A model generated the notes under the pieces. It was not told where the DNA came from and ran no database searches. It saw nothing but the letters and a program-made list of their open reading frames with translations. A program made the position numbers and the translations under genes. Below are positions 1 through 61,671 of a DNA stretch of 61,671 nucleotides, piece by piece (position 1 is the stretch's first letter; every line of letters starts with the position of its first letter). The DNA comes from an uncultured Candidatus Actinomarina sp. (GTDB taxonomy: Bacteria > Actinomycetota > Acidimicrobiia > Actinomarinales > Actinomarinaceae). Location of the stretch: the NCBI GenBank assembly GCA_902615855.1, contig CACMQN010000004.1:1-61671 (forward strand). The letters run 5' to 3'.

Positions 1-210
1 ATAAATTGGTTGGTTATGTTCGACATCGTTAAGTTCAGAAAAAATTGACTCTAAAGTCTTCTTTTCAAAATTTAATTTATTTTCAATCTGATTTAAAAAT
101 TTTGTAGCAATTGTTTTTGCTGATTCCTCCGTTTTTCCGGAAACCTGAGAAATGAATTCTGAAAGAGCACTTTCAAGCTGAGTATTTAAATTATCAACCT
201 TCTTGCTCAT
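1..210 (-). CDS. Unidentified protein, N-terminal 70 residues (runs off window)
   Basis: Reading leftward from an ATG at 210-208 the frame stays open to the window edge, giving 70 residues that begin [19 protein letters not shown]. The visible part is polar, rich in Lys, Glu, Asn and Ser, with no membrane segment, and looks mostly helical or coiled-coil-like. Its ATG overlaps the ftsH TGA in an ATGA arrangement, so it is very likely translationally coupled to ftsH and in the same operon. I do not recognise a family from this part and assign no function. The tight coupling makes a real gene likely. Confidence 0.6.
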
Positions 211-2072
211 GCTAATTTTAAATTTTTGCCAGAACCTGTGATGTTAACTTTTTTTATTTTATTAAATATTCTTGCAACTTCTTCTCTATCGATTGTTTCT
301 TTATCCATCAAAACTTTTACCATGTCTTCCATTTGTTTTTTAAACTTTCCAAGTATCTTTCCAGCAATTATGTGTGCGTCACTCAAAAGGCTCTTAACCT
401 CTTCATCAATTGATGAGGCTACTTCGTCAGAATAATCCTGCTGTCTTCCATAGTCGCGACCAAGGAATACTTCATTTGTTCCTTTTCCATAAAGCATAGG
501 TCCAAGCTTTTCACTCATTCCAAATTCCATAACCATTCTTCTTGCAATCTCTGTTGCTTTTTCAATATCATTTGAAGCTCCGGTAGTTGGATCAGCAAAA
601 ATTAGCTCTTCAGCAACTCTTCCACCCATCAACATTGCCAACCTGTCTTTAAGTTCTGCTTTTGAAGTTAAATACTTTTCACTGTCAGGAAGGGCTTGGG
701 TGTATCCTAGAGCACGTCCTCTTGGAATAATTGTAACCTTATGGATCGGATCAGCATTTGGTAAGGCCCATCCTACAAGAGCGTGACCAGTTTCATGATA
801 AGCAATGATTAATTTTTCTTCTTCAGTCAAAATCTGACTTTTCTTTTCTGGTCCAGCTAGGACTCTGTCAATTGAGTTTTCTATGTCTGAATTAGAAATT
901 GTTTTTTTGCTTTTTCGAGCTGCAAGTAGAGCAGCTTCATTTAATAAGTTTGCTAAATCTGCTCCTGTAAATCCAGGGGTTTGCTTAGCAATAGTCTCTA
1001 AATTTACATTTTTGGCAATAGGTTTATCAATAGCATGAACTTTAAGAATCTGTGTTCTTCCTTTTAGATCCGGCCTATCTACAATTACCTGTCGATCAAA
1101 TCTACCAGGTCTAAGCAATGCGGGATCCAATACATCTGGTCTATTTGTTGCTGCCATCAAAATTACACCTTGGTTTGCTTCAAAACCATCCATTTCTACA
1201 AGAAGTTGATTTAATGTTTGTTCTCTTTCATCATGACCACCACCTAAACCAGCGCCTCTCATTCTACCCACTGCATCTATCTCATCTATAAAAATTATTG
1301 CTGGGGAAGACTCTTTGGCTTTTTTGAATAGATCTCTTACTCTGCTTGCTCCAACACCAACAAACATTTCTACAAAATCAGATCCTGAAATACTGAAAAA
1401 AGGTACATTGGACTCACCTGCTACTGCTTTTGCCAATAAAGTTTTTCCAGTTCCTGGTGGGCCAACAAGTAAAACGCCTTTTGGAATTTTTGCTCCAAGC
1501 TTGTTAAATTTATCTGGGGATTTTAAAAATTCTTTTATTTCTTCGAGCTCTTCTTTTGCTTCCTCTGCTCCTGCAACATCTTTAAATGTTACTTTTGGAG
1601 ATTCTTCATCTAACTCTTTTGCTTTTGACTTACCAAATTGCATTATTTGATTTCCATTTGAACGAACCTGAGAAAACATAAAAAACATAAATCCAGCTAA
1701 AAATATCCAAGGAAGAAATGCTATCAAATAGTCTTGCATTCCAGCTGGTTCTGTATCTGTATTTAAAACAATGTTTTGATCAATTAATAATTTAAATATT
1801 TCTCCTTCAAAACCTTCTGGGTAATCTGTTTTAAAAAGTGAATCATTATTAGCCAGTTTGTATTCAACTGTGTTTGATTGTTCCTTTATAGTTGCTTCGG
1901 TTACTAAACCATTGTTTATTTGAGTTTGGAATTCTGAAAAGGTTGAATTTTCAGGAGCATTTATAGTTTGATTATATCTCTGAACACCAAGAAATATTAA
2001 TAATCCCAGTCCTACGTAAATTAGTAGAGATCTGTTCCTTTTTTTGTTTTGTTCTTGTTTATTTTCTTCCAC
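207..2072 (-). CDS. ftsH: ATP-dependent zinc metalloprotease FtsH
   Basis: Membrane-anchored AAA+ protease that degrades misfolded or unassembled membrane proteins and some regulators. The 621-aa product has the family layout: a first membrane segment near residues 15-31, a short extracytoplasmic domain, a second segment near 115-134, Walker A GPPGTGKT at 204-211, Walker B IFIDEID near 260-266, the second region of homology [17 protein letters not shown] near 308-324, and the zinc-binding HETGH at 426-430. Length is normal. The stop overlaps the start of the next gene (ATGA). It lies 54 nt downstream of tilS, the usual partner, but the hpt gene often found between them is absent. Confidence 0.97.
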
Positions 2073-2126
2073 ATTTTAAATTTAATAGAAGTAAGGTTAA
2101 ATAAATAGTCAAATATTAACTCTTTA

Positions 2127-3389
2127 CTAAACTTTAAATGAACTTTTTTCAATAGAAGCAATAAGTATATTTGATTTATATCTTTTTTCATTTTTAATTG
2201 CCTCATCTGATTTTCTTAATCCAACAACCCAATATAAAGAATTATCTACATATATAAGTGGCCAAAAATTTCTTAATTCGCTATTAACTCCATAATTTCT
2301 AAATATTTCTGTTACCTTAATTGAATTATTTCCAGTTATGATTTTTTCACCATCTTCGGTAGTTTTAATCGACACATTTGAACCTTTTGGTATAGATATG
2401 CTCCATTTATTAAAAATGTCAATCGATGAAACTATCTTGAAATTAAAAAATCCATAACTGTCAAAACTAGATTTATCATTCAGCATCCATTTCTTTTTAT
2501 CTAAAAATAAAACTGAGCCTGCAGATTTAAAACATATCCAATCTTTAAAAAAATCCAATTTTATATTTTCATCTATAACTTTTTCTACTTTTTGAATATC
2601 TTTTTTTTCAAATGAGGTCATTCCAATATATTTGCCGACCTGATTCAAATAATATTGTCTCTCCATGCTTTTTTTGTTTATTAATAAAGCTGGGATTTCA
2701 ACATATCCCTTAGATTTTTTTAAGTATTTCAAATTATCATTTTCATAATTTGATCTAAATGCAACCTCATTTGATAATTGATTTGCTTTAGTTTCAAAAG
2801 AACCTGGAAATTTATTATCTATTTCAGGAATTAAAAAATTTCTAATCCAATTTCTGACTATATTATTATCTCTATTTGTTGGGTCATCTAAATAAGGCAC
2901 GTTATTTTGGTTAGCGTACTCATAAATTTCTTTTTTTGAAATATTAATCATTGGTTTACTTGATAAAGAATTGTCTGAATTGATAGACTTTAACCCTTCT
3001 AACCTCGTACCTCGAAATAAATTTATTAATAATGTTTCCGCCTTGTCTGATAGATTATGACCTGTGAGTAAAACTTCATCCTTTTTTAAATTTGATAAAA
3101 GATGCTTATATCTTTCATCTCTCATTTCAGTTTCAGATGAATTAGATTTCAAAGAAGTCTGAATTATTTCCAAATCTAAATTTAATGATTTTGCTACTTG
3201 TTTTGCTGAGGTTTCTAAATCTTTAGAGTGTACTTGGTTGTGCTGAACAAACACAAGCCTTATATTTTTGGTAATTTTGAATAGAATATGAGCCAAGACT
3301 GAACTATCGACGCCGCCACTTAAAGCGATAACAAGGTTTTTAGACACATCAATATTTCTTTGAACGATGTTTTCAATTGTAGAATTCAT
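2127..3389 (-). CDS. tilS: tRNA(Ile)-lysidine synthetase TilS
   Basis: Converts the wobble C34 of tRNA-Ile(CAU) to lysidine so that it reads AUA, an essential activity in a low-GC genome where AUA is common. The N-terminal PP-loop ATPase motif is clear (ALSGGVDSSVLAHI, near residue 22), followed by the family stretch GHNLSDKAETLLINLFRGTRLEG near residue 110. At 420 aa it matches long-form TilS with a C-terminal substrate-binding domain, which here is divergent. It is followed by ftsH on the same strand and preceded by a small membrane protein gene 10 nt upstream, suggesting one operon. Confidence 0.92.
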   Translation of the reverse strand: MNSTIENIVQRNIDVSKNLVIALSGGVDSSVLAHILFKITKNIRLVFVQHNQVHSKDLETSAKQVAKSLNLDLEIIQTSLKSNSSETEMRDERYKHLLSNLKKDEVLLTGHNLSDKAETLLINLFRGTRLEGLKSINSDNSLSSKPMINISKKEIYEYANQNNVPYLDDPTNRDNNIVRNWIRNFLIPEIDNKFPGSFETKANQLSNEVAFRSNYENDNLKYLKKSKGYVEIPALLINKKSMERQYYLNQVGKYIGMTSFEKKDIQKVEKVIDENIKLDFFKDWICFKSAGSVLFLDKKKWMLNDKSSFDSYGFFNFKIVSSIDIFNKWSISIPKGSNVSIKTTEDGEKIITGNNSIKVTEIFRNYGVNSELRNFWPLIYVDNSLYWVVGLRKSDEAIKNEKRYKSNILIASIEKSSFKV

Positions 3390-3399
3390 AAAAACTTGT

Positions 3400-3678
3400 T
3401 TACTTTTTTATTACTTTATATCTCTTTTTTGTAACTTGCCTAAAGTATTGAACTATATTGCCAATAATTACAAGGGTTGCAATAGCAACACTTGTAGGAA
3501 TTAGAAACTTATATGTCCATTGCGGATCTTCTGGAACCTCTATCTCTTCTTCAATTACAATTGCTGGTATAGGAGTTTGTTCATGGTCATCTGTAAAGCT
3601 TGAAGAGCCATTAGTAATTGCAAATGCAAAACTGTTAATAAATAAGAAAATAAAAAACATTGCCAAAAACTTTTTCAC
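3400..3678 (-). CDS. Small membrane protein with signal peptide, function unknown
   Basis: A 92-aa product with a typical signal sequence (MKKFLAMFFIFLFINSFAFA), an acidic, proline-containing linker of about 30 residues, one membrane segment (about residues 58-76) and a short basic tail ending KKRYKVIKK. The predicted topology is a large outside loop with a cytoplasmic C-terminus. I do not recognise the family. It starts the tilS-ftsH transcript or is cotranscribed with it, the gap to tilS being about 10 nt. Signal peptide and context support a real gene. Confidence 0.6.
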   Translation of the reverse strand: MKKFLAMFFIFLFINSFAFAITNGSSSFTDDHEQTPIPAIVIEEEIEVPEDPQWTYKFLIPTSVAIATLVIIGNIVQYFRQVTKKRYKVIKK

Positions 3679-3733
3679 ATTAAAAGACTACACAATCATC
3701 AAAAAAAAATAAATTTATATTGGATTTATTTTG

Positions 3734-3805
3734 AGCCGAAGGAGGGAATTGAACCCTCGGCCTGCTCATTACGAGTGAGCTGCTCTACCACTGAGCTACT
3801 TCGGC
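3734..3805 (-). tRNA. tRNA-Thr (anticodon CGU)
   Basis: On the minus strand the 7-bp acceptor stem GCCGAAG/CTTCGGC, the D-arm, the anticodon arm CTCAC-TCGTAAT-GAG and the T-arm GAGGG-TTCAATT-CCCTC all form. The anticodon loop CTCGTAA gives anticodon CGT, which reads ACG, so this is tRNA-Thr. CCA is not encoded. It lies between metK and the small membrane protein gene. Confidence 0.93.
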
Positions 3806-3829
3806 AAAGAAAAGGATTATAAGATACTC

Positions 3830-4912
3830 TTAAATATCCTCGATTTTCTCCCAGTTTCTGTTGTCATGTCCAAAATGAGAGAACAATGTATCTTCCCTAT
3901 AATTTACATTTAATAAATCTAATCGCTCAATAATTACTCCAGGCTTCATGCCAAACCTTGATACAAAATCATTTAAGACAGAATCTTTTTCTTTTTGAGA
4001 ACCAAATGTATCAACCGATAATTCATAGGGTTCTGCTTTACCTATTGCATAGGCAACTCTTATCTGACATTTATCTGCCAAATTATGAGCAACTATATTC
4101 TTTGCTAAATGTCTTGCTGCATATGCTGCTGAACGATCAACTTTTGATGGGTCTTTCCCAGAAAATGCACCACCACCAACGGGCACAGTTGGTCCATATG
4201 CATCAACAACGATTTTTCTCCCTGTCAGTCCAGTATCTCCAGCAGGCCCACCTTTAACAAATGAACCAGATGGGTTAAGATCAAACTGAAATTTTCCATC
4301 AACGTATTTCGTTATCATATCTTCAAGATTGATTCTTAGTTCGTCAATATCTATATCTTTTTTATGCTGTGTGGATATAACAACTTTTGTTTCTTCTCCA
4401 CCTGTTGTCACCTGAACTTTAGAATCTAAATCAAGTTTTTCATCATTATTCTGAATTTCCCAAAGAGCCATCTGAATATTTCTACTCATATCAAAGGTAG
4501 GAGGCATAAAAGATTCAGTTTCATTGGTAGCATAGCCAACCATAATACCTTGATCTCCTGCTCCTAAGTCTTCTTCATCCTCAACTGCAGATCTTATCTC
4601 CTCAGATTGAGGTGTTAACTCATTTTGAATTTTTAAACTATCTAATTGAAAATCCTCAAAGCTTGTCTTTATTGTTTTTGCTAGTGCATCTTTAACTATC
4701 TTTTCAATACCTTTATCGTCTATTTTTGCAATATCACTAATTTCTCCACCAACAACAACTAATCCACCATAAGTTGTACCAGTTAAAAATGTTTCTACTG
4801 CAACTCTTGATTTACTATTGTTTGAAAGGGCTTCAGTCAAAACATAGTCTGAAATTAAATCAGCAATTTTATCGGGATGTCCGGGAGAGACAGTTTCAGC
4901 TGTTTTATACAT
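3830..4912 (-). CDS. metK: S-adenosylmethionine synthetase
   Basis: Makes S-adenosylmethionine from methionine and ATP. Diagnostic stretches are present: SPGHPDKIADLISD at the N-terminus, GAGDQGIMVGYATNE in the middle, and GGGAFSGKDPSKVDRSAAYAAR followed by YAIGKAEP in the C-terminal half. At 360 aa it is shorter than the usual 380-400 aa, with trimmed loops and a variant N-terminus (KTAETVSPGHPDK rather than FTSESVSEGHPDK). An AAGGAG ribosome-binding site lies about 11 nt before the ATG. It is divergent from an MFS gene, and I saw no SAM riboswitch in the 107-nt gap. Confidence 0.95.
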   Translation of the reverse strand: MYKTAETVSPGHPDKIADLISDYVLTEALSNNSKSRVAVETFLTGTTYGGLVVVGGEISDIAKIDDKGIEKIVKDALAKTIKTSFEDFQLDSLKIQNELTPQSEEIRSAVEDEEDLGAGDQGIMVGYATNETESFMPPTFDMSRNIQMALWEIQNNDEKLDLDSKVQVTTGGEETKVVISTQHKKDIDIDELRINLEDMITKYVDGKFQFDLNPSGSFVKGGPAGDTGLTGRKIVVDAYGPTVPVGGGAFSGKDPSKVDRSAAYAARHLAKNIVAHNLADKCQIRVAYAIGKAEPYELSVDTFGSQKEKDSVLNDFVSRFGMKPGVIIERLDLLNVNYREDTLFSHFGHDNRNWEKIEDI

Positions 4913-5019
4913 TGCTATATATGCTCCTTAAAATTTACATTAATAAGCATAATTATATTAATAATTCTTTGGAGTAGTTTCTACTTTAACTTAATCAAAT
5001 TAGTTATTATCCTTCTGCT

Positions 5020-6195
5020 ATGTCATCTGAGATTAAAAAAATTTACAACTTATTATTCTCAGTCGGATTTTCATCCATAGGCTTTATTGCCGCTATAACT
5101 GTAACGGCATTGGCTGTAAGAGAAGTGACTACAAATCCGTATTTAGTAGGTGCTCCTAATGCATTAGGCGTGGGTGGTGCGTATGTTGGAACTCAAATTT
5201 TTGAATATCTTCAAAATAAATATTCTAGGATGAGTGCACTAACTTATACATTCTTTTCAGGTGGCTTGGGTGGACTTGTTTGTTTTATTAGTCTTTTAAT
5301 TAATTCATTTTATTTACTTCTTTTGGGTGCGTTTATTTTAGGTATTGGCCAGTCAGCAACATTGCAAACAAGATATGCTTCGTCATTTTTAGTTAAAGAA
5401 AATTTTAGGGCAACAGCATTGTCGTTGGCAATATGGTTTTCTGTTTTTGGTTCTGTGTTTGGGCCCAGGCTTGTCGGTCAATATTCTTCGACTTTTGAAA
5501 AAATGTTCGGTTCTGAATTAATAGTTGCCTACTTAATTGCAACATTAGGTTTTTTACTTGCCGGCATATCAGTGTTAGGACTAACTAAAAAGGACAGTGC
5601 GTTAAGGATGCCTGCTACTACGAACAAAAAGGACACAAGTAATAAACTTGATAAAACTGCAAAACAACTTACCGCGTTATTAGTTATTAATCACTTTGTA
5701 ATGGTTATTATCATGGCTTCAACTCCCTTGCATATTCAAGATATAGGAGAAACAATCCAAGTAGTCGGAACAATAATAAGTTATCACACTCTTGGAATGT
5801 TTGTATTTTCTCCGGTGTTAGGTGGAATAGTAGACAGAATTGGTTCAAAAAAAATATCAATTTCTGGTGGAGTTATTTTATTAGCTAGTTGCATATTTGC
5901 TCTTAATAGTGAGGATATGTTTTTACTACACTTAAGTCTATTTTTGCTTGGTCTTGGTTGGAACTTTAACTTTGTTGCAATAAGTTCTGAAATCTCAAAA
6001 TATTCCATTACGAAGAAAACAAACTTAAATATTAAAAGCGACTCTTTTGTTTTTATAGGAAGTTTGGTTGCTCAGTCTTCATTAGGTTTAACATATACCT
6101 TTATAGGATTTAGAGGACTTGTAATATTTGGTATTTCTTGTGCTGTAATTTTATTAATTTCATTAATTGGAAACTCATCAAAACTATTAACTTAA
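5020..6195 (+). CDS. MFS transporter, substrate unknown
   Basis: A 391-aa polytopic membrane protein with about 12 hydrophobic segments in two halves, separated by a polar loop near residues 190-215 (ALRMPATTNKKDTSNKLDK). The second half contains GGIVDRIGSKK, the cytoplasmic loop signature of the major facilitator superfamily. The substrate cannot be read from sequence. It is transcribed away from metK and converges on the MBL-hydrolase gene with 2 nt between the stops. The ATG was chosen because it gives a short polar N-terminus before the first membrane segment. No strong ribosome-binding site is visible. Confidence 0.75.
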   Translation: MSSEIKKIYNLLFSVGFSSIGFIAAITVTALAVREVTTNPYLVGAPNALGVGGAYVGTQIFEYLQNKYSRMSALTYTFFSGGLGGLVCFISLLINSFYLLLLGAFILGIGQSATLQTRYASSFLVKENFRATALSLAIWFSVFGSVFGPRLVGQYSSTFEKMFGSELIVAYLIATLGFLLAGISVLGLTKKDSALRMPATTNKKDTSNKLDKTAKQLTALLVINHFVMVIIMASTPLHIQDIGETIQVVGTIISYHTLGMFVFSPVLGGIVDRIGSKKISISGGVILLASCIFALNSEDMFLLHLSLFLLGLGWNFNFVAISSEISKYSITKKTNLNIKSDSFVFIGSLVAQSSLGLTYTFIGFRGLVIFGISCAVILLISLIGNSSKLLT

Positions 6196-6197
6196 AA

Positions 6198-7034
6198 TCA
6201 AATCTCGATATTAAAGAGGTCGTATCCAATATATATATTTCCATCATAATATTGCTTAAGTTCCTCTAACACTTTCTCTTCATCAAAATTTGGGGGGACA
6301 AAATGTGTAAGGACTAAATTTTTTGTTTTTGTTTGGTTTGCAATATCCCCTACATCTTTTGTGATTGTATGATACTTCTCAATATTTTTTATTGTTTCTA
6401 AGGTCATCCGGTTTCTATCCATTTCTAAATTCACAAATAATTCATGTACTAAAATATCAGAATCCTTTGCTTCCTTTATTAAATTTTCAGATTTCTTGGT
6501 GTCACCTGATATAACAATTATTTTTTCTTCATCATTTTCAGTAACATTTATTTTAAAACCATAAGCCGGATTTACAGGTTGATGATCAACATCAAAAGGA
6601 CGGATTGTTACATTTTCATAAATAAACTTATATCCTTCATCAATCTCAACAACTTCGATGTTTAAACCATCTTCATTAGGTCTCATCTCATATTTTTTTC
6701 TTAATTCAAGTTCATCTGAATAAGATTCAAGCTGCTTAATGAAGAAATGTTCTAGTCCAGCTGGACCAATAATCTTAAATGGTTTTTTTCTTCCTTGGTG
6801 CCATCCAGAAATATATAGTTGGTATAAGTCAACTATATGGTCTGAGTGCATGTGAGTAATGAAAACTTCATCTATATCGGAACTTTTTAATCCTAATTTG
6901 TTAAGTCTTTGAGTTACTCCAGAACCAACATCAAAGAGATAGTTTTTTTTATTTATTTGTAAGAGAGTAGACGGGCCAAATCTGATATGGCTTGGTGCAG
7001 GACATCCAGTTCCTAATAGAACTATCCGATTCAT
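6198..7034 (-). CDS. MBL-fold hydrolase of the RNase Z / arylsulfatase type
   Basis: A 278-aa metallo-beta-lactamase-fold protein. The metal-binding HMHSDH motif is near residue 61 (ITHMHSDHIVDLYQL), with ISGDTKKSENL for the bridging Asp, VLTHFVPP for the late His, and the early LLGTGCPAPS typical of RNase Z-like proteins. Canonical RNase Z has HxHGDH; the Ser here resembles the related arylsulfatase-like branch, so tRNA 3-prime processing is possible but not proven. It overlaps holB by 4 nt (ATGA) at the end of the MFS-tmk-holB operon. Confidence 0.8.
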   Translation of the reverse strand: MNRIVLLGTGCPAPSHIRFGPSTLLQINKKNYLFDVGSGVTQRLNKLGLKSSDIDEVFITHMHSDHIVDLYQLYISGWHQGRKKPFKIIGPAGLEHFFIKQLESYSDELELRKKYEMRPNEDGLNIEVVEIDEGYKFIYENVTIRPFDVDHQPVNPAYGFKINVTENDEEKIIVISGDTKKSENLIKEAKDSDILVHELFVNLEMDRNRMTLETIKNIEKYHTITKDVGDIANQTKTKNLVLTHFVPPNFDEEKVLEELKQYYDGNIYIGYDLFNIEI

Positions 7035-7885
7035 AATTTACTTGATTCAACAATCAGATTATTAATAGCTATTCTAGGTCTTATCCCATTTGATAAGTCC
7101 TCAATTAAATTTGTTAATAATTCTGAATATCTAAATTCTATTTTAGAAAAGTTTTGTATTGATAAAATACTGTTAACAAGATATTCGATTGTACTTTGAA
7201 AAACTTTCACAGTATTTACATTTTCAATTTTTAAATCATCTATTTTCTTTTCTAACTCGATAAAGTTAAATAATCTATCATTTATTTCACTATTAATTGT
7301 TTTTAATTCTTGTAAAGTACCAGAAATTGATTCAAGTCTTTCTTTTGTTCCATTTAAAATATATTCATTATCAATATCTAAAAAATTTATTATTTCATCA
7401 AGGTCAAAATTGTAACTATATGTAAATTCGTCATCTATATATATTGTCCGACATCTACTTTTGAGCGTTGGTAAAATACTCTTAACTGAGTCATCTTTAG
7501 CATGTGACCAATACCTACCATTTGATGTGATAATGAAAATATTAGATTTTGATGGTTCCTCTAGAGTTTTCAACAAAGCATTTGATGCCTCTTCTGTAAG
7601 AGATCTGTCTGGAGGAAAAATAAATATTTTATACTGACCCTCGATTGGAAAAATGCTTTCATCATTAATTACTTGTCTTATGTCATTTACACCAAGAGTA
7701 TTTTGGTTTTCAGATGTCACCACTCTTATATCTGGATGGTTGATAATTTGATTTTCATCAAAAAGCAAAGATGAGGAAAATAGTTTCGATTGTTCCATTA
7801 AGTATTTTGAAGAGCTTGAAATTAATAGGTAAGAATGAAATGGGTTTTCAGTTTCGTTTTTTAGTAATTTATTTAACTCAGTCAA
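7031..7885 (-). CDS. holB: DNA polymerase III delta-prime subunit (clamp loader)
   Basis: Clamp-loader ATPase-like subunit of the replicative polymerase. The 284-aa product has the weak AAA+ features of delta-prime, including the SNALLKTLEEPS motif (EEASNALLKTLEEPSKSNIF) and the LKSRCRTIYI stretch. The Walker A is degenerate, as expected of a non-hydrolysing subunit, and there is no clear zinc-binding Cys cluster. It overlaps tmk by 8 nt, the classic tmk-holB pairing, which supports the call. The C-terminal 100 residues are poorly conserved. Confidence 0.87.
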   Translation of the reverse strand: MTELNKLLKNETENPFHSYLLISSSSKYLMEQSKLFSSSLLFDENQIINHPDIRVVTSENQNTLGVNDIRQVINDESIFPIEGQYKIFIFPPDRSLTEEASNALLKTLEEPSKSNIFIITSNGRYWSHAKDDSVKSILPTLKSRCRTIYIDDEFTYSYNFDLDEIINFLDIDNEYILNGTKERLESISGTLQELKTINSEINDRLFNFIELEKKIDDLKIENVNTVKVFQSTIEYLVNSILSIQNFSKIEFRYSELLTNLIEDLSNGIRPRIAINNLIVESSKL

Positions 7886-8480
7886 GCTCTAACCATTTAT
7901 AAATTGTTTTTAAGTTATCTGTTAAATCTAAAGTTGCATCAATCACTAAGAAATTCTCATCAAATTTTTCTGAAAGTTGAAGATAGCCCTCTCTTACTTT
8001 TTTAAAAAAGTCGAGCTCTGAACTTCCGATTCTATCATTAATTTTTTGTCTTTTTAAAGACACCTCAGGATCGATATCTAAAAGTATTGCCTTTTCGGGC
8101 CAATATCCTTCAACTGCTACATCATTAATTTCATAAATTTTATCGAAACCTAGCCCTCTCCCAACACCTTGATAGGCAACTGAAGAATACGCACTTCTAT
8201 CTGATATGATTTTTACACCATTTTCTATTGATGGTTTGATTATCTCTCTAATAAGGTTTGCTCTATTTGCAGAAAAGAGTAATGCTTCTGTCAAAGGCTC
8301 AACCGTGTATTCATGGCTGAGCAAAAGATCTCGTATGCCCTCGCCAAGTTTTGAACCACCTGGTTCCCTTACTATTTTAAAATTTATAGATTTTTTTTCT
8401 AGATGACTGCTTAATGCTTCGATATAGCTTGTTTTTCCAGAACCATCAACACCCTCGAAAGCCAAATAATCTGTATTCAA
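7878..8480 (-). CDS. tmk: Thymidylate kinase
   Basis: Phosphorylates dTMP to dTDP. The 200-aa product has the P-loop FEGVDGSGKTSYIEAL at residues 8-23, the DR-containing region (ISDRSAYSSVAYQG) and REPGGSKLGEGIRDLLL, all typical of bacterial Tmk. It sits directly upstream of holB with overlap and 1 nt after an MFS gene, so the three are probably one transcript. Confidence 0.96.
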   Translation of the reverse strand: MNTDYLAFEGVDGSGKTSYIEALSSHLEKKSINFKIVREPGGSKLGEGIRDLLLSHEYTVEPLTEALLFSANRANLIREIIKPSIENGVKIISDRSAYSSVAYQGVGRGLGFDKIYEINDVAVEGYWPEKAILLDIDPEVSLKRQKINDRIGSSELDFFKKVREGYLQLSEKFDENFLVIDATLDLTDNLKTIYKWLELD

Positions 8481-8481
8481 A

Positions 8482-9804
8482 TTAATTTTCCTTTTTGTCT
8501 AAATCAAATTTAATCTTATTAAAATTTGATCTCTCAATACCAAATTCCTTAAAAATTCTTTTGTATCCAATAGTAAAATTCAAAATTCCAGTAATAAATA
8601 TCAAAATTGAACTTCCTATCAATACTAAATAAACTCCGTCTTGATTGAAAACTCCATCTAAATAATTTGCAGCTGCACCAGATATCAAAAAAGAAATTAG
8701 TAGTGCAAGTCTTCCAATGGTATAAAAGTTACCAAAAACTCTTCCTCGTAGTTCAGGATTAGTAGAAGCTTGCAAGTAACTTATAGTTAGAAGGTAAACC
8801 CCACCCGTACCAACTCCAGATATGAAAATTGATAATAAGATTACAACAAAATCTACTGATCTAAATGCTGAAAATAGGGAAATTCCTGTAATTATCATGC
8901 AAGAGCCTATGAGAAAATTTATTCTGTTGAACGTTGTAACAAAATAACTAAGAGTTAGCATACTAAATATTATTCCTGTTCCAAAGGAAGCAATCATGAA
9001 ACCAAACGAGCTTTCACTAAAACCTAAATCTACAGTCAGAAATGTATGGCCTAGAATGAATAATGTTCCTGCACCAATTAAACAAGATGAAATCGAAAAA
9101 GCTATATTCCTAATATTTTTGGTTTTAAAAAAATAGTTAATACCTTCTTGAAAATTCTTTATAGAAAATGGAGGATTACTACTTGCTGTATTTACATTTT
9201 TATTTTTTAGAAAATACAATAAGTATGCAGAAAGCAAAAATGTAATGGTGTCGAGTAAAAAAATTATCGAACCACTCCAACCATTTCCAAATTCATTAAC
9301 GACATTAAAGGTTTCGACACCGCTAAAAAAACCCAACAATAATGACGCTAAAGGTAATGTTGCGTATGTTCCGATTGCAAAAAGTGAATTTGCTTTTACA
9401 AGATTCTCAGAGTCTATAATCTCGGGAACCACAGCCTCTCTAGATGGCTGTCTTATTAATGAAAAAATCTCTGAGAAAAAATTAATTATAAAAATAAAAT
9501 ATAAATTATCCGCAAAAAATAAAAATAAAACTAAGACCATTCTTGTAAGATCGCAAAAAATCATCACTAATTTTTTATCAAATCTATCAGCTATCAAACC
9601 AGCAAATGAGGAAAGTAATGCAGGAATTATTCTAGCTACCAAGGGAACAACTGCTGTTAGTTCTGAATTTCCACTCTCTGTACCTATGTAGCTTGCTAAA
9701 GCTACAGACGCAAAGAGAGTTGCCCAATCTCCAAAACTTGATATCGAACCTGACCACCACAATAATGAAAACTGAGATTTGGAAAAAATTTTTATATTAT
9801 TCAT
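8482..9804 (-). CDS. MFS transporter (MFS_3 / enterobactin-exporter-like)
   Basis: A 440-aa membrane protein with about 10-12 hydrophobic segments. The beginning FSLLWWSGSISSFGDWATLFA and the loop GLIADRFDKKLVMIFCD match the MFS_3 family of drug or siderophore exporters found upstream of tmk in several actinobacteria. RQPSREAVVPEII is another family hallmark. The substrate is unknown. It is the first gene of the MFS-tmk-holB-MBL operon and is divergent from topA with an 88-nt gap. Confidence 0.82.
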   Translation of the reverse strand: MNNIKIFSKSQFSLLWWSGSISSFGDWATLFASVALASYIGTESGNSELTAVVPLVARIIPALLSSFAGLIADRFDKKLVMIFCDLTRMVLVLFLFFADNLYFIFIINFFSEIFSLIRQPSREAVVPEIIDSENLVKANSLFAIGTYATLPLASLLLGFFSGVETFNVVNEFGNGWSGSIIFLLDTITFLLSAYLLYFLKNKNVNTASSNPPFSIKNFQEGINYFFKTKNIRNIAFSISSCLIGAGTLFILGHTFLTVDLGFSESSFGFMIASFGTGIIFSMLTLSYFVTTFNRINFLIGSCMIITGISLFSAFRSVDFVVILLSIFISGVGTGGVYLLTISYLQASTNPELRGRVFGNFYTIGRLALLISFLISGAAANYLDGVFNQDGVYLVLIGSSILIFITGILNFTIGYKRIFKEFGIERSNFNKIKFDLDKKEN

Positions 9805-9892
9805 TGTTTATATAATCACTATAAATCGAATTTAAAATACTTTTTTTTTAAAATCCTGTACATTTAAAAAAAATGATGTTATCAATAAAGAC

Positions 9893-12577
9893 ATGTCGAA
9901 ACCATTAGTAATTGTAGAGTCACCTACTAAGGTAAAAACAATTTCAAAAATTTTAGGTGATGGTTATATAGTTAAATCTAGTGTCGGACATATTAGGGAT
10001 TTACCAAGAAATACAAAATCTATACCTTCAGGATTTAAAAAAGAAGACATATTATGGGGTGCTGTCAAACCTGAGAATTATGAAAATATATATGTTATTC
10101 CCGAAGATAGAAAAAAAATTGTAAATGAGCTTAAAGGACTTGCTGACAAAGCACCAGAGGTATATCTTGCAACTGACGACGATCGAGAAGGTGAAGCAAT
10201 TGCTTATCATTTAAAAGAAGCACTGGAGCTAAAAAAAGAACCAAAAAGAATAAAATTCAATGAAATTACAAATACAGCAGTTTTAAATGCAATCAAAAAT
10301 CCAGAAACCATTGATATCGGTAAATTCAAATCGTATGAGGCAAGGAGAACTCTTGATAGAATGATTGGCTACGAGATATCGCCAAAACTAAGAGATTTAG
10401 GTGGAGCTTTTATATCTACAGGTAGAGTCCAAGGTCCTGCAATAAGGCTCATTGTTGAAAGAGAAGAAGAGAGGTTGAGCTTCGTAAAATCAAAATATTT
10501 TGAGATAAATGCAAGTTGTAAGAGTCAAGGTTTTGAATTTGCTGCAAATCTAAAAACAATTGGCGGAACCAAAATTGCCTCATCAAAAGACTTTGATAAA
10601 GATGGAAAGAAAATAAGTAAGGATCGAAAATATTTAGATGAAGATCAGTCTCGGGATATTGTAAATATACTTAGAAATTCTCTGGCAAAGGTATCAAATA
10701 TCAAGGAATCTCAAAGAAGCGGAAAACCGCCAAAACCCTTTAAAACCACAAGCTTACAAACTTCTTCAAAAAACAATTTAGGATTTCAACCAAGAAAAAC
10801 TATGAGTATTGCTCAGAGACTATATCAGGAGGGTTTGATTACTTATATGAGAACGGATTCAATAAGACTTTCAGATGTTGCAATCAAAGCATCCAGGGAA
10901 TTCATTGCGTCAAATTTTAGTAGTGAGCATCTTCCACCTGAACCAAATTTTTATGGTGATAGCAAAAATGCTCAGGCTGCTCATGAGGCTATTAGACCAT
11001 CTGGAGAGAGTTTTACAACACCTCAAGAGCTACTTAAAAAATATAAAGAAGATAGCGATGAATTTAAACTCTATGAATTAATTTTCAACGTAACAATCGC
11101 ATCCCAAATGTCCGATGCAAGAGGTATAACAAAAACAATAGATCTTGAAGTAATAGATAATATTTTTGGATCAATAGTTCTTGGTATCTCTGGTACCACA
11201 TGGACATTTGGAGGATATAGAGATATCGCAAAAAACCTTACAGAGCAATCCCAAGAGCTTCCCGATTTGCAGAAGGGGGATAAAGTGGAAATAACAAAAT
11301 CTGATTATGAGAAGAAGTACACTAATCCTCCAAATAGATACTCTTCTACATCATTAATAAATAAGCTGGAAGAGCTTGGTATAGGAAGGCCTTCAACTTA
11401 TGTTTCAATTATTGAAAGTATCACATCTGTTTTTATAAATTCTGAATCAAGCCTGAAACCACGAATTATTGCTCTTGCGATGATCAATAAATTCATGAAA
11501 CCTTATTTTGACCCATATATCAACTACAAATTTTCGAAAGAGATGGAGGACAAACTTGATGAGATATTAGAAAGCAATAGTCCGGAAGAAGCAAAAGTAA
11601 ATTTTTTAAATGAATCGTATAAAAAAATTCAAGATCATGTTCGAAAATATGGAGAGCCTGATCCTGTTAGTTTGACATCTTATCCACTTCCTTTTGATAC
11701 AAGATATGTAGTTAAAACTGGTCGGGTTCAAGACAAAATTGCATATCCATATTTACAGAGAGACGACAATTTCTATATCGGACTTCCACCAGATATAACA
11801 ATTGAGGAAATAAATGAGACCTATATTCACGAACTTGAGAAATTGCAAGAAGCAAATTTGCTAAAAGAAAGAAAAGTATGCGATTGTGCAGAATGCGGAA
11901 CAGCAATATATATAAAACTTGGACCGAGTGGAGGATATTATTTCCAACATGGATTGAAAGAAAAAGGAGTAAGACAACCAAAGTGTGTATACCGAAATAT
12001 GATTGGACCTATTTTTGAAGATGAAGATCCAGATTCATTAAATTGTGATGATGCAATAAAAAGATTTAATCTGTCGACAAAGAATCCTCGTTTTGTCTGC
12101 GAAGAAGACGGTTGGAGTTATATGACTGCTGTAGGTCCATATGGTGGATTTGCCATAAAACAAAAAAATAGAGAGGTTTTTGATTTTGATGAATTAGCTA
12201 AAATGAAAAAAAATGAAATACTTGAGTTGATAAGTTCAGAAAAATATCAGAGTGTTTTAAATTTAATTAATTTAAATCCAGTAAAAATTCCTAAGAGCCT
12301 AACTAAAGAATTACTTCTTGAAAAAATTAAAGAATCATTCTTGATTGACGAAAAAATTATAAAAAAACTTTCAAAAGATGAGCTTGTAAATTTAGCAAAA
12401 CTACTTGAAATTGTTTTTTACAGAGGAAGGTTCCGAATGAAAGTTGATGATGCAACTAAAAATAATTTAATAAATAAAATTACGATTGAAAAAAAGAATA
12501 AGCCACTTGATACACCTCAAAAAGCCCTAACTATTAAGAGTGATGAAATATTAGATTTATTTGAAACGCAGAAATGA
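9893..12577 (+). CDS. topA: DNA topoisomerase I
   Basis: Type IA topoisomerase that relaxes negative supercoils. The 894-aa product opens with the TOPRIM motif VIVESPTKVKTISKIL and the acidic DDDREGEAIAYHL. The active-site Tyr is residue 318 in GLITYMRTDSIRLS. A GRVQGPAIRLIVERE stretch follows the TOPRIM region. The C-terminal part has divergent TopA repeats (TAIYIKLGPSGGYYF; YMTAVGPYGGFAIK), the first preceded by a CDCAEC motif that could be a remnant zinc site. A topA near tmk-holB is a common actinobacterial arrangement. It converges on the GT4 gene with 1 nt between the stops. Confidence 0.97.
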   Translation: MSKPLVIVESPTKVKTISKILGDGYIVKSSVGHIRDLPRNTKSIPSGFKKEDILWGAVKPENYENIYVIPEDRKKIVNELKGLADKAPEVYLATDDDREGEAIAYHLKEALELKKEPKRIKFNEITNTAVLNAIKNPETIDIGKFKSYEARRTLDRMIGYEISPKLRDLGGAFISTGRVQGPAIRLIVEREEERLSFVKSKYFEINASCKSQGFEFAANLKTIGGTKIASSKDFDKDGKKISKDRKYLDEDQSRDIVNILRNSLAKVSNIKESQRSGKPPKPFKTTSLQTSSKNNLGFQPRKTMSIAQRLYQEGLITYMRTDSIRLSDVAIKASREFIASNFSSEHLPPEPNFYGDSKNAQAAHEAIRPSGESFTTPQELLKKYKEDSDEFKLYELIFNVTIASQMSDARGITKTIDLEVIDNIFGSIVLGISGTTWTFGGYRDIAKNLTEQSQELPDLQKGDKVEITKSDYEKKYTNPPNRYSSTSLINKLEELGIGRPSTYVSIIESITSVFINSESSLKPRIIALAMINKFMKPYFDPYINYKFSKEMEDKLDEILESNSPEEAKVNFLNESYKKIQDHVRKYGEPDPVSLTSYPLPFDTRYVVKTGRVQDKIAYPYLQRDDNFYIGLPPDITIEEINETYIHELEKLQEANLLKERKVCDCAECGTAIYIKLGPSGGYYFQHGLKEKGVRQPKCVYRNMIGPIFEDEDPDSLNCDDAIKRFNLSTKNPRFVCEEDGWSYMTAVGPYGGFAIKQKNREVFDFDELAKMKKNEILELISSEKYQSVLNLINLNPVKIPKSLTKELLLEKIKESFLIDEKIIKKLSKDELVNLAKLLEIVFYRGRFRMKVDDATKNNLINKITIEKKNKPLDTPQKALTIKSDEILDLFETQK

Positions 12578-12578
12578 C

Positions 12579-13658
12579 CTATTTTATAGATTCAATATTT
12601 GATTCAAGATTCATTATTAGTTTTTCCCAACTGTAAAACTCTTCAACAAATTTTCTTCCATTCAATCCAAATTCTTGAATTTTTTCAGGATTATTTAAAA
12701 AGTATAAAATAGATTCCTTAAGTATATTTTTATCACCTGCAACGAAGCCTGTTTTTCCAGGAATAATTGTTTCTATAGCTCCTCCTGAAGCACCAACAAT
12801 TACAGGAAGACCATAGCTTGCAGCTTCTAAATAAACTAAACCTAGACCCTCAAACTCAACTCCAAAATATTTAGATTTTGAGGGCATGGCAAACAAGTTA
12901 ATTGACCTATAAAAATCATCAACATCTTTCTCGGTTTCTTCTTTTATAAATGTCACAATTGCTGCAGAAACAGATGAAAGTTTTTTAAGATAGTTTTCCT
13001 GTTTTCCAAAACCAAGAATTTTTAACTCTATTGGTAAGCCTTCCTCTTTTAAATCATGAGCTACATCTATTAACCAGCTTATTTTTTTTCTTGATACTAA
13101 TCTGCTGACAACTCCAATTGTCAAAGGCACATTGTCTTCATAATTATTTTCATAATTTGGAATTTCAATCCCTGCACCAATATTTATTATCTCTGTATCG
13201 GTAATATCGACTAGTTTTTTTCTTGAAAATTCACTTACAGTAAAGATCGTGTTCAAATTATCTAGATTTCTAGAAAGTAGATTTCTAACTATAGGGATAT
13301 AATTTAATACATTAAACTCTGCGCCATGACAAATCATATACTGTGGTATCTTCACATTTTTAGGAGAATTTGGAACATCGAGGGTATTTAGTTTATTTAC
13401 AAATAAAAAATTTGGGTTACTAGATCCATGTAAGATAATATCTATCTGGTTGTCATTAACTATTTTTTGAATATCTTCAAAAACTTTACGAGGATTTATT
13501 ATGAAGTTGTCTGCGGCTGGATAAGCATCATCTCCTTCAATCCAACTTGGTCCGTAAATAAAAAATTTATGATCTAAATTTTCAACAAGGCTTCGAAGGT
13601 ATGTAGAAATACCACCTGTTTTTGGTTTCCAATCGTTAGTAATTAATAGAATATTCAT
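12579..13658 (-). CDS. GT4 glycosyltransferase, PimB-like
   Basis: A 359-aa GT-B glycosyltransferase. The N-terminus MNILLITNDWKPKTGGISTYL and the C-terminal FEGLGLVYLEAASYGLPVIVGASGGAIETI closely follow actinobacterial PimB-prime (mannosyltransferase for phosphatidylinositol mannosides) and MgtA. It probably moves a nucleotide-activated hexose, perhaps mannose, onto a membrane lipid at the inner leaflet. The EFEG...E pattern supplies the donor-binding acidic pair. It is the last gene after the antiporter and hppA. Exact acceptor specificity is inference. Confidence 0.8.
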   Translation of the reverse strand: MNILLITNDWKPKTGGISTYLRSLVENLDHKFFIYGPSWIEGDDAYPAADNFIINPRKVFEDIQKIVNDNQIDIILHGSSNPNFLFVNKLNTLDVPNSPKNVKIPQYMICHGAEFNVLNYIPIVRNLLSRNLDNLNTIFTVSEFSRKKLVDITDTEIINIGAGIEIPNYENNYEDNVPLTIGVVSRLVSRKKISWLIDVAHDLKEEGLPIELKILGFGKQENYLKKLSSVSAAIVTFIKEETEKDVDDFYRSINLFAMPSKSKYFGVEFEGLGLVYLEAASYGLPVIVGASGGAIETIIPGKTGFVAGDKNILKESILYFLNNPEKIQEFGLNGRKFVEEFYSWEKLIMNLESNIESIK

Positions 13659-13686
13659 TAATTAGTTTTGTTTTAAATTATTTTTA

Positions 13687-15744
13687 TCAAAACGCAGATG
13701 CGAATATAAGGCTTACGATTGTCATCACTTTAATGACAATATTCATAGCTGGACCAGAAGTATCTTTAAACGGATCTCCAATTGTGTCGCCTATAACGGC
13801 AGCCTTATGCTCATCTGAACCTTTACCGGCACCTCCACCTGCCTCAATATATTTTTTTGCATTATCCCATGCGCCACCTGAGTTGGCCATGAATATTGCA
13901 AGCAAAAATCCTGTTACAAGTGCTCCAGCAAGAAATCCTCCGAGTGCTTCTTTATTCCAAAATCCTATTACTAAAGGTAAAACAATTGCTAGTCCGCCAG
14001 GTAGTAACATTTCTCTTAGTGCAGCTGTAGTAGCGATATCAACACACTCTTCATACTCTGGAACAACACCTTCTTTACCCTCTCTTAAGCCAGGTATCTC
14101 TCTAAACTGTCTTCTTACTTCTTCTATCATCTTAAATGCAGCTCTTCCAACAGCATTTATTGTCATTGCTGCAAATAAAAATGGGAACATACCTCCCAAG
14201 AACAAACCAAGAGTAACTTCGACTTTTGTAATATTTAATCCAGACTCTGCTAAACCAGCACTCTGAACAAAAGCAGAAAATAAAGCTAAAGCTGTTACAG
14301 CAGCTGATCCAATTGCAAATCCTTTAGCGATAGCTGCAGTAGTATTTCCTAGAGAATCCAATTCATCTGTAGCTTTTCTTACCTCAGGATCTAAATGAGC
14401 CATTTCTGCAATACCGCCAGCATTATCAGCTATTGGTCCGTAAGCATCAACAGCAACAGTAATACCTAATGTAGCCAAAACTCCAATAGCTGCCACAGCG
14501 ACTCCATAAATACCGCCGCCGGCCCCTAAAGCCCAATCACCTGCCGTGTAAGCACCAAAGACCCCAAAAACTACAACAATAACTGAAAAAGCGGCAGATC
14601 TCATACCTTCTGAAATTCCTGAAAGAACAAGGGTTGCAGGACCTGTCTTTGCTTGATCGGCGATACTTTTAACGATTGAATGATGATCTGATGTGAACCA
14701 TTCTGAAATCTGTCCAACAGTTATTCCAACTAATAATCCAATGATTACTGAAATAAATAGACCAATAGGATTTTCAGAGTAATCGGCAAACATTGTGTTA
14801 GAAAGAAAAAATACACCTCCTGCTGTCAAAGCTGCAGCTGAATAAGTTCCTCTGTGTAGTGCTTGTGCTAACTTTCCCTCTTGAGGGACGACAAGAAATG
14901 AGGAAACTATGGAAGCTAACATTCCTATAGTTCCTACAGCAAGTGGAAAAAATAAGAGAGAGGGCAATGCTTCCGAATTAGCAAATACAATTGCGGCATA
15001 TGCTAATGGTGCAACAAGAGATCCGACATAACTTTCAAACAAATCTGCTCCCATACCAGCGACATCGCCAACATTATCACCTACATTGTCTGCAATCGTT
15101 GCTGGATTTCTAGGGTCATCTTCAGGAATACCAGCTTCAACTTTACCAACTAAATCAGCGCCAACATCCGCAGCTTTTGTATAAATTCCTCCACCTACTC
15201 TTGCAAAAAGAGCTATCGAAGAACCTCCTAGTCCTATTGCTGCCAAAATATCATAGGCGTTTTCAAGTTCTAGAAGTTCAACAAAAATCCAATATCCAAG
15301 ACCTACTCCCAACAGTCCTAAACCAGCAACTGAGAAACCCATTACGGCTCCTCCTCTAAATGCAACTGGCAAAGCTTTTAATGTTCCACCGTCTCTTGCA
15401 GCCTCAGTTGTTCTGCCATTTGCAGCTGTTGCTATTCTCATTCCAATAAATCCAGCTAAAGAAGAAAATGCTGCACCACCAATAAATGATACTGACCCCC
15501 AAACACCAAGGTCAGTAAGAGTAGGAATCAAGATAGCTAAGACTAAAACAAAAATACTAATCCAAGAATATTGTCTTTTTAAAAAAGCCATTGAGCCTTT
15601 TCTTATAGCATCTGATAGATTACTTACTTTTTCATCAGAAACGTTTATAGCTAAAATTCTGTTTGCAAAATAGGCTGCTAAAACTAAACCTAAAATAGCA
15701 GCAAATATAGAGCCCTGATAATTTAAAAGCATTAATTCCCCCAA
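13687..15744 (-). CDS. hppA: Membrane-bound pyrophosphatase, predicted K+-dependent ion pump
   Basis: Couples pyrophosphate hydrolysis to H+ or Na+ pumping. The 685-aa polytopic protein has the pyrophosphate-binding motifs YTKAADVGADLVGKVEAG and DNVGDNVGDVAGMGADLFESY, and a late DTIGDPFKDTSGPAMN. At residues 466-471 it reads GNTTAA. Ala at the fifth position is the signature of K+-dependent enzymes, K+-independent ones carrying Lys there. H+ versus Na+ specificity cannot be settled by eye. It follows a cation/proton antiporter gene by 45 nt on the same strand, suggesting joint control of ion gradients. Confidence 0.95.
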   Translation of the reverse strand: MGELMLLNYQGSIFAAILGLVLAAYFANRILAINVSDEKVSNLSDAIRKGSMAFLKRQYSWISIFVLVLAILIPTLTDLGVWGSVSFIGGAAFSSLAGFIGMRIATAANGRTTEAARDGGTLKALPVAFRGGAVMGFSVAGLGLLGVGLGYWIFVELLELENAYDILAAIGLGGSSIALFARVGGGIYTKAADVGADLVGKVEAGIPEDDPRNPATIADNVGDNVGDVAGMGADLFESYVGSLVAPLAYAAIVFANSEALPSLLFFPLAVGTIGMLASIVSSFLVVPQEGKLAQALHRGTYSAAALTAGGVFFLSNTMFADYSENPIGLFISVIIGLLVGITVGQISEWFTSDHHSIVKSIADQAKTGPATLVLSGISEGMRSAAFSVIVVVFGVFGAYTAGDWALGAGGGIYGVAVAAIGVLATLGITVAVDAYGPIADNAGGIAEMAHLDPEVRKATDELDSLGNTTAAIAKGFAIGSAAVTALALFSAFVQSAGLAESGLNITKVEVTLGLFLGGMFPFLFAAMTINAVGRAAFKMIEEVRRQFREIPGLREGKEGVVPEYEECVDIATTAALREMLLPGGLAIVLPLVIGFWNKEALGGFLAGALVTGFLLAIFMANSGGAWDNAKKYIEAGGGAGKGSDEHKAAVIGDTIGDPFKDTSGPAMNIVIKVMTIVSLIFASAF

Positions 15745-15789
15745 TTAGTGAATAAATATATATTAATTATATTAATTTTTTTTATCTTC

Positions 15790-17016
15790 TTATTCTACAA
15801 CAGGTGTTTCGAACCTTTCATCATCATCTCTTTCAGAAAGAGGTACCTTTTGTAAAATCCTATTTAGTAGAATTGGTGCAATAACTGTAGTGACTATTAC
15901 CATCCAGATAATTATTGAGATAATATCACCTGTAATTATGTCTGATAGTGTGGTTGTAGCAACAGCAACAAATATAAGCCCAACCTCACCTCTTGGAGAC
16001 ATTCCAATTCCAATTAAAGAAGTATTTAATCCTTTACCCATAGCTCCCAGAGCTGATACATATTTACCAACTAACGCTAAAAGACTGACCAGCATTCCAT
16101 ATAAAAATACATCAAGAGAAGCTAAAGTTTGAATGTTTACTTCCGAACCAATATATACAAAAAATATTGGAACGAGTAAAAAGTTTAGAGGCTTCATCTC
16201 ATCTCTAATTCTATGAGTCATGCCTGATTCACCAGCAACTACACCCCCTGCAAATGCTCCTACAATAGGATGAAGTCCTACAAAGTGGGCTGCTGCACCA
16301 AGCAACATTGCAAATATAAAACTACCAGTTACAAACGTTCCAGGTGAAGGAATTTTTACAAAGAAGTTAAATATTGGTTTGGAAAGTTTTCTTCCAATAA
16401 TTACTACTGCAATTAAAAAACCGATTGCCTTTGCGCTGATTATTCCAAGATCAACTATTGAGAAATCTCCTGAACTTCCTAGAACCCCTGCAACAACAGT
16501 AAGAATTAATAAACCTAAAATATCATCTACAACTGCTGCGCCTATGATTGTTTTTGCTTCTCTTGATTTTAAAGCACCTAAGTCTCCAAACACTCTGGCG
16601 GTAATGCCTACTGAAGTTGCTGTCATTGCTGCACCTACGAATAAAGCTATTCCGAACTGATCTTCTCCTCCTAAATTGAGTGCATAGATTGAGCCAAAGC
16701 CCAAAGCAAATGGTGCTACAACACCAATTAATGCTACAAGAAGAGAAGTTGAGCCTAATTCAATAAACTCGTCTAAATTAGTTTCTAATCCTACTTCAAA
16801 CAGCAAAAGAACTACACCAATCTCAGCTAAAGTAGACACAACATCTCCAGATTCAAAATGTGGAAGAAGGCCTAGTCCGTAATAACCAATAATGATTCCG
16901 ATGACTAACTCTCCTATTACTGCAGGTTGATTAATTCTTCTCATTAATTCTGCACCGAACTTAGCAGCTACTAATATAATCGCTATTTCTAAGAATTTTT
17001 CAATAATTGTTTCCAT
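15790..17016 (-). CDS. Cation:proton antiporter, CPA2 family
   Basis: A 408-aa membrane protein with about 12-13 hydrophobic segments of the Na+/H+ exchanger fold. Family features include NQPAVIGELVIGIIIGYYGLG, LLLFEVGLETNLDE, AVVDDILGLLIL (the paired acidic residues of the ion site), GAFAGGVVAGES and SPRGEVGLIF. There is no C-terminal TrkA-N or RCK domain, so it resembles GerN/NapA rather than KefB. It is first in a likely three-gene operon with hppA and a PimB-like transferase. Na+/H+ exchange is the most probable activity, but K+ cannot be excluded. Confidence 0.88.
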   Translation of the reverse strand: METIIEKFLEIAIILVAAKFGAELMRRINQPAVIGELVIGIIIGYYGLGLLPHFESGDVVSTLAEIGVVLLLFEVGLETNLDEFIELGSTSLLVALIGVVAPFALGFGSIYALNLGGEDQFGIALFVGAAMTATSVGITARVFGDLGALKSREAKTIIGAAVVDDILGLLILTVVAGVLGSSGDFSIVDLGIISAKAIGFLIAVVIIGRKLSKPIFNFFVKIPSPGTFVTGSFIFAMLLGAAAHFVGLHPIVGAFAGGVVAGESGMTHRIRDEMKPLNFLLVPIFFVYIGSEVNIQTLASLDVFLYGMLVSLLALVGKYVSALGAMGKGLNTSLIGIGMSPRGEVGLIFVAVATTTLSDIITGDIISIIIWMVIVTTVIAPILLNRILQKVPLSERDDDERFETPVVE

Positions 17017-17091
17017 GATGACCTATTTTAAGTATGTATTGATTAAATGATAATGATTAAAACAACTCTATTAATTTATTTAAAAAAATAA

Positions 17092-17097
17092 TATAAT
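17092..17097 (+). promoter_or_regulatory. Putative -10 box for leuC with a near-leaderless start
   Basis: A perfect TATAAT ends 11 nt before the leuC ATG at 17109. With usual spacing, transcription would begin about 4-5 nt before the start codon, leaving no room for a ribosome-binding site, and none is seen. No attenuator or T-box occurs in the 92-nt gap. Confidence 0.5.
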
Positions 17098-17108
17098 TTG
17101 TACATAAT

Positions 17109-18506
17109 ATGGGAAAAACATTATTTGATAAAATCTGGGATAATCACCTCGTTACGTCTATTGATGAGAGTACGAACTTAATATTTATTGATTTACATCT
17201 TGTCCATGAAGTTACTTCACCTCAAGCGTTTGATAGTCTAAGAATCTCTGATCGAAAAGTAAAATATCCTGAATTAACTTTGGCAACAGTTGATCACGGT
17301 GTCCCAACATCGAACAGACTATTGGGAATAAAAGATCCTCTTTCAAAAATTCAAATTGAAGCTTTAGAAAAGAATTGTGAGGAATTTGGAGTCACTCTTT
17401 TTGGAATTAATGATCCCCGTCAAGGAATCGTTCACGTTATAGGACCTGAACAAGGTATTACTCAACCTGGAATGACTATTGTGTGTGGAGATAGCCATAC
17501 AGCAACACATGGTGCTTTCGGAGCATTAGCATTTGGAATTGGCACTTCAGAGGTTGAACATGTTCTAGCTACTCAGACTTTAGCGATGGAAAAGCCAAAA
17601 ACAATGAAGGTTGAAGTTATTGGAGATGTCTCAGATGGAGTTGGACCTAAAGATATTATTTTAGGCATCATCAAAAAAATTGGAACTGGAGGTGGCGCCG
17701 GTCATGTAATTGAATACGTTGGTGATGTTATAAAAAATATGAGTATGGAGAATAGAATGACAATTTGTAATATGTCAATCGAAGGTGGAGCAAGAGCAGG
17801 AATGATTGCTCCAGATGAAACTACTTTCAATTATTTAAAAGATAAAAACTATGCTCCCAAAGACTCTGATTGGAATGATGCAATAAATGAGTGGAGTGAA
17901 CTTTTTTCTGATGATGACGCTGCTTTTGATAAAGTTGTAACAATAAATGCTGGGGAGCTTGAACCATCAGTTTCATGGGGTACAAATCCATCACAAGTTA
18001 TATTCATAAATGACGAAATTCCACATCCTGATAATTTTCAAGACGAATCAGATAAAGAAGCAGCAATTAGAGCTTTAGAGTACATGGATTTAGAGCCCGG
18101 AATAAAAATTAATGAAATCAGTTTAGATAGGGTGTTTATAGGCAGTTGTACCAATGGTCGTATTGAGGATTTAAGAGAGGCGGCCCAAGTCATAAAGGGC
18201 AAAAAAGTATCAGAGACTGTTGGTGCCATGGTTGTTCCTGGGTCAACACTTGTAAAAAATCAGGCTGAGGAAGAAGGATTAGACAAAATTTTTATTGATG
18301 CAGGTTTTGATTGGAGAGAAGCAGGATGTTCAATGTGTCTGGGTATGAATCCAGATATATTAAGTCCAGGTGAACGTTGTGCTTCTACTTCAAATAGAAA
18401 TTATGAAGGAAGACAGGGAGCTGGCGGAAGAACACATTTAGTAAGTCCAAAAATGGCTGCAGCAGCTGCAATCTATGGAAAATTTGTAGACATAAGGGAT
18501 TTATAA
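17109..18506 (+). CDS. leuC: 3-isopropylmalate dehydratase, large subunit
   Basis: Isomerises 2- to 3-isopropylmalate in leucine synthesis as a heterodimer with LeuD. The 465-aa product shows the aconitase-family layout: [12 protein letters not shown] at the N-terminus, [21 protein letters not shown], and the three Fe-S cluster cysteines in FIGSCTNGR and [29 protein letters not shown] completes the signature. Length is normal. leuD follows 1 nt after the stop. Confidence 0.97.
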
Positions 18507-18507
18507 A

Positions 18508-19095
18508 ATGAAAAAACTTAATCTAATAAATTCAACAATGCTTCCTTTAAAAATGTCAAATGTTGATACTGATCAAATTATGCCAAAGCAATTTCTTAAA
18601 CGCGTCGAAAGATCTGGTTATGGTGAGTTTTTGTTTTATGACTGGAAAAAAGATCCAGATTTTTCATTAAATAAAAAAGAATATCAAGAAGCAAAAGTTT
18701 TAGTTGCGGGTGATAATTTTGGAACTGGTTCTTCTCGAGAACACGCCCCTTGGGGACTTCAAGACTGGGGGTTTGATGCCATTATTTCAACAAAATTTGC
18801 AGATATATTTAAATTAAATTCTATAAATATTGGTCTTGTGCCAATTGAAACATCTTCAAAAAATGTTGAAGCTCTTTTTAACAAAATTGAAAACAATCCG
18901 AAAACAAATATATATATCTCTATTGAGGAAAAGTCTGTTAAATGTGAAGAGATTGAGTTTTCGTTTGATCTTGATGATTTTTCTCAAAATAGAATTTTAA
19001 AAGGACTTGATAAAATCGATATTACTCTCGAATATATCAGTGATATTGAAAACTTTAGTAAATCAAGAAAAGACTGGAAACCTAAACTAACTTAG
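18508..19095 (+). CDS. leuD: 3-isopropylmalate dehydratase, small subunit
   Basis: Swivelling-domain partner of LeuC. The 195-aa product carries NVDTDQIMPKQFLKR and GDNFGTGSSREHAPWGLQDWGF, the hallmark active-site loop. It is directly after leuC with 1 nt between, so it is cotranscribed and probably coupled. Its 3-prime end overlaps the convergent alanine dehydrogenase gene by 14 nt, a sign of genome compaction. Confidence 0.97.
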   Translation: MKKLNLINSTMLPLKMSNVDTDQIMPKQFLKRVERSGYGEFLFYDWKKDPDFSLNKKEYQEAKVLVAGDNFGTGSSREHAPWGLQDWGFDAIISTKFADIFKLNSINIGLVPIETSSKNVEALFNKIENNPKTNIYISIEEKSVKCEEIEFSFDLDDFSQNRILKGLDKIDITLEYISDIENFSKSRKDWKPKLT

Positions 19096-20185
19096 TTACT
19101 GGTAAACTTAAACTATCTCCAACCTCAGCAGATAACAACATTCCATTGTGTATCTGCAATGAGGGGCTTAAGTTTGGATTACTTTTATATTTTTCAAACC
19201 AATCCTCTATAAGCAAATCATCTACGTAATTTTGCAAAATTGTAGAAAGTTCTATTGAGGATGTTTTAGGAACTGCCCCCGGCAAATTTGCGATTGCTGA
19301 AATTATTATCCCGTTTCTTATTTCAAATGGTTCACTATGTGTATTTGGTTTTACATTTTCTACACACCCTCCTTGATCAATTGCAACATCAATGATTACT
19401 GTGCCTTTTTCCATCTGGTTTATGTCTTCTTCGGTAATTACAATAGGAGGATTTCTTCCTGGCAATAGTACAGCTCCTATAACAAGATCTGCCGATCTAA
19501 CTTCATTTTTTTCTTCTTCACTCCCAGCAATTATTGTTGTTATTTTATCTTGATATGTATTTTTTAATTCTGCCAAAATTTCTTCATTTAAATCTATTGC
19601 AACAACAGAAGCTCCAATTTGAATAGATTTATCAATTGAAGCTCTACCAACTTCACCACATCCTATTACAACTACCTTTGAATTACTCTCGTCTGAAATT
19701 GAAGATAATAATAGCCCTTTGCCTTGTGAAGAATATTCCAAGAATTGCATTCCTTTTTGAATTGCTAGATTTCCGGCTATTTTAGACATAGGTATCAAGA
19801 GAGGATACTGATTTCCATCCATAATCATTTCAGTAGCAATACCAGTTAACTTTTTTTCTAGAAGCTTTTTTGTCATTGATAAGTTAGATGCCAAATGTAA
19901 GTACCCAAACAAAACATGTGATGGTTTCAAAAGATCAAACTCTTGTTCTTGTGGTTCTTTGACCTTACAAATTATTTCAGACGATTCATATAGTTCTTCA
20001 GCTGAGCCTAATATCTTTGCACCTGCAGATTCATAATCTTTATCTGAAAATCCTGAGCCTTGGCCAGCCCCTGATTCAATGTAAATATCAGCAAGGCCTG
20101 TAAATTGTGTTATATGCTGAGGTATTAAAGCTACTCTTCCCTCGTCTTGTTTTACTTCTTTTGGTATCCCAAGTTTTTTAATCAT
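19082..20185 (-). CDS. ald: Alanine dehydrogenase
   Basis: NAD-dependent interconversion of L-alanine with pyruvate and ammonia. The 367-aa product matches family length and motifs: GIPKEVKQDEGRVALIP at the N-terminus, GYLHLASN, the Rossmann motif VVVIGCGEVGRASIDKS, and AIDQGGCVE followed by NLPGAVPKTSS at the C-terminal side. It starts 8 nt inside the end of the indoleamine-dioxygenase-like gene, so the two are coupled. Related pyridine nucleotide transhydrogenase alpha subunits are less likely, given the complete C-terminal domain and absence of pntB. Confidence 0.93.
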   Translation of the reverse strand: MIKKLGIPKEVKQDEGRVALIPQHITQFTGLADIYIESGAGQGSGFSDKDYESAGAKILGSAEELYESSEIICKVKEPQEQEFDLLKPSHVLFGYLHLASNLSMTKKLLEKKLTGIATEMIMDGNQYPLLIPMSKIAGNLAIQKGMQFLEYSSQGKGLLLSSISDESNSKVVVIGCGEVGRASIDKSIQIGASVVAIDLNEEILAELKNTYQDKITTIIAGSEEEKNEVRSADLVIGAVLLPGRNPPIVITEEDINQMEKGTVIIDVAIDQGGCVENVKPNTHSEPFEIRNGIIISAIANLPGAVPKTSSIELSTILQNYVDDLLIEDWFEKYKSNPNLSPSLQIHNGMLLSAEVGDSLSLPVTKLV

Positions 20186-21293
20186 TAGTTGGAACTGTCT
20201 CCTGAAGGTGTTTGTCTAAATATTTCATAAAAGGTGTTCCTCCCGTTCCTACAACATTTGAATTATTTTGGTTAGACAATGACTGTTCATGTATATATGT
20301 CCTTGCATACTCCAAGTGTTTATTTCTAAAAGTGTGAACTTCTTTTATTATTTCGTTGGTTAATTTGACTGATTTATCTTGGTTTGTAACGCTGCTTCTC
20401 TTACTTTCAGACCATTCATCTAAATAATTTAATATATATCTATGTTCGATAGGCATATACAATCTCATTTCATCCAAATACTCTCTTAGTGGATCATTCG
20501 AGTGGGTTATTCCAAGAAGTGCATCTAAAGCTGGCACTATTGAACTTTGAGCACCAGTTTCTCCTCTAAAAAGCTGAGGTTTGCCATTGTATTCAACAAC
20601 CTCTTCATAAATTACACCTTGTGGTGTTGCAGGATTATTTTTCCAGCCAAATATATATGGTCTTACACGATTGTAGTAAATAAACGGATCACATTTTTCA
20701 GGCATTCTGTTCATTATTGAATTAATTTTTCTTATACTTTCAAGTGCACTTTCTAAAAATGATTGATCTTCATTTTGATCAAGGAAATAGTGTTTTAAGT
20801 TAGATAGTATTTCTTTGGCTTCATACTCAATAGCTACGTGAATCATGATAAACCAGTCTTCGTCCATTCCCCCTAAAAAGTTTTGTAAAATTCTTATATT
20901 TTCTAAATCGAATGGTTTGTTTTTATCCTGCAGTTTCCAATTATTTAAAGCATAAGATGCATAAGACAAGATTGGTGGCCTTCCCAACTTTTGAGATATT
21001 TTAAACCATGTTTTTGATATATTTTTTGGAATTACTTTGTCTGTCTTTAAATTGCCCCAGATATAAGCATGACCAATATACGAGTACAATAACATCGCTC
21101 TTTCTAACTCATCAATACCCAGATTTGATATATCTTTTTCTGGTTCTAGATTTAATACTTCAGACTCAATTTGATTGTTTGCTAATATTTTTGGAAGATT
21201 GTTTCCAACATATTCAATGTCATCAAATTCTTTTGAGAGAATAGTTGATATTTTTGATGGCAGAAAGCCGCTTTCAAGAATAGAAAAATCCAA
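20178..21293 (-). CDS. Indoleamine 2,3-dioxygenase family protein
   Basis: A haem dioxygenase family that opens the indole ring of tryptophan to N-formylkynurenine. The 371-aa product aligns by eye with the C-terminal signature of IDO: His326 in FRNKHLEYARTYI corresponds to the proximal haem His (H346 in human IDO1), and GTGGTPFMKYL follows about 20 residues later. FRGETGAQSSIVPALDALLGI and YNRVRPYIFGW are also family features. IDO is not common in bacteria. It is coupled to ald (8-nt overlap). Substrate specificity could differ from tryptophan. I saw no kynureninase or formamidase in the window. Confidence 0.85.
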   Translation of the reverse strand: MDFSILESGFLPSKISTILSKEFDDIEYVGNNLPKILANNQIESEVLNLEPEKDISNLGIDELERAMLLYSYIGHAYIWGNLKTDKVIPKNISKTWFKISQKLGRPPILSYASYALNNWKLQDKNKPFDLENIRILQNFLGGMDEDWFIMIHVAIEYEAKEILSNLKHYFLDQNEDQSFLESALESIRKINSIMNRMPEKCDPFIYYNRVRPYIFGWKNNPATPQGVIYEEVVEYNGKPQLFRGETGAQSSIVPALDALLGITHSNDPLREYLDEMRLYMPIEHRYILNYLDEWSESKRSSVTNQDKSVKLTNEIIKEVHTFRNKHLEYARTYIHEQSLSNQNNSNVVGTGGTPFMKYLDKHLQETVPTND

Positions 21294-21357
21294 TCAGTCC
21301 TCCCCCATGGTGATTTATTTTGTTGTTACTAATAATGGTAAACTATGTTTTGGAATC

Positions 21358-22851
21358 ATGAAGGATAATTTTTTTGTTATATTAGGAAATCAATTATTTG
21401 ATCCAAAATATCTAAAAGACCAAGGCTGTAATGAAGTTTTTATGGCTGAAGATTATGGTCTATGCACATATGTTAATCATCATAAATTAAAAATTTACCT
21501 GTTCTTAACTGCAATGAGGGAATATCGAGATGAACTAAATAAAAAAGAAATAAAAGTAAATTATTTTGATCTTGAAAGTAGAAAGGACAAAAAAGACTAC
21601 TTCGACTTACTGATTAGTTTTTTGAAAAAAAGAAAAATTGATAAAATCCAAATTTTTGAACTGGAAGACAAGCCTTTTGAGAAGAAGTTCCTAAAAAGAA
21701 TGATTGAAAACTCAATTGATGTAGTAGTAATTAAATCCCCAATGTTTATTTTTGAAAGAGAAAAGTTTAATGAGATGGCAAAAGGAAAAAAAGTTTATAG
21801 AATGGCATCTTTTTACCAAAAAGCGAGAAGGGACTTAAATATTCTAATGGATAAAAATGATCAACCAGTTGGAGGTAAATGGTCATTTGATGAAGAAAAC
21901 CGAAAAAAGATTCCAAAAGATACATTAATACCCTCATTACCAAGTTTTAAAGACTCTATACATAAAGACGACGTAATTAAAGTAATCAGTAAATATTTTC
22001 ATAATCATCCTGGAGAATTAACAAACTTATGGTTTCCAGTAAGTAGAAAAGATGCAAAAAAACAACTTGATGAATTCATAAAAAATCGTTTTTTAAATTT
22101 TGGAATTTATGAAGATGCAATGTTGGAAGGTGAAAATTTTCTTTTTCATAGCTGTATAAGCTCACTTCTAAATATTGGCCTTTTGACACCTTCTTATGTT
22201 ATTGAGAGATCGATCAAACTTGCAGATAAATATAATGTTCCAATAAATTCTCTCGAAGGGTTTATAAGACAAATAATAGGATGGAGAGAATTTATTAGAG
22301 GGATTTATCAAGAAGAAGGCGAATATCAAATCAAGCAGAACTATTGGAACCATAAGAATAAATTAACTGACACCTGGTATGAAGGTGAAACTGGAATTAT
22401 TCCTTTAGATGATGCAATTAAAACGACAATAAGGGATGGTTATGTCCATCATATTCCACGCTTGATGGTGATAAGTAATATTATGAATCTTTGTGAAATA
22501 CATCCTGATGAAATATACAAATGGTTTATGGAGATGTATATTGATTCTTCAGATTGGGTAATGGTTCCTAATGTTTATGGCATGGCAACTTATGCAGATG
22601 GTGGTTTGATGTCGACAAAACCATATACCTGTGGATCAAACTACATACTAAAAATGAGTAATTATAAAAAAGGTGAGTGGTGTGATACCTTAGATGGACT
22701 GTACTGGAGATTTACAGAAAAGAACAGGGGTTTTTACGAATCAAATCCTAGACTTTCATTGCTTACTAGGTCTTTAGATAAGATGGACCCTAAAAGAAAG
22801 AAGAAGATCTTTGGAGATGCAGAAAAATTTATTAAGTCTCATACAAAGTAA
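21358..22851 (+). CDS. Photolyase/cryptochrome of the FeS-BCP (PhrB-like) family, lacking cluster ligands
   Basis: A flavoprotein of the deoxyribodipyrimidine photolyase-related family, usually a (6-4) photolyase or CryB-type photoreceptor. The ATG at 21358 gives MKDNFFVILGNQLFDPKYL, matching the normal N-terminus and about 497 aa, the usual family length; upstream in-frame starts would run into the divergent IDO gene. Recognisable stretches are LEGFIRQIIGWREFIRGIY, GYVHHIPRLMVISNIMNL and DSSDWVMVPNVYGMATYADGG. Compared with PhrB, three of the four [4Fe-4S] cysteine positions appear replaced: Pro349, Lys437 and Glu440. Only a Cys at 442 remains nearby, and the loop is short. It therefore probably folds without the Fe-S cluster. 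Confidence 0.88.
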   Translation: MKDNFFVILGNQLFDPKYLKDQGCNEVFMAEDYGLCTYVNHHKLKIYLFLTAMREYRDELNKKEIKVNYFDLESRKDKKDYFDLLISFLKKRKIDKIQIFELEDKPFEKKFLKRMIENSIDVVVIKSPMFIFEREKFNEMAKGKKVYRMASFYQKARRDLNILMDKNDQPVGGKWSFDEENRKKIPKDTLIPSLPSFKDSIHKDDVIKVISKYFHNHPGELTNLWFPVSRKDAKKQLDEFIKNRFLNFGIYEDAMLEGENFLFHSCISSLLNIGLLTPSYVIERSIKLADKYNVPINSLEGFIRQIIGWREFIRGIYQEEGEYQIKQNYWNHKNKLTDTWYEGETGIIPLDDAIKTTIRDGYVHHIPRLMVISNIMNLCEIHPDEIYKWFMEMYIDSSDWVMVPNVYGMATYADGGLMSTKPYTCGSNYILKMSNYKKGEWCDTLDGLYWRFTEKNRGFYESNPRLSLLTRSLDKMDPKRKKKIFGDAEKFIKSHTK

Positions 22852-23631
22852 CTAGCTATTTCGCTCTAAATATTTTCTTAGCTTTAGTGGTTCGTCAGTC
22901 ATAATTCCATCACACCCAAACTCCAAACATTTGTCAAAATCTTCATCATTATTCACAGTCCAAATATGTAAATATAAGTTATTGATTTCACAAAATTCTT
23001 TCAGCTTTCTCGAGTGGACTTTTAATCCTCTATAAATAAAAGGTGCTTGAAGAGCTTGTATTCTAAAATTACGTTTTTTTGTTGGTAAATATCTTGCAAT
23101 GACATTTTCCCTAAATGATCCTGAAGTTAATATTTCACCATTAGAAAGCTCTATAAATTCATCCAATCGTGATGGATTAAATGAGGAGACTAGGGTTCTG
23201 TCTTCGGCATTTGTCTCTTTAATTATCTTGTATACTTTTTCCGCCATACCAGATTCTTTTAAATCTAAATTAAAACAAAGTTTATCAAAAATAGATAAGG
23301 CCTCTTTCAATAAAACAAAGCTGGTCTTTCTGTTTAAATCTTTTCTTTCATAAAATTTTGATCCAGCATTAATTTTTTTTAAATCTTTCCAATTTAACTC
23401 AGATATGTTTCCTTTTTCATGAGTTGTTCTATCTATTGTTGCATCATGGTTTAAAATAATCTCCCCATCTTTTGTCATTCTCAAATCAGTTTCAAAGTGT
23501 GTAAAGTTGTGTTCAACTGTATGTTCTAAAGCATGTAAAGTATTTTCAGGGACTACATTAATTCCACCCCTGTGGGGAATTATGATTGGTTTTTCTCCCC
23601 TAAAATAATAATTTCTATCCAGAAACACCAC
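22852..23631 (-). CDS. Glycerophosphodiester phosphodiesterase
   Basis: Cleaves glycerophosphodiesters to glycerol 3-phosphate and an alcohol, salvaging phosphorus and carbon from lipids. The 259-aa product has the GDPD TIM-barrel signature: IPHRGGINVVPENTLHAL with the catalytic His, HFETDLRMTKDGEIILNHD with metal ligands and the second His, and a C-terminal GCDGIMTDEP. No signal peptide, so cytoplasmic. It overlaps the end of the PmbA-like gene by 17 nt at its start, and its stop abuts the photolyase stop. Confidence 0.9.
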   Translation of the reverse strand: MVFLDRNYYFRGEKPIIIPHRGGINVVPENTLHALEHTVEHNFTHFETDLRMTKDGEIILNHDATIDRTTHEKGNISELNWKDLKKINAGSKFYERKDLNRKTSFVLLKEALSIFDKLCFNLDLKESGMAEKVYKIIKETNAEDRTLVSSFNPSRLDEFIELSNGEILTSGSFRENVIARYLPTKKRNFRIQALQAPFIYRGLKVHSRKLKEFCEINNLYLHIWTVNNDEDFDKCLEFGCDGIMTDEPLKLRKYLERNS

Positions 23632-24940
23632 CGGTGAAATTAAATTCTTTTAAATGTAACATTGGTACATTTAAAATACCTTCACCAAATTCGGAATCGG
23701 CAAATCTACTATCTGATCCAACTCCCAAAACGTTACCTTGTCCTAAAGATGACATAAAACTTTGTGTAAATCTTAATCTTCCAACAGGCTTTGTTACTTT
23801 ACCGTTCTCAATTAAATATGAACCATTCCTATTTAAACCAGTAACTACTTGAGTTATTGGATCTAGAACTCTACAGTACCAAAATTCATTTATATAGATT
23901 CCTTTTTTAACATTAGAAATCATTTCTTCTTTGGAAATGTCACCAGGCTTAAGATACAAATTTGTTCCAAGTCCCCCAAAACTATCTCCCCATCCGAACA
24001 TTTCATGAAATGTGTTGCTTTGATTAAGTTCATTTGATGTCCGCCTCGTATGAAAATAGTTTTTTGGGATACCATTTGTAATTATTTCTATTTTTTTCTT
24101 AGGTGCACCTGATGCATCAATTTTAAAATTAAGTGCTCCCTCTTTGTGTGGATCGTCTTCTAGATTTATCTTTTCATCAAATTGCTCAACATTAATTTCT
24201 ATAGGAGATGTCCCGTCAACTTTACTCTTTGCATTAAATCCATAAACGGAAAGAAAAACTAAAATTGTACTTACCGCATCAGGTCCTAAAATTACCTCGT
24301 AAACTCCTGGGTCAATATCTTCTGGATTTTGAGATTCTTTAGTTATTAAGAAAGCTTCTTGTCCAACTTTCTGAGCATCAATATCACTTAAGATTTGATT
24401 TCCAATATGAGACGAACCCGCAGATGTCTCCGATCTAAAGATTCCATCTAAAAAGGCACTTGTTGCGGTATCACTAGAGTTCAGTCCATTTGTGTTCCAT
24501 ACAAAAACATTTGATACATTTGAAGAACAATAACCAGCACCATTGTATGTTTGACCTTCTTCTATAAATTCTTTTACTTTTTGTGCTCTGATGTCAGGAT
24601 CATCAGGAGATATATCTTTATATCCGTTAAAGGAATTTTCCTTACTAGTCAGGCCTGGCCAAGTTGAGTCTTTGGGATTGTTTCCAATCTCTGAAAGGGC
24701 TTTTTTGATAATATCTTCAATTGATCCCATAGAGGTAATGTTTAAATTCAAATTTGTTGTTTTTCCATCGGCATGGAAAGTTAAAAAGATATCTGTTAAT
24801 TCTTCTTCAACATTTTGATGTATATGGGAGTTAGCAAACCTTGTAAGAGACTCTGTAGAATTAATCATTTTTATCTCACACTCGACACCTGCAGGAATTA
24901 ATTTTTCAACATCATCGATTAAATTATCCCAGATTTTCAT
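23615..24940 (-). CDS. TldE/PmbA-type metalloprotease partner subunit
   Basis: Second subunit of the TldD/TldE complex, which digests small peptides in bacteria. The 441-aa product has the PmbA fold features (VVTGLNRNGSYLIENGKVTKPVGRLRFTQ, and a C-terminal EFNFTGG) but lacks the HExxH zinc motif, as expected of TldE. Its start overlaps the tldD stop by 4 nt, so the pair is coupled. Physiological substrates here are unknown; no RiPP genes are seen nearby. Confidence 0.88.
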   Translation of the reverse strand: MKIWDNLIDDVEKLIPAGVECEIKMINSTESLTRFANSHIHQNVEEELTDIFLTFHADGKTTNLNLNITSMGSIEDIIKKALSEIGNNPKDSTWPGLTSKENSFNGYKDISPDDPDIRAQKVKEFIEEGQTYNGAGYCSSNVSNVFVWNTNGLNSSDTATSAFLDGIFRSETSAGSSHIGNQILSDIDAQKVGQEAFLITKESQNPEDIDPGVYEVILGPDAVSTILVFLSVYGFNAKSKVDGTSPIEINVEQFDEKINLEDDPHKEGALNFKIDASGAPKKKIEIITNGIPKNYFHTRRTSNELNQSNTFHEMFGWGDSFGGLGTNLYLKPGDISKEEMISNVKKGIYINEFWYCRVLDPITQVVTGLNRNGSYLIENGKVTKPVGRLRFTQSFMSSLGQGNVLGVGSDSRFADSEFGEGILNVPMLHLKEFNFTGGVSG

Positions 24941-26373
24941 CCTCTTACACCAATTCTCACATTTTTGAATCGTGCCGGAGAAGCTGGGTGACCAGTGTGT
25001 CCTATTTGGCTTGGTTGCCCTTTACCACAATTTGGTGTTCCCCAAAATACCCATTCATCTTCACCAGCTAGCATGTCCATACTGCCCCAGAAATTAGGAG
25101 TAATTCCTGTGTAAGTAGGATTTTTAACCATATCGGTTATCTTCCCATTTTTAACAAGCCACCCAACTTCACATCCAAATTGAAAATTTAACCTTATATC
25201 ATCTATTGACCACGAACGATTTGTTTCCATATATACACCATCGTCCGTTGAAGAAATTATTTCATCCAAAGATGACTCACCTGGAAGAAGGCCAACATTT
25301 GTCATCCTAACCATTGGCAATCTTCCATATCCATCAGCTCTGACCATTCCTCCTGGATTAACACCGGCAATGGCCGCACTGTCGCGTCCAGTCAATACCC
25401 CTGTCCATATTCCCTCTTTAACAATGTCTACTCTTTGAGCAGGAGTTCCTTCATCATCATATTTAAACGTTGCTAAAGCTCCAGGCAGGGTAGCATCTGC
25501 AACTATATTCATTAATGGTGAACCATATTTATGCTCATTTAATTTACTAAGTTCAAGGTGAGACGTACCAGCATATGCAGCTTCCCAACCTAAAATTCTA
25601 TCTAGCTCAATCGCATGACCAACTGACTCATGTATCTGAAGTGCAAGTTGACTGCCTTCTAAAATCAAATCTCTTGTTCCCTCAGGACATTGTGGAGATG
25701 TTAAAAGTCTTTTAGATTCTTCAGAAATTCTCTCAACATGATCTAAAAATTTAAAACTTTGAATGACCTCCCATCCTCCTGTTCTGTATTCACCAAAAGA
25801 TTGTGGATATGATCGTATTTGTGTTTCTCCATCACCAATACTTAAGGAAGAAATGCCACCACCAGATTCAATTATGTTCTGGTATATTTCATGACCCTGG
25901 CTCGATGCAAACCACTTCTCGGTATCCCAAAAATTTAGCCTGCCAAAGGCTCTGGAGCTACCTATTTTTTTCATTTCATGAGTTGAGGAAACTATTAAAT
26001 CTATTTGATCAGTTGTCGAAACCTTAAAAGGATTTTGTTCATGTGGTGTTACATATTCATCTTTTACAATTGGAACATCAGCTAATGGAAAATCTTTACC
26101 TGGTACCTTAGAGGATGCTTTTGCAATTAAATATGCTTTTTTTCCAGCCTCCTTTAGTGACTCCTCTGATAGGTCATAAGTAGCATAAAATCCCCATGAC
26201 GATCCCACTAAGGCTCGTATACCTAAACCCATGTTTTCAGAGTTGCTAAAATCTTCCAACTCACCATCTTTTGAAGATATATCTCTACTTTTTGATATTA
26301 GAATTCTTGCGTCAGCGTATTGTGCACCTAAGCTTATTGCTACATCAATACTTTTGTTTATTTCATTAAACAT
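24937..26373 (-). CDS. tldD: TldD metalloprotease subunit
   Basis: Zinc-dependent peptidase that works as a heterodimer with TldE on small, unfolded peptides. The 478-aa product contains the zinc motif HESVGHAIELDR (HExxxH), followed by GSPLMNIVADATLPGALATFKYDDEGTPAQ and the C-terminal CGKGQPSQIGHTGHPASPARF. Length is normal. The start is preceded by TAAAAT seven nt upstream, suggesting a leaderless message, and the gene is divergent from the LOG-family gene with 49 nt between. Confidence 0.92.
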   Translation of the reverse strand: MFNEINKSIDVAISLGAQYADARILISKSRDISSKDGELEDFSNSENMGLGIRALVGSSWGFYATYDLSEESLKEAGKKAYLIAKASSKVPGKDFPLADVPIVKDEYVTPHEQNPFKVSTTDQIDLIVSSTHEMKKIGSSRAFGRLNFWDTEKWFASSQGHEIYQNIIESGGGISSLSIGDGETQIRSYPQSFGEYRTGGWEVIQSFKFLDHVERISEESKRLLTSPQCPEGTRDLILEGSQLALQIHESVGHAIELDRILGWEAAYAGTSHLELSKLNEHKYGSPLMNIVADATLPGALATFKYDDEGTPAQRVDIVKEGIWTGVLTGRDSAAIAGVNPGGMVRADGYGRLPMVRMTNVGLLPGESSLDEIISSTDDGVYMETNRSWSIDDIRLNFQFGCEVGWLVKNGKITDMVKNPTYTGITPNFWGSMDMLAGEDEWVFWGTPNCGKGQPSQIGHTGHPASPARFKNVRIGVRG

Positions 26374-26422
26374 TTATTTTATTTTACACCTCTATATGAT
26401 TCAGCGTCTGTAATCTTTTTAT

Positions 26423-26974
26423 ATGAAACAAATTACAGTATTTGGATCTTCAAGATGTAAAGAGGGTGACTCAGAATATGAATTTGCTGAAAGTGTTGGT
26501 AACCTAATCGGTAAATATGGACATAATGTTGCAACCGGTGGGTATCAGGGGACTATGGAAGCCGTATCAAAAGGAGCAGCGAAGCAAGGAGTTACAGTTA
26601 CCGGAATTACTGTACCAACATTGTTTTCAGATAAAGCAAGTAATGGTTTCGAACGTACACCTAATTCATATGTAAACAATGAAATTAAAGCAGAAAGTTT
26701 ATCAAATCGAATTCATTTTTTGCTGAAAGAATCAAAAGCTTTCATTGTATTACCCGGTAAAATTGGAACACTTACCGAGCTTTTTGTTGCTTGGAATTCA
26801 AATTATTTGTACAACATTAATAAAGAATATGACTTAATCCCCATCTACTTGAAAAAAGATTTTTGGAAAGATATTATTGATAACCTTCCCGAGAATATGG
26901 AACTTGATAAGCAGTTTATAAATTATTTTGAAAGTATTGAAGATTTAGAGGAAATTATTTCTAAATTAAACTAG
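26423..26974 (+). CDS. LOG/TIGR00725-like nucleotide-binding Rossmann protein
   Basis: A 183-aa lysine-decarboxylase-like (LOG) fold protein. LOG enzymes release cytokinin bases or split nucleotide 5-prime-monophosphates. The early [20 protein letters not shown] and the motif regions are present but altered: [14 protein letters not shown] where LOGs have GGGxxGLMG, and [12 protein letters not shown] where LOGs have PGGxGTxxE. The Gly-to-Lys change in the second motif makes catalytic assignment uncertain. A TGTAAT box sits 8 nt before the ATG. The 3-prime end overlaps the convergent sigma-factor gene by 9 nt. Confidence 0.75.
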
Positions 26975-28021
26975 GTCTTGCTCTCTAATTCCAAATGAAG
27001 GATGTCTTAACCTACAAAGTGCAAGTTTTTCAAGCTGTCTGATTCTTTCTCTAGTTAAATCAAATTCTTCACCAATTTCTTCTAAAGTTCTTGGTACCCC
27101 ATCATAGAAACCATATCTGAGAGCTAGTATTCTTCCCTCTCTTTCAGGTAACCTACTAATGCTATCTCGTAAACTTTCAGCAACATCAAGATCTTGTACG
27201 ATTAATGATGGGTCACTTGCATCTTCATCTTGTATAAAATCTCCAAGTTGAGCTCCATCTTCTCCGACAGGTTGCTCCAGAGAAACAGTATCAGCTACGC
27301 TTAAAGCTAATTCAACTTTGTCTACACCAACACCTGCTTCTTTTGCTATTTCTTGTGGTTTTGGATCTCTTCCGAGCTCAGCTTTTAATTGTGCCTGAGC
27401 GGCTCTGACAGCAGCCATTGTATCGTGCAAGTGTACAGGTATCCTTACTGTTCTTGATTTATCTGCTATTGCTCTTGTAATTGCTTGTCTGATCCACCAT
27501 GTTGCATAAGTTGAAAACTTAAATCCTTTTCTCCAATCGAATTTTTCAACTGCTCTTATTAATCCTAAATTTCCTTCTTGAATTAAATCTAGAAAGTCAA
27601 TACCTGAAGTATTTGCATATCTACGAGCATTTGCGACTACAAGTCTCAAGTTTGCTGTCAGAAATGCATCTTTTGCTTCAGCTCCTTTTTTTCTGTCTCG
27701 TTTTAATCTAATCTCACCTTTTTTATCCTTGAATTGCTTTTTTGTTAACTTGACTGCAGCTTTTTCACCAGATTCAATTTTTTGGGCTAACTCTACTTCT
27801 TGCTCTGCAGTTAGAAGATCAAAATTTCCAATAGCAGTTAGATACTGGCTTACTAAATCGGTTGTGAGTTTTCCTTTATCATCAGCAAGTTTTTTAACTA
27901 ATGACTTTGCTTTTTGTCTTGCTTCGGCTTCTTCCTCAGGGGTTAATGAATCTTCTTCAGCAGCAAGTTCTGCTTCCATTTTTGAAGCTTTAGGTTTAGA
28001 TGGGATTGTTTTTGTCACCAT
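26966..28021 (-). CDS. Primary-type RNA polymerase sigma factor (sigma-70)
   Basis: Promoter-recognition subunit of RNA polymerase. The 351-aa product has region 1.2 ([21 protein letters not shown]), region 2 with [64 protein letters not shown] condensed in the usual order, region 3, and region 4 ending [32 protein letters not shown]. There is no long N-terminal extension, only a short acidic-basic leader. The 2.4 and 4.2 regions match housekeeping sigma factors, consistent with the TATAAT-like boxes seen in the window. A weak AAAGG ribosome-binding site precedes the start. Confidence 0.94.
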
Positions 28022-28088
28022 TGTTTTGACCTTTAAATTTTATTTGTAGTTACCGAAAAGTAAGGATAGAGGTGTTTTTAATTTAAAG

Positions 28089-28991
28089 CTAATTAAATTT
28101 ACCAATATTTTCGATGTTTTCTATCAATACTGATTTTTTTGCTGTTTTGTATATATATGTAATCCATAAAAGATCTGCAAGCAACAAATGAAGAATGCTC
28201 AAGGGCAAAATTATATTTGATACCACATTTAATGTTCCAAGAGCTACACCAGTGAAAACTAAAAATTTTATACTTTGAGTTTTAATCCCGAATTCTTTTC
28301 TCAATCTATTTGCCTCTGAAAATAGAAAAATTGATAAAATCGTTGATATTACTGGATGAATTATTCTTAATCTTGTAAGAAGTTCACTTGTTGAGTCAAA
28401 ATCTTCAGCAAGTCCTTCTATAAATGATGCACTTGGAAACAATACATCCGCCAATGCTGTTATTGAGCCTGTAGCACCAGTTAAGAAGAATAGGACAAAA
28501 GCTATCTTTAGCCTCTGATCAAAAAAATTATTTAGACTACTTTTTGATTCATTTAAAAGAAAATAAATTAAAGTATAGAAACCAAGAAGTGCAAATGTAT
28601 TTACCAGATGTAGTGGCACTGCAATAATTCTTGGTAATGATGAATTTAGACCCACCCACTCATAAATTACAATTACTGCCCCAATTGCAGCTTCGAGTAA
28701 AACAAAGAAAGTTAAGTAATTTATAATTTTTTTTTGAAGAAATGGTGTATCTGAATCTCTACTTTTTAAAAACAACATAATCGTAATAATTAACAAAACT
28801 CCACTTACAGACCTATGACTAAATTCAATAATCTCAGATGTTGTATCAAGACTTGGGACTACTCTTCCATTACAGGTTGGCCAAGATGCTCCACATCCAT
28901 CACCAGATCCTGTTGCTCTCACGATTGCCCCTGCAAGAATAGAGAGAATTGAGGTTACAAGGCCTGCAGTTGCTAGACTATGCAATTTCAT
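28089..28991 (-). CDS. ctaA: Haem A synthase (COX15/CtaA family)
   Basis: Oxidises haem O to haem A for the cytochrome c oxidase encoded at 38.5-42.4 kb. The 300-aa product has about eight membrane segments, the N-terminal GAIVRATGSGDGCGASWPTCNG motif with the paired cysteines of the CtaA family, and conserved histidines in EFSHRSVSG, VPLHLVNTFALLGF and RIIHPVIS. It overlaps the XRE-type gene by 4 nt and is cotranscribed with it, separate from the main cox cluster. Confidence 0.92.
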   Translation of the reverse strand: MKLHSLATAGLVTSILSILAGAIVRATGSGDGCGASWPTCNGRVVPSLDTTSEIIEFSHRSVSGVLLIITIMLFLKSRDSDTPFLQKKIINYLTFFVLLEAAIGAVIVIYEWVGLNSSLPRIIAVPLHLVNTFALLGFYTLIYFLLNESKSSLNNFFDQRLKIAFVLFFLTGATGSITALADVLFPSASFIEGLAEDFDSTSELLTRLRIIHPVISTILSIFLFSEANRLRKEFGIKTQSIKFLVFTGVALGTLNVVSNIILPLSILHLLLADLLWITYIYKTAKKSVLIENIENIGKFN

Positions 28992-29581
28992 AAAAGATTA
29001 TCAATAAATAAGTTAAAAGAATTTAAAAACATTTGGAATGCTTTTACTGCAATATACAAAAGTATGCTTACAGAAATGAAAGTTTTTATATTCCTAGAAA
29101 AATAAAATGATAATTGTTTTGGATCTCCAATATATGGTTTTTCCTCAAGCGCGTTTTCGTACAATTCATCAAAATCAATTTTTTTATCATCATCAATAAC
29201 TTCCTTGTCTGAGTAAATGTCAAAAACATTCATTTCTGATGTTGTATTTTTCTGCTTTTTTTCTTTATCTGATTTAAATCTATTAAATATTCCAGACTTT
29301 AGATCAACATTTTTTTCTTTATCGATTGTAAATAATGAGTCTTCAATTATTTTTTCTGAAGTTTTGATTGATTTAAAGTCATTTATTTCTAAAGTTTGAG
29401 AAATCTCTTTTCCCAACAACCCTTCAAGCGCAGCTATTATTTTTGTATCTGTTGGTAAGCTTGTTCCAGACTCCCATTTTTTTACATCTTTTGTTGTTGC
29501 ACCGGTAAAAGAAGCTACTTGCTTTATAGAGAGGCCTCTTTCTTCTCTTAGCTTTACAAAATTTGTAGAAAAATTATTCAT
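28988..29581 (-). CDS. XRE-type helix-turn-helix protein with C-terminal membrane segment
   Basis: A 197-aa protein. Residues 9-60 form an XRE helix-turn-helix (LREERGLSIKQVASFTGATTKDVKKWESG), followed by a charged, low-complexity linker, and a hydrophobic segment near the C-terminus (TFISVSILLYIAVKAFQMFL). The layout recalls RodZ, but no periplasmic domain follows, so it may be a membrane-tethered regulator. It is coupled to ctaA, so a role in oxidase or haem regulation is possible. The region just upstream carries an inverted repeat shared with the tRNA-Sec promoter, a candidate autoregulatory site. Confidence 0.75.
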   Translation of the reverse strand: MNNFSTNFVKLREERGLSIKQVASFTGATTKDVKKWESGTSLPTDTKIIAALEGLLGKEISQTLEINDFKSIKTSEKIIEDSLFTIDKEKNVDLKSGIFNRFKSDKEKKQKNTTSEMNVFDIYSDKEVIDDDKKIDFDELYENALEEKPYIGDPKQLSFYFSRNIKTFISVSILLYIAVKAFQMFLNSFNLFIDNLL

Positions 29582-29590
29582 TATTTAATA

Positions 29591-29621
29591 ATTGTATTCG
29601 ATAATTTAGTTTTTATACAAT
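29591..29621. promoter_or_regulatory. Symmetrical divergent promoter/operator between XRE gene and tRNA-Sec
   Basis: ATTGTAT (29591-29597) and ATACAAT (29615-29621) are perfect inverted copies separated by 17 nt. On the plus strand TTGTAT, 18 nt, TACAAT form a -35/-10 pair aimed at tRNA-Sec, with a start near 29628. On the minus strand the same bases give TTGTAT, 18 nt, TACAAT aimed at the XRE gene, with a start about 3-4 nt before its ATG. The dyad could also be an operator for the XRE protein, which is inference. Confidence 0.6.
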
Positions 29622-29634
29622 TAGTCTTATTTGT

Positions 29635-29726
29635 GGAGGTGAATGAGCGCCTGGTGGGCTCCACAGTCTTCAAAACTGCTGAAAGGCTTAAGTGTCTTTG
29701 GCGGGTTCGATTCCCGTCCACCTCCG
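29635..29726 (+). tRNA. selC: tRNA-Sec (anticodon UCA)
   Basis: A 92-nt tRNA with a long variable arm. The acceptor stem GGAGGTG/CACCTCC forms, extendable to 8 positions with an A-C mismatch, with discriminator G at 29726. The D-arm pairs GAGC/GCTC, and the anticodon arm is CAGT-CTTCAAA-ACTG, giving anticodon TCA, which reads UGA. The variable arm AAAGGC-TTAAGT-GTCTTT has six pairs including a G-U. The T-arm is GCGGG-TTCGATT-CCCGT. Length, large extra arm and UCA anticodon together identify tRNA-Sec. CCA is not encoded. It works with selD at 55.5 kb; selA and selB are not in the window. Confidence 0.95.
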
Positions 29727-29777
29727 CTAGTTTTATTTATTAATATAGATAACATTAAATTAGAAATTAATGAGTAA

Positions 29778-31103
29778 TTGAACGAAAGAAATAATCCAAA
29801 CCAGGTTGATAGACGATTACTGACGGTATCTGATAGGGATATCTTTGTAACTGTACAGAGAGCTCTTCTGGTTGGAATAATTTTAAAAAATGAAACTCGA
29901 GCAGATAAAGAAGAATCTCTTAAAGAACTTACTAATTTAGTAAAAACTGCTGGTTCAACTCCATATATTGTCCAAACTAAACGTATTGATAAAATCGATC
30001 CAAAAACATTTATTGGCAAAGGTTCGATAAAAGAATTAGAAAACATTTCTAAATCGAATGATATTGACGTAGTAATATTTGATTGCGAACTAACACCAAA
30101 CCAACAAAAAGAACTAAGAACCATTTTTCAATGCGATGTTGTTGATAGAACTGGTTTGATACTGGATATATTTTCACTACATGCTCAATCAAAAGAAGCC
30201 TCATTACAAGTAGAACTTGCAATGTCTGTGTATTTAAAGCCAAGATTAGCTGGACTTGGCAAAACCTTGAATCAACAGGGTGGTGGAATTGGAACAAGAG
30301 GTCCCGGTGAAACCAAATTAGAAACAGATAGCAGACTTATCGATAATCGTATAAATAAATTAAAAAAAGAATTAAAGAAGATAGAGAAACAGAGAAGGGT
30401 TCAATCAAGCTCAAGAGAAAAAAATAATATTCCATTGGTATCAATTGTTGGTTATACAAATGCTGGTAAATCTACTTTATTAAAGAAATTAACTAATTCT
30501 GATGCTTACGCTGCTGATGAACTCTTTGCTACTGTTGACTCTTTGCAAAGAGAATTAAGAATAAAAGATATTCAAGATCCTTTAATACTTTCGGATACAG
30601 TTGGGTTTATTCAAAATCTTCCCACTACATTAATAGAATCATTTAAATCAACATTAATGGTTGCGACAAAAGCTGATTTGCTAGTTCACGTTGTTGATGC
30701 CGCCACTGCCATTCCTGAGATGCATATAAACACGGTTGCTAGTATTCTCAAACAAATTGATGCGAAATCTAATGAAATTATGGTATTTAATAAGATTGAT
30801 AAGATTGATAAGGCATCATTAAATCAACTTAAAGAGTCCTACCCTGAAGCATTATTTGTCTCATCTCTAAAAAATGACGGACTAGATTTATTAAAAGGTA
30901 GAATCGCGGAGGAAATTTTTGGTATTGTTAGCCTAGGGTCTTATCAAATCAATCCATCAAAATTAGACACTGTTGCCAAATTTGGAAAAATCCTTAATGT
31001 TAAGAATGAATCAAATTACTTAGTCTTAGAATTAGAGATGAGAGATAAATTAGTCGACAGGCTTCTAAATCTTAAAATAATGGAAAAGAATACAAATGCT
31101 TAA
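29778..31103 (+). CDS. hflX: GTPase HflX
   Basis: Ribosome-associated GTPase that splits stalled or hibernating 70S ribosomes. The 441-aa product has the HflX N-terminal domain (FDCELTPNQQKELRTIF; DRTGLILDIF; GPGETKLETDSRLID) and the G-domain with GYTNAGKSTL, DTVGFIQNLP and NKID. The start is a TTG, forced by an in-frame TAA immediately upstream (29775-29777). No good ribosome-binding site is visible, so the true start could lie a few codons downstream. It lies 51 nt after tRNA-Sec and overlaps the gnd start by 8 nt. Confidence 0.94.
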   Translation: MNERNNPNQVDRRLLTVSDRDIFVTVQRALLVGIILKNETRADKEESLKELTNLVKTAGSTPYIVQTKRIDKIDPKTFIGKGSIKELENISKSNDIDVVIFDCELTPNQQKELRTIFQCDVVDRTGLILDIFSLHAQSKEASLQVELAMSVYLKPRLAGLGKTLNQQGGGIGTRGPGETKLETDSRLIDNRINKLKKELKKIEKQRRVQSSSREKNNIPLVSIVGYTNAGKSTLLKKLTNSDAYAADELFATVDSLQRELRIKDIQDPLILSDTVGFIQNLPTTLIESFKSTLMVATKADLLVHVVDAATAIPEMHINTVASILKQIDAKSNEIMVFNKIDKIDKASLNQLKESYPEALFVSSLKNDGLDLLKGRIAEEIFGIVSLGSYQINPSKLDTVAKFGKILNVKNESNYLVLELEMRDKLVDRLLNLKIMEKNTNA

Positions 31104-32445
31104 TGAAATTGGATTAGTTGGCCTTGGTGTCATGGGTAAAAATATAGCTCTAAATTTATCAGATAAAGGAGTAACAATTAAATCGTTCAATGATTCAATG
31201 AAAAAACTTGATGACATTAAGAAAGAATTTTCAAATGAATTTATTGGCTACACCAATCTTGAAGAATTTGTTGAGAGCTTAGAAACCCCAAAAACAATAT
31301 TACTTATGGTCCCATCAGGCAAAGCAACTAGGGAAGTAATAGAAAGACTGGCTGATTTATTGGAAGAGGGAAGCATGATTATTGATGGAGGTAATTCTTT
31401 TTATTTAGAAAGTATTGATAACGGAAAGTATCTCTCAGAAAAATCTATACATTTTATTGGGATGGGAGTTTCAGGTGGTGAAGATGGAGCTCGTAATGGC
31501 CCTGCATTAATGGTTGGTGCAGATTTATCTTTAGAGAATTCTCTTTTAGATACACTCAAAAATATTGCTGCAAAAAGTGAAGTTGAGTGCTTGGGAGTAT
31601 ATCAAGGTCCCGGGACAGGTCACTTTATAAAAATGGTACATAATGGCATTGAATATGCTGAAATGCAAACAATCGCTGAGATATATTTAATATTGAAAAA
31701 TTTGAATAAAACAAATGAGGATATGTCCAATTTCTTTTCCTCTCAAACAGAAAAGAATAAATCATCTTACCTTATTGAGATCACATCAGAAATTCTTCAA
31801 AAAAAAGATGGAGATAAATTTATTATTGATCAAATAAAACCAGTCGCACAAAATAAAGGTACTGGGAGACTGACAATACAAACTTCATTAGCATTAAATG
31901 TGTCAATTCCCTCTATTGCAGCCTCTTACGATGCACGTGTTCAGAGTAGTAATCAATACGCTACAAAAAATAATCAGGAACTAATAAGTGAGGATATATC
32001 TATTAAAGAACTCAGTGATGCACTATATTTCTCTAGAGTGTGCTCGATGATTCAAGGTTTAGAATTAATATCAAAATTTAGTAATGATGAAAAACACAAC
32101 ATATCAATCCTAGAAGTTCTTGATAATTGGAGTGGAGGATGCATCATTAGATCCAATTTATTATCCGAATTAAAGAAAGAATTTGGCGAAAATAATGATG
32201 TATTTAATTTAAATACTATTTTTAGTAATTTGAACAAAAACAGAGCATCTATCAGCAACGTTCTGCAAATAACAACTAAATACAACATACCAACACCTGT
32301 ACTATCAGCATCTTTAAATTGGTTCAATAATGTGACTTCTGTAGATAATCCATCGAACATTATTCAGGCTCAAAGAGATTTTTTTGGAAGACACAAAGTT
32401 CAACTAATTGACTCATCCAACGACATAAATATTGATTGGGATTAA
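31096..32445 (+). CDS. gnd: 6-phosphogluconate dehydrogenase, decarboxylating
   Basis: Oxidises and decarboxylates 6-phosphogluconate to ribulose 5-phosphate, making NADPH in the pentose phosphate pathway. The 449-aa product has the N-terminal Rossmann motif GLVGLGVMGKNIALNL, IIDGGNSFYLESI, GVSGGEDGARNGPALM and the catalytic-Lys motif GHFIKMVHNGIEYAEMQ. Length is slightly shorter than the 468-aa E. coli enzyme, the difference being mostly in the C-terminal helical domain and tail. It overlaps hflX by 8 nt and is followed by pepN after 9 nt. Confidence 0.93.
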   Translation: MLNEIGLVGLGVMGKNIALNLSDKGVTIKSFNDSMKKLDDIKKEFSNEFIGYTNLEEFVESLETPKTILLMVPSGKATREVIERLADLLEEGSMIIDGGNSFYLESIDNGKYLSEKSIHFIGMGVSGGEDGARNGPALMVGADLSLENSLLDTLKNIAAKSEVECLGVYQGPGTGHFIKMVHNGIEYAEMQTIAEIYLILKNLNKTNEDMSNFFSSQTEKNKSSYLIEITSEILQKKDGDKFIIDQIKPVAQNKGTGRLTIQTSLALNVSIPSIAASYDARVQSSNQYATKNNQELISEDISIKELSDALYFSRVCSMIQGLELISKFSNDEKHNISILEVLDNWSGGCIIRSNLLSELKKEFGENNDVFNLNTIFSNLNKNRASISNVLQITTKYNIPTPVLSASLNWFNNVTSVDNPSNIIQAQRDFFGRHKVQLIDSSNDINIDWD

Positions 32446-32454
32446 GTTAACTTA

Positions 32455-34974
32455 ATGAATAAAAAGAGGTTGCCCAAATCAACTTATCCCAATAGATACG
32501 AAATCGAACTTGATGTTGATTTAGATAATTTCTCATATACCGGGGCACAAAAAGTCGATTTAAATGTTGTTGAAGCAACAAACAATATTGTTTTAAATAG
32601 CGTTGGAATTGAAGTTACAAAAGCAAAAATTCAAACAACTAAACAAGATATTCCTTTGGAAGTTAACTACATAGAGGAAGATGAAAAAATAGTTTTTGAA
32701 TCCCAAGAGACATTGAGTGAAGGTGTTTACGAATTATATCTTGAATTCAATTCGGAAATTACAAATGACCTTAAAGGCTTTTATAAAAGTAGCTACATGT
32801 CTGAAGATGGTGAAAAAAAATGGATTGCTACCACACAATTTGAACCAACTGCGGCAAGATCGGCTTTCCCCTGCTGGGACGAACCTGAATATAAAGCTAT
32901 ATTTTCAATGACAATAATAACTGATGAAAAGTATTTAAGAGTCAGCAATGAAATGGTTATCGAGGAAGAAAAAGTTGAAAATAATAAACTACGAACTAAA
33001 TTTGCAGACTCGATGAAAATGTCATCATATCTTGTAGCTTTTGTAATAGGAGATCTTGAAGCTACTGTTGTTGGAAAGTCTAAAACGACAGATATACGAA
33101 TAATACATAGACCTGGGTTTTCACACCAAACTTCTTACGCGGGAACAGCTGCGATTAAACTTTTAGACTTCTTTGAGGATTATTACAAGATTCCCTATCC
33201 AGGAACTAAATTAGATCTTATTGCTATCCCGGACTTTGCAATGGGCGCTATGGAAAATGTAGGAGCAGTTACTTTTCGTGAGAACTTGCTTTTATTTGAT
33301 AAGGATAAAGCTACTAGATCAGAACTTGATAGATCAATAACAGTAATCGCACATGAACTTGCTCATATGTGGTTTGGAGATTTAGTGACTATGAAATGGT
33401 GGGATGGAATCTGGTTAAATGAGGCATTTGCAAGTCTGATGGAAGTAATTGCATCATATAATACATATCCTGAATTCAAACAGTGGAACGCAATGAATAT
33501 GTCAAGAACTGCTGGATTTTCTATCGACTCACTCGAAAATTCTAGACCGGTCGAGTTTGATGTTGAAACTCCGGATCAAGCAGAAGAGATGTTTGATGTT
33601 CTCACCTACGAAAAAGGTTCAACTGTTTTAAGAATGTTTCAAATGTTTATTGGTGAAGAAGCTTTTCAAAATGGAGTTGAAGCTTATTTAAACAAATTTA
33701 AATTTGAAAATACCAACTCGTCTGATTTATGGGATGCATTAAGTGAGGCAAGTAATCAACCTCTCAATAAAATACTACCTTTTTGGATAAGAGAAAAAGG
33801 TTATCCCTTTTTACAAGTAGACTGCTCAAATAATTCTTTAACAATTAAACAAAAACCTTTTCTTCTTAAAAATGTAGAAACTGATAAAAATAATATAAAA
33901 CCAGTACCTGTTCAAATTAAGTTTCTTGATACAGGAAATGAAGAAAAATTTTTGCTAGACGAAGCTGAAAGAGTCATAGATTTAAAGAATTTAGGTGAAG
34001 TTCCTCATATAAATAGTGGAGGTTGGGGATTCTTTCATACATTTTATGATGATGAGGTTTTTGAACATATACTTGCAAATTTTGACAAACTAAATGATCT
34101 CGAAAAATACAGACTTCTTGAAGATAAATGGATGCAATTTAAAAAAGCTCCGACAGATATAAATGACTTTTATAAATTCTTAATGTTCTTTAAAAAGGAG
34201 AAAGACGAGGACATCTGGATTTATATGTCTTCGATAATAGCAACATTAGCAAATCTTTTTGAATCTAATAACTCTGATAGTTTTAAAGCTTTTGTAAGGG
34301 ACTTGACTGACGAGTTGCACAATGAGCTTGGATTTGAGGTTAAAAAAGACGAAGAATTAGAAATCAAAGAAGTAAGAGATACTATTAACAAGTTGAGAGC
34401 TAAAAATTTAGATGATGATTCATTTATAAAAAAATTTAGTGATATTTTTAAAGAAAATAAAATGGAGTCTATTTCAGAAGGAACATTTTTTAGCTCGATC
34501 CTTTTTATATCCGCACTTGATGAGACAAACAAAATTGAGATTTTTTTAGAAAAGTTCGAAAACGCAGAGTCTCCTCAAATGCAAGGAAGGTACAGAGCGG
34601 TATTAGGTCAAGTAAGAGACCAAAATGCAAGTAAAAAAATTGTTGAATTTATGCTTGATGGAAGAATCCGCGGAGCAGATTGCCCATATATATTAGCTTC
34701 GATGATAACCAACAAATATATCGGGAAAAAATCATGGAAGGTAATTAAAGAAAATTTTAATGACTTGCTAAGTGTTATGCCAGATTGGACCGCATCAAGG
34801 ATTTTAGACGCACTTCCAGCAATATATGACGAAGAATTTGCTGGTGATATAAAAAACTTTATCAAAAAGAATCCGCTTCCATCATCTGAAAAACTTGCAG
34901 CACAAAAATTAGAAAGATTGGAAGCTAACATAGAATTTATGGATAATTTAAAGGAAGTTAACAATGAAACCTAG
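32455..34974 (+). CDS. pepN: M1-family aminopeptidase (PepN-like)
   Basis: Zinc aminopeptidase removing N-terminal residues from peptides. The 839-aa product has the substrate-binding GAMEN at residues 264-268 and the zinc site HELAH at 300-304 with Glu323 in WLNEAFA. An ERAP1-like C-terminal helical domain fills the last 300 residues. No signal peptide, so cytoplasmic. The stop overlaps the next gene by 11 nt, suggesting cotranscription with the LLM oxidoreductase. Confidence 0.95.
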   Translation: MNKKRLPKSTYPNRYEIELDVDLDNFSYTGAQKVDLNVVEATNNIVLNSVGIEVTKAKIQTTKQDIPLEVNYIEEDEKIVFESQETLSEGVYELYLEFNSEITNDLKGFYKSSYMSEDGEKKWIATTQFEPTAARSAFPCWDEPEYKAIFSMTIITDEKYLRVSNEMVIEEEKVENNKLRTKFADSMKMSSYLVAFVIGDLEATVVGKSKTTDIRIIHRPGFSHQTSYAGTAAIKLLDFFEDYYKIPYPGTKLDLIAIPDFAMGAMENVGAVTFRENLLLFDKDKATRSELDRSITVIAHELAHMWFGDLVTMKWWDGIWLNEAFASLMEVIASYNTYPEFKQWNAMNMSRTAGFSIDSLENSRPVEFDVETPDQAEEMFDVLTYEKGSTVLRMFQMFIGEEAFQNGVEAYLNKFKFENTNSSDLWDALSEASNQPLNKILPFWIREKGYPFLQVDCSNNSLTIKQKPFLLKNVETDKNNIKPVPVQIKFLDTGNEEKFLLDEAERVIDLKNLGEVPHINSGGWGFFHTFYDDEVFEHILANFDKLNDLEKYRLLEDKWMQFKKAPTDINDFYKFLMFFKKEKDEDIWIYMSSIIATLANLFESNNSDSFKAFVRDLTDELHNELGFEVKKDEELEIKEVRDTINKLRAKNLDDDSFIKKFSDIFKENKMESISEGTFFSSILFISALDETNKIEIFLEKFENAESPQMQGRYRAVLGQVRDQNASKKIVEFMLDGRIRGADCPYILASMITNKYIGKKSWKVIKENFNDLLSVMPDWTASRILDALPAIYDEEFAGDIKNFIKKNPLPSSEKLAAQKLERLEANIEFMDNLKEVNNET

Positions 34975-35782
34975 AATTGCAGTATTTTTACACCCACAGC
35001 ATGCAGAATATGATCAAATAAGAAATGCAGCTGTTGAAGCAGAGGAATTAGGGGCAGACGTTCTTTATAATTGGGACCACTTCTACCCCTTATATAAAGA
35101 AGATGGTACACAATGGGCTGAAGGAGAAAGAAGAGAGGGTAAACATTTTGAGTGCTGGACTATGCTTGCGAGTTGGGCAGAAGTAACTGAAAAAATAGAA
35201 ATTGGTCCTCTTGTAACTTGTAATTCATACAGAAATCCTGAATTGCTTACTGATATGGCAAGAACTATTGACCATATATCAAATGGAAGACTTGTTTTTG
35301 GAATTGGTTCAGGTTGGTTCGAACAAGATTATCAGGAGTATGGTTATGAATTCGGAACTGCTATCTGGAGGTTAAAAGAATTAGAAAAATCTCTTGAGAG
35401 AATTGAAAAAAGAATGGCAATGTTAGATCCTCAACCAAAAAGAAAAATTCCAATATTAATTGGCGGTGGAGGAGAAAAAGTTACTTTGAGAATCACAGCT
35501 CAATATGCAGATGTTTGGCATGGATTTGCAACAAAGACAGAGGATCGCTCAGGCATAGAGACAGTTGCTCATAAAAACAGTGTTTTAGATAACTGGTGTA
35601 AAGAAATAGGAAGAGACCCCTCTGAGATTGGAAGGTCAATAGGAATAGACCTGAAGAGAATTGACAAGGCCGATGAACTTGTCGAAGCAGGAGCAACTGA
35701 AATAACTCTTCCCCTAAACGGACCGGACTATGACATGTCAATCGTCAAAGAGTGGATTGCTTGGAGAGACTCTAAAGACTAG
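34964..35782 (+). CDS. LLM-class oxidoreductase, probably F420-dependent
   Basis: A 272-aa TIM-barrel protein of the luciferase-like monooxygenase superfamily. Characteristic stretches are AEELGADVLYNWDHF, IEIGPLVTCNSYRNPELLTDMARTIDHISNGRLVFGIGSGWFEQDYQEYG and IPILIGGGGEKVTLRI. The pattern matches actinobacterial F420-dependent members more than flavin-dependent alkanal oxidases. The substrate is unknown. It overlaps pepN by 11 nt and precedes a Ca/Na exchanger gene by 6 nt. If the cofactor is F420, its synthesis genes must lie elsewhere. Confidence 0.82.
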   Translation: MKPRIAVFLHPQHAEYDQIRNAAVEAEELGADVLYNWDHFYPLYKEDGTQWAEGERREGKHFECWTMLASWAEVTEKIEIGPLVTCNSYRNPELLTDMARTIDHISNGRLVFGIGSGWFEQDYQEYGYEFGTAIWRLKELEKSLERIEKRMAMLDPQPKRKIPILIGGGGEKVTLRITAQYADVWHGFATKTEDRSGIETVAHKNSVLDNWCKEIGRDPSEIGRSIGIDLKRIDKADELVEAGATEITLPLNGPDYDMSIVKEWIAWRDSKD

Positions 35783-35788
35783 ATTCCT

Positions 35789-36712
35789 ATGGAAACTTTC
35801 TTAATATTCGGTGGTTTTGTTTTAGGACTAATACTTTTAGTTAAAGGCGCTGATGAAATGGTCAAATCTGCAATTCAAATTGCAGTTAAATTTAAACTTC
35901 CAAATTCTGTTATTGGTGCAACTTTTATAGGTTTTGGAACATCAGCACCAGAATTATTTACAAGTACAGGAGCTGCTATCAATGGTGATTTGTCCCTGGC
36001 TATCGGAAATATTATTGGATCTAATATTGCAAATTCATTACTTGTTTTGGCTGTCCTTTATTTATTTATTGATAAAGACTTTTCCAAAAAAATTAATATA
36101 AATCAAATTAGTCCTGTGTGGATGATGATATTTACCACAATATTTGTATCAACTTATATACTTACAAATCAATTTCCATTAGTTTTAGGAATTGTTTTAC
36201 TGTCGCTTGTTATTTTTGTAACTTACAAGATGGTTAATGAAGAAGCCATTGATGAAGAAGAGCTCGTCTCGGAAGAAAAAAAATATATTTGGTTCAGAGG
36301 AATATTAGCTATCTCAATAACTATATTTGGAAGTTCCTTAGTGGTTGATAATGCCATTGCAATTGCTGACTTATTTAATATATCGTCCTTGATAGTAGGT
36401 GTAACAATAATTGCAATAGGAACAAGCCTTCCAGAAGTTGCAGGGGCAATTTCAGCAGCAAGACTAAAGAAACCAGATTTAATTATGGGAAATGTTTTTG
36501 GATCCAATCTATTTAATATTGGTCTCGTTGGTGGATCTGCAATTATATTTAAACCAGGCGAAATTAGTTCAAATATCGATTATCAAATGTTTCTTATGTA
36601 TTTTGTATCTTTTCTCGCAGTTCTCTTAACAAGATACGTTATAAAAAGAAATGTCCTCGTGGGAATTATTTTCATCGCTGCATATTTTGGATTTATATTT
36701 AGCTTATTTTAA
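35789..36712 (+). CDS. Calcium/sodium antiporter, CaCA family (YrbG-like)
   Basis: A 307-aa membrane protein with about ten hydrophobic segments in two inverted halves. Each half carries the alpha-repeat signature: GATFIGFGTSAPELFTS with GNIIGSNIANSLLVL, and GVTIIAIGTSLPEVAGA with GNVFGSNLFNIGLVG. An acidic loop (EEAIDEEELVSEEKK) lies between the halves. It likely exchanges Ca2+ for Na+ or H+. The 3-prime end overlaps the convergent lgt gene by 9 nt. Confidence 0.92.
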   Translation: METFLIFGGFVLGLILLVKGADEMVKSAIQIAVKFKLPNSVIGATFIGFGTSAPELFTSTGAAINGDLSLAIGNIIGSNIANSLLVLAVLYLFIDKDFSKKININQISPVWMMIFTTIFVSTYILTNQFPLVLGIVLLSLVIFVTYKMVNEEAIDEEELVSEEKKYIWFRGILAISITIFGSSLVVDNAIAIADLFNISSLIVGVTIIAIGTSLPEVAGAISAARLKKPDLIMGNVFGSNLFNIGLVGGSAIIFKPGEISSNIDYQMFLMYFVSFLAVLLTRYVIKRNVLVGIIFIAAYFGFIFSLF

Positions 36713-37528
36713 ATTTTTATTTTTTTGAAAATATAAAAATCCTAATAAAGCTAACAATAAACCTCCCACTTGATTCCAAGTAAATGAACCAATTGTTGCA
36801 TCGCCCATACCAAACCTTAATGTATCTAAGATCGATCTTTGTACTCCGTACCAAACTGCCCATAATCCCATCCATGAACCGGGTCCAAATTCATATCGCT
36901 TCTTTAAATTCATAAATATATAAAAAACTACTAAAGCCAATAGCATGTCATACATTGCTACATGATGATAGGTTCCACATGTTGTAAGTGGCTCAGCACA
37001 CTCTAGACCATTGTGTTGTGGAGCAACATCGTATCCGGGTAATATTTCATAACCCAAAAAAAAGTTTGTTTTTCGACCTAGATGCTCAACTATTGCTAAA
37101 TCACCTATACGTCCAATTACAGTTCCTAGGATTAATCCTGTAGCTGCGTAATCACCATATCTTTTGAAACTTTCTTTTCCAACTATTTGAATTCTGTAGA
37201 AAGCAGCAATTATACCCCCTGCCATTCCTCCCATGATTGAATAGCTTCCAGCTAATGTAAGAATATCATCTAGACCGTAGCCAGTTTCCCCTATGTGCGC
37301 AGGTATTGTAAAAAATCTAGCACCCAATATTGCTCCAAATATTGCCCACGTTAATCCATCTGAAAAAAGGTCTGAGTTAGCACCATCTTTTTCAGCAAGT
37401 TTAATTGCATGATTTGCACCAAAATAAAATCCAATCGCAGCAAAGACACCGTGCAATGAAAAAAATACCGGACCTATCTTAGTTATTGGAATTGGTGGGT
37501 ATGTTATTGATAAAAATGAGTCAAGCAA
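36704..37528 (-). CDS. lgt: Prolipoprotein diacylglyceryl transferase
   Basis: Transfers diacylglycerol to the lipobox Cys of prelipoproteins. The 274-aa membrane protein has LHGVFAAIGFYFG at the first segment, the SIMGGMAGGIIAAFYRI stretch, and GLILGTVIGRIGDLAIVEHLGRKT, which covers the Lgt signature with the essential Arg. It follows ctaB by 1 nt. The adjoining ctaC product has a lipoprotein signal, so Lgt next to the oxidase genes is functionally sensible. Confidence 0.93.
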   Translation of the reverse strand: MLDSFLSITYPPIPITKIGPVFFSLHGVFAAIGFYFGANHAIKLAEKDGANSDLFSDGLTWAIFGAILGARFFTIPAHIGETGYGLDDILTLAGSYSIMGGMAGGIIAAFYRIQIVGKESFKRYGDYAATGLILGTVIGRIGDLAIVEHLGRKTNFFLGYEILPGYDVAPQHNGLECAEPLTTCGTYHHVAMYDMLLALVVFYIFMNLKKRYEFGPGSWMGLWAVWYGVQRSILDTLRFGMGDATIGSFTWNQVGGLLLALLGFLYFQKNKNLK

Positions 37529-37529
37529 T

Positions 37530-38411
37530 TTAAATATTCCTTAAAGTCCAAAATACATCTGCCACAATACTTATGAATATAACAGCCAAATATGTATTAG
37601 AAAATATAAAATAATTGATTGGTTTTATTTTTTCCCTATACAAATTAAATGCTTTATACATTAAATTGACTCCAAAAAATATAGATACGAACAAATAAAT
37701 TATTCCTAATTGAAGAATTGGTGCTGCTACTAGAGAAATTAAAACTGTTGAACAGCTGTAAATACCTATAAATATACATGTTCTTTTGTAGCTTTCTTGA
37801 ATAGGAAGCATTGGAAATTCAGCATTTTTATAATCCGCTTTGTTCTCGATTGACAATGCCCAGAAATGTGCGGGTGTCCACATAAAAACCATTAGGAATA
37901 AAACCCAAGGTCCTGTCTCCAGTTCTGAACCTGTTGCGGTCCAGCCGATTAATACGGGGGCTGCTCCCGATGCGCCTCCAATGACAATATTTTGATTTGT
38001 TCTTGGCTTCAAAATTAAGGTGTAAATAAATACATAGAATATATTGGCAGCTAATCCTATAAATGATGAAAGAGGTGTGACTAAAGAATATAAAATTAAA
38101 AATCCAATTAGTCCAGACGAGATAGAGTAGATTATTCCATTGGTTTTTGTAAGCTCACCTGTGACAATTGGCCTATCTGATGTTCTTTCCATAAGCTTGT
38201 CTGTCTCTACTTCTAAAACTTGGTTCATAACATTGGCACTTATTGCTAGGAGAGTTCCACCGGCCAGCGTGTATATAACAAGTGATAAAGGTGGCATACC
38301 ATATATTGAAATCACCATTGAGGGAACTGTTGTGACTAGCAACAACTCAATAACACGTAATTTAGAAAGTTTTAAATAGCTTTTGAATGTGGAAGGCTTA
38401 TTTGACTTCAT
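37530..38411 (-). CDS. ctaB: Protohaem IX farnesyltransferase (haem O synthase)
   Basis: Adds a farnesyl group to haem B to give haem O, precursor of haem A. The 293-aa UbiA-fold protein has about nine membrane segments and the acidic motifs NVMNQVLEVETDKLMERTSDRPIVTGEL and FMWTPAHFWALSIENKADYKNAEFPMLP, both diagnostic for CtaB/CyoE. It is divergent from ctaC with 88 nt between, and a TACTAT box lies 6 nt before its ATG. Confidence 0.95.
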   Translation of the reverse strand: MKSNKPSTFKSYLKLSKLRVIELLLVTTVPSMVISIYGMPPLSLVIYTLAGGTLLAISANVMNQVLEVETDKLMERTSDRPIVTGELTKTNGIIYSISSGLIGFLILYSLVTPLSSFIGLAANIFYVFIYTLILKPRTNQNIVIGGASGAAPVLIGWTATGSELETGPWVLFLMVFMWTPAHFWALSIENKADYKNAEFPMLPIQESYKRTCIFIGIYSCSTVLISLVAAPILQLGIIYLFVSIFFGVNLMYKAFNLYREKIKPINYFIFSNTYLAVIFISIVADVFWTLRNI

Positions 38412-38499
38412 ATTGACATAGTAACGATGCCTAGACTTTAACTTATAATTACCCTATTTCAGGTGTAGACGCTATTCTTAAATATTGACTAGATAATTT

Positions 38500-39516
38500 A
38501 TGCATATAAAAAAATTTTTAAAACCTAAAAACTTTATCCTATGCAGTTTTTTATTCATTACTGCATGTATTGAGGATGCTCCTCTTGACTCTTTAAGTCC
38601 AGCTGGTCCCTATGCAAGAACAATTGATGAGTTGTTTTGGTTAACATTTTGGATTGCAGTTGTTATATTCTTTATTGTTCAAGGTGCTTTACTATTTTCA
38701 GTTTTTTATTTTAAAGATTCTCCAGACAAACCTGAGCCTAAACAAATTCATGGAAATAATTTTTTAGAAATTTTGTGGACAATAATTCCGGTAATTATTT
38801 TAGCTTCTATCGCGGTTCCTACAGTAAGAACAATATTTGATCTTGCAAGAGAACCTGATGATGCTCTAAAAATTGAAGTAATTGGCCACCAGTGGTGGTT
38901 TGAGTATAAATATCCAGATTATGGGATAACGACAGCAAATGTACTTGTAATTCCTGAAGATACTCCAATTAGATTAGAGATGTGGTCAAATGATGTCCTT
39001 CATAATTACTGGGTTCCTAAATTAAATGGAAAAAGGTATCTTGTTCCTGGACAGAAAACTTATTTGAATTTACATGCTGATAATGCAGAAGAGTTCTGGG
39101 CACAATGTGGAGAATACTGTGGATTAAGTCACTCAAAAATGAGAGGTAGAGTTTTATCAATGTCTGAATCAGATTTTGATGCCTGGGTAATTAATGAACA
39201 AAAAAATGCTGACAATAAACTTTCTGAAGGTTCCTTGGCATATGAAGGGCAGCAGGTATATCTAAATGCAGGCTGTACCCAATGCCATGTTATTGGTGGA
39301 GTTTGGGATGTTCAAGGTGAACGGATAGCGCCCAACTTAACACATTTTGCAAATAGAAATGTCTTTGCAGGAGCAGCATTAAAAAACAATAGTGAAAATT
39401 TAACGAAATGGTTAGCAAATCCAGCTGAGTTAAAACCAGGTACTTTCATGCCTAATCTAGAATTGACTGAGAGAGAGATTGAAGCTTTAATAGAATATTT
39501 AGGAACACTTAAATGA
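38500..39516 (+). CDS. ctaC: Cytochrome c oxidase subunit II fused to cytochrome c (caa3 type)
   Basis: Accepts electrons through a fused haem c and the CuA centre. The 338-aa product has a lipoprotein signal (FLFITAC), two membrane segments, GHQWWFEYKYPDYG, and the CuA ligands CGEYCGLSHSKM. The C-terminal domain has one haem-binding CTQCH and an axial-Met candidate in PGTFMPN. This fusion is the caa3 architecture, so a separate small cytochrome c may not be needed. Its stop overlaps the ctaD start by 4 nt. Confidence 0.96.
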   Translation: MHIKKFLKPKNFILCSFLFITACIEDAPLDSLSPAGPYARTIDELFWLTFWIAVVIFFIVQGALLFSVFYFKDSPDKPEPKQIHGNNFLEILWTIIPVIILASIAVPTVRTIFDLAREPDDALKIEVIGHQWWFEYKYPDYGITTANVLVIPEDTPIRLEMWSNDVLHNYWVPKLNGKRYLVPGQKTYLNLHADNAEEFWAQCGEYCGLSHSKMRGRVLSMSESDFDAWVINEQKNADNKLSEGSLAYEGQQVYLNAGCTQCHVIGGVWDVQGERIAPNLTHFANRNVFAGAALKNNSENLTKWLANPAELKPGTFMPNLELTEREIEALIEYLGTLK

Positions 39517-41501
39517 CAAAAATTATAGAACCAAAAAAACAAAGGAATATTTTTTCAAGACCCTCCTCTGAAGAAGGTGTGTGGAGCTGGATCACAACTG
39601 TTGATCATAAAAGGATTGGCATAATGTATGGTTATGCTGCATTTTTCTTTTTGCTAGTCGGCGGGCTTGAAGCTCTTTTATTAAGAATCCAGTTATCCCA
39701 ACCAGATAACAACTTCTTGAGTGCTGCTGAATATAATGCAATGTTTACAATGCACGGAACAACAATGATATTTTTAGCAATCATGCCGATAAGTGCTGCA
39801 TTTTTTAATTATCTTTTACCGTTACAAATTGGAGCAAGAGATGTGGCTTTTCCAAGACTAAATGCACTTTCTTTTTGGATATTTATTGCAGGTGGATTGT
39901 TTCTATACTCAACTTTTCTTTTTGGTACAGCCGGTGCTCCAGAAGGAGGTTATCTAGCTGAGGAAGTCAGTCGATTGGCTTCAGCACCTAATGGTGGCTG
40001 GTTTGGATACCAACCTAATGCAGGGCTTAAGTATTCACCTGGTACCGCAATGGACTATTGGGCAATCGGACTTCAGATTCTAGGTATTGCATCCCTCGTT
40101 TCAGCATTTAATTTCATCACAACAATTCTTAACATGAGAACTAAAGGAATGAGATTAATGAGAATGCCAGTATTTACCTGGATGACATTTGCCGTTTCAT
40201 TCCTTCTCGCTTTTTCTTTACCAATAATTGCAATTGCGTTATTTTTCGTGACATTTGATAGACAATTTGGGACAACTTTCTTTCTCACTGAAGGTGGTGG
40301 CGATCCAGTGTTATGGCAACATCTATTTTGGTTATTTGGTCATCCAGAAGTTTATATTCTTATACTTCCAGCTTTTGGGATAGTTTCAGAGGTCCTCCCA
40401 ACTTTTTCAAGAAAACCATTATTTGGATATCCAGCAATAGTATTTGCTGGATTTGGAATTGCATTTATTGGGTTTGGTGTCTGGGCACATCATATGTTTG
40501 CATCTGCAATTAGTCCTGTGGCACAGGCTGGATTTGGCCTATCAACAATGATTATCGCAGTACCTACAGGGGTTAAAATATTTAATTGGCTTGGGACAAT
40601 TTGGGGAGGAAGGCTAACTCTTAATACCCCGATGTTATTTGCTTTAGGATTTATAGGGATGTTTGTAATTGGTGGCTTAAGTGGTGTTACACATTCAGTG
40701 GTGCCAGCAGATACACAACAAACAGATACATATTATATAGTTGCACATTTCCACTATGTACTTTTTGGTGGTGCTCTTTTTGGAATTTTTTCAGGACTTT
40801 ATTTCTGGTTTCCAAAAGTATGGGGAAGAATGTACAACGAGACAATGGGGAAAATTCACTTTTGGCTAATGATTATTGGTTTTAACTTAACTTTTGGACC
40901 AATGCATTGGTTAGGACTACAGGGTCAAGTTAGAAGAACTTGGGTGTATGCTGAAGAAACCAATCTTGGATTTTGGAATCTAATTGTTACGATTGGTGCA
41001 TTTATTTTAGCCATTGCAACTCTTGTTTTTATGGCAAACTGGATATATTCAAGAAGAAAAGGTGAGGTTTCTCCTTTTGATCCCTGGGACGCAAGAACAA
41101 TTGAGTGGAGTATTCCTTCTCCTACTCCGGTTTGGAATTTTTCAAAGGCACCTGAAGTTAAATCGCTAGATGATTTTTGGCATCAAAAGTATGGAGAAGA
41201 TGAGGATGGTAGAGCAGTAAGGAGAGAAGGTACGGATGAGTTGTTACTACAACTTGAGGAAGAAGGACTAAATCCAAAAGAGGAAATACATCTTCCTAGC
41301 CCATCTTATTTTCCAGTAATTATGGCTTTTGGTCTTCCTTTTTTGGGATATGCAATAATTTACAAATCGATACCACTAGCATTGATTGGTGTAATTATGC
41401 TACTGATTGGTGGTTTTGGTTGGGGAACTGAGCCTCTAGAGGAAGAGTTTGAAAGCTCAGAAGAAGAGCCAGAATCTGGAGAGTCTAAAAACTATGAGTG
41501 A
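39513..41501 (+). CDS. ctaD: Cytochrome c oxidase subunit I
   Basis: Catalytic subunit with haem a and the haem a3-CuB centre. The 662-aa product has about 12 membrane segments, FTMHGTTMIFLAIMP, the CuB/tyrosine motif GHPEVYILILPAFG (Glu present, A1-type), WAHHMF, the K-channel residues in VPTGVKIFNW, and VAHFHYVLFGG. Beyond residue 550 it adds a soluble part, two further hydrophobic segments and an extremely acidic tail (EEEFESSEEEPESGES), longer than a minimal subunit I. The tail overlaps the ctaE start by 8 nt. Confidence 0.97.
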   Translation: MTKIIEPKKQRNIFSRPSSEEGVWSWITTVDHKRIGIMYGYAAFFFLLVGGLEALLLRIQLSQPDNNFLSAAEYNAMFTMHGTTMIFLAIMPISAAFFNYLLPLQIGARDVAFPRLNALSFWIFIAGGLFLYSTFLFGTAGAPEGGYLAEEVSRLASAPNGGWFGYQPNAGLKYSPGTAMDYWAIGLQILGIASLVSAFNFITTILNMRTKGMRLMRMPVFTWMTFAVSFLLAFSLPIIAIALFFVTFDRQFGTTFFLTEGGGDPVLWQHLFWLFGHPEVYILILPAFGIVSEVLPTFSRKPLFGYPAIVFAGFGIAFIGFGVWAHHMFASAISPVAQAGFGLSTMIIAVPTGVKIFNWLGTIWGGRLTLNTPMLFALGFIGMFVIGGLSGVTHSVVPADTQQTDTYYIVAHFHYVLFGGALFGIFSGLYFWFPKVWGRMYNETMGKIHFWLMIIGFNLTFGPMHWLGLQGQVRRTWVYAEETNLGFWNLIVTIGAFILAIATLVFMANWIYSRRKGEVSPFDPWDARTIEWSIPSPTPVWNFSKAPEVKSLDDFWHQKYGEDEDGRAVRREGTDELLLQLEEEGLNPKEEIHLPSPSYFPVIMAFGLPFLGYAIIYKSIPLALIGVIMLLIGGFGWGTEPLEEEFESSEEEPESGESKNYE

Positions 41502-42078
41502 TGCCCAAGCTTATCCTCATGAACCAACTGGAGTTGAAACAAGAAAATTAGGGTTTTGGGTATTTTTATCAACCGAAATCTTATTTTTTGGAACCTTAAT
41601 CACTACTTTTTTAATCTTTAAAGGTAGGGATTTTCCAGGTATCAAATTAACTGATGTTTACGATATTCCATTTACATCTGTCAGTTCTTTCGTTTTGTTA
41701 ATGAGCTCATTAACAATGGTCCTCGCGCACAACGCCCTTGAGACTAATGATCAAGAAAAAACTAGGGTTTGGTTACTTGCAACAGCTATGCTTGGTGCTG
41801 TTTTTTTAGCTGGCCAAATTTATGAGTTTACAGAGTTTTATCATAAGGGGTTTGAACTATCAACCAACATCTTTAGTTCAACTTTTTATGTTTTGACTGG
41901 CTTTCATGGACTTCATGTATTTATTGGTGTTGTTTTGTTACTAGCTTTATGGGGTATTGGACAAAGACAAAAAGGCCTATCTTTAAATGAAGGTATGAAT
42001 CTTGAATTTATTGCACTTTATTGGCACTTTGTTGACATTGTTTGGATTGTGTTGTTTACGGTAGTCTATCTTATCTAA
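41494..42078 (+). CDS. ctaE: Cytochrome c oxidase subunit III
   Basis: Structural subunit of the aa3-type oxidase. Taking the ATG at 41494 (MSDAQAYPHEPTGVETRKLG) gives 194 aa with five membrane segments, FWVFLSTEILFFGTL, FHGLHVFIGVVLLL and YWHFVDIVWIVLF. The alternative upstream ATG at 41449 would only add residues encoded within the ctaD tail, so 41494 is preferred. Its TAA shares one base with the next ATG. Confidence 0.95.
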   Translation: MSDAQAYPHEPTGVETRKLGFWVFLSTEILFFGTLITTFLIFKGRDFPGIKLTDVYDIPFTSVSSFVLLMSSLTMVLAHNALETNDQEKTRVWLLATAMLGAVFLAGQIYEFTEFYHKGFELSTNIFSSTFYVLTGFHGLHVFIGVVLLLALWGIGQRQKGLSLNEGMNLEFIALYWHFVDIVWIVLFTVVYLI

Positions 42079-42377
42079 TGTCAGAAACACATAAAGAACA
42101 CCCCAGCCCAACAAAATATGTACAAATTGCAATTGTTCTAGCAATACTTACAGCAATCGAGGTTGCACTATATTACACAGAAGATATTGTTGGAGCTCTT
42201 GCACCACCATTATTGATTATTTTAGCTGTTGGGAAATTTGTAATTGTGGTGGGTTGGTTTATGCACCTAAGATATGAAAATAGTTTGGTAAATAAATTTT
42301 TCGCTGGTGGAATGATTCTTGCTTTGATATTGTTTGCAATTGTAATGATTGAGCGTGCTGTAGGTAATTTCTTTTAA
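42078..42377 (+). CDS. Cytochrome c oxidase subunit IV-like protein (CtaF/COX4 type)
   Basis: Small oxidase subunit. From the ATG at 42078, which shares a base with the ctaE stop in TAATG, it is 99 aa (MSETHKEHPSPTKYV) with three membrane segments. The stretch VALYYTEDIVGALAPPLLIILAVGKFVIVVGWFMHLRYE matches the prokaryotic cytochrome c oxidase subunit IV family. Its place between ctaE and ctaG supports the call. Confidence 0.9.
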   Translation: MSETHKEHPSPTKYVQIAIVLAILTAIEVALYYTEDIVGALAPPLLIILAVGKFVIVVGWFMHLRYENSLVNKFFAGGMILALILFAIVMIERAVGNFF

Positions 42378-42378
42378 T

Positions 42379-43155
42379 ATGATTCTTGAATGGCATCCAC
42401 ATTTTGACGTATGGGCACTTATTATCTCATTAGTTATATTTTTTGAATACACAACGGATAACAATGAATTAAAAAAACCAAAGAGAAAATTTTGGTATTC
42501 TGGCTTGTTTATTCTCTGGCTCTCTACAGACTGGCCAATACATGATATTGGAGAAAAGTATTTATTTTCAGTTCACTCTGTTGAGCATCTTGTACTGGCA
42601 CTTGTTTCTCCCCCATTGCTTCTTCTTGGTCTACACAGTTCACAGAAAAAACTAATATCAATAAATCCTTTTATAAATCTTCTTAAAATCACTAGTAAAC
42701 CTGTAGTTGCTTTCTTTTTATTTAATTTTGTAATGGTAGGAATGCATTGGAGTACAGTTGTTAACTTGATGGTCACTAATCATATATTCCATTTTTTTGT
42801 ACATTCAATAATGTTGCTTGTATCACTTAACATGTGGGTCCCAGTTATTGGTTTCAGCGATAAAGTAAAAAGGTTAAGTTCAGCTGCAAGCATAGGATAC
42901 CTGTTCTTACAATCATTATTACCGACAGTGCCTGCAAGTTTCTTAGCATTTGGTACCGAACCTCTATATTCAGCATATGTTGGCATTGATAACATATTTA
43001 ATATTTCTACTTTGAATGACCAGGTTCTTGGTGGATTAATTTTGAAATTAGGTGGAGGAATAATTCTTTGGGTATCTATATTAACAATTTGGATGAGATG
43101 GTACAAAACAGAAAAAACCTTTGATGACGTGGTTAGAAATGTCTCATCAGACTAA
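42379..43155 (+). CDS. ctaG: Cytochrome c oxidase assembly protein CtaG (caa3 type)
   Basis: Membrane assembly factor for caa3 oxidase, thought to help copper insertion. The 258-aa product has about seven membrane segments and conserved motifs: LSTDWPIHDIGEKYLFSVHSVEHLVLALVSPPLLLLG, GMHWSTVVNLMV, LNMWVPVIG and LLPTVPASFLAF. It follows the subunit IV gene by 1 nt. Confidence 0.92.
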   Translation: MILEWHPHFDVWALIISLVIFFEYTTDNNELKKPKRKFWYSGLFILWLSTDWPIHDIGEKYLFSVHSVEHLVLALVSPPLLLLGLHSSQKKLISINPFINLLKITSKPVVAFFLFNFVMVGMHWSTVVNLMVTNHIFHFFVHSIMLLVSLNMWVPVIGFSDKVKRLSSAASIGYLFLQSLLPTVPASFLAFGTEPLYSAYVGIDNIFNISTLNDQVLGGLILKLGGGIILWVSILTIWMRWYKTEKTFDDVVRNVSSD

Positions 43156-43171
43156 AATTTAAATAAATCCT

Positions 43172-44263
43172 ATGGACGAAAAATTAGTAGAACAAATAAG
43201 TACAGATACAGGTGTACCTCAAGAATTGGTTTCTCGTTCAGCACAAGCTAGAGCGCAAGCTAATGGAGTTGATGTTAACGCAATTCTCGCAAGTTGGTCC
43301 AGCGGAGAAGCTCCAGTAGTGAGTTCTGCTCCTGCAGAAACGATTGTAGAAGAGGCTCCTGCAGAAACGGTTGTAGAAGAGGCTCCTGCAGAAACGGTTG
43401 TAGAAGAGGCTCCTGCAGAAACAGTGCTTAGTTATGTTGATGAAGATATTCCCCCACCAGCTCAACTCTCAGTTAAGATTTTTAGAGCTTTACAGTACGG
43501 AACAGTTTTTGGAATCGTTGCTGGGTTTATTCAGGCGTTTATTGTAAGTTCATATCTTTATGAAGGTCTAATTCTTGAGTCTGAAACTCTAAATTTAATT
43601 GCAAACTATACGCCTACTCAGTACATTTTGAATATTGCTTTAACTACAACTTTTTTTGCTGTAATAAGTTCAATAAACTTAAAAAAAATTCTAGAAAAAA
43701 ATTATGAAGGTTTTGGAATTCTTACAAATGATAGGGAGTCGTTATTTCTTGGAGTTGGCCTTGGTTTAATATTTGGTTCTTCTATTGGATTTGTAATAAC
43801 TTCAGATATTGGTGTAACGATTGAAGCAATACTTGAAGACGACGTTACAACCTATTTAATACCAGTAATTGGATCTTTCTGGAGAATTGTATTGTTTTCA
43901 ACTGTCTCTCAAGCAATAATTGCTTCAATCGTGATCGTCCTTGGTATACCTAAAGGTTTGGACATATATGAGCTGAAAGAGGCAAATGTAATTAGAAATA
44001 GAGTGACTGGATCTATTGTAATTCCGTTGGGGGCAATTTTATTTGGTGGTGTAATATCAGTTTTAATTTCTCAAGTATTTATTAATTTTCACGATTATGC
44101 ACCTTTATTTGCTCTGATAATATCTGCGGCAATTTTACTATTTGCTTCGGTGATGAGTTCTGCGCCAAAGATTAAAATTACTAGAAACGAAGTGCTTATC
44201 GCTGCAGCAGGGGTTATCACATTAACTGTAATAATTGCTAGTGTGGCTGCGAGTCAGAATTAA
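43172..44263 (+). CDS. Membrane protein with N-terminal helical domain and Glu-Ala-Pro repeats
   Basis: A 363-aa protein of three parts. Residues 1-48 (QISTDTGVPQELVSRSAQARAQANGVDVNAILASW) form a small helical domain resembling UBA- or E3-binding-like three-helix modules. Residues 53-85 are tandem EEAPAETVV repeats. The remainder has about seven hydrophobic segments. It lies 16 nt after ctaG and is the last gene of the cox cluster. I do not recognise a named family. It may be an oxidase-associated or lineage-specific envelope protein; this is inference from position. Confidence 0.7.
   Translation: MDEKLVEQISTDTGVPQELVSRSAQARAQANGVDVNAILASWSSGEAPVVSSAPAETIVEEAPAETVVEEAPAETVVEEAPAETVLSYVDEDIPPPAQLSVKIFRALQYGTVFGIVAGFIQAFIVSSYLYEGLILESETLNLIANYTPTQYILNIALTTTFFAVISSINLKKILEKNYEGFGILTNDRESLFLGVGLGLIFGSSIGFVITSDIGVTIEAILEDDVTTYLIPVIGSFWRIVLFSTVSQAIIASIVIVLGIPKGLDIYELKEANVIRNRVTGSIVIPLGAILFGGVISVLISQVFINFHDYAPLFALIISAAILLFASVMSSAPKIKITRNEVLIAAAGVITLTVIIASVAASQN
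43328..43426 (+). repeat. In-frame tandem repeat, 27-nt unit, 3.7 copies
   Basis: Three full copies (43328-43354, 43355-43381, 43382-43408) and one partial copy of a 27-nt unit beginning gctcctgcagaaacg. Copies differ by one base, so they arose recently by slippage or unequal exchange. Each encodes APAET(V/I)VEE, forming an acidic Pro-Ala linker. Copy number is likely to vary between strains. Confidence 0.95.
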
Positions 44264-44298
44264 TTTAACAAAAATCGAATACATTATTTTTAAATGAC

Positions 44299-44307
44299 TG
44301 CTATATT
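44299..44307 (+). promoter_or_regulatory. Extended -10 promoter of the aceA leader
   Basis: TGCTATATT fits an extended -10 (TGn-TATAAT). With standard spacing transcription starts at 44314, exactly on the A of the leader-peptide ATG. No convincing -35 is seen, as usual for extended -10 promoters. Confidence 0.55.
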
Positions 44308-44313
44308 GTTTTC

Positions 44314-44358
44314 ATGCAAAATTTAAACGCGTCAAAAGTAGTGGTGATTTATACATAA
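44314..44358 (+). CDS. Predicted leaderless leader peptide of an attenuator
   Basis: A 14-codon ORF encoding MQNLNASKVVVIYT, then TAA at 44356-44358. Codons 9-12 are Val-Val-Val-Ile (GTA GTG GTG ATT). Its ATG coincides with the predicted transcription start. It is followed by an antiterminator (44361-44370 with 44383-44392) and a terminator (44386-44411). A ribosome stalled on the Val/Ile codons would leave the antiterminator free, while one reaching the stop would cover 44361-44370 and let the terminator form. The consecutive Val codons recall actinobacterial ilvB leader peptides, but the downstream genes are glyoxylate-shunt genes. Confidence 0.55.
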   Translation: MQNLNASKVVVIYT

Positions 44359-44360
44359 TC

Positions 44361-44392
44361 TGCCCTGTCTTATGCGTTTGATGGACCGGGCA
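44361..44392 (+). promoter_or_regulatory. Predicted antiterminator hairpin
   Basis: Bases 44361-44370 (TGCCCTGTCT) pair with 44383-44392 (GGACCGGGCA) with one mismatch and one G-U. This uses the left arm of the terminator at 44386-44391, so the two structures are mutually exclusive. An additional upstream pairing, AAACGC (44325-44330) with GCGTTT (44374-44379), could form before translation and release the terminator. Confidence 0.5.
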
Positions 44393-44411
44393 AATAGCCC
44401 GGATTTTTTTT
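44386..44411 (+). terminator. Intrinsic terminator / attenuator ahead of the aceA operon
   Basis: CCGGGC-AAATA-GCCCGG is a perfect 6-bp GC-only stem with a 5-nt loop, followed by A and eight Ts. It is strikingly GC-rich for this genome. It lies between the predicted promoter and the ribosome-binding site GAAAGG of the 74-aa gene, so it must act conditionally for the operon to be read from this promoter. Confidence 0.85.
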
Positions 44412-44423
44412 GAAAGGAAAAAA

Positions 44424-44648
44424 ATGATTGACGAGAATACATTTTACGATGAAGAATATTACGAAAAAGACGATGAAAAGAATTCTTCAAAATTTGTGAA
44501 TAATTTTCTTTCTTTTGAAGATAAAATTTTTAGGGCTCCTTACAACTTTTTGAAAAAAATAGGAATTGTACAAACTTATCGAAATGTTGCAAAAAAATTA
44601 AAACAAACAAAAGATGACATTTACGAAAGTTTTTATGATGGAGAATAA
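44424..44648 (+). CDS. Small acidic protein, function unknown
   Basis: A 74-aa product with a very acidic N-terminus ([19 protein letters not shown]), then an amphipathic basic section containing [26 protein letters not shown]. No membrane segment. A GAAAGG ribosome-binding site lies 5 nt before the ATG. Its end overlaps the aceA start, so translation is coupled. I do not recognise a family. It is the first gene behind the attenuator and could be a small regulator or accessory protein for the glyoxylate shunt, which is inference. Confidence 0.65.
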
Positions 44649-45921
44649 AAATCATTTGGATCCCTCTTTACTAAGTGAAGAATGGAAAACAAACCCCAGG
44701 TGGAAAGATACAAAGCGTAACTTTTCTGCTGAAGATGTTGTTTCGTTAAGAAATTCCATTCAAATTGAGTATTCCCTCTCTCAAAATGGTTCAACAAATT
44801 TATGGAACTTACTCAATCGTAAAGATGAGTGGGTTTCAGCTTTAGGGGCATTATCAGGCAATCAAGCAGTGCAGATGGCAAAGGCTGGGCTTGAAGCAAT
44901 TTATTTAAGTGGTTGGCAAGTTGCGGCTGACTCAAATCTTGGAGATACAACTTACCCTGATCAATCATTATATCCAAGCAATAGTGCACCCAATCTTGCC
45001 AAAAAAATAAATAATGCTTTATTAAGAGCTGAGCAAGTTGATAAAACTGACGGTATCGATTCAACAAATTATATTGTTCCAATTGTTGCAGATGGAGAAG
45101 CAGGTTTTGGTGGAGCATTAAATGTATTTGAACTTACTAAAAAATTCATTGAAGCTGGTGTTGCTGCGGTTCACTTTGAAGACCAGCTTGCCGCAGAAAA
45201 AAAATGTGGACATATGGGTGGAAAAGTTTTAGTACCTACCAGTCAGCATATTCGAACATTAACATCTGCGAGACTAGCAGCCGATACTCTTGGTGTTCCA
45301 CTTGTAATCATCGCAAGAACTGATGCTTTAGGTGCAAATTTGCTAACAAGTGACATCGATGAAATTGATGCAGAGTTTGTTACTGGAGAAAGAACAGCAG
45401 AAGGATTTTATAGAGTAAATAATGGTCCAGATGCAGCTATCTCAAGAGCACTTTCTTATGCTCCTTATTCTGATTTGGTTTGGTGTGAAACTGGAAAACC
45501 TGACCTCGGTTTTGCAAAGGATTTTGCAGATGCAATTCATGAGAAGTATCCAAACAAGCTGATGGCTTATAATTGTTCCCCATCTTTTAATTGGAAAGCC
45601 TCTTTAAATGAAAAAGAAATAGAAACATTTCAAGAGCAATTAAATTCATTTGGTTACAAATTTCAGTTCATTACATTGGCAGGGTTTCATGCCTTAAACA
45701 CATCAATGTTTGAACTAGCTTCAAATTACAAAGGTGGAAATATGTCATCTTATGTAGAACTTCAGGAGAAAGAATTCTCACTTGAAGAAAAAGGGTTTAC
45801 GTCAGTAAAACACCAGAGAGAAGTTGGAGCTGGTTATTTTGATAAAGTATCAACAATTATTTCTGGAGGAGATGCCTCAACATTAGCACTGGAGGGGTCC
45901 ACTGAAGAAGAACAGTTTTAA
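44635..45921 (+). CDS. aceA: Isocitrate lyase
   Basis: Splits isocitrate to glyoxylate and succinate, the first step of the glyoxylate shunt. The ATG at 44635 gives 428 aa beginning [20 protein letters not shown], the normal family N-terminus. The catalytic loop [45 protein letters not shown] and the C-terminal [10 protein letters not shown] are all present. It overlaps the 74-aa gene by 14 nt and shares one base with the aceB start, so the three genes form one translational unit under the leader attenuator. Confidence 0.96.
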
Positions 45922-47492
45922 TGATCGATATTAATTCTGAAAAAATAAGTCAATATCAAAATATATTGACGGATGAAGCTATTAGTTTTCTAGAAAAAGT
46001 CTGTTCAACTTTTGAGAATACCCGTCAAGAAATTTTAAAAAATAGGGTAAAAATGCAAAATGATATTTCATCTGGCAAAAGACTTTCTTTTCCAAAAGAC
46101 AAAAAAATAAGAGAAGACAATTGGAAGGTTACAGCACCCCCAGCAGATGTGGCAAATAGAAATGTAGAAATTACGGGACCAGTGGATAGAAAAATGATTA
46201 TAAATGCATTGAATTCTGGGGCTGATGTATTCATGGCGGATTTTGAAGATTCAACTTCCCCTACATGGAACAATATTATGGATGGCCAAGTCAATTTACT
46301 TGATGCTAATCTTAGAGACCTTGAATTTGTGGATCCAAAAAATGAGAAAACATACTCTTTAAACCCAGAAAGTAACACAAGTCTCTTTGTTAGGCCAAGA
46401 GGCCTACACCTTGATGACAAAAATGTATTACTAAATGGCGCCCCTGTATCAGGAGCATTTTTAGATTTTGCTTTATATACATTTCATAATGCAAAATTGA
46501 GATTAGATAACGGGATAGGTACATATTTTTACATACCAAAGCTTGAAAATAGTTCAGAGTCACAACTTTGGGCTGATATCTTTTCTTTTTCTGAAGATGA
46601 ACTGAGTTTGCCTAGAGGAACTTTGCGGGCAACTGTACTCTTAGAGACAATATCAGCATCTTTTGAAATTGAGGAGATGCTTTACTCATTAAAAGAGCAT
46701 TCTCTAGGAATGAATGCAGGCCGATGGGATTATATTTTTAGCGCTATCAAAAAACATAGAGACTTACCAGAAATTAATTTTCCAGATAGATCACAAATTA
46801 CCATGACTGTTCCATTTATGAAAGCATACACTGAGTTGCTTGTACAGAGTTGTCACAAACGAGGTGCTCATGCAATAGGAGGTATGTCTGCGTTTATACC
46901 AAATAGAAGAGATCCTGAAATTACAGAAAAGGCTATAGATCAAGTGAAAAAAGATAAAGAACGTGAAGTAGCTATGGGTTTTGATGGCTCTTGGGTGGCA
47001 CATCCAGATTTAGTACAAGTATGTAAAGATGTATTCAAAGATTCTTTAGGTGCTAAGGAAAACCAAATTGATTTTATACCCAATGAACCAGTTATATCTG
47101 AGGACATGCTGCAAGATTTTAATATCCCTGGAGCAACAATTACCGAAGAAGGTATTAGAACTAATATACGTGTTGGTATCTTGTATGTTCAATCATGGCT
47201 TTTGGGACAGGGAGCCGCTGCATTATTTAATCTAATGGAGGATGCTGCAACAGCTGAAATATCTAGATCTCAATTATGGCAGTGGCTTAAGAATGAAGCA
47301 AAAACAGACGTAAACAAAAGTATTGATAAAAGTTTTGTAACCGAGCTAATCGAAGATGAAGTAAATAAAATAAAAGAAATTCAAGAAAATTCAGAAATGC
47401 TAAGTGAAGCGGTAACATTATTCAGCGATTTAATTTTTGATGAAGATTTTGAAGAATTTTTAACATTACCAGCTTATAATTTGATAGATTAG
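45921..47492 (+). CDS. aceB: Malate synthase A
   Basis: Condenses glyoxylate with acetyl-CoA to malate, completing the glyoxylate shunt. The 523-aa product is the A-type enzyme: VTAPPADVANRNVEITGPVDRKMIINALNSG region, FMADFEDSTSPTWNN, FVRPRGLHLDDK, GMNAGRWDYIFS and AHAIGGMSAFIPNRRD. Length fits isoform A rather than the longer G form. Start and stop of adjacent genes overlap in TAATG. Confidence 0.96.
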   Translation: MIDINSEKISQYQNILTDEAISFLEKVCSTFENTRQEILKNRVKMQNDISSGKRLSFPKDKKIREDNWKVTAPPADVANRNVEITGPVDRKMIINALNSGADVFMADFEDSTSPTWNNIMDGQVNLLDANLRDLEFVDPKNEKTYSLNPESNTSLFVRPRGLHLDDKNVLLNGAPVSGAFLDFALYTFHNAKLRLDNGIGTYFYIPKLENSSESQLWADIFSFSEDELSLPRGTLRATVLLETISASFEIEEMLYSLKEHSLGMNAGRWDYIFSAIKKHRDLPEINFPDRSQITMTVPFMKAYTELLVQSCHKRGAHAIGGMSAFIPNRRDPEITEKAIDQVKKDKEREVAMGFDGSWVAHPDLVQVCKDVFKDSLGAKENQIDFIPNEPVISEDMLQDFNIPGATITEEGIRTNIRVGILYVQSWLLGQGAAALFNLMEDAATAEISRSQLWQWLKNEAKTDVNKSIDKSFVTELIEDEVNKIKEIQENSEMLSEAVTLFSDLIFDEDFEEFLTLPAYNLID

Positions 47493-47495
47493 ACT

Positions 47496-48344
47496 ATGTC
47501 ATTTTTTAAAGATAAAACAATAATTATGAGTGGAGGGTCAAGAGGTGTTGGCCTTGAAATAGCAAAAGCACTTGGTAAAGATGGAGCAAACATTGCTATA
47601 CTCGCAAAAACAACTGAGCCTCATCCTACGCTTCCAGGAACAATTTATACAGCCGCAGAAGAGATTGAGTCAGTTGGTGGGAGCGCTTTGCCTATCGTTT
47701 GTGATATAAGATTTGAAGAACAAGTAGAAAGCGCCGTCAATGAAGCTGTTGAAAAGTTTGGTGGAATAGATATTTGTGTAAATAATGCAAGTGCCATTCA
47801 TCTTACTGATACAGTAAATACTCCAATGAAAAGATATGACTTAATGCATGGAATTAATGTAAGAGGGACATTCTTGTTAAGTCAAAAAACAATTCCTCAT
47901 TTAAAAAATGGAAAAAACCCACACATCCTTACACTTTCCCCGCCTTTGAATTTTGATAGAAAATGGTTTGGAATGACATTAGCTTACACAACTGCAAAAT
48001 ACGGTATGACATTGATAGCTCATGGATTAGCAGAAGAACTTGGTAAATTTGGAATCGCATCAAATTGTCTATGGCCAAGAACTTCATTAGATACAGCTGC
48101 TGTAAGGAATGTAATTGGGGCAGAACTTGTGAAAGGATCAAGAAAACCTTCTATATATGCTGATGCTGCATACGCCGTCTTAAAGAGAGATTCATCATCA
48201 TGCACCGGAAACTTCTTTTTAGACCAAGATGTTCTTGAAGAAGAAGGTATCACAGATTTTGATCAATATGCAGTAGATCCAGACGCAACTTTAGTTTCAG
48301 ATTTTTTTGTTGATGATAATCCTGAAGACTGGCTACAAGCTTAA
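47496..48344 (+). CDS. Short-chain dehydrogenase/reductase, HSDL2-like
   Basis: A 282-aa NAD(P)-dependent oxidoreductase. The Rossmann motif MSGGSRGVGLEIAKALG, NNASAI and the catalytic YTTAK (Tyr and Lys in AYTTAKYGMT) are present. TTEPHPTLPGTIYTAAEEIE and the C-terminal half match the HSDL2-type SDR group linked to fatty-acid or short-chain hydroxyacyl metabolism. It follows aceB by 3 nt and probably belongs to the same operon, consistent with acetyl-CoA or fatty-acid use. The actual substrate is unknown. Confidence 0.85.
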   Translation: MSFFKDKTIIMSGGSRGVGLEIAKALGKDGANIAILAKTTEPHPTLPGTIYTAAEEIESVGGSALPIVCDIRFEEQVESAVNEAVEKFGGIDICVNNASAIHLTDTVNTPMKRYDLMHGINVRGTFLLSQKTIPHLKNGKNPHILTLSPPLNFDRKWFGMTLAYTTAKYGMTLIAHGLAEELGKFGIASNCLWPRTSLDTAAVRNVIGAELVKGSRKPSIYADAAYAVLKRDSSSCTGNFFLDQDVLEEEGITDFDQYAVDPDATLVSDFFVDDNPEDWLQA

Positions 48345-48424
48345 TCACAACAAAAGTCTATTAATTCTTTCATCCTTTAAATTCAGTGAGTGAAAAAGTT
48401 ATTTATTTTAATAATCGAAAACTT

Positions 48425-48457
48425 AGACAAATTACCGTTTGTAATAGTAATTTGTCT
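48425..48457. terminator. AT-rich 11-bp hairpin between convergent genes
   Basis: AGACAAATTAC (48425-48435) and GTAATTTGTCT (48447-48457) are perfect inverted copies around an 11-nt loop, and an inner alternative ATTAC/GTAAT (48431-48435 with 48441-48445) competes. It lies in the 128-nt gap between the convergent SDR and DsrE genes, the expected place for a bidirectional terminator. No long T-tract follows on either strand. Confidence 0.5.
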
Positions 48458-48472
48458 TAAGTAATTCTTAGG

Positions 48473-48838
48473 TTAAAGTGAAATGACCTGATCGGGCATA
48501 TTACCTGATAATGCACTATAGAGATCTGGGAAACAACCAACTGCTACTCCATCAACTGTACCTTCAGGTGAATAGCCACCATCGCTGTTTTCAGAAGCCA
48601 AACCTCTTTGATTTGCACATTGGTCACACATCATTAAGAGCATGCCTTTTTCTGAAGCAATTTTTGCAAGTCTTTCACCTTTAGGGTTTCCTTTTTGAAG
48701 AAGCATCGTATTATCATCAAAAAAGAAAATTCCTACAACATCAACACCGTGACTATCACTTTCAAGTTGAGGAAGTATCATTTCTCCAACTTTATAATTT
48801 GCAGCATTAGGTGTATTTAAAACATAGGCTACTTTCAT
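48473..48838 (-). CDS. DsrE/DsrF-like family protein with CxxC
   Basis: A 121-aa protein with the DsrE fold (MKVAYVLNTPNAANYKVGEMILP; VDVVGIFFFDDNTMLL) and a CDQC motif in MLLMMCDQCANQRGLA, then a final Cys in VAVGCFPDLYSAL. DsrE-type proteins carry or transfer persulfide sulfur. DsrE-like proteins are also a known selenoprotein family in marine metagenomes, but here every redox position is Cys and no in-frame UGA is seen. An AGAAAGG ribosome-binding site precedes the ATG. The exact sulfur pathway is unknown. Confidence 0.8.
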   Translation of the reverse strand: MKVAYVLNTPNAANYKVGEMILPQLESDSHGVDVVGIFFFDDNTMLLQKGNPKGERLAKIASEKGMLLMMCDQCANQRGLASENSDGGYSPEGTVDGVAVGCFPDLYSALSGNMPDQVISL

Positions 48839-48887
48839 TTGTACCTTTCTAATTTATTTTCCAAATACAGAGTATTCAGATATTGGA

Positions 48888-49295
48888 CTAACTCAAACTT
48901 AAAAGATAAAGAGTTCGGCTGTTAACTTCTGATATTTCTTCAAGAATATTTTCAATATCATCAAACTTGTTTGTCTCATTTAATTCAGATACAAATCCTG
49001 AAATTGTAGTTACCTGTTCTTTAAACTCAACAATTTTATTTTTAGTTTCTTCTTTTGAAAAATAGTTTTCAATTGAGTAAGGACCTTCACTAAATCTCAG
49101 TCTGGTATTTTGATTTCCCTGCCATGACTCGACAAGCTTATCATTTAACTGAGTAAGAGTTTCATAGTATTCGCCCAATGCTTCATGTTCTGAATAAGAC
49201 TGAGTTTGCCAATGATAAACTTGGATATTGTTTAAAAAACTCATTGTATTTGATACAAATTCATCAATTTTTGCATTTAATGTTTTTACGTTCAT
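48888..49295 (-). CDS. Small ferritin-like four-helix protein (DUF5856-like)
   Basis: A 135-aa all-helical protein. The first half (NNIQVYHWQTQSYSEHEALGEYYETLTQLNDKLVESWQG) carries His and Glu spaced as in Dps- or ferritin-like helices. The family resembles DUF5856, also seen in phages and large viruses. The second half is a coiled helix pair. A complete set of diiron ligands is not evident by eye, so a structural or DNA-protection role cannot be distinguished. It is upstream of dsrE-like on the same strand, 49 nt away. Confidence 0.65.
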   Translation of the reverse strand: MNVKTLNAKIDEFVSNTMSFLNNIQVYHWQTQSYSEHEALGEYYETLTQLNDKLVESWQGNQNTRLRFSEGPYSIENYFSKEETKNKIVEFKEQVTTISGFVSELNETNKFDDIENILEEISEVNSRTLYLLSLS

Positions 49296-49343
49296 AATAA
49301 ATATTTAAACAAAATTCGGCTTATATGATAAATTTTTAAAGCA

Positions 49344-49349
49344 TAGAAT
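49344..49349 (+). promoter_or_regulatory. Putative -10 box, leaderless start of PfkB-type kinase
   Basis: TAGAAT ends 7 nt before the ATG at 49357, placing the transcription start within 1 nt of the start codon. No ribosome-binding site is present. Confidence 0.45.
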
Positions 49350-49356
49350 AGTAACT

Positions 49357-50202
49357 ATGTCTTTTAATAATATATTGAGTTTTGGCACTCTGAATCCTGA
49401 TTTTATATATTTCATCGATGAACTCCCAAATTTAGGTGGAGACATAAGGAGTAGTAAATATCTAATCAGAGCAGGAGGTACAGCAACTAATTGTGCTGAA
49501 AATATAGCCAACTGGGGTCTTAATGTTGGGGTCGCAGGAAATAGTATAGGAAGTGATGAATTCGGTAAATATATGATCAAACATTTTGAAAATTCAAACA
49601 TAAACTACGAAAATATAATTTTTGAAAATCACGATACCCCAACTTGTTCGATTTATGTAGATAAAAATGGTGAAAGGACAATAATTTCCTCGGGTTATAA
49701 CTTTTGTAAGTGGAATAATTTGAAAGAAGTTAAAAACTTTGACTCATTGATAGTAGATAGGTATTCTATTCCGTTTATAAAACAAGATTTAGAAAGTATA
49801 AGCCATGATGTGTTTATTACACAGGCAGGCTATCAAGAAGAAATTACTTACAGAATTAATTTTTTAGTTGTAAGTAAAGATGAAATTGATGTGATTGAAG
49901 CAAACAGATTAATAAATGAAGAATACGTTGATTGGATTCTTTTAACATCATCAAATCTTCCTGCAAGGTTGATTAGTAAAGATGGTGTTTTAGAAATTAC
50001 ACCTCCAGATTTCAAAACTATAAATTCAACTGGAGCTGGAGATGCAACAGCTGCATACATTGGTGCATTTGGTGTAGAAAACTTAATTGAGAATGTTAAA
50101 GGTGCGTGTGCATCTGGAGCAATTGTTGCTGGAACTAATGAACTTCCCACTATGGAGAAAATAAAGGAAGTCTCAGAATTAATTGAAATAAAACCGCGCT
50201 GA
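49357..50202 (+). CDS. PfkB-family carbohydrate/nucleoside kinase
   Basis: A 281-aa ribokinase-fold enzyme. The N-terminal AGGTATNCAENIANWGLNVGVAGNSIGSDEFG is the PfkB signature 1, and NSTGAGDATAAYIGAFG contains the anion hole and catalytic Asp of signature 2. Substrate candidates are a sugar or nucleoside such as ribose or adenosine; sequence alone does not decide. It is divergent from the ferritin-like gene and lies 39 nt ahead of the acyl-CoA dehydrogenase. Confidence 0.88.
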   Translation: MSFNNILSFGTLNPDFIYFIDELPNLGGDIRSSKYLIRAGGTATNCAENIANWGLNVGVAGNSIGSDEFGKYMIKHFENSNINYENIIFENHDTPTCSIYVDKNGERTIISSGYNFCKWNNLKEVKNFDSLIVDRYSIPFIKQDLESISHDVFITQAGYQEEITYRINFLVVSKDEIDVIEANRLINEEYVDWILLTSSNLPARLISKDGVLEITPPDFKTINSTGAGDATAAYIGAFGVENLIENVKGACASGAIVAGTNELPTMEKIKEVSELIEIKPR

Positions 50203-50241
50203 GAATTTTATAATTTTGATACTTTACGTTTAAAATAGAAT

Positions 50242-52032
50242 ATGGCTGTCGCATACAAGGCCCCAATTAAAGATATAGTGTTTGGATACGAAGTAGTAGA
50301 CACTTATGACGTTATTGGTAAAATACCAGCATTTAGTGACTTCACTGAAGATATTGTCATTCCAACTATGGAAGAATGTGCAAAATTTGCAGAAGAAGTT
50401 TTGGCACCAATAAATGCAATTGGTGACCAACAAGGGGCGACTATTGATAATGGAAAAGTATCGATGCCACCTGAATTTGTCGACGCTTATAAAAGATTTG
50501 CAGAAGCTGGGTGGGCTTCAATTTCGTTACCATCAGAAATTGGTGGAGGAGGAATGCCAATTGCACTCTCTGGAGGAACTCTTGAAATTTTAAGTAGTGC
50601 AAATCTCGCTTTTGGACTAGCACCAGGTTTAAGTGCCGGAGCAATTTCAGCAATTAATTTTCATGGAAGTGAAGAACAAAAAGAAAAGTTTTTACCTAAA
50701 TTAGTTTCAGGTGAGTGGACAGGGACTATGAACCTTAGCGAGCCACAATCAGGATCTGATCTTGGAACAATCACTACAAAAGCAGAGCCTCAAGATGATG
50801 GAACTTATAAAATAACTGGAACAAAAGTTTGGATTACTTTTGGAGAACATGATATGACTGACAACATCATTCATTTAGTTCTTGCAAAAGTACCTGGTTC
50901 ACCTGAAGGAACAAAAGGTATTTCTATGTTTATAGTTCCAAAAATGATGGTCAATGAAGATGGCTCTTCTGGAGAAAGCAACAATGTCACATGTATCTCT
51001 ATCGAGGAAAAATTAGGTATTCACGCAAGTCCAACATGTGTTATGGAATATAACGAGTCAGTTGGCTATTTAGTTGGAGAGGAAAACAGAGGCCTTAACT
51101 ACATGTTCACAATGATGAATGAGGCAAGAGTATGGGTAGGTGGACAAGGTCTTGCTTGCGCATCAGGATCTCTTCAGGGTGCTGCCCAATATGCCAGGGA
51201 TAGAGTCCAAGGTCGCCCTGTTGGAATGTCAAAAGAGGATGCTAAAAATTCAACAATTATTGATCATGCAGATGTTAGAAGAATGCTTATGACAATTAAA
51301 TCATACGTTGATGCAATGAGATATATGATGTATGACAATCAATTAATGCTGGATGTAGAATACTTTGCAGAAGATGAGGAAATGAAGGCTTTTGGTGAGG
51401 AAAGATGTGGAATCTTGACTCCAATTACTAAAGCATGGATATCAGATTTAGGAGTTGAGCTTTCTTCTATGGCTATACAAGTTTATGGTGGAATGGGTTA
51501 TGTCGAAGAGACTGGAGTGGCTCAATATCTGAGGGATTCAAGAATTGCACCAATTTATGAGGGAACAAATGGAATTCAAGCCTTAGATTTAATGTTTAGA
51601 AAACTCCCATTAGACAATGGTCAAGCAATGCAAAGATTATTGGGTGATGTAAATGAACTTATCGAGGAAATGAAGAAAGATGATGAAGTAATTGTATCTA
51701 TGGCAGAAAAGCTTGAAAAAGAAGTCTCTACATTATCCGAGGTTACATTATGGCTTGGTGGAAGAATGTTAGAAGGAGAACTTGTTGATGCAAGTGCTGC
51801 TGCTACACCTTATTTGAAAATGTTTGGACAAGTTCTTGGTGGATACTATATGGGTAAAGCTGCTATTTTGGCAAACAAAAAATTTAAAGAAACTAATGAT
51901 GAGTTTTATACCGATAAATTAACCCTTTCAAAATTTTACATGGAACAACTGCTTCCATTGACATCTGGTTATGCTTCAGCTGTTACAGCAGGTAAAGATG
52001 ATCTTTATGCCATGAAGGCTGATAATTTCTAA
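50242..52032 (+). CDS. Long-form acyl-CoA dehydrogenase
   Basis: FAD-dependent first step of beta-oxidation. The 596-aa product has the extra N-terminal region (YKAPIKDIVFGYEVVDTYDV), the core motifs GTMNLSEPQSGSDLGTI, VYGGMGYVEETGVAQYLRDSRIAPIYEGTNGIQALDLMFRKL, and an extended C-terminal helical domain, as in the 590-600 aa ACAD group of many bacteria. The electron acceptor would be ETF, not encoded here. A TAAAAT box ends 5 nt before the ATG, suggesting a leaderless message. Confidence 0.94.
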   Translation: MAVAYKAPIKDIVFGYEVVDTYDVIGKIPAFSDFTEDIVIPTMEECAKFAEEVLAPINAIGDQQGATIDNGKVSMPPEFVDAYKRFAEAGWASISLPSEIGGGGMPIALSGGTLEILSSANLAFGLAPGLSAGAISAINFHGSEEQKEKFLPKLVSGEWTGTMNLSEPQSGSDLGTITTKAEPQDDGTYKITGTKVWITFGEHDMTDNIIHLVLAKVPGSPEGTKGISMFIVPKMMVNEDGSSGESNNVTCISIEEKLGIHASPTCVMEYNESVGYLVGEENRGLNYMFTMMNEARVWVGGQGLACASGSLQGAAQYARDRVQGRPVGMSKEDAKNSTIIDHADVRRMLMTIKSYVDAMRYMMYDNQLMLDVEYFAEDEEMKAFGEERCGILTPITKAWISDLGVELSSMAIQVYGGMGYVEETGVAQYLRDSRIAPIYEGTNGIQALDLMFRKLPLDNGQAMQRLLGDVNELIEEMKKDDEVIVSMAEKLEKEVSTLSEVTLWLGGRMLEGELVDASAAATPYLKMFGQVLGGYYMGKAAILANKKFKETNDEFYTDKLTLSKFYMEQLLPLTSGYASAVTAGKDDLYAMKADNF

Positions 52033-52425
52033 TTGATTGAATCTTTAAAGAATAAAAGTAACTCTATTGCTCTGATTGGATCATCAAATGATCCCAGAAA
52101 ATATGGAAATAAAATTTTATTAGATTTAACAAAAAAGGGATACACTGTTTATCCGGTTAACAAGAAAGAAAAAGAAATTGAAGGACTTAAAGCATATAAA
52201 AATATAGAAATGCTTGAAGAAATCCCCTCGATAATCAATTTTGTAATACCTCCAGATGAAGGATTAGTTGTTACAAGAGATCTGGTTGATAAGGGGTATG
52301 ACAATTTTTGGTACCAACCAGGTGCAGAAAGTGATGAAATCTCAGAATTCTTAAAAATTAACAAAAAAAATTATATAGATGACAAATGCATTATGGTTGT
52401 AACAAGATTATCTTCTAATAATTAA
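52033..52425 (+). CDS. CoA-binding Rossmann domain protein (YccU-like)
   Basis: A 130-aa single-domain protein with the CoA_binding fold: IALIGSSNDPRKYGNKILLDLTKKGYTVYPVNKKEKEIEG, then FVIPPDEGLVVTRDLVDKGYDNFWYQPGAES. The start is TTG, immediately after the acyl-CoA dehydrogenase stop, so translation is coupled. Roles of this family are poorly known. The end overlaps the convergent rmuC by 4 nt. Confidence 0.8.
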   Translation: MIESLKNKSNSIALIGSSNDPRKYGNKILLDLTKKGYTVYPVNKKEKEIEGLKAYKNIEMLEEIPSIINFVIPPDEGLVVTRDLVDKGYDNFWYQPGAESDEISEFLKINKKNYIDDKCIMVVTRLSSNN

Positions 52426-53447
52426 TCTTCAAGTTGTTTATTTACCTGATCAAGTTCTTCAAATGATTTTTCAAGTTTATTGACTCTTGTAGTCTTTAAA
52501 GATTCAAACGATTGAACAGTTTGATCTAATCTCTTTGTTACATCATCAAATGAATCAATAAATTTCCTAATTTCATTTTTTATTTTTTCATGAGTAGCAA
52601 GAATATTCTTAGTATCTGTTTGTAAACTAAATAATTTCATTGAATGTCTTATTGTTTCAAGATAGGCCATTAGTGTTTGTGGGCTTACTAATATAACTTT
52701 CCTTGAAAAAGCATATTCAATAACTGGTGTTTTTGAAGAACCAATAACTGAAGTAAGAAGAAAGTGATATAAATTCTCAAGTGGAATATACATTAAAACA
52801 AAGTCTACGGTATCTTCATCAGGAGCAATGTAGCCCTCCCTCGAAGCAGTATCATCTATTTTTGTTTTAATTGCTTTATCTAAAAATTCTTTAGTTTTGG
52901 CCTTAATAGAATCTGTAATTTCTCGTCTTGCTATTTCATCTAAAGTTTCATCTTCTAAATCTCTATTAAGTTTTGAAATTTCCATATATATCGTAAGCGG
53001 GAATTTTGAATCCATATTGATCGATTTATCATCTGGAAGGTAAAAAGTAAAGTCAGGTTTTGTACCACTCTTCATTATTTTTTGAGTTTCATAATGGATT
53101 CCTTCTTTATAATCCATAATTCCTAGAAGATCTTCAACTTGAAACTCAGCCCACTGACCCCTACTTTGATTATTGTTTAATACTGATATTAAATTTCGAG
53201 TTTGTTGATCTACTCCTGATATAGAACTTTTTATTTCACCAGTTTTTTCAAGAAATTCTTTTACAGTTTGATCTGATTTGTTTAATAATTTATAAATTTG
53301 AGATTCTTCATTTTCAATAATTTCACTAACAATTCCTTTAATCAAATATTCGTCCTTATTTTGTTCTTCAGAATTATCTTTTTTTGTAACAAAATATAAA
53401 ATTGCGATTAAAAGTGCTGAAATTATCCCTAAAAATAAAATTTCCAT
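52422..53447 (-). CDS. rmuC: RmuC-family DNA recombination-limiting protein
   Basis: Membrane-anchored coiled-coil protein with a PD-(D/E)XK-like core thought to limit inversion at short repeats. The start was set at the ATG at 53447 (MEILFLGIISALLIAILYFV), which puts the single membrane helix at the N-terminus; the longer frame to 53564 would run through the end of the GT4 gene. Core features are RGQWAEFQVEDLLG, DFTFYLPDDKSINMDSKFPL and a C-terminal coiled coil. 341 aa is normal. Confidence 0.9.
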   Translation of the reverse strand: MEILFLGIISALLIAILYFVTKKDNSEEQNKDEYLIKGIVSEIIENEESQIYKLLNKSDQTVKEFLEKTGEIKSSISGVDQQTRNLISVLNNNQSRGQWAEFQVEDLLGIMDYKEGIHYETQKIMKSGTKPDFTFYLPDDKSINMDSKFPLTIYMEISKLNRDLEDETLDEIARREITDSIKAKTKEFLDKAIKTKIDDTASREGYIAPDEDTVDFVLMYIPLENLYHFLLTSVIGSSKTPVIEYAFSRKVILVSPQTLMAYLETIRHSMKLFSLQTDTKNILATHEKIKNEIRKFIDSFDDVTKRLDQTVQSFESLKTTRVNKLEKSFEELDQVNKQLED

Positions 53448-53484
53448 GTTACAAGAATAGCAAGTTGCGTGGACAGTTTTGAAA

Positions 53485-54615
53485 TTAAACCGTATCAAAA
53501 AGTTTTTTGAAGCTAAATTTAAAATTATCTTCAGAATAATTAGATAAAATAAATCCCTTTGCATTCTTAGCTACTAAAGATGCCTCATCATAATTATTTT
53601 TTATATATTCAATCTTTAAGGAGAGGCTATCAAGATTATTACTTTCAAATACATATCCTGTTTGACCATCTATAACAATATCACTCATGCCTGGAGCATC
53701 TGTAACAAGTACTGGACACATTGCTACTTGTGATTCGAATATTACCCGTGCAAGCCCCTCTGATATTGAAGGTAGAATCATTAAATTTGAAGTTGAATAA
53801 TAATCTTTAACACTTTCCCTATCAACAGGCCCTAACAATGAAACTTGATTTTGAAGGTCTGATTTATCTATTAAGTCTTTGAGCTCTTTAAAATATTTTT
53901 CATTAGGAGCGGGTCCAACAATTGATAAGTGATAACTTTTGTCATTGATTCTTTGAATTGCCTCAATAATCATATGAGGTTTTTTTCTATCTGTCACACT
54001 TCCAATAAATAGAATATTAAATTTGTCTTTAGAAAGTGGCTTAGGTTCAATGTTTTGAAAATCCTTAAAATCAATCCAAGCAGGAAACCTTACAACACTT
54101 TTTGAAGAATCTATATCTAAAACTTGTTGTTCAGTCGAAGATGAAACTGCTCTTATAATATTTGATTTAGCAATAGAGTATTTTGCCATTATGTAAAATA
54201 GTTTTTTGTACAACCTTGGTAAAACTAAATTTTTCTCTAAACTCAAGGTCTCGATGAAATCACCATGAGTTTCAACAACTATTTTTACTCCAGCTCTTCT
54301 TACCTTTAAAAATAGAATTGAAAAAAAAGAGGATACTGGATCTTGAAAACATACAATATCTATATTTTCCTTTTTAATAATTTTGTGGGTGGTAGAGATT
54401 GAAATTTGAATAATTCTAAAATAATTTATTAAACGATTTTTTATTTTCTTATTTAAGTAGAAGTTTCCATACGTCTCGTTTAAAAAAGTTTTACTGTTTG
54501 CAAAAGCCAGAACAGAAACATTACAAACTTCACTTAATGTAATGAACTTTTTTTTTAAGTTTTCAGTTAAAGGAAGTTGATATGTAGTGGGTGCAATAAA
54601 TAGAACATTTTTCAT
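53485..54615 (-). CDS. GT4-family glycosyltransferase
   Basis: A 376-aa GT-B glycosyltransferase. The donor-binding half carries ILFIGSVTDRKKPHMIIEAI, LLGPVDRESVKDYYSTSNLMILPSISEGLARVIFESQ with the conserved acidic pair, and APGMSDIVIDGQTGYVF. The acceptor is unknown; an envelope polysaccharide or glycolipid is likely. Its ATG overlaps the alpha/beta-hydrolase stop (ATGA). Confidence 0.88.
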   Translation of the reverse strand: MKNVLFIAPTTYQLPLTENLKKKFITLSEVCNVSVLAFANSKTFLNETYGNFYLNKKIKNRLINYFRIIQISISTTHKIIKKENIDIVCFQDPVSSFFSILFLKVRRAGVKIVVETHGDFIETLSLEKNLVLPRLYKKLFYIMAKYSIAKSNIIRAVSSSTEQQVLDIDSSKSVVRFPAWIDFKDFQNIEPKPLSKDKFNILFIGSVTDRKKPHMIIEAIQRINDKSYHLSIVGPAPNEKYFKELKDLIDKSDLQNQVSLLGPVDRESVKDYYSTSNLMILPSISEGLARVIFESQVAMCPVLVTDAPGMSDIVIDGQTGYVFESNNLDSLSLKIEYIKNNYDEASLVAKNAKGFILSNYSEDNFKFSFKKLFDTV

Positions 54616-55532
54616 AAATTTAAAAATTTAGTGAGTTCTTCAACAAGTTCTTCATCATGTGTCCATGGTATTCCATGAAGTGCATTAGTAAATGTTATTG
54701 ATGTAATATTTTGCATTTTTGTAGTCACTTCTTGCGATGCTTTTTGCGGTACAAGACTGTCTTTACCACCAATAAGCGCCAAGGTTTCAGTTTCAATATC
54801 ACCTAGCCAGTCTCTTGAATCAAAAGCTACTACATGTCTTCCACCATCTCCATAGATAAAATCATCTTTAGAACGATGAAGATTGTTCCACGCCCAATCA
54901 GTAAACTCATTTTTTAGAGCACTAGATTTTTTAAGAAAAGAATATTTAGATTGTGGATTTTTGTTGGGAAAAAGTCTTTCTCTAATTCTTACACCACCAA
55001 CAAGTAATTTGAAAAGAAAGTTGTCTTTATACCTCTCTCCCTCGATCCAGCTAAATGGTGTAACCAAAATCATTTTATTTATTCTTTCCGGAATTTTTTT
55101 GGATATTATTAGCGCAACTGCACTTCCCATGGACCAACCTACTAAATGGCATTCTGATACATTTAATTCATCTAGAATGCTTATTACTATGTCTGCATTC
55201 TCATCAACACTCCATCTTTCCCAACTGGCATCCGATCTTCCATGATTTTTAAAATCAATAGTTATAAATGAACTAACATTTTTAATTTTAGGAAGAACAT
55301 TAAACCAACTCCCAAGTGAGTCAGTACCCCAACTATGCAGAAAAACAATTGGTATTGTGCCCTCAACAATGTTTTCTCTAATAAAATATTCTTTTTCTCT
55401 CACAAAGACAGTTCTTCCAGGAATCTTTATAGGATGTAATTGGGTTATTCCTTCTGTTTTACTTTTTTGAGTCAAAACCAAATTCTTGAATATGGAAGTG
55501 AAAGCGAAAACTTTAGCAATTGTTTTTATCAT
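54612..55532 (-). CDS. Alpha/beta-hydrolase
   Basis: A 306-aa hydrolase with the nucleophile elbow GWSMGSAVAL (Ser), oxyanion stretch FLHSWGTDSLGSW, a likely Asp in IGGKDSLVP, and the catalytic His near the C-terminus in NALHGIPWTHDEE. The N-terminal 40 residues begin with a hydrophobic stretch that may be a membrane anchor. The substrate is unknown. It starts 3 nt after the selD stop and is followed by GT4 with overlap, so it is in the nadE-selD operon. Confidence 0.85.
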   Translation of the reverse strand: MIKTIAKVFAFTSIFKNLVLTQKSKTEGITQLHPIKIPGRTVFVREKEYFIRENIVEGTIPIVFLHSWGTDSLGSWFNVLPKIKNVSSFITIDFKNHGRSDASWERWSVDENADIVISILDELNVSECHLVGWSMGSAVALIISKKIPERINKMILVTPFSWIEGERYKDNFLFKLLVGGVRIRERLFPNKNPQSKYSFLKKSSALKNEFTDWAWNNLHRSKDDFIYGDGGRHVVAFDSRDWLGDIETETLALIGGKDSLVPQKASQEVTTKMQNITSITFTNALHGIPWTHDEELVEELTKFLNL

Positions 55533-55535
55533 CTT

Positions 55536-56558
55536 TTAAATAATATTTATCTTTTCATTATATTTAGAATTAATTTCACCTATTTCCCAAATATTTTTGT
55601 TGAGCTCCATATCTTTTTGAAGTTTAATATTTTGGTTTTTAGGTATTGAAATAAGAAAGCCACCATTAGTTTGTGCATCACATAGTATTTTTAAAGATTG
55701 CTCATCCAGATCAGAAATAAGTTTGTCTGATAGATATTCATAATTTCTCAAGCTTCCAGAAGGAAATATTTCTTTATCCAAATGCTCATAAATATTTTCA
55801 ATCAAAGGAACAGAATCAAATTTAATTGTTGCTGATAATTTGGAATCATTCAGCATTTCGTACAAATGCCCCAACAATCCAAAACCAGTTATATCTGTAA
55901 TTGCATTTGCATTATTATCAAGTGAAAAATTTACAGATTTTTTATTTAGTTCAGTCATAATGTCGGTCACAATTTTTATGCTTTCGTTAGAAGCAACTCC
56001 TCTTTTAATTGCAGTTGTAATAATCCCGGTTCCTATTGGTTTTGTTAAAAAAAGTCTATCTCCATCCTTAATTTCATTATTTTTAAATATCTTATCTTTT
56101 ATAACACCAGTGATTGAGAAACCATATTTTGGTTCTTTGTCATCGATACTGTGACCTCCAATGACAGTACAATTTGCTTTTTGCATTGTGTCAAGACCAC
56201 CTTTAATCACCTCAGACAATATATCAAAACTTATTTCACTACGAGGCCAACAAACTAGCTGCAAAGCTGAAATAGGTTCTCCTCCCATTGCATATACATC
56301 TGATAGCGCATTTGCGGCTGCCACTCTTCCCCAATCGTAAGGATTATCAAGAATGGGAGTAAAAAAATCAACAGTTTGAATTATTTTTTGATCACCAACT
56401 TGAATAACTCCTCCATCATCAGGATTATTTAGTCCAACTAATAAATTTGGAGATTCAGTAGCTTTATGATTTTTAAATTGCGTCAAAACTTGAGCAAGCT
56501 CACCAGGTGAGAGTTTACAAGCTCAACCAGCGCCATGAGAGTATTCAGTTAATCTCAA
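55536..56558 (-). CDS. selD: Selenophosphate synthetase with selenocysteine at the active site
   Basis: Makes selenophosphate from selenide and ATP, the Se donor for Sec synthesis. Conventional reading shows only 316 aa from 56486. Upstream in the same frame an in-frame UGA at 56525-56523 is preceded by LRLTEYSHGAG and followed by ACKLSPGELAQVL. E. coli SelD has IRLTQYSHGAGCGCK with Cys17 at this place. The full 340-aa protein therefore starts at TTG 56558, preceded by AAAGGAGG about 5 nt upstream, and has Sec at residue 12. ATP-binding features continue in TVDFFTPILDNPYDWGRVAAANALSDVYAMGG. tRNA-Sec is encoded at 29.6 kb. It lies in the nadE-aminotransferase-selD operon. Confidence 0.93.
56491..56525 (-). 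promoter_or_regulatory. SECIS-like element in selD mRNA
   Basis: The UGA itself starts a 5-bp outer helix, TGAGC (56525-56521) with GCTCA (56495-56491). Within it CTCAC-CTG-GTGAG (56511-56499) forms a hairpin whose loop is 17-19 nt after the UGA. Position and nested shape fit bacterial SECIS elements. The exact loop-G rule known from E. coli fdhF is only loosely met. Confidence 0.55.
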
Positions 56559-56573
56559 TTGAACCTCCTTTGA

Positions 56574-57401
56574 TTACTTGTTTAATTGTCTTTCTTTTTC
56601 AATAAATTCAGTAAATGAATGTCGGATTCTCTCTAAAAGAGGCGATTGAGTATAAACTTGGTCATCAATTTTACTTACAAAAATTGCATGTTTAGCTGTT
56701 GATAGGGCAAAAACTGTATCGACATTATAAATATCATTAATATGAATTCTGGAAATTTCTAAATCTAAATCTGTCTCGTTTGCTATGTCGATGAGAGAGC
56801 GGCGAGTAATGGAATCCAATATCCCAAGTTCTAAATCAGGTACATAAATTTTGTTATCAATTATCCAACTTACACAAAATGTTGGACCCTCTAATACTAT
56901 TCCATCTTTATTCAATAACAATGAATCTGTGTACCCGTTTTTTTCAGCTAATCTTGTCTGATTAAGATTCATTGCGTAGGAAATTGATTTTGAACCAATA
57001 TTTGTTACTTCATTTAAATCAAAATCACCTCCAGCATGCCAGTGCGCCAAGTGAGATTGTAATGTGAAGCTCTCAGGGAAGTTTATAAGTTCTTGATAAA
57101 AAATATAGACATCACTTTTATCTTTATCCGAGCCTCTTCCAATAATTACCCTCATGTAGCCATCATCATAATTTGAAGCGATTGAAATAAGATTATCTTT
57201 TATTTCTTGAAAATTAATATTGTTGAAAAACATTTTTTCTGCAGATTGGGCAAATCTTTCCATGTGCTTATCGATTCCAAATAAATAACCTTTATGTATG
57301 GCTATCGCCTCAAAAATTCCATCACCTCTCCAAATAGCTAGGTTTTCTACAGGTATATTAAATTCTTCTTTTGATACCTCAACACCATTAATTAGATACA
57401 T
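56574..57401 (-). CDS. Class IV (PLP) aminotransferase
   Basis: A 275-aa fold-type IV PLP enzyme. The N-terminal NLAIWRGDGIFEAIAIHKGYLFGIDKHMERF, the catalytic Lys in IGSKSISYAMNLNQTRLAEKNGYTDSLLLN, and GILDSITRRSLIDIA with the phosphate-binding loop are clear. The family includes branched-chain aminotransferase, D-amino acid aminotransferase and aminodeoxychorismate lyase, and I cannot separate these by eye. It lies between nadE (1 nt or less) and selD (15 nt). Confidence 0.85.
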   Translation of the reverse strand: MYLINGVEVSKEEFNIPVENLAIWRGDGIFEAIAIHKGYLFGIDKHMERFAQSAEKMFFNNINFQEIKDNLISIASNYDDGYMRVIIGRGSDKDKSDVYIFYQELINFPESFTLQSHLAHWHAGGDFDLNEVTNIGSKSISYAMNLNQTRLAEKNGYTDSLLLNKDGIVLEGPTFCVSWIIDNKIYVPDLELGILDSITRRSLIDIANETDLDLEISRIHINDIYNVDTVFALSTAKHAIFVSKIDDQVYTQSPLLERIRHSFTEFIEKERQLNK

Positions 57402-59108
57402 TTAATTTCTTTCCCTTTTATATGTATTTGTAATTGGCATTCTTCTATCTTTTCCAAAAGCTCTGTTTGTCAATTTTACACCAGGAGCGACTTGATTTCT
57501 CTTATATTCATTTCTGTCAATTTTTTCGAGCACATCGTATACAACATTCTTATCAATTCCAGAATTTATAATTTTCTCTGAGGAAAAGTCTTCTTCAATA
57601 TAAAGTTTTATTATTTTATCTAAAGTGTCGTAATCAGGAAGAGAGTCTGAATCAAACTGATTTTCACTAAGTTCTGCACTTGGTTCTTTGTCTATAGTGT
57701 TTTGTGGAATAACCTCCGATATTGAATTTCTATATTTTGCCAGATTATATACATCTGCTTTGTAAACATCTTTAAGGAGCGCAAATCCTCCAACTAGGTC
57801 TCCATACAAAGTAGCATAGCCTACGGCCATTTCTGATTTGTTGCCTGTAGAGACAACCATAGCATTTAACTGATTTGATAGTGCCATAAGGAGGTTGCCC
57901 CTGACCCTCGACTGAATATTTTCATCTACGACACTTTTCAATTGTTCTTCAATATTTGCAGAAACTAATGTTCTTATATTTTCAACAGTATCCTCAATAG
58001 TGATTTCTTTCATGTTTATACCTAAGTTTTTAGCAAGTTGTTTTGCATCATCTAAGGATGATTCTGGATTGTATTTTGATGGCATTGCAACACCTATGAC
58101 ACGTTCTGGAGTTAATGCATCACAAGCTATAGTTGCCGTTAAAGCTGAATCAATTCCACCAGATAGTCCAACAAGTACTTTGTTGAATTTGTTTTTTGTT
58201 ACATAGTCAGATAGACCTAGTTTCAAAGCAGCATACATTGACTCGATTTTATCAAGCTCTTTTGTACTAACTAATGGTTCTAGCTCAACATTCTTATCAT
58301 TCAAATATAAATTTGACTCTGAAATAATATCTTTTACATCGAGTTCAACGTCTAAAGTAAAAAAGTCTTCTTCAAATTGTGGAGCCATGTATATAATTTC
58401 TCCATTTTTATCAACCACAAATGAACCACCATCAAAAACAAGTTCATCTTGACCACCAACCATATTTAGATAAACAATTGGTACACCAAGTTTTTTTGCT
58501 TTATTCTTTACTTTGTCTTTCCTTTGGTTAATTTTGTTTAAATCAAATGGGGATGCATTTATATTTAATATGATTGAAGCTCCTTTTTTTACTTGTTCTT
58601 CGGCTGGACCATCTTCGATCCAAATATCTTCACATATATTTATCCCTACAGCAATATCTTCATACCAAAAAAGAGTTGAAGGATTTGTACCTTTGTCAAA
58701 ATATCTTGCTTCATCAAAAACGGAATAATTAGGTAGGAAACATTTATGATAAATTCCTTTTACATCACCATTTTGAACAATCGCAGCTGCATTGGCTATA
58801 TCTCTGTCAACATTATCATTTTTTTGTTTCTTTAAGCTACGATCAACAAACCCGATTACACCACTTGTTTTTCCAGAAAACTCCGCAATCTCTTCCATAA
58901 CCGCAAAATTTTTTCCGACAAAACTTTCTCTTAGTAGCAAATCTTCGGGAGGATAGCCAGTTAGTGCAAGTTCTGGAAATAAGACAATATCAGAATGTAC
59001 TTTTTCAGCCTCTTTTAATGTGTTGATTATTTTATCTTTATTTTCTTGGATCGCACCAACAGGAAAAGATAATTGTGCACAAGATATTCTTAGTGTTTTT
59101 GTATTCAC
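57402..59108 (-). CDS. nadE: Glutamine-dependent NAD+ synthetase
   Basis: Amidates deamido-NAD+ using glutamine. The 568-aa product fuses an N-terminal nitrilase-type glutaminase (FPELALTGYPPEDLLL with Glu, CFLPNYSVFDE with preceding Lys, and NICEDIW with the catalytic Cys) to the C-terminal synthetase with the PP-loop LVGLSGGIDSALTATI. VSTGNKSEMAVGYATLYGD is also diagnostic. First gene of the operon leading to selD. Confidence 0.96.
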   Translation of the reverse strand: MNTKTLRISCAQLSFPVGAIQENKDKIINTLKEAEKVHSDIVLFPELALTGYPPEDLLLRESFVGKNFAVMEEIAEFSGKTSGVIGFVDRSLKKQKNDNVDRDIANAAAIVQNGDVKGIYHKCFLPNYSVFDEARYFDKGTNPSTLFWYEDIAVGINICEDIWIEDGPAEEQVKKGASIILNINASPFDLNKINQRKDKVKNKAKKLGVPIVYLNMVGGQDELVFDGGSFVVDKNGEIIYMAPQFEEDFFTLDVELDVKDIISESNLYLNDKNVELEPLVSTKELDKIESMYAALKLGLSDYVTKNKFNKVLVGLSGGIDSALTATIACDALTPERVIGVAMPSKYNPESSLDDAKQLAKNLGINMKEITIEDTVENIRTLVSANIEEQLKSVVDENIQSRVRGNLLMALSNQLNAMVVSTGNKSEMAVGYATLYGDLVGGFALLKDVYKADVYNLAKYRNSISEVIPQNTIDKEPSAELSENQFDSDSLPDYDTLDKIIKLYIEEDFSSEKIINSGIDKNVVYDVLEKIDRNEYKRNQVAPGVKLTNRAFGKDRRMPITNTYKRERN

Positions 59109-59133
59109 ACAATAATGATAATTAAATGATTAA

Positions 59134-59538
59134 CTAAGAAGATACCGTTATGACAATATCTTTTGAATCATCAATCCAATTAGCTACTCTTTTAAGTGAA
59201 GGCATTCTATCAACAATTTTTTTTGCCTGATTTGCATTATGCATCATCTCATGAAGACTTTGAGGGTTTCTTCTTTTAAGATCAGCCACACTTTCAACAC
59301 CAACAGCTTCTAAGAGATCTGCGTAATCTCTACCAAGGTTCTTAATTTTCATTAGTTCGGCGCGTTTGGCCCAATGCAAAAGTTTTGGTGATGTTATTCC
59401 AGTCTCTTTTGTAAGCAAGGCTCTTCCAGATCGAGTTGATGCGATTTGGAGAAACGTTACTGTAGTTCTGACTCTAGCTCTTCTTAATTTTGTAGCTTCT
59501 GTATGCGTCATTCCATTTATTGAGTCAATTGAATTCAT
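59134..59538 (-). CDS. DUF4332-type helix-hairpin-helix-like protein
   Basis: A 134-aa protein whose core (LKIKNLGRDYADLLEAVGVESVADLKRRNP-like arrangement at residues 62-93) repeats the helix-hairpin-helix layout of the DUF4332 family. It probably binds nucleic acid or another protein, but the family role is unknown. It lies 25 nt upstream of nadE on the same strand and may be cotranscribed. Confidence 0.8.
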   Translation of the reverse strand: MNSIDSINGMTHTEATKLRRARVRTTVTFLQIASTRSGRALLTKETGITSPKLLHWAKRAELMKIKNLGRDYADLLEAVGVESVADLKRRNPQSLHEMMHNANQAKKIVDRMPSLKRVANWIDDSKDIVITVSS

Positions 59539-59600
59539 GTTTAAAGTTTACAAAATTTTTTTTAAAAACTAAGAAAATTTTTAGGGAGATTTTCCCACTC

Positions 59601-60194
59601 TTAAAAATCAGACTGTTTGTCAAAATCTGTAGGTTTAAGAAAATTAAAATTTAGAATTTTCATTTTTGATTCAGATGATTCAAAGAAGTCAATCAAATCA
59701 AAATTTTTAAATACTGAATCATCACCATCAATATCATCTTGAGTAATGAGTTCAAGTTTGTTCCAGAAATATCTAGGTATCAAGATTGGATATCCTGTTT
59801 CGTATCGGTATTGTGGGACTACAACCTCATCATCATCATGCTTTGTTAATAGTAATTTTTCAATTACTTCTAAATTAATTGCTGGTTGATCTCCCATGAA
59901 TATCAATACTCCATCGATATTTTTATCCGAGCTTAAATAGAATAAACCGGTTCTAATAGATGAAATAATTCCTTCCTCCCAACTTTCATTGATAAGAATT
60001 GTGCTGTTTTTAAAATCAATCTTTTCAGTAAGGGTTTCGTTTTCATGCCCTAATACAACAATTGAATTTTCAATGCTATTGGAAACGGTTTCTACAACAG
60101 TTTCCAAAATTGTTTTACCTTTATATTCAGCCAATTGTTTTGGGAATCCCATTCTAGACGATTCTCCAGCGGCTAAGATAATTGCTGCTTTCAT
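59601..60194 (-). CDS. MobA/MocA-like nucleotidyltransferase
   Basis: A 197-aa NTP transferase. AAIILAAGESSRMGFPKQLAEYKGKTILE is the GT-A nucleotide-binding start, and LIFMGDQPAINLEVIEKLL supplies the metal-binding Asp. The pattern matches MocA, which makes molybdopterin cytosine dinucleotide for xanthine-dehydrogenase- or CO-dehydrogenase-type enzymes. None of those is in the window, so the call stays at family level. Its start touches the preceding membrane-protein stop. Confidence 0.8.
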   Translation of the reverse strand: MKAAIILAAGESSRMGFPKQLAEYKGKTILETVVETVSNSIENSIVVLGHENETLTEKIDFKNSTILINESWEEGIISSIRTGLFYLSSDKNIDGVLIFMGDQPAINLEVIEKLLLTKHDDDEVVVPQYRYETGYPILIPRYFWNKLELITQDDIDGDDSVFKNFDLIDFFESSESKMKILNFNFLKPTDFDKQSDF

Positions 60195-60815
60195 TTATAT
60201 TACTTGTGAAAAAAGTGAGCTACCGAAGCCAGAAACAACTACTAATAAAAAAGCTTCAATGTTTCTGAGAAGATATACCTGTTTTAAACCTGACCCTAAA
60301 CAAACCAGTGCAAAAATAGCAGTTCCAATAATTAAAAATATTTGAAGAGGGATTGAACTACTAAAGAAGATTACTCCATTTAAAAAAACTGGAATATTTG
60401 AAAATCCATAAATTATTCCTACTTGCCTAAAATCTGTCTCTTTTCTAAAAAAACGTGTCAACAATAAATAAACAAGGCCAACACCAACAAACCCTGATAC
60501 AAAGCTAGAAATTAAATAACTTGTAAGTAATCCAAATAATTGTTGAGAATCGAATACATTCTCGAACTCTCTTATTAAATTATTTAATTCATTGACTGTT
60601 TGTACCGGAAGGGTGCCAACAATTAATCCAAGATTTTCCTCAAGATAAACAAGTGAGTTTCTTAAAAAGTTTAAGGCTGCAAGACCACTAAATAAGAAGC
60701 CAGAAATGTAGATTGCAATAGCAATTTGGAAATTGCTAACCTCTGACGCAAGTTCATTATAAATATTTTTATCCAATCTAAATATTTTTAAAATTACTTG
60801 TCTATTGTTTCCCAT
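60195..60815 (-). CDS. Five-segment membrane protein, YIP1-like
   Basis: A 206-aa protein with an N-terminal soluble section (LKIFRLDKNIYNELASE) and about five hydrophobic segments, in the order seen in bacterial YIP1-domain proteins. The stretch FSNIPVFLNGVIFFSSSIPLQIFLIIGTAIFALVCL is typical of such proteins. Function is unknown. It is directly upstream of the MocA-like gene and divergent from the DUF1475 gene by 30 nt. Confidence 0.65.
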   Translation of the reverse strand: MGNNRQVILKIFRLDKNIYNELASEVSNFQIAIAIYISGFLFSGLAALNFLRNSLVYLEENLGLIVGTLPVQTVNELNNLIREFENVFDSQQLFGLLTSYLISSFVSGFVGVGLVYLLLTRFFRKETDFRQVGIIYGFSNIPVFLNGVIFFSSSIPLQIFLIIGTAIFALVCLGSGLKQVYLLRNIEAFLLVVVSGFGSSLFSQVI

Positions 60816-60845
60816 ATATTTTTCTTCTTCTTTAAAATCTAATGT

Positions 60846-61163
60846 ATGACTATAACAAAAGTAATAGCTTATTTAATAACTATAGCTATGGTATCAACAA
60901 TATTTTGGGCTCAGAACCAAGTCTCAGTATTCGATTCGATAATTCCATCTCTTCCTTGGGGTGTCGTTTCGCTTGTCGATCTGTATGCTGGATTTATTCT
61001 TGTAGGAATTTGGATATTTTATAAAGAAAAAACGATATCTGCATTAGTTTGGATTTTTTTCCTAATGACTTTAGGCAATCTAACTACTGCAATATATGTG
61101 ATTTATAGCCTTAATAAGTCAAAAGGAAATATCACTAAATTCTTTATGGGTAAAAACAGTTAA
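60846..61163 (+). CDS. DUF1475-like small membrane protein
   Basis: A 105-aa product with three membrane segments and the conserved ending region FLMTLGNLTTAIYVIYSL, matching the DUF1475 family. SLPWGVVSLVDLYAGFILVGIWIF is another family stretch. Function unknown. It converges on the Fe-S oxidoreductase with a 4-nt overlap. Confidence 0.8.
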   Translation: MTITKVIAYLITIAMVSTIFWAQNQVSVFDSIIPSLPWGVVSLVDLYAGFILVGIWIFYKEKTISALVWIFFLMTLGNLTTAIYVIYSLNKSKGNITKFFMGKNS

Positions 61164-61671
61164 TCTTTTCTTAAATTATCAAGCAATATAAGAGAGACGT
61201 CTCTTACTCTAACATTATCTCCTTGGCCAATCTCTTTCATTCCATCATCCATCATTATGTAACAAAATGGACAGGCAACAGCGACCTCATCAGCACCAGT
61301 TTCAACAGCTTCCTCTACTCTTTCGATATTAACTTTTTTACCGGTTGCTTCTTCCATCCACATTCGGCCACCACCAGCACCACAGCAGAAGCTTGTTGTT
61401 CCTTGTCTTTTCATTTCTCGAATTTCAATACCGCCAATAGATCCAACTATCTCTCTTGGAGCAGTATAAATATCATTATGTCTACCTAGGTAACAGGAAT
61501 CATGATATGTAATGACATGTGGTTTGTCACTTGTTCCTACTTGAATATGTCCTGATTGGACAAGTTCAGTCAACAATTGACTGTGATGTATGACCTCAAA
61601 ATTTCCGCCTAATTGGGGATATTCATTTTTAATCGTATTAAAACAGTGCGGACACTGAGTGATAACTTTTT
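61160..61671 (-). CDS. Fe-S oxidoreductase with CCG domain (C-terminal part, runs off window)
   Basis: The frame is open to the window edge, giving at least 169 residues. They include QCPHCFNTIKNEYPQLGG, YHDSCYLGRHNDIYTAPREI, SFCCGAGGGRMWMEEATG and VACPFCYIMMDDGMKE. Cys-rich CCG domains of this kind are found in HdrD, LutA and GlcF and in actinobacterial Fe-S proteins that accept electrons from ETF. Every expected Cys is present, so no selenocysteine is predicted here. The full protein probably has membrane and 4Fe-4S domains upstream. Confidence 0.85.
   Translation of the reverse strand, partial: KVITQCPHCFNTIKNEYPQLGGNFEVIHHSQLLTELVQSGHIQVGTSDKPHVITYHDSCYLGRHNDIYTAPREIVGSIGGIEIREMKRQGTTSFCCGAGGGRMWMEEATGKKVNIERVEEAVETGADEVAVACPFCYIMMDDGMKEIGQGDNVRVRDVSLILLDNLRKD

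Follow-up and report, generated by a model that had tools for sequence, protein, structure and literature searches.

A predicted valine-codon attenuator upstream of the glyoxylate shunt genes of Candidatus Actinomarina

The aceA-aceB locus and its leader

The window, by which we mean the whole stretch of 61,671 nucleotides analysed here, derives from an uncultured Candidatus Actinomarina sp. Members of this genus, which corresponds to the OCS155 cluster, are tiny and abundant, and rank among the most streamlined marine bacteria. The genes encoding isocitrate lyase (aceA) and malate synthase (aceB) are preceded in the window by a short leader and a terminator, which sit between them and the last gene (43172-44263) of a cytochrome-oxidase operon. 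The elements of the locus are the following.

44299-44307, + strand: extended -10 box (TGC-TATATT), 7 nt upstream of the leader ATG; the transcript is predicted to be leaderless
44314-44358, + strand: leader peptide ORF, 14 codons (MQNLNASKVVVIYT, then stop), ATG at 44314; predicted leaderless
44338-44346, + strand: control codons GTA GTG GTG (Val9-Val11); Val9 and Val10 are kept in 18/18 distinct leaders
44361-44370, + strand: region 2, 5' arm of the putative antiterminator (TGCCCTGTCT), with a GCCC:GGGC core
44383-44392, + strand: region 3, shared arm (GGACCGGGCA), partner of either region 2 or region 4, never of both
44386-44411, + strand: intrinsic terminator (CCGGGC-AAATA-GCCCGG-ATTTTTTTT), the stem of which is present in 35/35 leaders
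44424-44648, + strand: small ORF of 74 aa in the interval from terminator to aceA, with RBS AAAGGA
44626-45921, + strand: aceA, isocitrate lyase (NF011645, 703.5 bits, above cut-off)
45921-47492, + strand: aceB, malate synthase A (TIGR01344, 668.7 bits, above cut-off)

An earlier note on this DNA had described an attenuator made of the -10 box, the ATG, the ORF, its Val codons, the two arms and the terminator, and all these elements were confirmed down to their coordinates. The terminator stem-loop (44386-44402) is a perfect six-pair GC stem, and the ATTTTTTTT tail, with eight T, extends to 44411. The fold of the 125-nt leader has a z of -2.86, and was equalled in 1 of 200 shuffles. Given the frequency of Val in the window, three consecutive Val codons would occur by chance in a single 14-codon ORF with a probability of about 0.003.

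A scan for promoter consensus sequences found no good -35 at the 44299 site, which for this reason is missing from the list of predicted promoters. The promoter call is therefore based on the extended -10, which is conserved. The 18 distinct aceA leaders and the siblings described below carry a TGnTAnnnT-like box with unchanged spacing, and in each of the four kinds of leader (Val, Trp, Phe/Tyr, ilv) a -10 box precedes the ATG by about 7-8 nt.

The start codon of aceA is at or near 44635, and the gene overlaps the 74-aa ORF, which matches nothing in Pfam or NCBIfam. A small ORF upstream of aceA is present in 15/15 cassettes examined, measures 28 to 74 aa (28-29 aa in the other clade), and extends up to the start of aceA or into the gene; its C-terminal motif TKxxxYESxY is kept in all 15. 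Elsewhere in the window, a selenocysteine tRNA is found at 29635-29725 on the + strand (Rfam RF01852, 72.3 bits).

Occurrence of the leader and of its siblings in the genus

Two types of aceA, about 54% identical, mark the genus (type 1, loci L021-L039; type 2, loci L041-L050). Type-1 genes, 77-99% identical and including that of the window, were found in 20 genomes, in 19 of which the upstream DNA is visible. The entire device, made by -10 box, ATG, ORF, Val pair, stop, GCC(C) and terminator, accompanies 19/19 visible type-1 loci. The leader ORF measures 13-15 codons and is in frame in all of them, with adjacent Val codons at positions 9-10; the stop codon is followed after 1-3 nt by GCC(C), and the terminator is found some 25-30 nt after the stop. 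The leader peptides vary, with MQNLNASKVVVIYT at one end, MQKLNVVQVVVYIHM at the other, and MINLNAVKVVDYT and MQKYNIVNVVKYINM in between; one codon has been deleted in the L029 ORF, with the frame kept. A terminator retained without the Val codons or the ATG, the pattern that according to the earlier note would speak against attenuation, was seen in none of the 19, as ATG, Val pair, in-frame stop and terminator always occur together. This conservation is the main evidence for the predicted device, and comes from comparison of sequences; since all members belong to one genus, the leaders counted are related and do not represent independent cases.

The same comparison bears on the idea that the hairpin merely terminates the upstream oxidase operon, next to a short ORF found there by coincidence. 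The hairpin lies about 120 nt past the last oxidase gene, and could also stop oxidase transcripts. However, no terminator is present in 10/10 relatives in which a type-2 aceA lies behind the same oxidase operon; there the operon runs directly into type-2 aceA. In addition, leader and terminator accompany type-1 aceA into other neighbourhoods, the type-1 cassette being found at three or more different genomic sites, and the hairpin shares its conservation with the promoter, the ORF, the Val codons and the antiterminator arm. A plain terminator of the upstream operon was rejected since type-2 loci carry none, and this explanation is regarded as extremely improbable. In the lineage of the window the type-1 cassette is flanked by the oxidase operon and an SDR gene, at the place which elsewhere holds type-2 aceA. 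Malate synthases of the aceB kind are confined to type-1 genomes, with one exception at a contig edge (genome G026), in which malate synthase is present and no aceA is visible. As type-2 loci have no terminator, and genomes carrying type-2 aceA only have no malate synthase of this kind, the leader belongs to the complete glyoxylate-shunt cassette.

A covariance model (R1) built from the aceA leaders alone matches two further sites in most genomes. In the Trp class, peptides featuring WW (MKNITNLNWWTST and kin) precede a TrpB-like gene. In the Phe/Tyr class, YFYF peptides (MKINTYFYFRAHI and kin) precede a long aromatic operon, which includes DAHP synthase, prephenate dehydrogenase (TyrA), AroA, AroE, AroC and others, down to prephenate dehydratase (PheA). 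One representative of each class is listed here.

G000:C6:30086-30179, - strand: Trp-codon leader (L161) before the TrpB-like gene; predicted leaderless
G000:C8:40568-40661, + strand: Phe/Tyr-codon leader (L162) before the aromatic operon; predicted leaderless

The residue found in the siblings at the Val position is the amino acid of the operon downstream. A single architecture is therefore combined with different control codons, and the two classes serve as natural controls, in which the codons, as read from sequence, match the biosynthetic product. The Trp-codon leader deserves attention because Actinomarinales have been described as tryptophan auxotrophs (PMC7771536). A separate Leu/Val-rich leader of the MKNLAVFISVLVLLLI type, also predicted to be leaderless, precedes ilvB (loci L220-L239); its hairpins differ from those of the aceA leader, consisting of GCGCTCA...TGAGCGC and a CCTCCC/GGGAGG terminator in 20/20 loci.

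A combined covariance model (R2) found no members in 113 other Acidimicrobiia genomes, and a scripted search of other taxa found no Val leader plus terminator upstream of aceA. The wiring thus appears to be specific of the genus, though divergent versions might escape these searches.

Alternative pairings and the probable signal

Folding was modelled in 35 leaders of the Val, Trp and Phe/Tyr classes as a function of ribosome position. In the model without ribosome, region 2 is mostly occupied by region 1. When the ribosome is placed on the final control codon, the antiterminator has a probability of 0.97-1.00 in the Val class (18/18 leaders), 0.76-1.00 in the Trp class and 0.99-1.00 in the Phe/Tyr class; when it is placed at the stop codon, the probability falls to 0 in every leader modelled. 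The distance from the start of the last control codon to region 2 is 18-22 nt in all three classes. Both the stalled and the ribosome-free states of the window leader were reproduced by 7 of 400 shuffles, and shuffled leaders in general match this pattern in 1-2% of cases. In L005, L006, L007 and L030 the modelled ribosome-free state is not terminator-prone. A generic score for paired region 3 was discarded because this region can form weak local pairs at the stop state. The mutually exclusive pairings and the spacing typical of attenuation, pointed out in the earlier note for the window, hold in the models of all 35 leaders.

All 10 substitutions observed in region 2 among the 35 leaders retain pairing to region 3 through G.U, and the outer pair of the terminator is changed from C-G to U-A in the Phe/Tyr class. 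Covariation of the protector helix 1:2 was not above that of shuffles, and the RNAalifold consensus of the Val leaders recovered the terminator only.

Val9 and Val10 are invariant in 18/18 distinct leaders, and the Val9 codon varies synonymously (GTA, GTG, GTT). Codon 11 is variable, as Asp, Ser and Lys occur, and Ile is not fixed. Of the Val/Ile sensing initially proposed, the Val part is supported; sensing of Val and Ile together was rejected, as Ile is not conserved. The pattern points to Val-tRNA, rather than to branched-chain tRNAs in general, as the signal. GTG is the rarest Val codon in the genes of the window (8%), which served as the only reference for codon usage, but makes up 50 of the 67 Val codons (75%) of the leaders. 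Among 30 tRNA loci typed, tRNA-Val was found with the UAC and GAC anticodons only, and tRNA-Val(CAC) is absent; hence both GTG and GTA would be read by tRNA-Val(UAC). Helix 1:2 overlaps the Val codons, with a portion of GTGGTG paired to region 2; structure could therefore account for some of the nucleotide conservation of GTG. Three leaders disrupt this pair by GTA or GTT and retain Val, and at the sequence level they argue against structure as the whole cause of GTG conservation.

An attenuator might also respond to Ile, to Tyr, to branched-chain residues at large, or to the overall capacity for translation or leaderless initiation. Modelled stalls at Ile or Tyr codons located after the Val run also expose region 2, and a Tyr codon is found in every leader. 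Set against this are the unchanging Val9-Val10 pair, next to an Ile that is not fixed and a codon 11 that may specify Asp, Ser or Lys, and the siblings, which carry at the Val position the amino acid of their own operon. The Tyr-encoding string TACAT is found again in sibling leaders, where its reading frame differs, and therefore looks structural. A signal other than Val is accordingly held to be unlikely.

The leader is well structured and conserved, as would be a riboswitch or a protein-binding RNA containing an incidental ORF. A search of Rfam at gathering and relaxed thresholds gave nothing significant; no family reaches its gathering score, the best match being Leu_leader (21.8 bits versus a cut-off of 50). 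All members keep the ORF open and in frame, and the synonymous changes at Val9, the in-frame codon deletion and the control codons swapped in the siblings are all at odds with an incidental ORF. We consider an RNA of this type very improbable.

Proposed mechanism and relation to known systems

Sequence comparison and modelling together indicate that the leader is very probably a ribosome-mediated transcription attenuator of the aceA-aceB cassette, sensing charged tRNA-Val. Transcription would begin at the ATG of the leader ORF or right next to it, giving a leaderless message on which ribosomes would translate the ORF. With Val-tRNA in good supply, the ribosome would reach the stop codon and cover region 2; region 3 would then pair with region 4, forming the terminator and leaving aceA-aceB off. 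When Val-tRNA is scarce, the ribosome would stall on Val9-Val11, covering region 1 and leaving region 2 (GCCC) free to pair with region 3, with read-through into the shunt genes.

The genes under this predicted control, isocitrate lyase and malate synthase, do not make the sensed amino acid, and ilvB resides elsewhere with a leader of its own. Actinomarinales have been described as bacteria that prefer exogenous amino acids as carbon source, carry several branched-chain amino-acid transporters and have little regulatory capability (PMC7771536). Opening of the shunt at low Val-tRNA would fit this picture; more speculatively, valine may stand for the supply of imported amino-acid carbon, or of the pyruvate from which it is made, so that the shunt would open when amino acids are short. 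A device with siblings of textbook role in the same genomes appears to govern a central carbon pathway which, if true, would explain how a streamlined, regulator-poor marine bacterium times the glyoxylate shunt.

Attenuators are textbook devices for operons which make the sensed amino acid, or charge tRNA with it. The earlier note knew of no attenuator of the Val/Ile type that controls aceA/aceB, and no attenuator of either gene was found in the open-access literature (subscription journals were outside the scope of the search), which also gave no close precedent for a Val signal on a non-biosynthetic operon. The mechanism is known; target and wiring look new. The aceA leader shares with the classical trp and phe attenuators, including the trp leaders of Corynebacterium and Streptomyces (PMC1262725), the short ORF, tandem control codons, competition of antiterminator and intrinsic terminator, and stall/stop logic. 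Unlike them, it would act on a carbon pathway and not on genes that make the amino acid it senses, and its ORF is predicted to be leaderless. The TrpB and aromatic leaders of Actinomarina itself are its siblings. The ilvB leaders of Actinobacteria (PMC1262725, PMC10272879), such as that of M. tuberculosis ilvB1 with its LVVI codons (PMC13236596), similarly feature branched-chain control codons followed by a terminator, but they are located before ilvB and their codons are a mixture of Leu, Val and Ile. In Actinomarina, ilvB carries a leader of this sort, the hairpins of which are unlike those of the aceA leader.

Leaderless poly-cysteine short ORFs of mycobacteria (Canestrari 2020, as reported in PMC9031893 and PMC13236596) resemble the aceA leader in these accounts, being also from an actinobacterium, leaderless (here by prediction), and provided with one repeated codon to sense a single amino acid; in the same accounts they are described as translational attenuation of cysteine genes, whereas the aceA leader has an intrinsic transcription terminator. 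In function, the closest counterpart is found in SAR11, where a glycine riboswitch on the malate synthase gene glcB (PMC5069720) is likewise a leader RNA of a streamlined ocean heterotroph that links an amino acid to a glyoxylate-cycle enzyme. The SAR11 element senses free glycine and resides in Alphaproteobacteria, whereas the aceA leader is translated, would sense Val-tRNA, and precedes both shunt genes. Ribosome pausing affects the glyoxylate shunt also in E. coli, where EttA controls aceB (PMC11282234); this involves an ABC-F protein and acidic residues in the aceB coding region, unlike the aceA leader, and no amino-acid-tRNA attenuator.

As to its origin, we tentatively suggest, as a possibility somewhat less likely than its opposite, that a modular leaderless attenuator has been duplicated in the Actinomarina lineage and recoded to suit different amino acids. 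The aceA copy may descend from the Trp copy through a frame slip of one base, converting TGG TGG to GTG GTG and passing control of the shunt to valine supply. If so, amino-acid supply would be wired to carbon partitioning at the RNA level, with few protein regulators, in convergence with the SAR11 riboswitch on malate synthase.

Three Trp-type leaders (L165, L170, L172) have no TrpB-like gene directly behind, and feature a conserved TGTCACTGAAATTAAATCTCCGGGC element after the terminator; they are possibly orphan leaders or a small RNA. Weak matches to the model were found in L214, L215 and L216 (at about 3440-3630 of each), where short ORFs (MNLINIHHKGWSAI, MKIIINHHSRWSVF and MNFINRHHKGWSAI) precede a CCGGG terminator and may mark a further attenuator, with His or Trp as possible signals.
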